A program made the position numbers and the translations under genes. From Alphaproteobacteria bacterium (GTDB lineage Bacteria > Pseudomonadota > Alphaproteobacteria > Micropepsales > Micropepsaceae): a DNA stretch of 40,184 bases. The stretch lies in the NCBI GenBank assembly GCA_027456965.1, contig DAIDUA010000053.1:1-40184 (forward strand). Direction: 5' to 3'. Position 1 is the first letter of the stretch, and every line of letters starts with the position of its first letter. The notes below the pieces were generated by a model that saw nothing but the letters and a program-made list of their open reading frames with translations, ran no database searches and was not told the DNA's origin. Positions 1-40,184 of this stretch are shown here, piece after piece.

Positions 1-249
1 CTCGGCAGCCAGCCCGAAGCGACGGGCATCGACTGGAATTCCGTGGTGTTCAAGGGGCTCACGATCCGCGGCATCTACGGCCGCATGTTCGGCGAGACCT
101 GGTACAAGCTGACCTCGATGATCCAGAGCGGCATTGACATCGCCCAGATCATCACCCACCGCTTCTCCTACAAGGATTTCCAGAAAGGTTTTGACGTCAT
201 GCGCTCTGGCAATTCGGGGAAAGTCATCCTCGATTGGAGCGAGTTATGA
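1..249 (+). CDS. tdh: L-threonine 3-dehydrogenase, C-terminal fragment (5' end outside window)
   Basis: Open frame from the window edge, ...[36 protein letters not shown]..., resembles the Tdh C-terminus. It overlaps the kbl start by ATGA. Confidence 0.85.
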
Positions 250-1436
250 CTACCGCGCTCGACCGTTCGCTGGGCGCCGACCTTGCGGCCATGGAGAAGG
301 CCGGCACGCTGAAGAGCTTCCGCCACATCACCGGCCCGATGGACACCGAAGTCACCATGGCCGAGAAGTCCGGCCGCGTGCTGGTGCTGTCCTCCAACAA
401 CTACCTTGGTCTTGCCGACCATCCGGAAGTCGTTGCCGCGGGCAAGAAGGCGCTCGACGAATATGGCGCCGGTACGGCTTCGGTGCGCTTCATCTGCGGC
501 ACGTTTTCCATCCACGACGAGATCGAGAAGGTCCTCGCTCGTTTGTCGCATACGGAAGGTGCGCTCACTTATGTTTCCTGCTGGACGGCCAATACCGGGC
601 TGATCCCGGCCGTCGCCGGCGCGGACGATGCGCTGGTGTCCGACGAACTCAACCACGCCTCGCTGATCGACGGCTGCCGCGGCGCCAAGGCCAGGCGGCT
701 CGTCTACAAGCATTCCGACATGAAGGACCTTGAGGCGAAGCTTGCCGAGGTGAAGGGCGCGCGGCGCGTCTTTATCGTCACCGACGGCGTGTTCAGCATG
801 GAAGGCGATGTTGCCCGCCTGCCGGAGATCATCGCCCTGGCGCGAAAATTCGACGCCTCGACCATCCTCGATGACTCGCATGGCGTTGGCGTCATGGGCA
901 AACACGGCCGCGGGACCGCCGAGCATTTCGGCGTGGAAGGCGAGGTCGACATCATCACCGGCACGCTTGGCAAGGCGCTCGGCGGCGCGGCGGGCGGCTA
1001 TGTCGCCGGGTCGAAGACGCTGGTGAACTATCTGCAGCAGGTTTCGCGCCCGCAATTGTTTTCCAACGCCCTGCCGGCGACCATCGCCGCCAGCGCCATG
1101 AAGGCCATCGAAGTCCTGGAGCGCGAGCCGGGCCGGGTCGAGCGGCTGCACGCCATCACCAGGAAGGTGCGCGACGGGCTGAAGGCGCGCGGTTTCAAGC
1201 CGCTTGAAGGCGAATCGGCCATTGTGCCCATCATCGTCGGCGACACGGCCTTCGCCATCCGCATGAGTCGGGAGCTGCTGGCGGAGGGCATCTTCATTAC
1301 GGGCTTCGGCTATCCGGTGGTGCCGGAAGGAACCGCCCGTCTGCGTATCCAGATGTGCGCCGCGCTGACCGACGAGCAGATCGACTTCGCGCTGGCCACC
1401 TTCGAGAAGGTCGGCAAAAGGCTCGGCGTCGTTTGA
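246..1436 (+). CDS. kbl: 2-amino-3-ketobutyrate CoA ligase (glycine C-acetyltransferase)
   Basis: PLP-dependent alpha-oxoamine synthase sequence: [47 protein letters not shown]. Start taken at the ATG at 246, overlapping the tdh stop. Confidence 0.93.
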
Positions 1437-1504
1437 AGCGCGTTGCGGGGCAGGGCGCACTTTGCTAAGCACGACGTCTGGAATTTCCGGAGCTTGCACG
1501 CGCC

Positions 1505-2299
1505 ATGGTCCAATTCACTTTGCCCAAAGGCAGCAAACCCAAGAAGGGCAAGGTGTGGGAAGCTCCCAAGGCCGCGAATGGCAAAAAAGCCAAACGTACC
1601 AAGGAGTTCCGGGTTTATCGTTACGATCCGGTTGAAGGCGGAAACCCGCGCATCGACACCTATGAGGTCGACCTGAGCAGCTGCGGACCGATGGTCCTGG
1701 ACGCGCTGATCAAGATCAAGAACGAGATCGATCCGACACTGACCTTCCGTCGCTCTTGCCGCGAAGGCGTCTGTGGGTCCTGCGCCATGAATATTGCCGG
1801 CGGCAACACGCTGGCCTGCACGAAGGCCATCACGGACGTGTCCGGACCGGTCGCCGTCTATCCCTTGCCGCACATGCCCGTGGTCAAGGACCTGGTGCCG
1901 GACATGACGCATTTCTATGCGCAATACGCCTCCATCGGGCCGTATCTGCAGACCAAGACGCCGCCGCCGGAAACCGAGTGGAAGCAGTCGCCGGAGGACC
2001 GCGCCAAGCTGGACGGCCTTTACGAGTGTATCTTGTGTGCTTGCTGCTCGACATCGTGCCCGAGCTACTGGTGGAACTCCGACCGCTATCTCGGCCCGGC
2101 GGCGCTGCTGCAGTCCTACCGCTGGCTGGCGGACAGCCGCGACGAAATGACCGGCGAGCGTCTGGACAATCTCGAGGATCCGTTCCGCCTCTATCGCTGC
2201 CACACGATCATGAACTGCGCGAATGCTTGTCCGAAGGGCCTGAACCCCGCCAAGGCCATCGGCGAGATCAAGCAGATGATGGTCAAACGCAGCGTGTGA
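1505..2299 (+). CDS. sdhB: Succinate dehydrogenase iron-sulfur subunit
   Basis: [17 protein letters not shown] 2Fe-2S motif, [17 protein letters not shown] and [11 protein letters not shown] cluster motifs. Confidence 0.95.
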
Positions 2300-2314
2300 C
2301 GCGGTCTTCCTGGC

Positions 2315-3241
2315 TCACCGCGGTTTGGCGGGACGCGATTGCGTGCGCGGCCGAGGCGTCTGCGGCGACTCTATGAAGCGGTAGAATTCCTGTTCGGCTT
2401 GCGTGACGTACCGCTCCTTGTGCCTGAGCGCGAAGAACTGTCGCTTCGGCAAGGCGAGGTTGAGCGCTACGAGCGTGCCCGATTTGAGCGGCACGGCGAC
2501 CACCAGCTTGGAGAGCAGTGCGGCTCCGGCGCCGTCCAATACCGCGGCTCGAACCGCCTCGTTCGACGGCAGTTCGAGGACTATGTCGAGTTCCGGCACT
2601 GCGATGCCGAGTCCGGACATGGCCGCCTCGAAGAGGATACGCGTTCCCGAACCCTGCTCCCGGGACACCCACCGCAGGCGCTTGATGTCGGCGGGCTGTA
2701 TCGCGCGCTTCTTCGCCTCCGGCAGAGTCGAGCTGATCACCAGAGCCAGCTCGTCTTCCGCGACCGGCGTTAGCGACAAAGCGGCATCGTCGACGGCAGC
2801 CTCGACGAAACCAAGATCGGCGGCGCCCTCACGGACCATTGTCGTGACGGTTTCGGTGTTGCCGATGGTCAGGCTGACCGTGATACCGGGATGGGTGGCG
2901 CGATAGCGGTGCATCAGCGGCGGCAGCCAGTAATTGCCCACGGTCTGGCTGGCGGCGAGCGCCAGGGAGCCGCGCTTGAGGCCGGCGAGAGCGGCGAGAA
3001 CCGTCTCGGCCGCCGACGCCCTGGCAAGGACGGCGCGCGCCTCGTTGAGGAACAGCCGTCCCGCCTGCGTCAACTCGATCCGGCGTCCGATCCGGTTGAA
3101 CAGCTTGGTCGCATAACGCGCTTCGAGCGCCGCCACCGCCGCGCTCGTCGCCGACTGCGTCAGGTGGAGGTCGCGCGCCGCCTGGGTTACATGCTCGCGT
3201 TCGGCCACCGCCACAAAGATGCGAAGCTGTTCCAGGGTCAT
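2315..3241 (-). CDS. LysR-family transcriptional regulator
   Basis: N-terminal HTH MTLEQLRIFVAVAEREHVTQAARDLHLTQSATSAAVAALE and a LysR substrate-binding domain. Confidence 0.92.
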   Translation of the reverse strand: MTLEQLRIFVAVAEREHVTQAARDLHLTQSATSAAVAALEARYATKLFNRIGRRIELTQAGRLFLNEARAVLARASAAETVLAALAGLKRGSLALAASQTVGNYWLPPLMHRYRATHPGITVSLTIGNTETVTTMVREGAADLGFVEAAVDDAALSLTPVAEDELALVISSTLPEAKKRAIQPADIKRLRWVSREQGSGTRILFEAAMSGLGIAVPELDIVLELPSNEAVRAAVLDGAGAALLSKLVVAVPLKSGTLVALNLALPKRQFFALRHKERYVTQAEQEFYRFIESPQTPRPRTQSRPAKPR

Positions 3242-3251
3242 CGCGATCGAG

Positions 3252-4367
3252 TCACGTCGTCATCCTGACCAGCATCAGACTGAATCCGGCGATGAAAAGA
3301 AAGGCGGCCAGTCCAAGAATGAGTGGTCGCAGGCCCTTCGCGCGCAGCTTGCGGATGTCGGTTTCCAGGCCCATGGCGGCCAGCGCCACCGAAAGCAGAA
3401 AGGTCGTTGCCGCGACGATCCCGGCCTTGATGTCGGTGGGGATGGCGACCACGCTATTGATGCCGACCAAGGCGATGAAGCCAAGCACAAACCATGGCAT
3501 CGGGACGGGCCTCGCCTGGTGGCGGTGCCCGCTTTTGTGCGGGTGGCTGCGGCTCATCAGGCCGAGCGAAATCACCACCGGCGCCAGCATCATCACGCGG
3601 GACAACTTGGCGATCGTGGCGAAATCGCCGGCCTGTTTGCCGTCCTGGTAGGCGGCCGCCACCACCTGGGCGATCTCATGGATCGATGACCCTGCCCACA
3701 GCCCATAGGCGTGTGGCGGCAGATGCAGCCCCCCCTCCACGAGGGGGTAGCAAAACATGGCGACGGAGCCGAACACCGTCACGCACGCGACCGCATAGGC
3801 AACGTCCTCGTCCGGGGCGTCCGTCACGGTGTTGGTCGCGATGACGGCCGATGCTCCGCAGATCGACGTGCCTGCGGCAATCAGTTCCGCAAGCTTGCGA
3901 TCTACGCCGAGCATGCCGCCAAGCCATTTGGTGAAAGCGATGGTGCTGACGAGCGTGATCAGGATCACGGCGATCCCAGTTGCTCCGACCTGAGCCACCT
4001 GTTCGGCCGTCAGTTGCAGCCCAAGAAGGATGATGGCGAGCCGCAGAATCTTGCGCAGCGAGAAGGTGACGCCGGGTCTCGCCCGTGCGGGTGTGCCCAC
4101 GAGGTTGTGGAAGGCGATGCCGATGAGGATGGCGAGGATCATGGGGCTGAGGAGCGAGACGCCAGGTATCTCGCGCAGTGCGAATGATGCGCCGGCGATC
4201 GCCGATGTCAGGAGCACGCCCGGCACAACAGCGCCCCACGGCGCTTTGCGATCAGCCTGCGGCCGATGCAGAGAACGCGCCCCCGCGGAAGGCACATGGG
4301 GTTCGGTTTCAGGTATGATCGTGCTCACGGCTTGCTCCAAGGTTTCGGGCGAGCCGAACCTTCGCAT
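3252..4367 (-). CDS. YeiH/UPF0324-family putative membrane exporter
   Basis: Multi-TM protein with [35 protein letters not shown] and [19 protein letters not shown], characteristic of the YeiH family. Confidence 0.85.
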
Positions 4368-4508
4368 CCGTCTATCAATCGATCCAATTCATTATTCTAC
4401 ATAAAGCAATCGAAAAAAACGAACGAATGGTCGGCGGAGGAATACATTGGCACCGGGCGCGACGTCTGCCGCGTGACGCCGGTGCGCTTTGTGCGCAACC
4501 ATGCGACG

Positions 4509-4877
4509 TTAGCAGGCCGCCTGTGCGAGATGCGCAGCCATCGTGTAGTCAGGGCCGATTGCTTGAGGCGTGGACTGGCCCGACAGATCGATGGTCTCGA
4601 GGAAGGAACCGGATTGAGGATCGTATTTGTCCACGGACATGCTCTGGATCGTTCGCGCAGAACAATCGATCTGCACGAGAAACACGATTTCGGGATGATT
4701 TGAGTCATGCCATTTTGTCATGGCCATGCTGCCGTTATGTGCAACCGTGCTAGGTGCGTAATAGAACGTGGTGCCCTGGTAGTCGAAAAATTGCGTCCAG
4801 TCGCTTTGTGCAACAGCCGGCACCGGACCAAAAAACATGACTGCTCCGCATGCGATGCTAAGAACTTGCTTCTTCAT
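4509..4877 (-). CDS. Small secreted protein of unknown function
   Basis: 122 aa with signal peptide MKKQVLSIACGAVMFFGPVPAVAQS; lies 13 nt downstream of the ferritin-like gene. Confidence 0.6.
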   Translation of the reverse strand: MKKQVLSIACGAVMFFGPVPAVAQSDWTQFFDYQGTTFYYAPSTVAHNGSMAMTKWHDSNHPEIVFLVQIDCSARTIQSMSVDKYDPQSGSFLETIDLSGQSTPQAIGPDYTMAAHLAQAAC

Positions 4878-4890
4878 GATAGCCCCCGGT

Positions 4891-5844
4891 TCAAGATCGA
4901 GCAGCTGCGTCGGCAGTCACTCCCGATAGACCAGCGCGGGCCCTGAGCATGCGCCAGAGCAGTGCCTCGGCCAACTGTGTCAGTCTTCCCTGCGGATCTA
5001 CGCCCACGGCTTTTGCCACCATCTGCGTCAACTTCCGGATGTGTCGGCGACGATAGATGCGCAGGGTAGTGTTGTACCCAGCCTTCGCGAAGGCGGTCCG
5101 GACATAGGGTTTGGCGGCTTCCTGACCCGCAGGGACGGTGGCGCAGTAATAGGCGTATGCGAGTTCGTCGTCGTCGGACTCGGTGATGCGGCCAACCGCA
5201 AGCAGCAGCTTCTTCCAGAAGGGGAGGTCGGGTTCGTCCTGTCTATGAAGCATCTCGAAGAACAGCTTGTAGTGTCGGAATTCATCGGCGGCGATCCGTC
5301 CGGCGATCTCTTCTAGGACTGGTTCGCTGGTGGCGTCCTTGATAGCGGAGTAATAGGAGGATGTGCCGCTTTCCACCACGCAACGCGCGATCATTTCGCC
5401 GCGTCGCGAGCCGCGCACCGACATTTCGTCCATGCTGGCGAAATGTGCCGGCCGGTAGCCTTTGTGGAACCGTGCGAATGTCTCGTCCAACCTGAAGCTG
5501 GGGTCTGCCATTTCCGCCCAACGGCCAAGAGACCTGCCATGCTGGCCTTCTTCTCGCCCCCATTCTTCGATGGAAGCGAGCGTCTCGGGCCCTGCATCCT
5601 TGAAGATGCGCTTGAGGTAGGCGACGTAATCGGGCGCGTTGAATTCGACAAGGGCGGCGGCTTTGATGGCGGCCAGCATCCATGGTTCGACTTTCGCGGC
5701 ATCGAACTTCGCCCAGTCGATATCGTCCAGGCTCCAGCCTTGTTTGTACAGTTTGCCGTCGGGCATCGTTGCGTCCGTTATAGTCTTTTGCAGTGCGGCA
5801 TATCTCTTATACCAAACAGGTGCGCTGTTTAGGAACCTCTGCAC
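4891..5844 (-). CDS. Ferritin-like (diiron carboxylate) protein, acyl-ACP-desaturase-like
   Basis: Helical protein with paired diiron-type motifs: EEWGREEGQHGRSL (ExxH) and AADEFRHYKLF (DExxH). Confidence 0.65.
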   Translation of the reverse strand: MQRFLNSAPVWYKRYAALQKTITDATMPDGKLYKQGWSLDDIDWAKFDAAKVEPWMLAAIKAAALVEFNAPDYVAYLKRIFKDAGPETLASIEEWGREEGQHGRSLGRWAEMADPSFRLDETFARFHKGYRPAHFASMDEMSVRGSRRGEMIARCVVESGTSSYYSAIKDATSEPVLEEIAGRIAADEFRHYKLFFEMLHRQDEPDLPFWKKLLLAVGRITESDDDELAYAYYCATVPAGQEAAKPYVRTAFAKAGYNTTLRIYRRRHIRKLTQMVAKAVGVDPQGRLTQLAEALLWRMLRARAGLSGVTADAAARS

Positions 5845-6036
5845 CGCATTTCCGCTGATTTATAACCACAAGAAAAACACGAGAATACACTGACAACATC
5901 CGCTATTATCCGCGTCCGAGCGTCTGTTTGGGGCAGGCGTCTGGCTGCCCGTGGGTTCGAAAGCCGCCCGTCTCGCGTTGAGGAAACGGGACTTCGAGCA
6001 TTGGCCTGACCGGCCATTCACGAAAGGGACCTTCAT

Positions 6037-6504
6037 ATGAAAACACAAATTAGGCTAGCTGCACTCGCGACCGTGTTCACCTTCTCGGGAGCCATGGCAC
6101 TCGCGCAGGGCACGATGAGCGGACCGATGAACGACAATTCGCTCGTTCCAGGTGCTGCGCCGCAGAGCGCTTTGCCAAGCATTCCAGTTGGGAACCACTA
6201 TGTTTGCTACCCGGTGAAAGGGGCCCAATTCAAGCCGCGCACGGCGACGTTTCGCGATCAGTTCGGGGCATGGACGGTGACCGTGATCGGAATCACACGC
6301 CTTTGCGCACCGGCCGAGAAGCGGGCCGACGGCAAAGTCTATGAGATGGTGAACAAAGGCCTGCACCTGACCTGCTATACGATCCGCTATCAGGGAGGGG
6401 CATTACCGCCGGTCATGACCAACGATCAGTTCGGGCCGCAGAAACTTACACTCGCGCCCGCCACGGAAGTATGCCTGCCGGCAGGAAAGGCACCGATCCG
6501 CTGA
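6037..6504 (+). CDS. Secreted protein with duplicated Cys/DQFG module, function unknown
   Basis: Signal peptide MKTQIRLAALATVFTFSGAMALAQ; two aligned modules HYVCYPVK...DQFG...RLCAPAEK and HLTCYTIR...DQFG...EVCLPAGK. Confidence 0.7.
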   Translation: MKTQIRLAALATVFTFSGAMALAQGTMSGPMNDNSLVPGAAPQSALPSIPVGNHYVCYPVKGAQFKPRTATFRDQFGAWTVTVIGITRLCAPAEKRADGKVYEMVNKGLHLTCYTIRYQGGALPPVMTNDQFGPQKLTLAPATEVCLPAGKAPIR

Positions 6505-6518
6505 GTGACTGACGTATT

Positions 6519-6552
6519 GCGGCTTCGCGGTCCCTTAGGGTCGCGGAGCCGC
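6519..6552. terminator. Hairpin between convergent genes, possible bidirectional terminator
   Basis: GCGGCTTCGCG ... CCC TTA GGG ... CGCGGAGCCGC: 11-bp stem with one G-T wobble plus an inner CCC/GGG, between the 3' ends of the 6037 gene and atpC. No clear T-run. Confidence 0.55.
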
Positions 6553-6556
6553 TCCG

Positions 6557-6955
6557 TTACAACGCCGCGCGCACGCCTTTCAGATAGTCCAGTCTCTCCT
6601 GGGCTTTTGCGCGTTCGTCATCGTTCTTCGCCAGCGTAACATCTTCTTCGGTATTCTTGATCCGCTGGTCGAGCGCGGTGGGATCCATCTCGGCAACAGG
6701 TACAGATTCTTCCGCCAGAACGGTCAGTTTGCTGGGCGAGATTTCCACGAAGCCGCCGATCACATAGAAACGCTTGTCGCCATTGGTGCCGCCTTTCACG
6801 TCGATCACGCCCGGCCTCAGCGTGGAGATCAGCGGCATGTGGCCGGCCATCACGCCCATGTCGCCTTCCGTACCGGGAACGGTGACCATCTCGGCCTCTT
6901 CTGAGAGAAGCAGCCGCTCGGGCGAGACGAGGTCGAAGGCGATTTTGTCGGTCAT
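6557..6955 (-). CDS. atpC: F1 ATP synthase epsilon subunit
   Basis: FDLVSPERLLLSEEAEMVTVPGTEGDMGVMAGHMPLISTLRPG. Confidence 0.95.
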   Translation of the reverse strand: MTDKIAFDLVSPERLLLSEEAEMVTVPGTEGDMGVMAGHMPLISTLRPGVIDVKGGTNGDKRFYVIGGFVEISPSKLTVLAEESVPVAEMDPTALDQRIKNTEEDVTLAKNDDERAKAQERLDYLKGVRAAL

Positions 6956-6958
6956 CGA

Positions 6959-8428
<1,470 letters not shown>

Positions 8429-8839
8429 TCAGACGACAGTGAGCGTGACAGGCACGTTGCCGCGCGTCGCTCTCGAGTAGGGGCATATCTGGTGGGATTC
8501 AGCGAGCAACGCCTCGACCTTGGCCTTGTCGGCACCGGGAACGTGAAGTGTGATGTCGACCTTGAGCGCGAAGCTGATCTCGTCCTTATCGAGCGTCACT
8601 TGCACGCCGACCTCTGCCTGCGCCGGGTCAATGCCGTGCTTGCGGCCCAGCGCAATCACCGCCTGATTGAAGCAGGCCGAATAGCCGAGAGCGAACAGCT
8701 GCTCGGGATTATGGCCGTCACCGGCGCCTCCCAGCTCCTTGGGGAAGGACATCGAGAGCGCTAGCGCGCCGCCGTCGAGATGGGCGCGGCCCTGACGGCC
8801 GCCCTTACTCGTTGCTTTTGTAATGTACGCCATGGTCAA
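8429..8839 (-). CDS. Ohr/OsmC-family organic hydroperoxide resistance protein
   Basis: Both conserved cysteines in Ohr context (ALGYSACFNQAV and HQICPYSRATRGN). Lies between atpG and atpD. Confidence 0.9.
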   Translation of the reverse strand: MTMAYITKATSKGGRQGRAHLDGGALALSMSFPKELGGAGDGHNPEQLFALGYSACFNQAVIALGRKHGIDPAQAEVGVQVTLDKDEISFALKVDITLHVPGADKAKVEALLAESHQICPYSRATRGNVPVTLTVV

Positions 8840-8849
8840 TTCTCCGGGT

Positions 8850-9725
8850 TCACAGGGCTTCCGCGCCCGAGATGATTTCGATCAGTTCCTTGGTGATCTG
8901 CGCCTGCCGCGTGCGGTTGTAGATCAGCGTCAACTTGTCGATCACTTCGCCGGCGTTGCGTGTTGCGCCGTCCATGGCCGTCATCTTCGCGCCGAACTCG
9001 CCGGCGACGTTCTCCAGCAGCGCGTGAAAAATCTGGACACTGACGTTGCGCGGCAGCAGATCGGCCAGGATTTCCGTTTCGTCGGGTTCGTATTCATAGA
9101 CCGTTCCATTCACCGCAGCCGGGGTTTGCTGAATAGGGGCTGGGATAAGCTGATGCGCGGTAGGTATCTGGCTTATGATCGACTTGAAACGGGAATAGAT
9201 AACGGTCGCCACGTCGAAGGCGCCTTCATCGAACATCTGTAGCACGCGCCTGCCGACGGCCTGTGCGTTGACAAAGCCGACGCGCTTGACAGCGGTGAAT
9301 TCGACCGTGTCGACGATCATGTGGCCGTATTGGCGCTTCAACTGATCGCGCCCCTTGCGACCGACGCACAGGATCGTCACCCTTTTTCCGCGCGCCGTCA
9401 GCTCCTCAATTTTCAGCTTGGCCAGCCGCACTATGTTGGTATTGAAGCCGCCGCACAGCCCGCGATCTGCGGTCGCAACGATGAGCAGATGCGTGTCGTC
9501 CTTGCCCGTGCCGCGCAGCAACCTGGGAGCGCCGGGATTGTCCTTCAATCCTCCCGCGAGGCTGGCGATCACCGCGGCCATCTTCTCGGCATAGGGGCGC
9601 GCGGCAACGGCGGCGTCCAGCGCGCGGCGAAACTTTGAGGCCGCCACCATCTGTTGGGCCTTGGTGATTTTGCGCGTCGCCTTGACCGAGGCGATACGGT
9701 TGCGGAGTGATTTCAGGCTCGCCAT
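8850..9725 (-). CDS. atpG: F1 ATP synthase gamma subunit
   Basis: [53 protein letters not shown]-terminal [27 protein letters not shown]. Confidence 0.96.
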
Positions 9726-11257
9726 TACGCGAAGGCTTTCACGAATTCGTCCAGGATCGACTTCAGCTTGGTTTCGATTTCCGGCGTCAGCACGTTGCCG
9801 GAGCGGATGGCGTCGAGCACGTCTCTGTACTTGGTGCGCATCAGCTGCAGCAGGCCGGCCTCGAAGCGGCCGACATTGGCGACGGTCAGCTTGTCGAGAT
9901 AGCCGCGCATGCCGGCAAACAGTGAGATTACCTGTTCCTCAACCGGCATCGGCGTGAACTGCGGCTGCTTCAGCAGTTCGGTAAGCCGCGCGCCGCGATT
10001 GAGCAGGCGTTGGGTGGACGCGTCGAGGTCGGAGCCGAACTGGGCGAACGCCGCCATTTCACGGTATTGCGCGAGGTCCAGCTTGATCGAACCCGAGACC
10101 TGCTTCATCGCTTTCACCTGCGCGCTCGACCCCACGCGGCTGACCGAGATGCCGACGTTCACCGCCGGGCGGATGCCCTGGTAGAACAGTTCGGTCTCCA
10201 GGAATATCTGCCCGTCGGTGATCGAGATCACGTTGGTCGGAATGTACGCCGACACATCGTTGGCTTGGGTCTCAATGACGGGCAGGGCGGTCAGTGAGCC
10301 GCTGCCGAAATCGGGATTGAGCTTCGCGGCGCGTTCCAGCAACCGGGAATGCAGATAGAATACGTCGCCCGGATAGGCTTCGCGCCCTGGCGGACGGCGC
10401 AGCAGCAGCGACATCTGGCGATAGGCGACGGCCTGCTTCGACAGATCATCATAGATGATGAGTGCGTGCATGCCGTTGTCACGGAACCATTCACCCATGG
10501 CGCAGCCTGCAAACGGCGCCAGGAACTGCAGTGGCGCGGGTTCGGAGGCGGTGGCAGCGACGACTGTCGTGTATTCCATCGCGCCAGCGTCTTCGAGGGT
10601 CTTGACGATCTGCGCCACCGTGGAGCGTTTCTGGCCGATAGCGACATAGATGCAATAGAGCTTCTTCTTCTCGTCACCGCTGGCGTTGATGTTCTTCTGG
10701 TTGATGATCGTGTCGACGATGATGGCTGTTTTGCCGGTCTGGCGATAGCCGATGATAAACTCGCGCTGGCCACGGCCAATCGGGATCAACGCGTCGATGG
10801 CCTTGATGCCGGTCTGCATCGGCTCGTTCACAGAGCGGCGCGGAATAATGCCGGGTGCCTTGACGTCCACGCGACGACGTTCGGCGACATTCGTGATCTC
10901 GCCTTTGCCGTCGATGGGTTGGCCAAGCGGATCGACGACACGGCCGAGCAATCACTTGCCGACCGGCACGTCGACGATGGCGCCGGTGCGCTTGCAGATT
11001 TCGCCTTCGCCTATGCTGACGTCGGACCCGAAGATCACCACGCCGACATTGTCGGTCTCGAGGTTCAGGGCCATACCCTTGATGCCGCCCGGGAACTCGA
11101 CCATCTCGCCTGCCTGGACGTTGTCGAGCCCGTATACGCGTGCGATGCCGTCGCCGACGCTCAGCACTTGGCCGACTTCGCTGACTTCGGCTTCGGCGCC
11201 GAAATTTTGGATCTCGCGTTTCAGAATGGCGGAGATTTCGGCCGGTTGGATATTCAT
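9725..11257 (-). pseudogene. atpA: F1 ATP synthase alpha subunit, interrupted by one in-frame TGA (10952-10954)
   Basis: N-part (10952..11257) ends ...[13 protein letters not shown]; the next codon in the same frame begins [17 protein letters not shown]... and continues intact to ...[11 protein letters not shown] (9725). No frameshift is needed. Confidence 0.9.
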
Positions 11258-11365
11258 GTCGCTACTTCCTTCGTTCCATCACGTTCCGTCATCCTGCAAG
11301 ACAGGCTTGACGCTTGAGCCAACTCGTCGTGCGGCGTCTGAAGACGCCACGCACGACATACGAAT

Positions 11366-11920
11366 TCATCCGCCTCTCATTGCTGCGCGCACGCCGTTCA
11401 ACTTGGCGCGCAGAGAGGAATCGATCATGCGTGACCCCACCTTCACCACAAGGCCGCCGAGAAGCATGGGATCAACGCGCGCTGAAAGCCGCGGCTCACG
11501 GCCGAGCTTGGATTTGAGCGCGAGTTTGAGTTCGGCTGTTTCGGCGTTGCTAAGCGGGCGTGCAGACGCGACTTCTGCGTCGATTTCGCCGTGCTGTCGG
11601 GAGAGAAGCGCTTCAAAATCGCGGATGGCGTCGAGCAGCACGAACAATCGGCGCTTCGACGCGAGCAGCAGCACGAAGTGTTTGGTCAACGGCGCCGCCG
11701 CCATCTTGTCGAGGATTGCGGCCATCCCCTTGGCTTGTTCGGCGCGGCTGAAAATAGGGGCGCGGACGAAGCGGGCGAGATCGGCGCTTTGTAGGATCAT
11801 CGTCTTGAGAGCCTCGAAGTCGCGGGCCACCGTGTCGGCGGATTTCTCCTCCAGCGCGAGCTCGAAAACGGCGAGGGCGTAGCGCCCCGCAATCCCGGAA
11901 ATATGAGCTTCGTCTGCCAA
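11366..11920 (-). CDS. atpH: F1 ATP synthase delta subunit
   Basis: ISGIAGRYALAVFELALEE N-terminus; LSARVDPMLLGGLVVKVGSRMIDSSLRAKL C-terminus. Confidence 0.95.
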   Translation of the reverse strand: MADEAHISGIAGRYALAVFELALEEKSADTVARDFEALKTMILQSADLARFVRAPIFSRAEQAKGMAAILDKMAAAPLTKHFVLLLASKRRLFVLLDAIRDFEALLSRQHGEIDAEVASARPLSNAETAELKLALKSKLGREPRLSARVDPMLLGGLVVKVGSRMIDSSLRAKLNGVRAAMRGG

Positions 11921-12098
11921 GCGTGCCCCATTTCATGAAGGCTACCGGAATCTGTCCCTTAAGCCCGCCATAACCATTTGATTCAAAGAAGAAATTTACC
12001 ACAACGCGCGAATCTTAATTCGCACGCGCGCTGCCCTTAGCATGGGCGAGGGAACAGGCGCAATATTACACCGACGGCCCAGGTGTCGCGGCAGGCTC

Positions 12099-12941
12099 TT
12101 ACCGCACGCCTTTGAACATGCGGGATAGGCGGAACTCGAGTGGCCAATCCCACAGCGCGGCAGCATTGGTGAAATCGACCGACGCGAGCACAACGAACAC
12201 TTTCCCCATCAGGTTCCCATACGGCACGTAGCCGACGCCGCCCTCAAATGGCGGAACGCGGCTATCGGAGGAGTCATCGCGATTGTCGCCCATCATAAAA
12301 AGGCAGCCCTTGGGCACCACATAAACATCAGTGTTATCGAACGGCCCATCCCAGCGCCATTTGTAGATCGGGTGCTCGACGCCATCGGGCAGCGTTTCAA
12401 TGAATTTCGGGACGGCAACGTAGCTGCCTGCGCCAGGTTCATCGGGACCAGCTTCGACCTCGCCGGCTCCATCGGGTCGCAAGGGCAACTCGCGGCCATT
12501 AATCCAGAGACGGCCTTGCTTCATTTGGATTCGGTCGCCGGGCAGGCCGATGACGCGTTTGACGTAGGTCACGCTCGTGTCGCTGGGCAAACGAAAGACG
12601 ACGACGTCACCGACCTTCGGCATCTGGCCTAGGAAACGGCCGGCAGGAGAGGGGCCGTTCATGTACGGAATCGAATACCTGCTGTAGCCATAGGGAAATT
12701 TGGCGGCGAGAGTCAGGTCACCGATCGCTAGGGTGGGCTGCATTGATCCTGACGGCACGTAGAATGGCTGGGCAACGATCGTCGTCACCGCGAACACCAC
12801 GACGACGGCCAGCACAGGCTCTTTGAGCCAGGTCAACGTCGCGCGGACGTCTTTGCGGGCAAAAAAAGTGGTGAAAGGCGCACGCAACGACTGGCTCTGA
12901 CGGCGCGCACGCGCCAGCCAATCGGCCGGATCGAATGTCAT
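12099..12941 (-). CDS. lepB: Signal peptidase I
   Basis: PFYVPSGSMQPTLAIGD (Ser box), VTYVKRVIGLPGDRIQ (Lys box), GDNRDDSSDSR. Start taken as MTFDPADW at 12941; the ORF extends to 13049. Confidence 0.93.
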   Translation of the reverse strand: MTFDPADWLARARRQSQSLRAPFTTFFARKDVRATLTWLKEPVLAVVVVFAVTTIVAQPFYVPSGSMQPTLAIGDLTLAAKFPYGYSRYSIPYMNGPSPAGRFLGQMPKVGDVVVFRLPSDTSVTYVKRVIGLPGDRIQMKQGRLWINGRELPLRPDGAGEVEAGPDEPGAGSYVAVPKFIETLPDGVEHPIYKWRWDGPFDNTDVYVVPKGCLFMMGDNRDDSSDSRVPPFEGGVGYVPYGNLMGKVFVVLASVDFTNAAALWDWPLEFRLSRMFKGVR

Positions 12942-13084
12942 GGAATAGAAGCCCTTTCGAATGTCCCTACGGATGTCGGGTCTTTTCTTCGTAATTTCAA
13001 GTCTTTCTGTGAAGGCAGCCTTGCCGCGAGGAGGGCGTACCTGCTTCACTGGCTATCCATAGCCGCGCAATCTGGAGGTGTCTC

Positions 13085-13624
13085 ATGAAATCCTTGTGTG
13101 TCAGTCTTGTATTGCTTTGCGGCTTGGCCGCAATACCGGCGCGTGCCGCCTTGGCGGTTGGCGCTACGGCCCCGAATTTCACCGCGAAGGCCTCGCTCGG
13201 CGGTAAGGAATTCGACTTCTCGCTTGCTGACGCGCTGAAGAAGGGGCCTGTGGTGCTGTACTTCTATCCGGCAGCGTTCACCAAGGGCTGCACCATCGAA
13301 GCACATGATTTCGCCGAAGCCACGGACAAGTTTGCCGCCCTGGGCGCCACGGTGATCGGCGTCAGCCACGACAGCATCGCCACGCTCGATAAATTCTCAG
13401 TCAGCGAATGCCGTAGCAAGTTTGCAGTCGTCGCCGACCCGAACGGAACGGTGATCAAGGAATATGACGCGGTCCTCCAAAAGAATCCTGCCTATGCCGA
13501 CCGCATTTCGTACGTGATTTCGCCGGACAACAAGGTGCTCTTTACCTATACCAACATGAACCCCGACAAGCATGTCGAATTGACTATGGCGGTCGTGAAG
13601 AAGTGGCGGGAGGATCATCCCTGA
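13085..13624 (+). CDS. Peroxiredoxin (AhpC/TSA-Bcp type), probably exported
   Basis: Signal-like N-terminus MKSLCVSLVLLCGLAAIPARA; VVLYFYPAAFTKGCTIEAHDFAE peroxidatic Cys motif. Confidence 0.87.
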   Translation: MKSLCVSLVLLCGLAAIPARAALAVGATAPNFTAKASLGGKEFDFSLADALKKGPVVLYFYPAAFTKGCTIEAHDFAEATDKFAALGATVIGVSHDSIATLDKFSVSECRSKFAVVADPNGTVIKEYDAVLQKNPAYADRISYVISPDNKVLFTYTNMNPDKHVELTMAVVKKWREDHP

Positions 13625-13683
13625 TCCGGCATCCTTGACGGGCGGCGTGCCGGCTGTAGAAGGTTTGCGGGCAAAGAGGTCCC

Positions 13684-14136
13684 ATGCCGCGCAAACTTAC
13701 CCAGCTTGGCCGCCGCGTTCCGCTTCCAAGGTCGCCTGAGGACGCAAAACTGGAGGTGGTGGCTAATCCGCATCCCGGCAGCAATTATGTTGTCAGGTTC
13801 ACGGCACCGGAGTTCACTTGCTTGTGTCCGGTGACCGGCCAGCCGGATTTTGCGCATTTGGTCATCGATTGCTGCCCGGCAAAAGGCCTCATTGAGTCCA
13901 AGTCGTTGAAGCTGTTTCTTTCCAGCTTCCGCAACCACGCCGCGTTCCACGAGGATACGACGCTTCTTATCGCCAAAAGGGTTACGGCGGCGATCAAGCC
14001 GAAGTACCTGCGAATCGCCGGCTACTTGTATCCGCGCGGCGGCATACCTATCGACGTGTTCTGGCAGACAGGCCGGCTGCCCCCGGGCGTATGGCTGCCG
14101 GATCTTGAGGTAGAGCCTTATCGCGGTCGTGGCTGA
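13684..14136 (+). CDS. queF: NADPH-dependent 7-cyano-7-deazaguanine reductase
   Basis: [42 protein letters not shown] and [14 protein letters not shown]. Confidence 0.95.
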
Positions 14137-14720
14137 GCCGCCAGTTTTTCGCACGCGGCGTGGCGGTGGCAGGACATCACGTGGTCGTTGACCATGCCAA
14201 CGGCCTGCGCGAAGGCGTATACAATCACCGGTCCGCAGAAGTTGAAGCCGCGCTGCTTCAATTCTTTCGCGAGACCTTCGCTCATCGACGTCTTGGCAGG
14301 AACCTGCATGGGCGATTTGTAGTGGTTGACGCGCGGCCGCCCGCCCACATGCTTCCAGATCAGGTGGGAAAAGCCACCCGGCTCTTTTTCCTGGATGTTC
14401 AGCCATAAACGCGCGCCCTTGATCGCCGCCTCGATCTTGGCGCGGCTGCGAATGATGCCTTCGTCCTTCAGCAACCTGTTGGTTTCGCGCTTGCCATAGC
14501 GTGCAATCTTTTCGGGATCGAAATTGTCGAAGGCGCGGCGGAAATTTTCTCGCTTGCGCAGGATCGTGATCCAGGAAAGGCCCGCCTGGAATCCGTCAAG
14601 TACGAGCTTTTCGTAGAGCGCTTGGTCGTCGTATTCTGGTACGCCCCATTCGAGGTCATGATAGGCGACGTAAAGCGGGTCTTCGCCCGGCCAATGGCAG
14701 CGAACCTGCTCGTCCGTCAC
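14118..14720 (-). CDS. tag: DNA-3-methyladenine glycosylase I
   Basis: [59 protein letters not shown]-terminal [10 protein letters not shown] zinc ligands. Confidence 0.95.
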
Positions 14721-15223
14721 CGCCTGGTCTTGCGCTTTTTGGCAACCTTCTTCTTTTTCTGGGGTGCTTTGGGTGTTGCCTTCTTCGCGGTTTTTTTCAC
14801 CGCTTTCGCCTTGATCTTTGCCTTGGGCTTCGGCATCGCCGTCAATGTCGCTTCCAGCTTATTGCCGTCTAGATCGAGGACGAAGGCGCCATAATAATCC
14901 GGGCCGTAATCGGGCCGTGGTCCGGGCTCGCCATCGTTCGTGCCGCCATTGGCGAGCGCAGCAGAATGAAAGCGATGCACTGCATCCTTGCTGCGGGCAA
15001 TGAACCCGATATGGACGCCGTTGCCAGCGTTGGCCGCCTGCTGATTGTGCGGTAGCTGCACCCAGAACGAAGGATACTTGTCGCCGTAGGCAACGGCATA
15101 CGGCAGGAACTCCATGACCCGTTTGTAGCCGAGCGCCGCGAGAGCGGCGTCATAGAATGTCGTCGCACGTTCGACGTCGTGCACCCCCACGGAAACATGA
15201 TGCAGCACGGTCCCCACCTCCAT
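14717..15223 (-). CDS. VOC/glyoxalase-family protein with Lys/Ala-rich basic C-terminal tail
   Basis: VOC core LHHVSVGVHDVERATTFYDAAL ... GVHIGFIARSKDAVHRFH ... DLDGNKLEAT, then [39 protein letters not shown]. Confidence 0.88.
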   Translation of the reverse strand: MEVGTVLHHVSVGVHDVERATTFYDAALAALGYKRVMEFLPYAVAYGDKYPSFWVQLPHNQQAANAGNGVHIGFIARSKDAVHRFHSAALANGGTNDGEPGPRPDYGPDYYGAFVLDLDGNKLEATLTAMPKPKAKIKAKAVKKTAKKATPKAPQKKKKVAKKRKTRR

Positions 15224-15260
15224 GGATTCTAAGGATACTCTGATCCGCCTACGACGCGCG

Positions 15261-16088
15261 TCAAGGGGAAAGCCAGTCCGGTTTTGTCACAGTCACGGCC
15301 AAACCGGCCGCTTCGAGCGGTGCACCGGCCGCTTCCGCCAGCCGATCCAATCTGATCAGCGCAAACCCGCGCGTACCGTAGCTGGATGTCACCGCGCCGA
15401 TGTCCTGGCCCTTTGCCTCCACCGGGGTACTCGCGGCGGGCAGCGGGCTGCCGTCCTTTGTTGCGACGACCAGCAGACGTTTGCGGTCTTTTCCGCGATG
15501 CTTCATGCGAGCCGTCAGTTCTTGTCCGACGTAACAGCCCTTGTCGAATGAAATGGCGTGCAATTCGTCGAGGTCCGCGTCCATGGCGAACATTCTGTCG
15601 GACCCAAAATCCAGCCCCTCCGGGACACCCTGATCGAGCCTTGTGGCGCAGTACACATCGTCGCCGACAAGCAATTGTAGATCCGCCTTGGTCGAAATCG
15701 AACGCCTGCCCAACGCCGGCAGACGTGGATCGATGAAGCCTCCATTCAGAGTCGTAAATACGCCCAGATCGCCACGCGCCCTGATATCGACCTTGGCCCG
15801 CAACTTGTACATGGAAAGTCGTTTGACCAGTGCTTCGCAGGACGCCCGTCGGCAATCGATCAGCAGCCCGTCGTCGCCTGCGACGATCAGGAAATCGAAC
15901 AAAATCTTACCCTGCCGCGTCAACAGCGCGGCATAGACAGCCTGGCCGGGCGCCGCCTTCTCGACGTCGTTGGTGACGAGGCCCTGCAAGAACGGGCGCG
16001 CCTCCGCCCCGGAAAGGACGATCACGGCGCGGTCGGTCAGTTCAAAGGTCATAGAGTAGGAAGTAATAGGCTCGGACGCCGTTGCCAA
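15261..16088 (-). CDS. ygfZ: YgfZ/GcvT-domain folate-binding protein
   Basis: YgfZ signature KGCYVGQELTARMKHRGKDRKRLL; N-terminal LSGAEARPFLQGLVTNDV. The true start could be MTFEL at 16052. Confidence 0.9.
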   Translation of the reverse strand: MATASEPITSYSMTFELTDRAVIVLSGAEARPFLQGLVTNDVEKAAPGQAVYAALLTRQGKILFDFLIVAGDDGLLIDCRRASCEALVKRLSMYKLRAKVDIRARGDLGVFTTLNGGFIDPRLPALGRRSISTKADLQLLVGDDVYCATRLDQGVPEGLDFGSDRMFAMDADLDELHAISFDKGCYVGQELTARMKHRGKDRKRLLVVATKDGSPLPAASTPVEAKGQDIGAVTSSYGTRGFALIRLDRLAEAAGAPLEAAGLAVTVTKPDWLSP

Positions 16089-16116
16089 GGCGGACGGTGC
16101 GTCTTACTCATTGGCT

Positions 16117-17460
16117 ATGACAGAAGCATTCGATCTCCTGATCCGGGGCGGGGTTTGTGCGACGCCGAACGGCATCGCGGCCGCAGACGTCGGTGTGAAG
16201 GACGGCAAAATCACGGCTGTGGGCGCGCTTGGCACGGCCAAGGCGGCGGAGTTTTTCGAGGCCAAGGGCCTGCATGTCTTGCCGGGCGTCATCGACACCC
16301 AGGTCCATTTCCGCGAGCCCGGCAATGAGCACAAGGAAGATCTGGAGAGTGGTAGCCGCGCCGCCGTGCGCGGCGGTGTCGCAGCGGTTTTCGAGATGCC
16401 CAACACCGCGCCTCCAACCACGACGCGCGCGGCCATGGACGATAAGTTGGCGCGCGCCCGCAACCGCATGCACTGCGATTACGCGTTCTATGTAGGTGCA
16501 ACACCCGCCAATGTCGGTGCGTTGGCAGTGCTGGAGCGGATGCCCGGTGTCTGTGGAGTAAAGGCGTTCCTCGGCTCGTCCACCGGTACGCTGTTGCTAG
16601 ACAAGGAAGAGGACATTCTGAGCGCGCTGAAAAGCAGCACGCGGCGCATGGCTGTGCACTCCGAGGACGAAGCGCGTCTGCGGGAGCGAAAGCCGTTGGC
16701 GACGAAGGGGGACGTGCGCACACATCCGGTGTGGCGCGATGCGGAGGCGGCGCGTGCTTCCACCGAGCGCGTGCTGCGCCTGGCCCGGCAGGCAGGTCGA
16801 CGGCTTCATGTGCTGCATGTGACGACAGCCGACGAACTACCGCTGCTTGCCGGCGCGCGCGATCTCGCGACCGTGGAAACGACGCCGCAACACCTGACCC
16901 TGTCCGCGCCCGAATGCTATGAGCGGCTAGGGGCTTATGCTCAGATGAATCCGCCCATCCGTGAGGCACATCATCGCGAGGCGTTGTGGAAGGCCGTTCA
17001 CGAAGGTTTGATCGATGTCATTGGTTCTGACCATGCCCCGCATGCGCGCGCGGAGAAAGATAAGACCTATCCCGATACTCCGTCGGGCATGCCCGGCGTG
17101 CAGACCCTGGTGACGATCCTGCTCGATCATGTGAATGCCGGGCGATTGACGCTTGAGCGTTTCGTCGATCTTACCAGTGCGGGTGCGGCGCGTATCTTCG
17201 GCATCGCTGGCAAAGGCCGCATCGCGCGCGGCTACGACGCGGATTTCACCATCGGCGACCTGAAGGCGAAAAAGAAAATCGAGAAGTCGTGGATCGCGGC
17301 GAAATGCGGTTGGACACCGTTCGATGGCATGGAAACCACCGGCTGGGCGCTCGCCACGATCATCCGCGGACGGATCGTGATGCGTGAGGGCGCGCTTGCG
17401 TCCTCGGGGCAAGGCGCCCCGATCCGCTTCGTCGAAACACTGTCGTCTAGTTCAGGATGA
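16117..17460 (+). CDS. Dihydroorotase (class I-like amidohydrolase)
   Basis: LPGVIDTQVHFREPGNEHKED metal-binding motif, KAFLGSSTGTLLL, GSDHAPHARAEK. Start taken as MTEAFD. Confidence 0.88.
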   Translation: MTEAFDLLIRGGVCATPNGIAAADVGVKDGKITAVGALGTAKAAEFFEAKGLHVLPGVIDTQVHFREPGNEHKEDLESGSRAAVRGGVAAVFEMPNTAPPTTTRAAMDDKLARARNRMHCDYAFYVGATPANVGALAVLERMPGVCGVKAFLGSSTGTLLLDKEEDILSALKSSTRRMAVHSEDEARLRERKPLATKGDVRTHPVWRDAEAARASTERVLRLARQAGRRLHVLHVTTADELPLLAGARDLATVETTPQHLTLSAPECYERLGAYAQMNPPIREAHHREALWKAVHEGLIDVIGSDHAPHARAEKDKTYPDTPSGMPGVQTLVTILLDHVNAGRLTLERFVDLTSAGAARIFGIAGKGRIARGYDADFTIGDLKAKKKIEKSWIAAKCGWTPFDGMETTGWALATIIRGRIVMREGALASSGQGAPIRFVETLSSSSG

Positions 17461-17710
17461 ACTCGTTGTCGGCCATTTTTAGCTCCGCATCCGAGATCAG
17501 GCCGCGTGCCGCGACGCGCACCGAATGCAGCCGGCCTTCGATGCATGTCTCCCAAAAGCGGAGGAATTTGTTGAGGGTGGGAAACTTGGGAGCAAGGTCG
17601 AGGTCTTGCCAAATGAAGCTCTGCAGCACGGCCGGGTGGTCCGGCATGTGGTAGAGAATTTCGGCCGTTGTCAGCCGGTAACCGCGTAGGGACAATTCAA
17701 AATGTCGCAT
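17447..17710 (-). CDS. usg: Usg family protein
   Basis: LRGYRLTTAEILYHMPDHPAVLQSFIWQDLDLAPKFPTLNKFLRFWETCIEGRLHSVRVA matches the Usg family as I recall it. ORF extends to 17764. Confidence 0.8.
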   Translation of the reverse strand: MRHFELSLRGYRLTTAEILYHMPDHPAVLQSFIWQDLDLAPKFPTLNKFLRFWETCIEGRLHSVRVAARGLISDAELKMADNEFILN

Positions 17711-17946
17711 GACACCTCGCAAAGTCGAAAGCTTTTCCTCGATTTCTGAAGTTTTCCGTCCCAATGCTGGTTCTCTCCACCGGAAGCTTGCGCCCCGATG
17801 GGGTTGCGTGTCGAGTATTGACTTGCAAGATAGTGCGGATTCGGTTGCTTTAGCGCCCAGCTAAGTTCTAAGCAGCACTCATAAACAGGAAGTGCCAGAA
17901 TGAAAATCCGCGTTGGGGCTTGGTCTGTGGTCGAGACTGCGCCGGA

Positions 17947-18618
17947 ATGAATTATATCCTTCTCATCATTTCGGGTATTGCGATCGGCCTCATAGCAGCC
18001 GTTCCAATCGGACCTGTAAATCTGATCTGTATACGCCGCACGCTGCAATGTGGCTCGTGGATTGGTTTCCTGTCGGGCTTGGGCGCTGCAGCGGGCGATG
18101 GCCTGTTCGCGTGCATTACCGGGTTCGGTTTCACTGCGCTTATGCAGTTGATCGTAGGTTTTTCCAGCGTTTTGCAGCTCTTGGGTGGTTTGTTGCTGTT
18201 GTTTTTCGGTGTCCGGACATTTTTCACGCCGCCGCCGCCCAGCTTCGACGAAAGGCTTGCGGCCGCCGAAAGCGGCGGACCTTCCAACGGCACGCATTCC
18301 GTCGTGCGCGCCATGGCGTCGACTTTCGTGCTCACCGGCACCAATCCTACGACGCTGTTCGGCTTCACGGCCTTGTTTGCCAGCCTGGGTGGACTTGCGG
18401 GCGATGATCCAAGCTTCTTTTCCGCGGCATTCGTGGTTATGGGTGTGGTTGCCGGCTCGGCGTTGTGGTGGCTGACATTGACGACTGTTGTCGGTCTACT
18501 GCACGCGCGTATCGACGACCGTATCATTCGTCTCATCAACGAAGTGTCCGGCGCCGTGGTCGCCCTTTTCGGCGTGATGGTTCTTGCCCACCTCGTAGTG
18601 CACGTTCTGTCCAGATAA
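17947..18618 (+). CDS. LysE-family translocator
   Basis: MNYILLIISGIAIGLIAAVPIGPVNLICIRRTLQCGSWIGFLSGLGAAAGDGLFA; multi-TM. Confidence 0.85.
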   Translation: MNYILLIISGIAIGLIAAVPIGPVNLICIRRTLQCGSWIGFLSGLGAAAGDGLFACITGFGFTALMQLIVGFSSVLQLLGGLLLLFFGVRTFFTPPPPSFDERLAAAESGGPSNGTHSVVRAMASTFVLTGTNPTTLFGFTALFASLGGLAGDDPSFFSAAFVVMGVVAGSALWWLTLTTVVGLLHARIDDRIIRLINEVSGAVVALFGVMVLAHLVVHVLSR

Positions 18619-18695
18619 ATCGGCGCCGCCGGAACCACCACAACGTGTGTCACATGATCTGCACGCACAACGTGTTGTAGGCGGAGCCGCATCGT

Positions 18696-18714
18696 AACCA
18701 AACAGACTTTGGTT
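18696..18714 (+). terminator. Small AT-rich hairpin in the LysE / Ntn-hydrolase intergenic region
   Basis: AACCAAA-CAGAC-TTTGGTT perfect 7-bp stem followed by TCTCCC; role as terminator or leader is uncertain. Confidence 0.35.
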
Positions 18715-18831
18715 TCTCCCAATTCCAGGGCGGCTATGACATCCTTTCTCCTGGCGTTTGATCCGCAAGAATGGGGACCGGTCTTGCGAAAAGGGGCGCG
18801 CGCAAAATTGGGCGTGGGATAGGCGCAGGGC

Positions 18832-20085
18832 ATGACTTCCGAAATCGCGGTGATGAACCAACGCGCGGTCGCGCTCGCGGCGGATTCCGCGGTGACCCTG
18901 ATCGACGGTGGTACCGTGGTCGTGCGGAACGACCAGCGCAAGCTCTACAATCTGGTAGAAGGGGCACCCATTGGCGTGATGTTCGTCGGCGTTGCCGACA
19001 TGATGGGGCACCCCTGGGAACATCTGATCGAGTATTTCCAAAAGAAGGCGAAGCAGGAGCCGCTGCAGCATGTCCGCGACTACGCAGTGAAGTTCGCCGG
19101 CATGCTCGACAATCTCGAGGAGTTCTTCCCGCGCGAACGTCAGAAGGACGATTACAAGCGGCTGCTGGCCTCGGTATACCGTTACGTCTTCCATCTTGCG
19201 CAGTACTTGCGAGAAAGCGGCGGCAATGAACGCGCCCAAGTGTCCGACACCGCAATCCTCGAAGAGGCCATCGAGCACGTCTGGAAGACATATCAGTTCC
19301 GCGAGGACGGAAACGTGCGGCGGGATCTCGGCTGTTTCCCGCAAGGCTTCGGCGCGACCGTGGCGCGCAATTACGCTGATGTCATCGGCGAATTGATCGC
19401 TTACGGCTTCTCGCCGTTCAACCTCGACAAAACGGCATTGCAGCAGCTGCGCGACATTGCCGTTTTCTGTGTGATCAAAGACTTGTTTCTGGAAGACGTA
19501 ACCGGGCTCGTATTCGCGGGCTTCGGCTCGGATGAGCGTTATCCGGTGGTCGTTACCTATTTCCTGTCCGCCATCGTGGGCGGTATCGTAAAACGTGCCG
19601 AGGCCAGTGTAGATGCCATCGACAACGCGGTGCGTTCGAAGATACGCGTCTTCGCCGACAGCGAGGTAACCAACGCGTTCATCCGCGGCATCGACTCCAA
19701 CCTGGAACGGCGGTTCTACGGGACGATGCAGATGATGATGTATGGTCTTGTCGACCACGTCATCGGCAGCTTTACGGGAGTCGACGCGGCAAAGCGCGAA
19801 AGCATCCGTGGGCAATTTCGCGACCAGGTCCTGCCGCAGTACTTCAATACCTTTCACAACATGATCGGGGATTACCAGCAGCAGACCTACATCAATCCTG
19901 TCTTGCGCGTGCTTGAAATCGCCGCCCGGTCGGAGCTGGCCGAAACGGCCCGTGAACTTGTCGCCCTCAATGTTTTCAAAAAGCGTATAATGGCGCAGCG
20001 ACAGACTGTCGGCGGTGCCATCGACGTTGCGGTCATCAGTCGCGAAGCCGGGTTTCAGTGGTGGACCAAACAGGTTGGAGGCTGA
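18832..20085 (+). CDS. Proteasome/HslV-like Ntn-hydrolase superfamily protein, uncharacterised
   Basis: N-terminus M-TSEIAVMNQRAVALAADSAVTL...RKLYNL...IGVMFVGVADMMG aligns by eye with HslV ([24 protein letters not shown]...KKVRRLYN...IAGFAGGTAD). Later GLVFAGFGSDERYPVVVTYF. Confidence 0.75.
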   Translation: MTSEIAVMNQRAVALAADSAVTLIDGGTVVVRNDQRKLYNLVEGAPIGVMFVGVADMMGHPWEHLIEYFQKKAKQEPLQHVRDYAVKFAGMLDNLEEFFPRERQKDDYKRLLASVYRYVFHLAQYLRESGGNERAQVSDTAILEEAIEHVWKTYQFREDGNVRRDLGCFPQGFGATVARNYADVIGELIAYGFSPFNLDKTALQQLRDIAVFCVIKDLFLEDVTGLVFAGFGSDERYPVVVTYFLSAIVGGIVKRAEASVDAIDNAVRSKIRVFADSEVTNAFIRGIDSNLERRFYGTMQMMMYGLVDHVIGSFTGVDAAKRESIRGQFRDQVLPQYFNTFHNMIGDYQQQTYINPVLRVLEIAARSELAETARELVALNVFKKRIMAQRQTVGGAIDVAVISREAGFQWWTKQVGG

Positions 20086-20086
20086 C

Positions 20087-20482
20087 ATGGCTGAAAGGCA
20101 CAAATCGAGTGAAGGGCCGCTGGCGGAAGGCGCAGAGCGGTTGGACCGCTTGGCGCGCATCGTCAAGGACAGCCAGCTTTCCCGTACCAAGACCGGCGCC
20201 AAGGCACCGACGACCGAGGCGTTTGTGCTCAGTCCGGAAGAGGCCTGGGCCAAGAAATACACGACCCAGTGTATCGGCCCCGTTTGTTTTGGCCCGCTGA
20301 CCGAGCCGCCGCCGTTCGCCAACTTCGCGGCGCCGCCGCTTGGACCGGTCAAAAGCCACGGTTTCACGGCCTCCCGGCCTGCCGAAGGGACGCCTTCGGC
20401 ACGTTCCGCCCCGATCGGCCTTGCCCTAGGAAAGCCCGCCCGTAAGCGTTCCTGGCTCGGCAGGCTGGTCAAGGGACGATAA
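20087..20482 (+). CDS. Hypothetical protein, probably co-transcribed with the Ntn-hydrolase
   Basis: ATG 2 nt after the preceding stop; 131 aa (MAERHKSSEGPLAEGAERLDRL...CIGPVCFGPLTEPPPF...KRSWLGRLVKGR). No recognised family. Confidence 0.65.
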   Translation: MAERHKSSEGPLAEGAERLDRLARIVKDSQLSRTKTGAKAPTTEAFVLSPEEAWAKKYTTQCIGPVCFGPLTEPPPFANFAAPPLGPVKSHGFTASRPAEGTPSARSAPIGLALGKPARKRSWLGRLVKGR

Positions 20483-20581
20483 ATGACCGGAAAGCGGGAT
20501 TAAGTTTGTTTTTATCGGCACTTGCGCGCCTTATGCGCTATTGTCAAAAACTCGGATCGGGATCTAAAGGGAGCACAGGGA

Positions 20582-21127
20582 ATGATGCGTCTCGGGTTCA
20601 TTCTGGCCGCGCTCGTGGCGATGGCGTCGGTTTCGGCCAACGCAGCGGACAGCTCGCTGAGCCAGGCCGCCAACGCGGCCTTTCTCGCGGCAAACGCCAA
20701 CAAACCGGGTGTGGTGACGCGGCCGGACGGTTTGCAGTACCGCATTCTACGCAACGGCTTCGGTAAGCAGCCGAGGCCCCAGGACTATGTGACCGTCTAC
20801 TACACGGGCACGCTCATCAACGGCAAAGTCTTTGACGGCACCGAGGCGGGATTGCCGGTACGCTTCAAGGTCAATCAGCTCATTCCTGGCTGGTCCGAGG
20901 CCCTTTGCCTGATGCGCGTCGGTGACCGCTGGCAACTCGTGATCCCGGCGGGGTTGGCATACGGAGATCGCGGTTCTCCGGACGGTTCTATTCCGCCCAA
21001 TCAGACGCTCGTCTTCGACCTGGAACTGATCAAAGTCGTGCCGCCCAAGATCAAGCCGCATGATCCGAACGATCCGAACGACAAAGGCCAGGACGTCGAC
21101 ATGGGACCCGACGATAGCGGTCAATAG
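20582..21127 (+). CDS. FKBP-type peptidyl-prolyl cis-trans isomerase, exported
   Basis: Signal peptide MMRLGFILAALVAMASVSANA; FKBP core DYVTVYYTGTLINGKVFDGT...GWSEALCLMRVGDRWQLVIPAGLAYGDRG. Confidence 0.92.
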   Translation: MMRLGFILAALVAMASVSANAADSSLSQAANAAFLAANANKPGVVTRPDGLQYRILRNGFGKQPRPQDYVTVYYTGTLINGKVFDGTEAGLPVRFKVNQLIPGWSEALCLMRVGDRWQLVIPAGLAYGDRGSPDGSIPPNQTLVFDLELIKVVPPKIKPHDPNDPNDKGQDVDMGPDDSGQ

Positions 21128-21149
21128 TCCGGCCGGAGCGACGTAGACC

Positions 21150-23798
21150 GTGTTTAAACCATTCCGTCGCTGGTTTCGTTCGTACGGCGGGACGCTGCGC
21201 ATCGCCGTCGCGCTGCTTCTCGTGGTCGGCGCAAGCGCTCTGTTCTGGGCCAGCCGCGACTACACGGTTGTCGCGCCCGACTGGGACGGGCTCGTGCGCG
21301 GGGTCACCTACAATCCCAGCCATTGCTTCACTTTTGCCGAGTCCAAGCATGTCTCGCCGGAGCGGATCAATGCGGACATGGCGCAATTGTCGCGGATCAC
21401 CGGGCACATCCGCACCTATACGGTCTCTGACGGCCTCGACAAAGTACCTGAGATCGCGCGCCGCTACGGGCTGACCGTTTCGCTCGGCATCTGGATCGGA
21501 CCAGACCTGGTGAAGAATGAGCGCGAGATCAACAAAGCGCTCAAGGTCGTGCTGGCCAATCGCCGTGTCATTGATCGCGTCATCGTCGGCAACGAATCCA
21601 TCATGCGCGGCGACGTAACCGCCAATCAGTTGAATACTTACATTAAACGCGTGCGCGACGCGTTGCCGGCGCGCATCAAGGTCACCACGGCCGAGACTTG
21701 GTCGACTTGGCTGTTGCATCCGGAGATCGGAAAATATGTCGACGTCGTGTTCGTGCACCTGCTGCCTTATTGGGAAGGCACAGACGTGCGGCACGCACTC
21801 GCCTTTCTGCAGCGCGCCTACGACAATGTGCAGGCGGAATTTCCAAACAAGCCTATCGTTATCGGCGAGGCGGGTTGGCCGTCGGAAGGTCGCACTAAAG
21901 GAGCGGCTGAAGCCTCGCTCGCCAATGAGGCCTATTTTATCCGTAATTTCGTGCAGCTGGCGCTGAACAAGGGCTACGACTATTACCTCATCGAAGCCTA
22001 CGATCAGCCATGGAAGGCGGGCAGCGAGGGGACAGTCGGTGCTTACTGGGGGCTGTTCGACGCCAGCGGCAATCCCAAATTCCCGTTCACGGGCCTGCTG
22101 CGCTCTTTCCCGGAATGGCGCAGCTATACGCTGCTCGCGGCCATTTTCACGCTGCTGCTTGGTTTGCTGATCCTGGGGCGGATGCCGCGCGTTCGTCAGA
22201 CGGGCTACATCGTGATGGGCGGACTGGTCGCGCTTGTCACCACCGGCCTGCTTCTGGTGATTGACGCGACGACGCTCGACTACATCGACCCTGCCGACAT
22301 TGCGATGATTTTGGCTATGTCGCCGTTGGTATTCCTGGCCTCGGCCGTGATTTTAACCGAAGGCGTCGAGTTGGCTTCCAGTCTATGGCGCGTGGAGCGG
22401 CGTGCCGTACGCGCGGCGATTCCAGAAGCCAGTCCGCGCGTCTCGGTGCATGTGCCGTGCTACAACGAACCCCCCATAATGGTGATCGACACGCTCGATG
22501 CGTTGGCGCGGCTCGATTACGACAATTTCGAAGTTATCGTCCTCGATAACAACACGCCGGATCCGGAAACTTGGCGTCCGGTGGAAGCCCATTGCGCGAC
22601 GCTCGGGCCGCGCTTCCGCTTCTACCATTATGACAAAGTGCAGGGCTTCAAGGCCGGTGCGTTGAACAAGGCGCTGCAGTTGACTTGGCACGACGTGAAA
22701 TACATCGCGGTCATCGACAGCGACTATCGCGTGGAGACCAACTGGCTGCGTTTGACCTTACCGCTGTTCGCAGCGCCCGATATCGCTCTGGTGCAGGGCC
22801 CGCAGGATTACAGCGACGCCGAAACAAGCGTCTTCAAGGCGATGGCATACGAAGAATACCGCGGCTTCTTCCAGATCGGTATGGTGGAGCGCAACGAGCA
22901 CAACGCCATCATCCAGCACGGCACCATGACGATCGTGCGGAAGGATGCGCTGGAGGAGGTTGGCGGCTGGAGTACCTGGTGCATCACAGAAGATACGGAA
23001 CTCGGCCTTAAGCTTTTCGAGGCCGGCTATGGCGCCGCCTACATTCCGCTGAGCATGGGCCAGGGGCTGATCCCCGACACGCTGAAAGCCTTCCAGAGCC
23101 AGCGCTATCGCTGGGTCTACGGCGCCATGCAAATCCTGAAGCGTCATGCAGGCGCCATTTTTCTCGGCCGTGCGCGACTATCATGGGCCCAGCGCTATCA
23201 GTTCCTGAGCGGTTGGCTGCCGTGGATATCCGACGGGCTAGGGATGGTTGTTACCCTGATGGCGCTGGTGTGGACGCTCATGATGTGGGCCGCGCCGCGT
23301 TACGTCTATGTGCCGATGCCCGCCTTGTCGGCAGCGGCTCTGGCTCTGTTCCTTGCCAAGACTCTGAAAACCCTGCTGCTCTATCCGCAGAAGGTGCGGT
23401 CCGGTGTCAAGGGGGCGGTGATGGCGTCGGTCGCCGGCCTGTCGCTGACGCATACAGTAGGTAAAGCCGTGTGGGCCGGTCTGTTCACGAGCGGTAAACC
23501 GTTCCTCCGCACGCCGAAATGCGCCGACCAGGCGCTGCTAAGTCAGGCGCTGCGCGGCGTATGGCAGGAGTCGACGTTGTTCGTTCTGTGCATTCTCGCG
23601 ATCATGTCCGTCCTCGCCACGGGCCGGCTCGACGACCCAGCTGCCTTGCTCTGGATCGTGATGTTGGGTGTGCAGTGCCTGCCTTATGCGGCCACCATCG
23701 TGACCGCAGTGATCAGCGCGCGCTCCAATGCCAGGGATCGTCACGCGCCGACTCTGCCTGCTGCGACGACCCCCACGACATTGCCGAAGGCGGCGTAG
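21150..23798 (+). CDS. Membrane glucan synthase/transglycosylase: GH17-like domain fused to GT2 (NdvB-like)
   Basis: GTG start. N-terminal GH17 motifs VGNESIMRGD and VIGEAGWPSEG; TM segments; GT2 domain with VIDSDYR, EDTELGLKL and QSQRYRW. Confidence 0.82.
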   Translation: MFKPFRRWFRSYGGTLRIAVALLLVVGASALFWASRDYTVVAPDWDGLVRGVTYNPSHCFTFAESKHVSPERINADMAQLSRITGHIRTYTVSDGLDKVPEIARRYGLTVSLGIWIGPDLVKNEREINKALKVVLANRRVIDRVIVGNESIMRGDVTANQLNTYIKRVRDALPARIKVTTAETWSTWLLHPEIGKYVDVVFVHLLPYWEGTDVRHALAFLQRAYDNVQAEFPNKPIVIGEAGWPSEGRTKGAAEASLANEAYFIRNFVQLALNKGYDYYLIEAYDQPWKAGSEGTVGAYWGLFDASGNPKFPFTGLLRSFPEWRSYTLLAAIFTLLLGLLILGRMPRVRQTGYIVMGGLVALVTTGLLLVIDATTLDYIDPADIAMILAMSPLVFLASAVILTEGVELASSLWRVERRAVRAAIPEASPRVSVHVPCYNEPPIMVIDTLDALARLDYDNFEVIVLDNNTPDPETWRPVEAHCATLGPRFRFYHYDKVQGFKAGALNKALQLTWHDVKYIAVIDSDYRVETNWLRLTLPLFAAPDIALVQGPQDYSDAETSVFKAMAYEEYRGFFQIGMVERNEHNAIIQHGTMTIVRKDALEEVGGWSTWCITEDTELGLKLFEAGYGAAYIPLSMGQGLIPDTLKAFQSQRYRWVYGAMQILKRHAGAIFLGRARLSWAQRYQFLSGWLPWISDGLGMVVTLMALVWTLMMWAAPRYVYVPMPALSAAALALFLAKTLKTLLLYPQKVRSGVKGAVMASVAGLSLTHTVGKAVWAGLFTSGKPFLRTPKCADQALLSQALRGVWQESTLFVLCILAIMSVLATGRLDDPAALLWIVMLGVQCLPYAATIVTAVISARSNARDRHAPTLPAATTPTTLPKAA

Positions 23799-23802
23799 AG
23801 AG

Positions 23803-24549
23803 TCAGCCGCGGCCGACGAAGGGCATGCCGTTAGCCATGATGGTGAGACTCAAAACATTCGTATCGAGCGGTAGATTCGCCATACAGAGTACGGCGTCGG
23901 CGACATGGCGCACATCGATCACGGGTTCGGACGCGACCGTCCCGTTCGCTTGTAGCACGCCGCTGGTCATTGCGCTGGCCATGGCAGTTGCGGCATTGCC
24001 GATGTCAATCTGGCCGCAGGCGATGTCGTAGGCTCGCCCGTCGAGGGAGAGGGACTTTGTCAATCCGGTCATTGCGTGCTTGGTCGCTGTGTACGGCGCC
24101 GACAACGGACGCGGCGTATGCGCCGAGATCGAACCGTTGTTAATGATCCGGCCGCCTCTCTGGTGCTGTTCTTTCATCTGCCGGAACGCGGCGCGGGCAC
24201 AGAGGAAGGCGCCGGTCAGATTGACCGCGACCACAGTGTTCCACTGCGACAGGCTTAGCTCTTCGACTGGAATGAATGGCGCACCGGTGCCGGCGTTGTT
24301 GAACAACAAATCCAGTCGACCGAAACGCTCGACAGTTTCGCGGAACAAGGTCGCGACGGCGTCCTCATCGCTCACGTCGGTCGGCAGGACGAGTGTTCGC
24401 GCGGGATCGCCTGCGTCGGATGCGGTCTGGTTGAGCGCCGCTTTGCGCCGTCCCGCGAGTGCAACCAGAAAGCCGGCGCTGACCAGGCGCAACGCGACGG
24501 CGCGCCCAATGCCGCTTCCGGCTCCGGTGACGATGGCAATCTTGTTCAT
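23803..24549 (-). CDS. SDR-family oxidoreductase
   Basis: [50 protein letters not shown] (Ser-Tyr-Lys). Confidence 0.93.
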
Positions 24550-25949
24550 TACTCCGGCACCAGCTTGCCTGGGTTGAGAATATTTTTGGGATCGAGCGAG
24601 CCCTTCAGCGTTCTCATGAGATCAAGTTCCACAGGACTTTTATAGCGGGCAAGGTCCGCGCGCTTCATGACCCCGATACCATGCTCGGCGCTGAACGAAC
24701 CGCCGAAATCGCGCACGACATCGTGCACGACGCGGGCGATTTCGTCCCAGCGTGCGAGGAAGGATGCCATGTCGGCGTCCTTCGCCGCCTGGATATTGAA
24801 ATGGATGTTGCCGTCGCCGAGATGCCCGAAAGGCACGGGACGCGCGCTGGGCAGCGCGACCTTGACCGCCGCAATACTCTTGGCAATAAAGTCTGCGACG
24901 GCGGAGACGGGCACCGAGACATCGTGTTTGAGCGACGGCCCTTCCTTCTTCTGCGCTTCCGACATGCTTTCGCGCAGCTTCCACAATGCCGCGCGCTGCG
25001 TCTCGCTCGACGCAATCACTGCGTCGCTCGCCAGGCCGTCAGACAAGGCCGTCGCGAGCGCGGCTTCGAACACCGCCTCGACGCCGGCCGCACCCGACGC
25101 CTCGCATAGCACGTACCACGTCGCCGGCGTGCGGAACGGGTCGACGGTTCCGGCGATGTGCTTGAGTACGAACTCCATTCCGATCAGCGGCAGGATCTCG
25201 AACGCGTTGACGAGGCTGCCAGTCGCTCCCTGCACGCGCGCCAGAAGCGTCAGCGCGGCGTTCACATCCGGCACCGCGAGGAAGGCCGTACAACGCGTTG
25301 CCGGTTTGGGGAACAGTTTCAGCGCCGCAGCGGTGACGATGCCGAGCGTACCTTCGGCGCCAATGAAGAGCTGCTTCAGATCATAGCCGGTATTGTCTTT
25401 GCGCAGCGTGCGCAGCAAATCGAGCACCCGTCCGTCGGCTAGGACAACTTCAAGGCCCAGTATCTGCTCGCGTGCCATGCCGTAGCGCAACACATTCACG
25501 CCGCCGGCATTGGTCGAAATCGTTCCACCGATGGTGCAGCTTCCCTCCGCGGCCAAGCTCAAGGGTAGCAACAGACCGCTGTCGTTCGCCGCGCACTGCG
25601 CCGTCGCCAGGATGACGCCGGCCTCAGCGATCATGCTCGCGTCTGCGGCGTCGACCGCACGGATGCGGTTCAGCCGTGACAGGCTCAGCAATACTTCACC
25701 ATCGAACGGGATTTGGCCGCCGACGAGACCGGTGTTTCCAGCCTGCGGCACAACGGGCGTTCGTGTCTCATTGCAGATTGCGAGGACAGCGGATACTTCC
25801 GCCGTCGTGGTCGGCTTCAACATCAGCGTCGCGCGACCTTTGTACTTGCTGCGCCATTCTTCGAGATGCGGCGCGATCTCGGCCGGGTCCTCCGTGAACC
25901 CCCGGGGTCCAACTGCGGCTCTCAGTCTTGCGACAATCTCGTCGTTCAT
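24549..25949 (-). CDS. FAD-binding oxidoreductase (GlcD / D-2-hydroxyacid dehydrogenase family)
   Basis: [34 protein letters not shown]_binding_4 region; [23 protein letters not shown]. Confidence 0.92.
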
Positions 25950-26917
25950 AGCGTGGCCTCGCGGGGTGCCGCGGCGCGGATTAACCTGTCGTTGATGGCC
26001 TCACCCAGTCCGTCGAACGGGATGGGCATGACGGCAATTGCCGTTGCGCCTTCTGCGTCGAGAGATCGCAGCATAGCGAACAGATTGGCCGCCGCTTCGG
26101 CCAGATCGCCGCATGGACTTAGATTCAGTGTCCGGCGTGCGGTAGGGGCCGCCGGTCCGAAGGCGAGCAGTGCTTCGTCTGCGGATGCATCTTGTGCGTT
26201 CAGCCGCAGCGCCGCTCGCGGTGCATAATGGCTGGCGAGACGGCCGGGCGAGGTGACCGTCCCGCTGACAGATGCCGCGAGCGGCCCCGTGATTTTTTCG
26301 ATGACTGCGCGGGCCACGGCCCCGGGGCGCAGTAAAACGGGCTGGCTGTCTTCAAAGCCGATTACCGTCGATTCGATGCCGATAGGGGTGGCCCCACCGT
26401 CAAGGACCAGATTCACCTGTCCACGCAGGCTCTCGGCGACATGCGCCGCGCTGGTGGCGGTCACCGCACCGGAGCGGTTGGCGCTGGGAGCGGCCAAAGG
26501 CACGCCAGCCTCGGCGATCAGCCGTGCAGCCACTGGGTGAGAGGGCGCGCGCATGGCCACGGTCTCCAGTCCTGCGCTTACCAGATGCGACAGGCGGCAC
26601 CCGGCACGGCGCGGCAGAACCAGCGTAAGCGCCCCTGGCCAGAAGGCCTCTGCAAGCTCGGACGCCAGCGGTGAAAATGTTGCAAATTCTTGTCCTTGCT
26701 CAACATCCTTCACGTGAACAATGAGGGGATTGAAGCGGGGCCGTCCCTTCGCCGCGAAAATGGCTGCCACGGCACGGCCATTGGTGGCGTCGGCCCCTAA
26801 TCCGTAAACGGTTTCGGTCGGGAATGCGACCAATTGGCCTTCACGGAGCAATTTCGCCGCAACGGCAATCGCCGCGGAATCTGCGGTGCGTGCGGCGACA
26901 ACATTGATATCAGTCAT
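25946..26917 (-). CDS. L-threonylcarbamoyladenylate synthase (Sua5 type)
   Basis: LLREGQLVAFPTETVYGLGADATN, KGRPRFNPLIVHV, SANRSGAVTAT; long C-terminal Sua5 domain. Confidence 0.93.
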   Translation of the reverse strand: MTDINVVAARTADSAAIAVAAKLLREGQLVAFPTETVYGLGADATNGRAVAAIFAAKGRPRFNPLIVHVKDVEQGQEFATFSPLASELAEAFWPGALTLVLPRRAGCRLSHLVSAGLETVAMRAPSHPVAARLIAEAGVPLAAPSANRSGAVTATSAAHVAESLRGQVNLVLDGGATPIGIESTVIGFEDSQPVLLRPGAVARAVIEKITGPLAASVSGTVTSPGRLASHYAPRAALRLNAQDASADEALLAFGPAAPTARRTLNLSPCGDLAEAAANLFAMLRSLDAEGATAIAVMPIPFDGLGEAINDRLIRAAAPREATL

Positions 26918-26948
26918 GACGGCAATCTACCGCGCTGCGACGTCCGGG

Positions 26949-27503
26949 TCAGCTTTTAGTCGCCGTGAGGTCCACCCTGACCGTGACAGCGTGCGCCACG
27001 GGTGCGGGGGCTGCCCATTCGCCCTGTCCGACGCCGTACGCGGTTCGGTCCAGGACCGTCGTGCCGGTCATCCGGACCTGGTTCCCGTTGAAGGCCAGCT
27101 TGAACGGCATACGAACGGGCTGGGTCACGCCTCGAATCGTCAGATTGCCATTGGCCATATAGGAACCATCCGCCAAGCGTTCGAGTTTTGTAGTTTTGAA
27201 GCGCGCGGTGGGAAATTTGTCCACTGCGAAGCCATAAGCGCCTTTCAGGCCGTCGTCGTTGTCGTGCGAATCCGACGCCTCGCTGGCAAGATAGATAGTC
27301 GCCGCCACGTGGGAATGGGCGAGGTCGGCGGGATCAAAGTTGATGTCCGCCTTCCATTTGTGAAATACGCCGACAAACGGCTCGTTGCTCCACGCCACGG
27401 TGAAACTGAGCTCACTCTTGGAGGAGTCAACCGTCCAGTGTGCGCCTAGGGCGGGCGCCGCCGTGAGCGCGAGGAACGCCGCGGCGCCGAAAAGACGCTT
27501 CAA
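26949..27503 (-). CDS. YceI-family protein
   Basis: HWTVDSSKSELSFTVAWSNEPFVGVFHKWKADINFDPADLAHSHVAATIYLAS; signal peptide. Confidence 0.88.
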   Translation of the reverse strand: MKRLFGAAAFLALTAAPALGAHWTVDSSKSELSFTVAWSNEPFVGVFHKWKADINFDPADLAHSHVAATIYLASEASDSHDNDDGLKGAYGFAVDKFPTARFKTTKLERLADGSYMANGNLTIRGVTQPVRMPFKLAFNGNQVRMTGTTVLDRTAYGVGQGEWAAPAPVAHAVTVRVDLTATKS

Positions 27504-28093
27504 GCGTCTCCCCGCACGCGCATCCCGGGCACTATCCGAGCCAGCAGATTATCGCGCAGCGCGAACTGATGATACAGCGCGGCCAGAATATGGAGCGGCA
27601 CCAGCACGATCGCGGTCCAGGCGAGAATCGAGTGCGTCCGGCCGAAGAGGTGCTGGATAGGGTGCAAAGCTTCGCGTGTCATGCCGGAAAAGAAGGGGAG
27701 ATTCGGCCAGTCGAAAAGGAAAAAGTAAGGCGTCGAATTCCCCAGTGGGGAGGCTGATACCAAGAGATATCCGGTCAGCGGGATCGCAACAATTAGGAAA
27801 TAAAGGAGGAAATGCGTCGCGTGCGCCGCGAGGCGCATCGGGGCAGACGTGCCTTTCGGCAACGCCGGCGGCGGGTTCCACAACCGCCACAGGACGATGA
27901 TCACACTGAACACCAAGACCGTCAAACCGATCGATTTGTGTATCTGTATGATCGTAAACTTGTTCGGGTCGCTGCGCGGCAGATCACCCATATATAAGCC
28001 GAGACTGATGTTGGCGATCACGAAGGCTGCAATCAGCCAGTGCAGCGCCATTGCGATTGTGCCGTAGCGCAACGCTGTGTTCCGAATCCCCAC
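27500..28093 (-). CDS. Cytochrome b561-family membrane protein
   Basis: ALHWLIAAFVIANISLGLYMGDLP, IHKSIGLTVLVFSVIIVLWRLWNPPP, HILAALYHQFALRD. Confidence 0.9.
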   Translation of the reverse strand: MGIRNTALRYGTIAMALHWLIAAFVIANISLGLYMGDLPRSDPNKFTIIQIHKSIGLTVLVFSVIIVLWRLWNPPPALPKGTSAPMRLAAHATHFLLYFLIVAIPLTGYLLVSASPLGNSTPYFFLFDWPNLPFFSGMTREALHPIQHLFGRTHSILAWTAIVLVPLHILAALYHQFALRDNLLARIVPGMRVRGDA

Positions 28094-28096
28094 TAT

Positions 28097-28711
28097 CTAC
28101 TCCTTCTGCTGTTGAAACATGGCTTCGATGATCAGCTTGACATCATTGCCGACGAACGGTTCCCAGGCCATACCCGTGATTCCGAAATCGGTTCGTTTTA
28201 TCGAGGCGGTGGCGCTGAGGCCGATGACATAGGAGCCGCTCATCGGGTCGGGGCGGCCGCCATTGAATGTCACATCGAGGGTAACGGGCTTGGTGATGTT
28301 CTTGATCGTCAGGTCGCCGATGATCTTGCCGGTGGTCGGACCGGTGCGTACGACGGATGTCGATCTGAACGTTGCTGTCGGGAAGTCTTGTGCGTCGAAT
28401 ACCGCCTTGCCGGACAGTGTGCCGTTCAGTTCATGGCTCGGCGTATCGACGCTGTTCGTGTCAATGGTTACCGACACGGCGCTTTTCTCTGGTTCCGCGG
28501 AATCGAAGTTGAGCGTCCCGGACAGTTTGTCGAAGCGTCCGTAGTAGTCGGTAAGACCCTCATGCCCGATGGCGAACAGAACTTGGCTGTGCCCTTTGTC
28601 CAACGAATAACGGCCCGTCGGCGCCTGCTTGGCGTCGGTTGAAACGCTTTGAGCATTTGCCGTAACGGCAGCAAACGCGAGAGCGAGGCACGCGAAAACG
28701 ACGGAACGCAT
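28097..28711 (-). CDS. YceI-family protein (second copy)
   Basis: YSLDKGHSQVLFAIGHEGLTDYYGRFDKLSGTLNFDSAEPEKSAVSVTIDTNSVDT; start taken at MRSVVFACLALAFAAVTANA (signal peptide). Confidence 0.9.
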   Translation of the reverse strand: MRSVVFACLALAFAAVTANAQSVSTDAKQAPTGRYSLDKGHSQVLFAIGHEGLTDYYGRFDKLSGTLNFDSAEPEKSAVSVTIDTNSVDTPSHELNGTLSGKAVFDAQDFPTATFRSTSVVRTGPTTGKIIGDLTIKNITKPVTLDVTFNGGRPDPMSGSYVIGLSATASIKRTDFGITGMAWEPFVGNDVKLIIEAMFQQQKE

Positions 28712-28892
28712 TTTCTTGTTGTTCCCCTGGCCGGAAAGACTTACGCACCAAGCGTCGCAAATCTGTAGCGATATCGCCTCAATTTCACTCAGGATATCGC
28801 GGGCCAAGCTTGACGCCTTTTGACACGCCTTTCCATAGTTGTACCCAGCCGAAGCGGAATGTTGCCTATAAATAATCGCAATGGAGACCGCC

Positions 28893-29759
28893 ATGTCCCT
28901 CGCCGGAAAGACCCTTTTCGTGACTGGGGCAAGCCGCGGCATCGGCCTCGCCATCGCTCTGCGGGCGGCGCAGGACGGCGCAAATGTCGTGATCGCCGCC
29001 AAGACGGATACGCCGCATCCGAGGCTTCCCGGCACAATTCACACCGCTGCGGTGGAAATTGAAAGGGTCGGCGGCAAGGCCCTGCCGGTTGTTTGCGATA
29101 TCCGCTTCGAAGATCAGGTCGTCGCGGCCGTCGAGCGCGGCGTGAACCGTTTCGGCGGCATCGATGTCTGCGTGAACAACGCCAGCGCGATTTCGCTCAC
29201 CGGCACACTCGACACCGATCTGAAGCGATTCGACCTGATGCATCAGATCAACGCACGCGGTACTTGGCTGGTGTCGAAGGCCTGCATCCCGCATCTCAAG
29301 CGTGCGGTGAATCCGCATGTGCTGATGCTGTCCCCGCCGCTGGACATGGCCGCCAAGTGGTTCCAAGGCCATACCGCGTACACGATGGCCAAGTTCGGCA
29401 TGAGCATGTGCGTACTGGGAATGGCGGCGGAGTTCGCCTGCGACGGCATCGCCTTCAACGCGCTGTGGCCGCGCACGGGCGTCGCCACGTCGGCCATCCA
29501 GAATGTGCTGGCTGGCGAGGAGGGGCTGAGGCATTGCCGCCGGCCGGACATCCTAGCGGACGCAGCCTATCTGGTCTTCAACAAGCCGGCCAAGCGCTTC
29601 ACCGGGAACTTCCTGATCGATGACACGTTTCTGGCCGAGAATGGCATAACGGATTTCGATAGATACCGCGTCGACCCGCGCAAAAATCTGATGCCCGACT
29701 ATTTTGTGCCTGATTGGATGCCTCCGCCCAAGGGCGTTAGCCTGGACGCGGTGTCATAG
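28893..29759 (+). CDS. SDR-family oxidoreductase (HSDL2-like)
   Basis: LFVTGASRGIGLAIALRAAQDGANVVIAAKTDTPHPRLPGTIHTAAVEIE; YTMAKFGMSM. Confidence 0.9.
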   Translation: MSLAGKTLFVTGASRGIGLAIALRAAQDGANVVIAAKTDTPHPRLPGTIHTAAVEIERVGGKALPVVCDIRFEDQVVAAVERGVNRFGGIDVCVNNASAISLTGTLDTDLKRFDLMHQINARGTWLVSKACIPHLKRAVNPHVLMLSPPLDMAAKWFQGHTAYTMAKFGMSMCVLGMAAEFACDGIAFNALWPRTGVATSAIQNVLAGEEGLRHCRRPDILADAAYLVFNKPAKRFTGNFLIDDTFLAENGITDFDRYRVDPRKNLMPDYFVPDWMPPPKGVSLDAVS

Positions 29760-29840
29760 GCGGAGAGTTACCTTGTTGACGCACGACCCGTGCGAAGGAT
29801 GCGGAATTGTGCAAGATGGTGGCGTGGAGGGGGAAGGATC

Positions 29841-30623
29841 ATGACCAGGCGCGTTTTATCTGCGGTGTTTCTGGCAGCCATGTCGGCTTGCGGCAGCGCG
29901 CAGGCGGAGGCTCCGTTCTGTGCCGGCGGCGTGGAGATTCCCGATGCCCATATCGTACGTGTCGAACACAATGGTGTGCTGGTTCTTCGCGACGGCCGCG
30001 CCTTGCTTCTGGCAGGCATAGTCCTTCCGAACGCTGCGCAGGATCACGCGCCGCAACTGTTTGCCGACCAAGCCTATGACGCATTGAACACCATGGCCAC
30101 AGGCCATGATCTTGTGGCGCATGCCATCTATCCCAAGGAAGACCGTTACGACCGCGTTCGTTCGCAGGTCTTCACCAGGGACGGCGCGTGGCTGCAGATC
30201 GAATTGCTGAAGCGCGGTTTGGCACGCGTCGATCTCACGCCGGACCGGGGCGAATGCGCGGGCGAGTTTTATGCCGCCGAGGCGCAGGCGCGCGCCGCGC
30301 ATCTCGGTATCTGGTCCGCTCCCGCGTATGCGATCCGCACCCCCGACGCGTTGAAAGCCGATACCGGCACGTTCCAGATCGTACAGGGCAAGGTGCTGAA
30401 CGCCGAGGTGAAGGACGGTCGCGCCTATTTGAATTTCGGGTCCGACTGGAAAACCGATTTTACAGTGACGATTTCGTCCGACGACATGAAAATCTACCGC
30501 CGGATGGGCGTCGATCCACGTGGCTATCAGGGCAAGCTCATGCGTGTGCGCGGGATCGTGCAGTGGCTGAATGGTCCGGAAATCGAGCTTGCCAATCCCA
30601 AGCAGGCGGAAGTGCTGCAGTGA
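29841..30623 (+). CDS. Staphylococcal-nuclease-like (thermonuclease family) exported protein
   Basis: SNase-like region HDLVAHAIYPKEDRYDRVRSQVFTRDGAWLQIELLKRGLARVDL preceded by a signal peptide. Confidence 0.78.
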   Translation: MTRRVLSAVFLAAMSACGSAQAEAPFCAGGVEIPDAHIVRVEHNGVLVLRDGRALLLAGIVLPNAAQDHAPQLFADQAYDALNTMATGHDLVAHAIYPKEDRYDRVRSQVFTRDGAWLQIELLKRGLARVDLTPDRGECAGEFYAAEAQARAAHLGIWSAPAYAIRTPDALKADTGTFQIVQGKVLNAEVKDGRAYLNFGSDWKTDFTVTISSDDMKIYRRMGVDPRGYQGKLMRVRGIVQWLNGPEIELANPKQAEVLQ

Positions 30624-30850
30624 ATTGTCCCACGTGTGACGGACCGCTCGTGCAGAAAAATTGCACCCTGCTGCTAGCGGTGGGCGTCGCGATGGCCGTG
30701 GCGGCGCTGGTCGTAGATTTTGTATCGTTTGCCTTCTTGGTGCCGGCGCTGCTTCTGCTGGCGGCGGGTGTCTTCCTGATTGTCTGGGCGACCTATGGCA
30801 GATGCCTGTGGTGCAGGACCTGCAAGAGATTTCCGGCGAGAAGGGGATGA
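30620..30850 (+). CDS. Small zinc-ribbon-like membrane protein
   Basis: GTG start overlapping the nuclease stop (GTGA); CPTCDG...CLWCRTCKRF Cys pairs flank a hydrophobic hairpin. Confidence 0.6.
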   Translation: MNCPTCDGPLVQKNCTLLLAVGVAMAVAALVVDFVSFAFLVPALLLLAAGVFLIVWATYGRCLWCRTCKRFPARRG

Positions 30851-30856
30851 AATGAC

Positions 30857-30879
30857 AAAGCCCGGAGTTTCCTCCGGGC
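30857..30879 (-). terminator. Rho-independent terminator of carD
   Basis: On the minus strand GCCCGGAG-GAAA-CTCCGGGC followed by TTTGTCATTT: perfect 8-bp stem with GAAA tetraloop. Confidence 0.75.
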
Positions 30880-30906
30880 CTGGTCTGATCCTTGTCGGCG
30901 AAAGTC

Positions 30907-31467
30907 TTATGCCGCCTTCTTCAGCAGCACGCCTTCCACGCGTTTGACCGCAGCTTGCTCGTCGATGCGTTCCACCGCGGCCACTTCGCGGGCCATGCGG
31001 GCGAGCGCCGCTTCGTACAGCTGCCGTTCGGAATAGGATTGCTCCGGCTGGCCGCTGGCGCGATGAAGGTCGCGCACGACCTCCGCGATCGAGACGAGGT
31101 CACCCGAGTTGATCTTCGCTTCGTATTCCTGGGCGCGGCGCGACCACATGGTGCGCTTGATGCGCGCGCGGCCCTTCAGTGTATTGAGGGCGTTTGCGAC
31201 GATATCCGGCGACGACAGCTTGCGCATGCCCACGGCCTTGGCCTTCAAGGTCGGCACGCGCAGGGTCATCTTGTCCTTTTCGAAGGTGATGACGAACAAT
31301 TCGAGCTTCGTGCCCGCCACCTCCTGCTCTTCGATACGCATGATCCTGCCTACGCCGTGGGTGGGGTACACGACATGGTCATTGGTCTTGAATTCTAGTT
31401 TCTTGTTGGAATTCGCCGGGACCTTTTTGGCAACCACCGGGGCAACAGTCGTCTTAGCCGTCGTCAT
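30907..31467 (-). CDS. carD: CarD-family transcriptional regulator
   Basis: FKTNDHVVYPTHGVGRIMRIEEQEVAGTKLELFVITFEKDKMTLRVP; KINSGDLVSIAEVVRDLHR. Confidence 0.93.
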   Translation of the reverse strand: MTTAKTTVAPVVAKKVPANSNKKLEFKTNDHVVYPTHGVGRIMRIEEQEVAGTKLELFVITFEKDKMTLRVPTLKAKAVGMRKLSSPDIVANALNTLKGRARIKRTMWSRRAQEYEAKINSGDLVSIAEVVRDLHRASGQPEQSYSERQLYEAALARMAREVAAVERIDEQAAVKRVEGVLLKKAA

Positions 31468-31771
31468 CTATTTCCATTTCCGCTTCGCGCACTCGAAAAC
31501 GCGCCATCCCCAAGGACGGCATCGCATTACCTTGCACTGCAACAGAATGCGGCGCCTCCGGATCTCTCGTTAATCCGGGTGGGGCAGCGCCTTTCGAGTT
31601 ATTTCAGAACGACTACAACCTATCACACTGTTCGGGAAAAAGAAAGTTGCAAATTGGCAAACCTTTGAATCGGCGTAACTTATTTCGCGTACAATGAGAA
31701 AATGTCAGGTATTACCCTAGGAAATGACCAAATTCAGAAGGCCTGAGGCACACCGGGCGCCAATTTCGCAA

Positions 31772-31793
31772 GCGCAAAATATTAATTTTACGC
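31772..31793 (-). terminator. Hairpin overlapping the fdxA stop codon
   Basis: Minus strand GCGTAAAAT-TAAT-ATTTTGCGC: 9-bp stem including one T-G wobble; contains the TAA stop. Confidence 0.4.
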
Positions 31794-32126
31794 GCCGGAG
31801 CCGGGTTTTTCGCTGAAATACTTCTCGTATTTGCCCTTTTCGTCCCGAAACGCCTCAGCGTCTTCCGGAGGCGTGCCCTTCTGGGTGATGTTCGGCCAAG
31901 TCTTGGCATAGTCGGCATTGAGCGTAAGCCACTTCTCCAGGCCGGTCTCTGTGTCGGCCTTGATGGCTTCGGGCGGGCATTCCGGCTCGCAGACGCCGCA
32001 GTCGATGCACTCATCCGGGTGGATGACGAGCATGTTCTCGCCTTCGTAGAAGCAGTCCACCGGGCAGACCTCCACGCAATCCATGTATTTGCATTTGATG
32101 CAGGCGTCGGTAACGACGTAGGTCAT
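31788..32126 (-). CDS. fdxA: FdxA-type ferredoxin
   Basis: [55 protein letters not shown]. Confidence 0.95.
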
Positions 32127-32160
32127 TGCGTGCTCCGGAACTCTCTTGGTGATTTGTCCA

Positions 32161-32472
32161 TTAAGGCGCGCGCGACGCCGGATCAAGTGTGCTTTGGCCT
32201 CGGACGGCATCCGCGACGATTTCGTAGAGCCGTTGCGCTTCCAGTGCAGGGCCGCGGCGCGCCGCACAGGCCAGAACGCGCACCAGGACAATTTCCCGCG
32301 CTCGGGGTACGGTTAAGATGTCGCCCGGCTTGATCTCCCGTCCGGCCTTTTCCACACGGTGGCCGTTCAATCGCAGCAGGCCGGACTCGCACGCCGACCT
32401 GGCCAATTCGCGCGAGCGGTAGAAGCGGGCACACCACAGCCATTTGTCCAGTCGGACGTGTTTCTCGATCAT
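32161..32472 (-). CDS. S4-domain RNA-binding protein (Hsp15-like)
   Basis: [50 protein letters not shown]. Confidence 0.92.
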
Positions 32473-35012
32473 TTGGCGTCAATCAGGCTGGCAAGCTCGG
32501 CAAATGGTGACACGTCCCGCGGCGGCGTCTCGCGTACCTTGCGGCGAGGCTGCTCACGCTTGTTTCTCCGGCGCCAGACCTTATGGCCCCCGGCCACGTG
32601 GGTTTCGTGCCAGCCGATCGCCGCGAGGACTTCGTGCAACTCGTCATTCGTACATCCGAGCAGCGAAACCAGCTTGGGAAGCAGACCCTCGGCTGTCGCT
32701 CCTTCAACCGTGCCTTTCGCCAGCGTCTCTTCCAGGCGTTCCAGCATATCGAGACGGATCGCGCGTCCCGCGACGGCGCGGAACCCAGCTGCCGCCAGGA
32801 ACCCTTCGGGAGCGGCCGCGTCGTTGACGAAAGAAGTCAGCCCCGGCCGCGGTAGCGCGGGAACGTTCTCCAGCTTCGTCCATACGCCCCACAACAGCGC
32901 CAGCAGCCCCGCCGCATCGGGCCTCAACAGTTTCTGCAGATAGATCGAATGCCGCCCGAACCACACCCCGTACGGCCTGAGCGCCCGCATGATGGGGCGT
33001 CGATCCGCAGGCAGCACAACCCGCGCGACCTCCAGTGAGCCGAAATTCTCGCAAAGCTGATGGGCGATGCCGCGCGCTTGGGCCGGCATGGCATCCGTTG
33101 TTCCGGCTTTGGCGTCCACGCCAGTTTGAAGCATGCGCAGTGGCTCAAGCTTTGCGGAAATGCGCGCTGCCAGCCACTCCTCCAGCCGCCGTTGTGCGGC
33201 TTCTCGTGGACTGCCTTTCAGATTTTCGTCGGCCAGAAACATGACCGTGGGCGTGAGTGGCGATGGGCCCGCCGCCAACCGTCCCACGACGGTGCCATCC
33301 CACCAAAACCGCCCATGTTCGCTGAGAGTGATATCGGCGTCGGCGGCATTCGCGAGTTTTCTCGCACGGGCGAAGAACTCGCCCTCCAGGCCTTTCATGG
33401 CCGCGGCGCGCAAGGCACGTTCATGGATGCCGGCCGCGCTGTCGGCCTGTGAGAAGTGAAATCCATCCAGCTTGCCGACAACTTCGCCGCCGATCGCCAC
33501 GCCTCCGGAATCGTCGAGCACCACGTCGATGGCATCGTCTCGCGCCAGTTGGCGCATGAGAACCGACGTACGGAAATCGATGAAGCGCTGCGTCAGTTTT
33601 TCGTGCAGCGCATCCGACAGCCTGTCCTCGATCGCGCGCGTCTGCGCCTGCCAATGTGCGCTGTCCTTCACCCAGCCAGGCCGATGCGCCGCATAGGTCC
33701 ATGTGCGCACCTGCGCTAGGCGGCCGGAAAGCGTTGCCACATCACCTTCGGTGACGTCGAGCCGTGCGATCTGCTTGGCAAACCAGTCCTCGGGCAACAC
33801 CCCTTCGTCGCCGGTCAGATAGAAGAAGATTGTGCGTACCAAACGGACGTGTTCATCGGAACTGAGCTTGTGGAAGTCCGGCAGCTGGCAGGCGTCCCAT
33901 AGCAGGCGAACCCTGGCCGGAGCGTGCGCCCGGTCGCGCACCTCGCTTTGTTCGCCGAGGACGCGCAGGGCAATGAGATCGCTGGCGGGGCGCGCCTTTA
34001 CCAGTCCGCGCATCGGGGGCGGTTCGTCGAGGCTGGCGGCCAACGCCTCGATCGACTGGAACGAGAGCGCGGAATTGCGCCACTGCAGGACGCGGACCGG
34101 TTCGTAGCGGTGGCCTTCCACCCGCGCGACTGTTTCCGGGTCCGGCACTTCGGCGTCGCCGGTAATGCCGAAGGTGCCATCGTTCATGTGCCGACCGGCG
34201 CGGCCGGCGATCTGACCGATCTCCTCCGGCTTCAGCGCGCGCGTAGTGAACCCGTCGAACTTCTCCAGCGCCGAGAAGGCGACATGGTCGACATCCATGT
34301 TGAGGCCCATGCCGATCGCGTCGGTTGCCACCAGAAAATCGACGTCGCCGGATTGATAGAGCGCCACCTGGGCGTTGCGCGTGCGAGGGCTGAGCGCGCC
34401 CAGCACCACGGCCGCGCCGCCGCGCTGCCCGCGGATCAACTCTGCAATCCCATAGACATCGTCCGCCGAAAATCCGACCACGGCGGAACGGCGGGGAAGG
34501 CGGGTCAATTTCTTGGAACCGGTGTAGGCAAGATCAGAGAAGCGTTCCCGAGACATGAAATAGGTGCGCGGTACGAAACGCTGGATGGCTCCACGCATCG
34601 TATCGGCGCCGAGGAACGCTGTTTCCTCTTCGCCGCGGGCGTGCAGCAGCCGGTCGGTGAAGACATGGCCGCGTTCGGGATCGGCGCAAAGTTGTATCTC
34701 GTCGACGGCCAAGAACGCCGTGCCGATGTCCACCGGCATCGCTTCCACCGTGCAGACGAAGTATTTGGCGTTCGGTGGAACGATCTTCTCTTCGCCGGTG
34801 ATCAGGGCGGAAAGACTGGCGCCCTTCAGCCGCACGCCCTTGTCGTAGACCTCGCGGGCCAGAAGACGAAGCGGCAGTCCGATCATGCCCGACCTGTGGG
34901 CCAGCATCCGCTCGATGGCGTAATGGGTCTTGCCGGTATTGGTGGGGCCCAGGACGGCAGTGATCCGGCCGCCGGCAGCGGCCGCCTCCACCTTCGTACG
35001 GTTAGGGATCAT
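32469..35012 (-). CDS. SUV3-like ATP-dependent RNA/DNA helicase
   Basis: AVLGPTNTGKTHYAIERMLAH Walker A, VDEIQLCADPERGHVFTDRLLH, ATDAIGMGLNMDVDHVAFSALEKFDG, QIAGRAGR. Confidence 0.9.
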   Translation of the reverse strand: MIPNRTKVEAAAAGGRITAVLGPTNTGKTHYAIERMLAHRSGMIGLPLRLLAREVYDKGVRLKGASLSALITGEEKIVPPNAKYFVCTVEAMPVDIGTAFLAVDEIQLCADPERGHVFTDRLLHARGEEETAFLGADTMRGAIQRFVPRTYFMSRERFSDLAYTGSKKLTRLPRRSAVVGFSADDVYGIAELIRGQRGGAAVVLGALSPRTRNAQVALYQSGDVDFLVATDAIGMGLNMDVDHVAFSALEKFDGFTTRALKPEEIGQIAGRAGRHMNDGTFGITGDAEVPDPETVARVEGHRYEPVRVLQWRNSALSFQSIEALAASLDEPPPMRGLVKARPASDLIALRVLGEQSEVRDRAHAPARVRLLWDACQLPDFHKLSSDEHVRLVRTIFFYLTGDEGVLPEDWFAKQIARLDVTEGDVATLSGRLAQVRTWTYAAHRPGWVKDSAHWQAQTRAIEDRLSDALHEKLTQRFIDFRTSVLMRQLARDDAIDVVLDDSGGVAIGGEVVGKLDGFHFSQADSAAGIHERALRAAAMKGLEGEFFARARKLANAADADITLSEHGRFWWDGTVVGRLAAGPSPLTPTVMFLADENLKGSPREAAQRRLEEWLAARISAKLEPLRMLQTGVDAKAGTTDAMPAQARGIAHQLCENFGSLEVARVVLPADRRPIMRALRPYGVWFGRHSIYLQKLLRPDAAGLLALLWGVWTKLENVPALPRPGLTSFVNDAAAPEGFLAAAGFRAVAGRAIRLDMLERLEETLAKGTVEGATAEGLLPKLVSLLGCTNDELHEVLAAIGWHETHVAGGHKVWRRRNKREQPRRKVRETPPRDVSPFAELASLIDAK

Positions 35013-35299
35013 CGTTCCGAAACTTGGCGTTTTTCGGTCTCAACTACAAGCAAAGCAACGACATGGGACTGTGCAGCAACGCATTCGCTGACGCCCGGAA
35101 CGGTTTACGAACGGACAGGGTCCGAATCACTAACCGACTCAATATCAGGCTTTGTTCTCATACTATTAGTCGTTTGTCAATAATTTGTTGTCGCTATATC
35201 TTGTGGACAGTCCGAGGCATGGAGTCTCTCCGAGTTATCCACGTAACACTCCGTGTGCGGACCAATGTGACGATTTTCCGACAGTCCGGGTACGAGAAA

Positions 35300-35328
35300 T
35301 TGACCAGTTTTCGCAGGTGCGATACTCC
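35300..35328 (+). promoter_or_regulatory. Candidate housekeeping promoter for methylmalonyl-CoA mutase
   Basis: TTGACC, 17-nt spacer, TACTCC upstream of the 35418 start; weak -10. Confidence 0.3.
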
Positions 35329-35417
35329 CCCGCGCGCTGACGCGCCACATGCTTCAAGCGGCTCGGCATGACCGACAAACCGGCCCATTATCAGAGATGC
35401 CGGAAGCCGAGGAAACG

Positions 35418-37544
35418 ATGACGGAAAAGACGCCGAAATCATGGGCGGTGCTCGCCGCCAAGGAGCTGAAGAATCGCGCTCTGGGTGAGCTGACCTGGGA
35501 CACGCCGGAAGGCTTCGCGATCAAGCCGCTTTACACGGCGGCCGACCTTGAAGGCTTTGAGGCGGCGGGCTCGCTACCCGGTTTTGCACCATATGTGCGC
35601 GGGGTGCGCGCCACCATGTATACCGGCCGACCCTGGACCATCCGGCAGTATGCGGGCTTTTCGACGGCCGAAGAGTCTAACGCGTTCTATCGGAAAAATC
35701 TGGCCGCCGGACAGACCGGCGTGTCCGTCGCCTTCGATCTGCCGCCCCATCGCGGCTACGACAGCGCCCATCCCCGTGTGGCGGGCGACGGCGGCAAGGC
35801 TGGCGTCGCCATCGATTCCGTCGAGGACATGAAGATTTTGTTCGCCGGCATCCCGCTCGACAAGATGAGCGTGTCGATGACCATGAACGGGGCGGTGATC
35901 CCGATCATGGCGAACTACATCGTTGCCGCGGAAGAGCAGGGCGTCTCGCCGGACAAGCTGGCGGGCACCATCCAGAACGACATCCTCAAGGAATTCATGG
36001 TGCGTAACACCTACATCTATCCGCCGGCGCCCAGCATGCGCATCGCCGCCGACATCATCGAGTACGCGGCGAAGAAAATGCCGAAGTTCAACTCCATCTC
36101 GATCAGCGGCTATCACATGCACGAAGCGGGCGCGACCGCCGTTCAGGAACTGGCCTACACACTGGCCGACGGCATCGAATATGTGCGCGCAGCACTGGCC
36201 AAAGGATTAGACGTGGACACTTTCGCGCCGCGCCTCTCGTTCTTCTTCGGCATCGGCATGAATTTCTTCATGGAAGCCGCCAAGCTGCGCGCCGCGCGGC
36301 TCTTGTGGGCCCAGATCATGACCGGTTTCGGCGCCAAGAAACCCGAAAGCCTGATGCTGCGTACCCATTGCCAGACCTCGGGCGTGTCGTTGACCGAGCA
36401 GGACCCGTACAACAACATCGTGCGCACGGCCTACGAGGCGCTGGCGGCGGTGCTGGGCGGCACCCAGTCACTGCACACCAATTCCTTCGACGAAGCCATC
36501 GCGCTTCCTACGGAGTTCTCCGCGCGCATCGCCCGTAACACGCAACTCATTTTGCAGCACGAAGCCCAGGTGACGAAGATCGTCGATCCGCTTGGCGGCT
36601 CCTATTACGTGGAGGCACTTACGCATTCACTGGCCATCCATGCCAAGCAGATCATCGACGGCGCAGAAGCCAAAGGGGGCATGACGAATTGCGTCGAAGA
36701 GGCCAAGCTCGCGATCGAAGAATCCGCCGCCCGCCGCCAGGCTCGTATCGACAAAGGCGAGGACGTGATCGTCGGCGTCAACTGCTACGAACCCGAGAAG
36801 CCCGACACCGTAGAATTCCGCGATATCGACAATGCCGCTGTGCTGAAGGCTCAACTCGCCCGCCTGAAAGACGTGAAGGCTAAGCGCGATCCCGCCATGG
36901 TTGCGGCCACGCTGGAAGCTTTGCGCCAAGGCGCGGCCGGCAACGCCAATCTTCTGACGTTGGCGGTCGATGCGGCCCGGGTGCGCGCCACGGTCGGTGA
37001 GATCTCCGATGCCATCGAGAAAGTCCAGCTGCGCCATCGCGCCCGGACGCGGACGATCTCCGGCGTCTACGGCGGCGCCTTCGAAGGCGACAACGAATTC
37101 GCGGCGCTGAAAGGCGAGGTGGAAGCCTTCGCCAAGTCCTCGGGCTCGCCGCCGCGCATTCTGGTGGCCAAGATGGGCCAGGACGGCCACGACCGCGGTT
37201 CGAAGGTGATCGCCTCCGCCTTCGCCGACATTGGCTTCAAGGTGGATATCGGCGAATTGTTCCAGACGCCGGGGGAGGTTGCGCGCGAAGCCGTCGCCGC
37301 CGGCGTGCATGTGGTGGGCGTTTCCAGCCTCGCGGCCGGCCACAAAACCCTGGTGCCGGAATTGCTCGCCGCGCTGGAAAAGGAAAAGGCCGATATCCTC
37401 GTCGTCGTCGGCGGGGTCATCCCGGTGATGGATTATGCATTCCTGAAAGAGGCCGGTGTCGCCGCCATCTTCGGCCCCGGCACCAACATTCCTGAAGCTG
37501 CGCGCAACGTTCTGAATCTGGTGCGGGCGAAGGACACGGCATAG
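35418..37544 (+). CDS. Methylmalonyl-CoA mutase, single-chain with B12-binding domain
   Basis: Mutase domain [46 protein letters not shown]12 motif [23 protein letters not shown] (DxHxxG). Confidence 0.96.
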
Positions 37545-37619
37545 AGGCGCGTCTAGCGTGGCTTGAATCTCGGCTGCGCAACGTTCAAATAGCCACCGCA
37601 TATCCGCTGGGAGAATATC

Positions 37620-38507
37620 ATGTCGCGCGTTTTGGTGATCGGCCCCGGTGCGATCGGCTGTGCCGTCGGCGCGGCGCTGCTCGAAGCCGGTCACGAAGTT
37701 ACCTTTTGCGCGCGCCACCCATTCGAGCGCGTCTCGGTGCGCAAGGCCGGCGAGGCGGAAAAGACATTTCCCGCCCACGTCGTCATGTCGGAAAAGGATT
37801 CTTCGCCGGCCGATTGGGTGCTGCTCTGCGTCAAGGCGCATCAGGTACCGTCCGCGGCGGGGTGGCTGCGAGCGGCCGTCGGTCCGCAAACGAAAGTCGC
37901 TGTGCTGCAGAACGGCGTCGAGCATCGCGAGCGCGTCGAGCCGTTTGTGCCGAAAGGCGTCGTCATCGTGCCTGTTATCGTCGAGTTACCGGTCTCGCGC
38001 ACGGCACCGGGCGAGGTCGTCTGGCACCGTAGCGCGCAGCTCGCCGTTTCCGGCGATGCAGCCGGCATGGAATTCTGCCGCTTGTTCGCTGGCTCGTTCA
38101 TCACCGCCGAAACAACGAGTGATCTCCTCACCCGCGCCTGGGAGAAACTTTGCGTGAACGCTCCGGGTGGAGCGATCCTGGCGCTGACCGGTCAGCCTAT
38201 GCGGGTCTTCCACAAATCCGGCATTGCCGACGTGGCGCGCGCGATTCTCAACGAGTGCGTCGCCGTGGGACATGAGGAAGGCGCCAGGCTCGACGAAGGG
38301 CTGATTGATCGCCAGATCGAGGCCTTCATGAAGGCGGGGCCGGACGAGGGCAATTCTATGTATGCGGACCGGATGGCCGGGCGCGAGATGGAATGGGACG
38401 CGCGCAATGCGGTGATCGTGCGCAAGGGCGCGCGTCATGGTATCCCCACGCCCGTCAGCGCGGCGCTCGTTCCGCTTCTCGCGGCGCTCGGCCCTTCGCC
38501 TGCCTGA
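37620..38507 (+). CDS. Ketopantoate reductase family (2-dehydropantoate 2-reductase-like)
   Basis: VLVIGPGAIGCAVGAALLEAGHEVTFCAR NAD-binding start; AWEKLCVNAPGGAILALTG. Confidence 0.85.
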   Translation: MSRVLVIGPGAIGCAVGAALLEAGHEVTFCARHPFERVSVRKAGEAEKTFPAHVVMSEKDSSPADWVLLCVKAHQVPSAAGWLRAAVGPQTKVAVLQNGVEHRERVEPFVPKGVVIVPVIVELPVSRTAPGEVVWHRSAQLAVSGDAAGMEFCRLFAGSFITAETTSDLLTRAWEKLCVNAPGGAILALTGQPMRVFHKSGIADVARAILNECVAVGHEEGARLDEGLIDRQIEAFMKAGPDEGNSMYADRMAGREMEWDARNAVIVRKGARHGIPTPVSAALVPLLAALGPSPA

Positions 38508-38585
38508 ACCAGTCCGACAGACTGTAGCAGTTCGCGGCCTGAACTGGTCAGTTGGCGCGAATACTTCGGTCGCAACGGATGTGGG

Positions 38586-39443
38586 TCAGCCGCCGGTCGG
38601 GATCGGTTTTTCGCCGTCGACTTTTACCGCAGTGGTGACGGCGGCGATGACGCCGTACTGCGATTTCGCCCAGACGCGCAGCGGCACCGCGAATTTGCGG
38701 CCGCCATTGGCGCTCGTGAAGGTCGCCACCCAGGCGTCGATTTCTGGGAATTTGGCGTCTCTCAGCACGCGCGGCTTGTAGCCCGAGAGCTGGTTGTACT
38801 TGATCGAACACAGCAGCGCCGGACCGCTGTAAAGCCCGTTGTCCATCTTGACGTTCGTTTCTTTGACCTTCGTCAGTTCGATGTTGTAGCGACGACGGCC
38901 GTCGTACACGGGCGCCAACACGCTGCAAGGATTGTCCGCCTTTGCACCGACGCCGGACGAGATGAACATGACGGCGCTCAGCGGATCGAAGGTTGATTTC
39001 TTGTCCTCTGACTTTACTTCGTATCCCGTCGTGCTGTAGGGCGGATTGGCGTAGAGCCGCACGGGCGTGCCGTTCTCATAGCTTAGCGACACTTCCTGAT
39101 GCTTTTCGGTGTGTCCCGTGTAGAAGGAATCGTAGAGCGTCGGCTGGAGCAGGTGCTGTTCGATCTTGCCGGTGGAACTGGCCTGGATCTCGGATTGCCA
39201 GAAGGCGTTGACCACGCCGCTGGTCTCGAGGTTCGAAACCACATGGTATTTGTCGCCGATGATTTTGGCGTCCATATCGACTTTGCCGATGGTGATGCCG
39301 CCGGCGTAAATTGTCATCGCCATGAACAGCCCGGAGGTGGGCCCTTCGCTCTGGTCCGCGCCGGCACCGCCCGCGGCAAGCGCCGCGTTGCCCAAGGGCA
39401 GGGTGACCAGGCTGAGGCCGAAGGCAAAAGTCGCGAGCTTCAT
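38586..39443 (-). CDS. DUF3108-like exported protein
   Basis: Signal peptide MKLATFAFGLSLVTLPLGNAALA; FDPLSAVMFISSG...NPCSVLAPVYDGRRRYNIEL is DUF3108-like; adjacent to rpmB. Confidence 0.7.
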   Translation of the reverse strand: MKLATFAFGLSLVTLPLGNAALAAGGAGADQSEGPTSGLFMAMTIYAGGITIGKVDMDAKIIGDKYHVVSNLETSGVVNAFWQSEIQASSTGKIEQHLLQPTLYDSFYTGHTEKHQEVSLSYENGTPVRLYANPPYSTTGYEVKSEDKKSTFDPLSAVMFISSGVGAKADNPCSVLAPVYDGRRRYNIELTKVKETNVKMDNGLYSGPALLCSIKYNQLSGYKPRVLRDAKFPEIDAWVATFTSANGGRKFAVPLRVWAKSQYGVIAAVTTAVKVDGEKPIPTGG

Positions 39444-39674
39444 GGGGTATTGTCTCCGGTCGGAATGCGTGTTGTCCCAGGATGTTGGGAACTTTGCCGC
39501 AGTCTATGGTTCAATTATGACGCTGGGGATGGCAAGGCAGAACGCTATGATTGGGAAAAAGTTAATCCGTGCCGAGGGAGGGGCTCCCGGATGGCTGGTA
39601 ACGCTATGGCTTGACCGGACCGCCTACCGCCCTTAAGAGAGCGCCTCTTTCGTGCTTTGCCAAGGAATCCGCCT

Positions 39675-39974
39675 ATGTCCCGCCGCTGCGAATTGACCGG
39701 AAAAGGCCTGCTGGTCGGTAACAACGTGAGCCACGCCAATAACAAGACCAAACGGGTTTACCGTCCCAACCTGCAGGTGATCTCGCTTGCCAGCGAAGCT
39801 TTGGGCCAGGCCTATAAGCTGCGGATTGCGATGAGCACCCTGCGCACGGTGGACCGGACGGGCGGGCTGGATGCCTTCCTGCTCAAGGCCAAGGACAGCG
39901 TTCTGTCGCCGCGCGCATTGCGGCTCAAGCGCCAGATCGCGAAAAAGGCGGAAAAGGCCCAGCAGGCCGCCTGA
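39675..39974 (+). CDS. rpmB: 50S ribosomal protein L28
   Basis: [34 protein letters not shown]. Confidence 0.96.
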
Positions 39975-40184
39975 CAAAGAACGTAAACGCGCGGTTTCCC
40001 CTGTTTTGCCAGCCGTCCGGCATGGCAACTGCAACAATTATCCCGTAATGTATCAAAATGTGTCAGGTCGCCAGATCGGCCGGCACAAACGGGGTTGGGT
40101 GTGGTGCGGGCGTTCGAACAAAATGGTGCCGCGGGCGGGCGTGTGGGCCTTGTCGCGCGGATGGCGGCGGGGGCGATCGAAGAT

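Follow-up and report, generated by a model that had tools for sequence, protein, structure and literature searches.

The window, a stretch of 40,184 nucleotides of alphaproteobacterial DNA, encodes a proteasome homologue of 417 amino acids followed at once by a small companion gene, and the two very probably make up a two-gene module of a live threonine hydrolase, its catalysis being predicted. We propose, with a probability of about 0.45, that this N-terminal-threonine hydrolase would act without an unfoldase of its own, on or together with its companion, in an accessory and probably phage-exclusion role. What is new here is the pairing with the companion gene and the distribution over accessory sites. 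The features discussed below are the following, in positions of the window.

18832..20085, plus strand: proteasome homologue, PMI-4-like, 417 aa, with a predicted N-terminal Thr nucleophile (open reading frame, invariant residues, profile, model)
18835..18837, plus strand: codon of Thr2, the predicted catalytic nucleophile, equivalent to proteasome Thr1 (invariant in 80/80 relatives; aligned with Thr1 of Thermoplasma 20S beta and of HslV)
19105..19494, plus strand: insertion 1, residues ~92-221, all-helical, after H1/H2 (AlphaFold2 secondary structure)
19696..19917, plus strand: insertion 2, residues ~289-362, long helices between core H3 and H4 (AlphaFold2 secondary structure)
20077..20081, plus strand: ribosome-binding site GGAGG of the companion, within the last hydrolase codons (sequence; repeated in orthologues)
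20083..20085, plus strand: stop codon of the hydrolase gene (sequence)
20087..20482, plus strand: companion gene, 131 aa, predicted mostly disordered, with an N-terminal helix and a basic C-terminal tail, KPxRKRSWLGRL (selection, alignment, AlphaFold2)

The hydrolase frame (18832-20085, plus strand), found by ORF calling on the window, opens with ATG, and its start is essentially fixed, since the open frame spans just 420 aa. Comparison with orthologues of 89-90% identity gave a dN/dS of ~0.04, which indicates a coding sequence under strong purifying selection. The gene is confirmed as real, and the motifs quoted from it by an earlier note, made from the sequence of the window, are present and conserved beyond chance. 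Searches against Pfam matched no family, and NCBIfam returned a weak match to HslV (E 0.064, residues 2-77). The window neighbours of the hydrolase are LysE, Usg-like, amidohydrolase, FKBP and glycosyltransferase genes; neither HslU nor any other AAA+ gene is among them, as the earlier note had said.

The residues corresponding to Thr1, Asp17 and Lys33 of the proteasome (T2, D18 and K37) were invariant in each of three sequence sets, of 24, 47 and 80 members, the last being dereplicated and reaching down to ~20% identity. Their conservation had been named beforehand, together with the fold, as a point on which a proteasome assignment would stand or fall. AADSA occurred in one of the two seed patterns used for the viral scan, and D18 was therefore partly pre-selected there; T2 and K37 are free of this bias. 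The profile built from 47 family sequences found the Thermoplasma 20S beta subunit as its best match among PDB sequences (E 0.0094), placing T2 on Thr1, K37 on the lysine of KKLF and, at the C-terminal end, VGG-IDVAVIS of the hydrolase on SGGMIDVAVIT of 20S beta. A single phage member matched Pfam Proteasome over residues 2-42 with an E of 0.0063, below the cut-off. HMM-HMM comparison with HslV was run on the core and on the N-terminus with shuffled controls; the N-terminal profile scored 24.9, against 11.7 +/- 2.3 (maximum 16.8) for 60 column-shuffled HslV profiles. The full-length HMM-HMM alignment with HslV goes wrong past residue 75 owing to the insertions.

The AlphaFold2 model of the hydrolase (pLDDT 89.4, pTM 0.85) placed 20S beta chains first in a Foldseek search of the PDB (E 7e-5, probability 1.00, TM by target 0.52), the large rmsd of this match being due to an alignment broken by the insertions. 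Against viral models, a phage protein labelled 'proteasome beta type-2' ranked first. The proteasome-like Ntn fold proposed by the earlier note is thus borne out by model and search, 20S beta being the closest structure. Invariant residues, profiles and the predicted model together mark the gene as encoding a proteasome-family (Ntn) protein with the presumptive catalytic triad intact. Threonine at position 2 makes a standard methionine-aminopeptidase substrate, and removal of the methionine would expose Thr1, a prediction of the earlier note with which the alignment of Thr2 to Thr1 of both 20S beta and HslV agrees. What speaks against our proposal within the active site is the variability of residue 53, the equivalent of the oxyanion-hole Gly47: glycine in 56 of the 80 relatives, asparagine in 20 and other residues in 4. 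Asparagine may be tolerated at this position, because the oxyanion hole uses a backbone NH.

In the model, the core comprises residues ~1-91, 222-288 and 363-412, with helices H1/H2 present (62-72 and 81-91) and a short S3/S4 turn. The earlier note had described one large helical insertion followed by a second core segment. The large insertion is there in the model, with a second one further on; the segment 'GLVFAGFGSDERYPVVVTYF', downstream of the first, maps to two beta strands of the core (224-230 and 239-249), as had been supposed. Insertion lengths are stable across the family, at 111-146 aa in 79 of 80 relatives (38 aa in L025) for the first and 47-79 aa in all 80 for the second. The exception (L025, 880-1719, minus strand) is a short relative of 280 aa from which most of insertion 1 is gone, with T2, D18, K37 and the C-terminal motif kept and an overlapping 61-aa ORF downstream of the hydrolase. 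A further short, insertion-poor relative lies at G404:C16:728077-728868; the short relatives measure 280-290 aa.

A survey of the proteasome superfamily in 2021 added 22 proteasome-like clusters (Fuchs, Alva & Lupas 2021, PMC8665760), so that the earlier note's list of bacterial relatives was out of date, although its view that the protein is unlike HslV, 20S, Anbu and BPH holds. Among the PMI clusters of that survey, both insertions are found in PMI-3 and PMI-4, and phages are listed solely for PMI-4 (PMC8665760), which together make PMI-4 the fitting cluster. The window protein shares with it the active-site residues, insertions after H1/H2 and between H3/H4, and a range over Proteobacteria, Firmicutes, Bacteroidetes and phages; the match is by description, not by alignment to the reference HDY66466.1. 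An unknown class of proteasome relative is ruled out by this fit, PMI-4 being uncharacterised but known. The survey gives no informative genomic context for its clusters (PMC8665760), whereas the family of the window has a companion gene and an accessory-site placement. Among phages the family corresponds to PHROG 5990 (full-length match, E 2.3e-67), to which PHROGs assigns no function.

The resemblance to HslV (ClpQ) lies in the N-terminal T...D...K pattern, whereas the window protein lacks HslU, has 417 rather than ~175 aa and carries two insertions. Its identity with HslV is ruled out, as it has neither the HslU partner nor the compact ~175-aa subunit; the genome holds a separate canonical HslV. 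The 20S beta subunit is the best PDB match in both profile and fold, and both ends of the core align with it, yet the window protein has two large insertions, no propeptide and no adjoining alpha subunit. Connectase, too, has a proteasome fold, lacks an unfoldase and targets specific peptides. It has no H1/H2 and a two-helix S3/S4 insertion, whereas the window protein shows the reverse in the AlphaFold2 model (H1/H2 present, S3/S4 turn short), which rules out connectase identity.

The earlier note overlooked the companion gene, which starts just past the hydrolase stop codon, and its description of the enzyme as autonomous fails in the genomic sense: a near-obligate small partner gene is present. 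The companion ATG stands at 20087 in the same direction, at a spacing from the stop codon given as 2 bases, and orthologues repeat the arrangement of hydrolase stop, GGAGG and companion ATG. A third-position excess and a dN/dS of 0.12-0.17 against L002 and L003 indicate a coding sequence under purifying selection. Alignment within the window's group revealed a conserved tail (KPxRRRSWLGRLF) along with SPEExW and IGP motifs, and the AlphaFold2 model (pLDDT 57.8) predicted mostly disorder with an N-terminal helix. The full hydrolase occurs in 28 of 69 genomes of the window's genus. A strong companion match adjoins it in 26 of these 28 carriers; in the remaining two an ORF of comparable size lies downstream. 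No strong companion match was present in any of the 41 non-carriers.

We searched viral relatives for an ORF of 25-75 aa, with a Shine-Dalgarno (SD) sequence required, from -40 to +60 bases of the hydrolase end. Such an ORF followed the hydrolase in 39 of 46 non-redundant cases, compared to 12 of 144 controls (Fisher p 9e-23); the controls were other long ORFs of the same contigs and are crude, being ORF-based with annotated genes unused, and the difference is large. Hydrolase and companion thus form a two-gene module in which the companion is near-obligate. The companions fall into unlike sequence groups (REWQKxFNP, KDFF...NFFTKL, LQQxVxNAYKALAAARF and others) and evolve faster than the enzyme while keeping the third-position excess. 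Judged by their sequences, these groups appear too dissimilar to establish common descent for all. Chromosomal relatives including L014-L018, L149, L151 and L152 lacked a small ORF with an SD sequence within the range searched; looser rules yielded a candidate small ORF for several of them. In one viral relative (L046, after 7338), the only one of its kind, the downstream ORF is long (~350 aa), with a possible membrane segment near its start as judged by eye, and may be a variant partner.

The pair behaves as an accessory module, carried by temperate phages, phage satellites, plasmids and some chromosomes. We found relatives on nine alphaproteobacterial MAG contigs, in 16 of the 385 class genomes and 10 of the 398 phylum genomes, on 10 plasmids (one from Enterococcus), in 13 phage or satellite-phage records (Streptococcus, Stenotrophomonas, Providencia, Porphyromonas) and on 171 IMG/VR contigs; among 5426 complete E. 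coli genomes, 22 had a detectable copy. In satellite phages the pair and the integrase occupy opposite ends, and in Streptococcus phage Javan85 the hydrolase lies at the end of the genome, beyond the lysis genes. Ten upstream neighbours were tested: four were CI-type repressors (L157, L062, L074, L091) and two an endolysin or peptidase (L044, L100). The hydrolase of E. coli prophage L157 lies close behind the repressor and in the same direction (annotated start at +43 bases, homology start at ~+140), a place taken in lambda by rexAB. In E. coli L158 and L159 it has antisense orientation and is flanked by Q and the lysis genes. Across all viral contigs the contexts were mixed, and the module had no fixed orientation with respect to the phage genes. 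Such sites hold lysogen-expressed accessory genes, commonly including exclusion systems.

An anti-phage or exclusion role, to which their position points, has in our estimate slightly less than even odds. A more specific form we advance tentatively: a new type of prokaryotic immune or superinfection-exclusion module, carried by phages, satellites and plasmids in several phyla, whose proteasome-type threonine hydrolase would be under the control of, or act by way of, a dedicated disordered peptide encoded by the adjoining gene. The enzyme would be a small or ring-less assembly, since its insertions occupy sites expected to hinder the double ring of 20S and HslV (PMC8665760), and would need no AAA+ unfoldase of its own, attacking an exposed stretch of peptide directly. 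Its dedicated peptide partner would be the disordered companion, either a substrate that is cut or a ligand that fills and gates the active site; we give substrate and regulator about equal odds. A lysogen would keep the pair expressed and silent until an incoming phage upsets it and sets off a cleavage that stops the infection, a form of superinfection exclusion or of abortive infection. Within the window's genus, the pair may have settled at a fixed chromosomal site, with loss still possible. Membership in a catalogued defence system is ruled out: PADLOC has no model that matches the hydrolase, and the companion gave a partial, weak match to PD-T4-6 (E 5.6e-4) that is probably compositional. 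Nor was a general link to known defence genes seen, which counts against the proposal. The literature on the function of the family or on proteasome-like phage defence yielded only the 2021 survey.

The situation in the window's genus bears on the strongest alternative, a house-keeping or stress peptidase that would clear unfolded or damaged proteins with no unfoldase to help it, a role proposed for BPH and free 20S, with the companion regulating assembly or activity and phages carrying the pair as a host fitness gene. There the pair resides in a conserved, metabolic neighbourhood, a fixed chromosomal locus with vertical inheritance, which fits such a role equally well; unfoldase-free, degradation-type roles were suggested for the new homologues by Fuchs et al. 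(PMC8665760). Yet only 28 of the 69 genus genomes have it, and in L201-L203 LysE adjoins FKBP with nothing between. At the same locus of L200 (G409:C46, ~3385-3486, minus strand) the hydrolase is deleted and a 3' remnant of the companion, 34 codons, persists between LysE and FKBP. The pair is therefore dispensable and was lost at least once at this locus. Rarity in the class (16/385) and carriage on mobile elements, among them satellites of 10 kb that have hardly any space to spare for house-keeping genes, also argue against this role, which we regard as rather unlikely.

The disorder of the companion, and its conserved C-terminal tail in the window's group, would also suit a ligase or processing enzyme specific for the companion, which it would cut or join to another protein or a membrane target, the basic tail being the released peptide. 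Connectase, the characterised monomeric proteasome homologue, is indeed a ligase (PMC8665760). The model of the window protein, with H1/H2 and without the S3/S4 insertion, is the opposite of connectase, and a cut-site motif shared across companion groups was sought by eye and none was seen; we judge such an enzyme unlikely. An addiction pair of the toxin-antitoxin kind, with a harmful hydrolase and an inhibitory companion maintaining the element, matches the adjoining or overlapping genes, the variable small partner and the presence on plasmids and phages, but is improbable given that the large gene precedes the small one, an order less common in such pairs (the G409 companion remnant is neutral here).

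The 2021 clusters had no functional clue, and a partner gene and accessory sites make function testable. PMI-4 is one of the largest clusters (~500 sequences), and its substrate or regulator would be encoded next door. Should the phage-exclusion proposal be true, it would add proteasome-type proteolysis to the known defences of prophages and inform ideas on the role of the earliest, ring-less relatives of the proteasome.

Some further observations concern individual loci. On Rhizobium plasmids (L162, L163, L166) and a Mesorhizobium plasmid (L160) the hydrolase lies within 1-3 kb of a ubiquitin-like conjugation locus, consisting of a Multi_ubiq-E2_E fusion and ThiF with or without JAB, to which Rhizobium adds DUF6527 and a ClpP-like protease. 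A general partnership with bacterial ubiquitin-like conjugation is ruled out, as 16 of 385 class genomes have the hydrolase and 11 of 385 Multi_ubiq, and both occur only in G004, on separate contigs; the neighbourhood is a local lead only. On a Hyphomicrobiales UR115 plasmid (L022/L164) the hydrolase gene appears to be split into two ORFs and is probably a pseudogene. In the window itself, positions 21150-23798 encode a protein of 882 aa that has a glycosyltransferase family 2 domain and, at its N-terminus, a weak GH17-like match, a useful marker of the locus since it is conserved in 82 of 96 family genomes.
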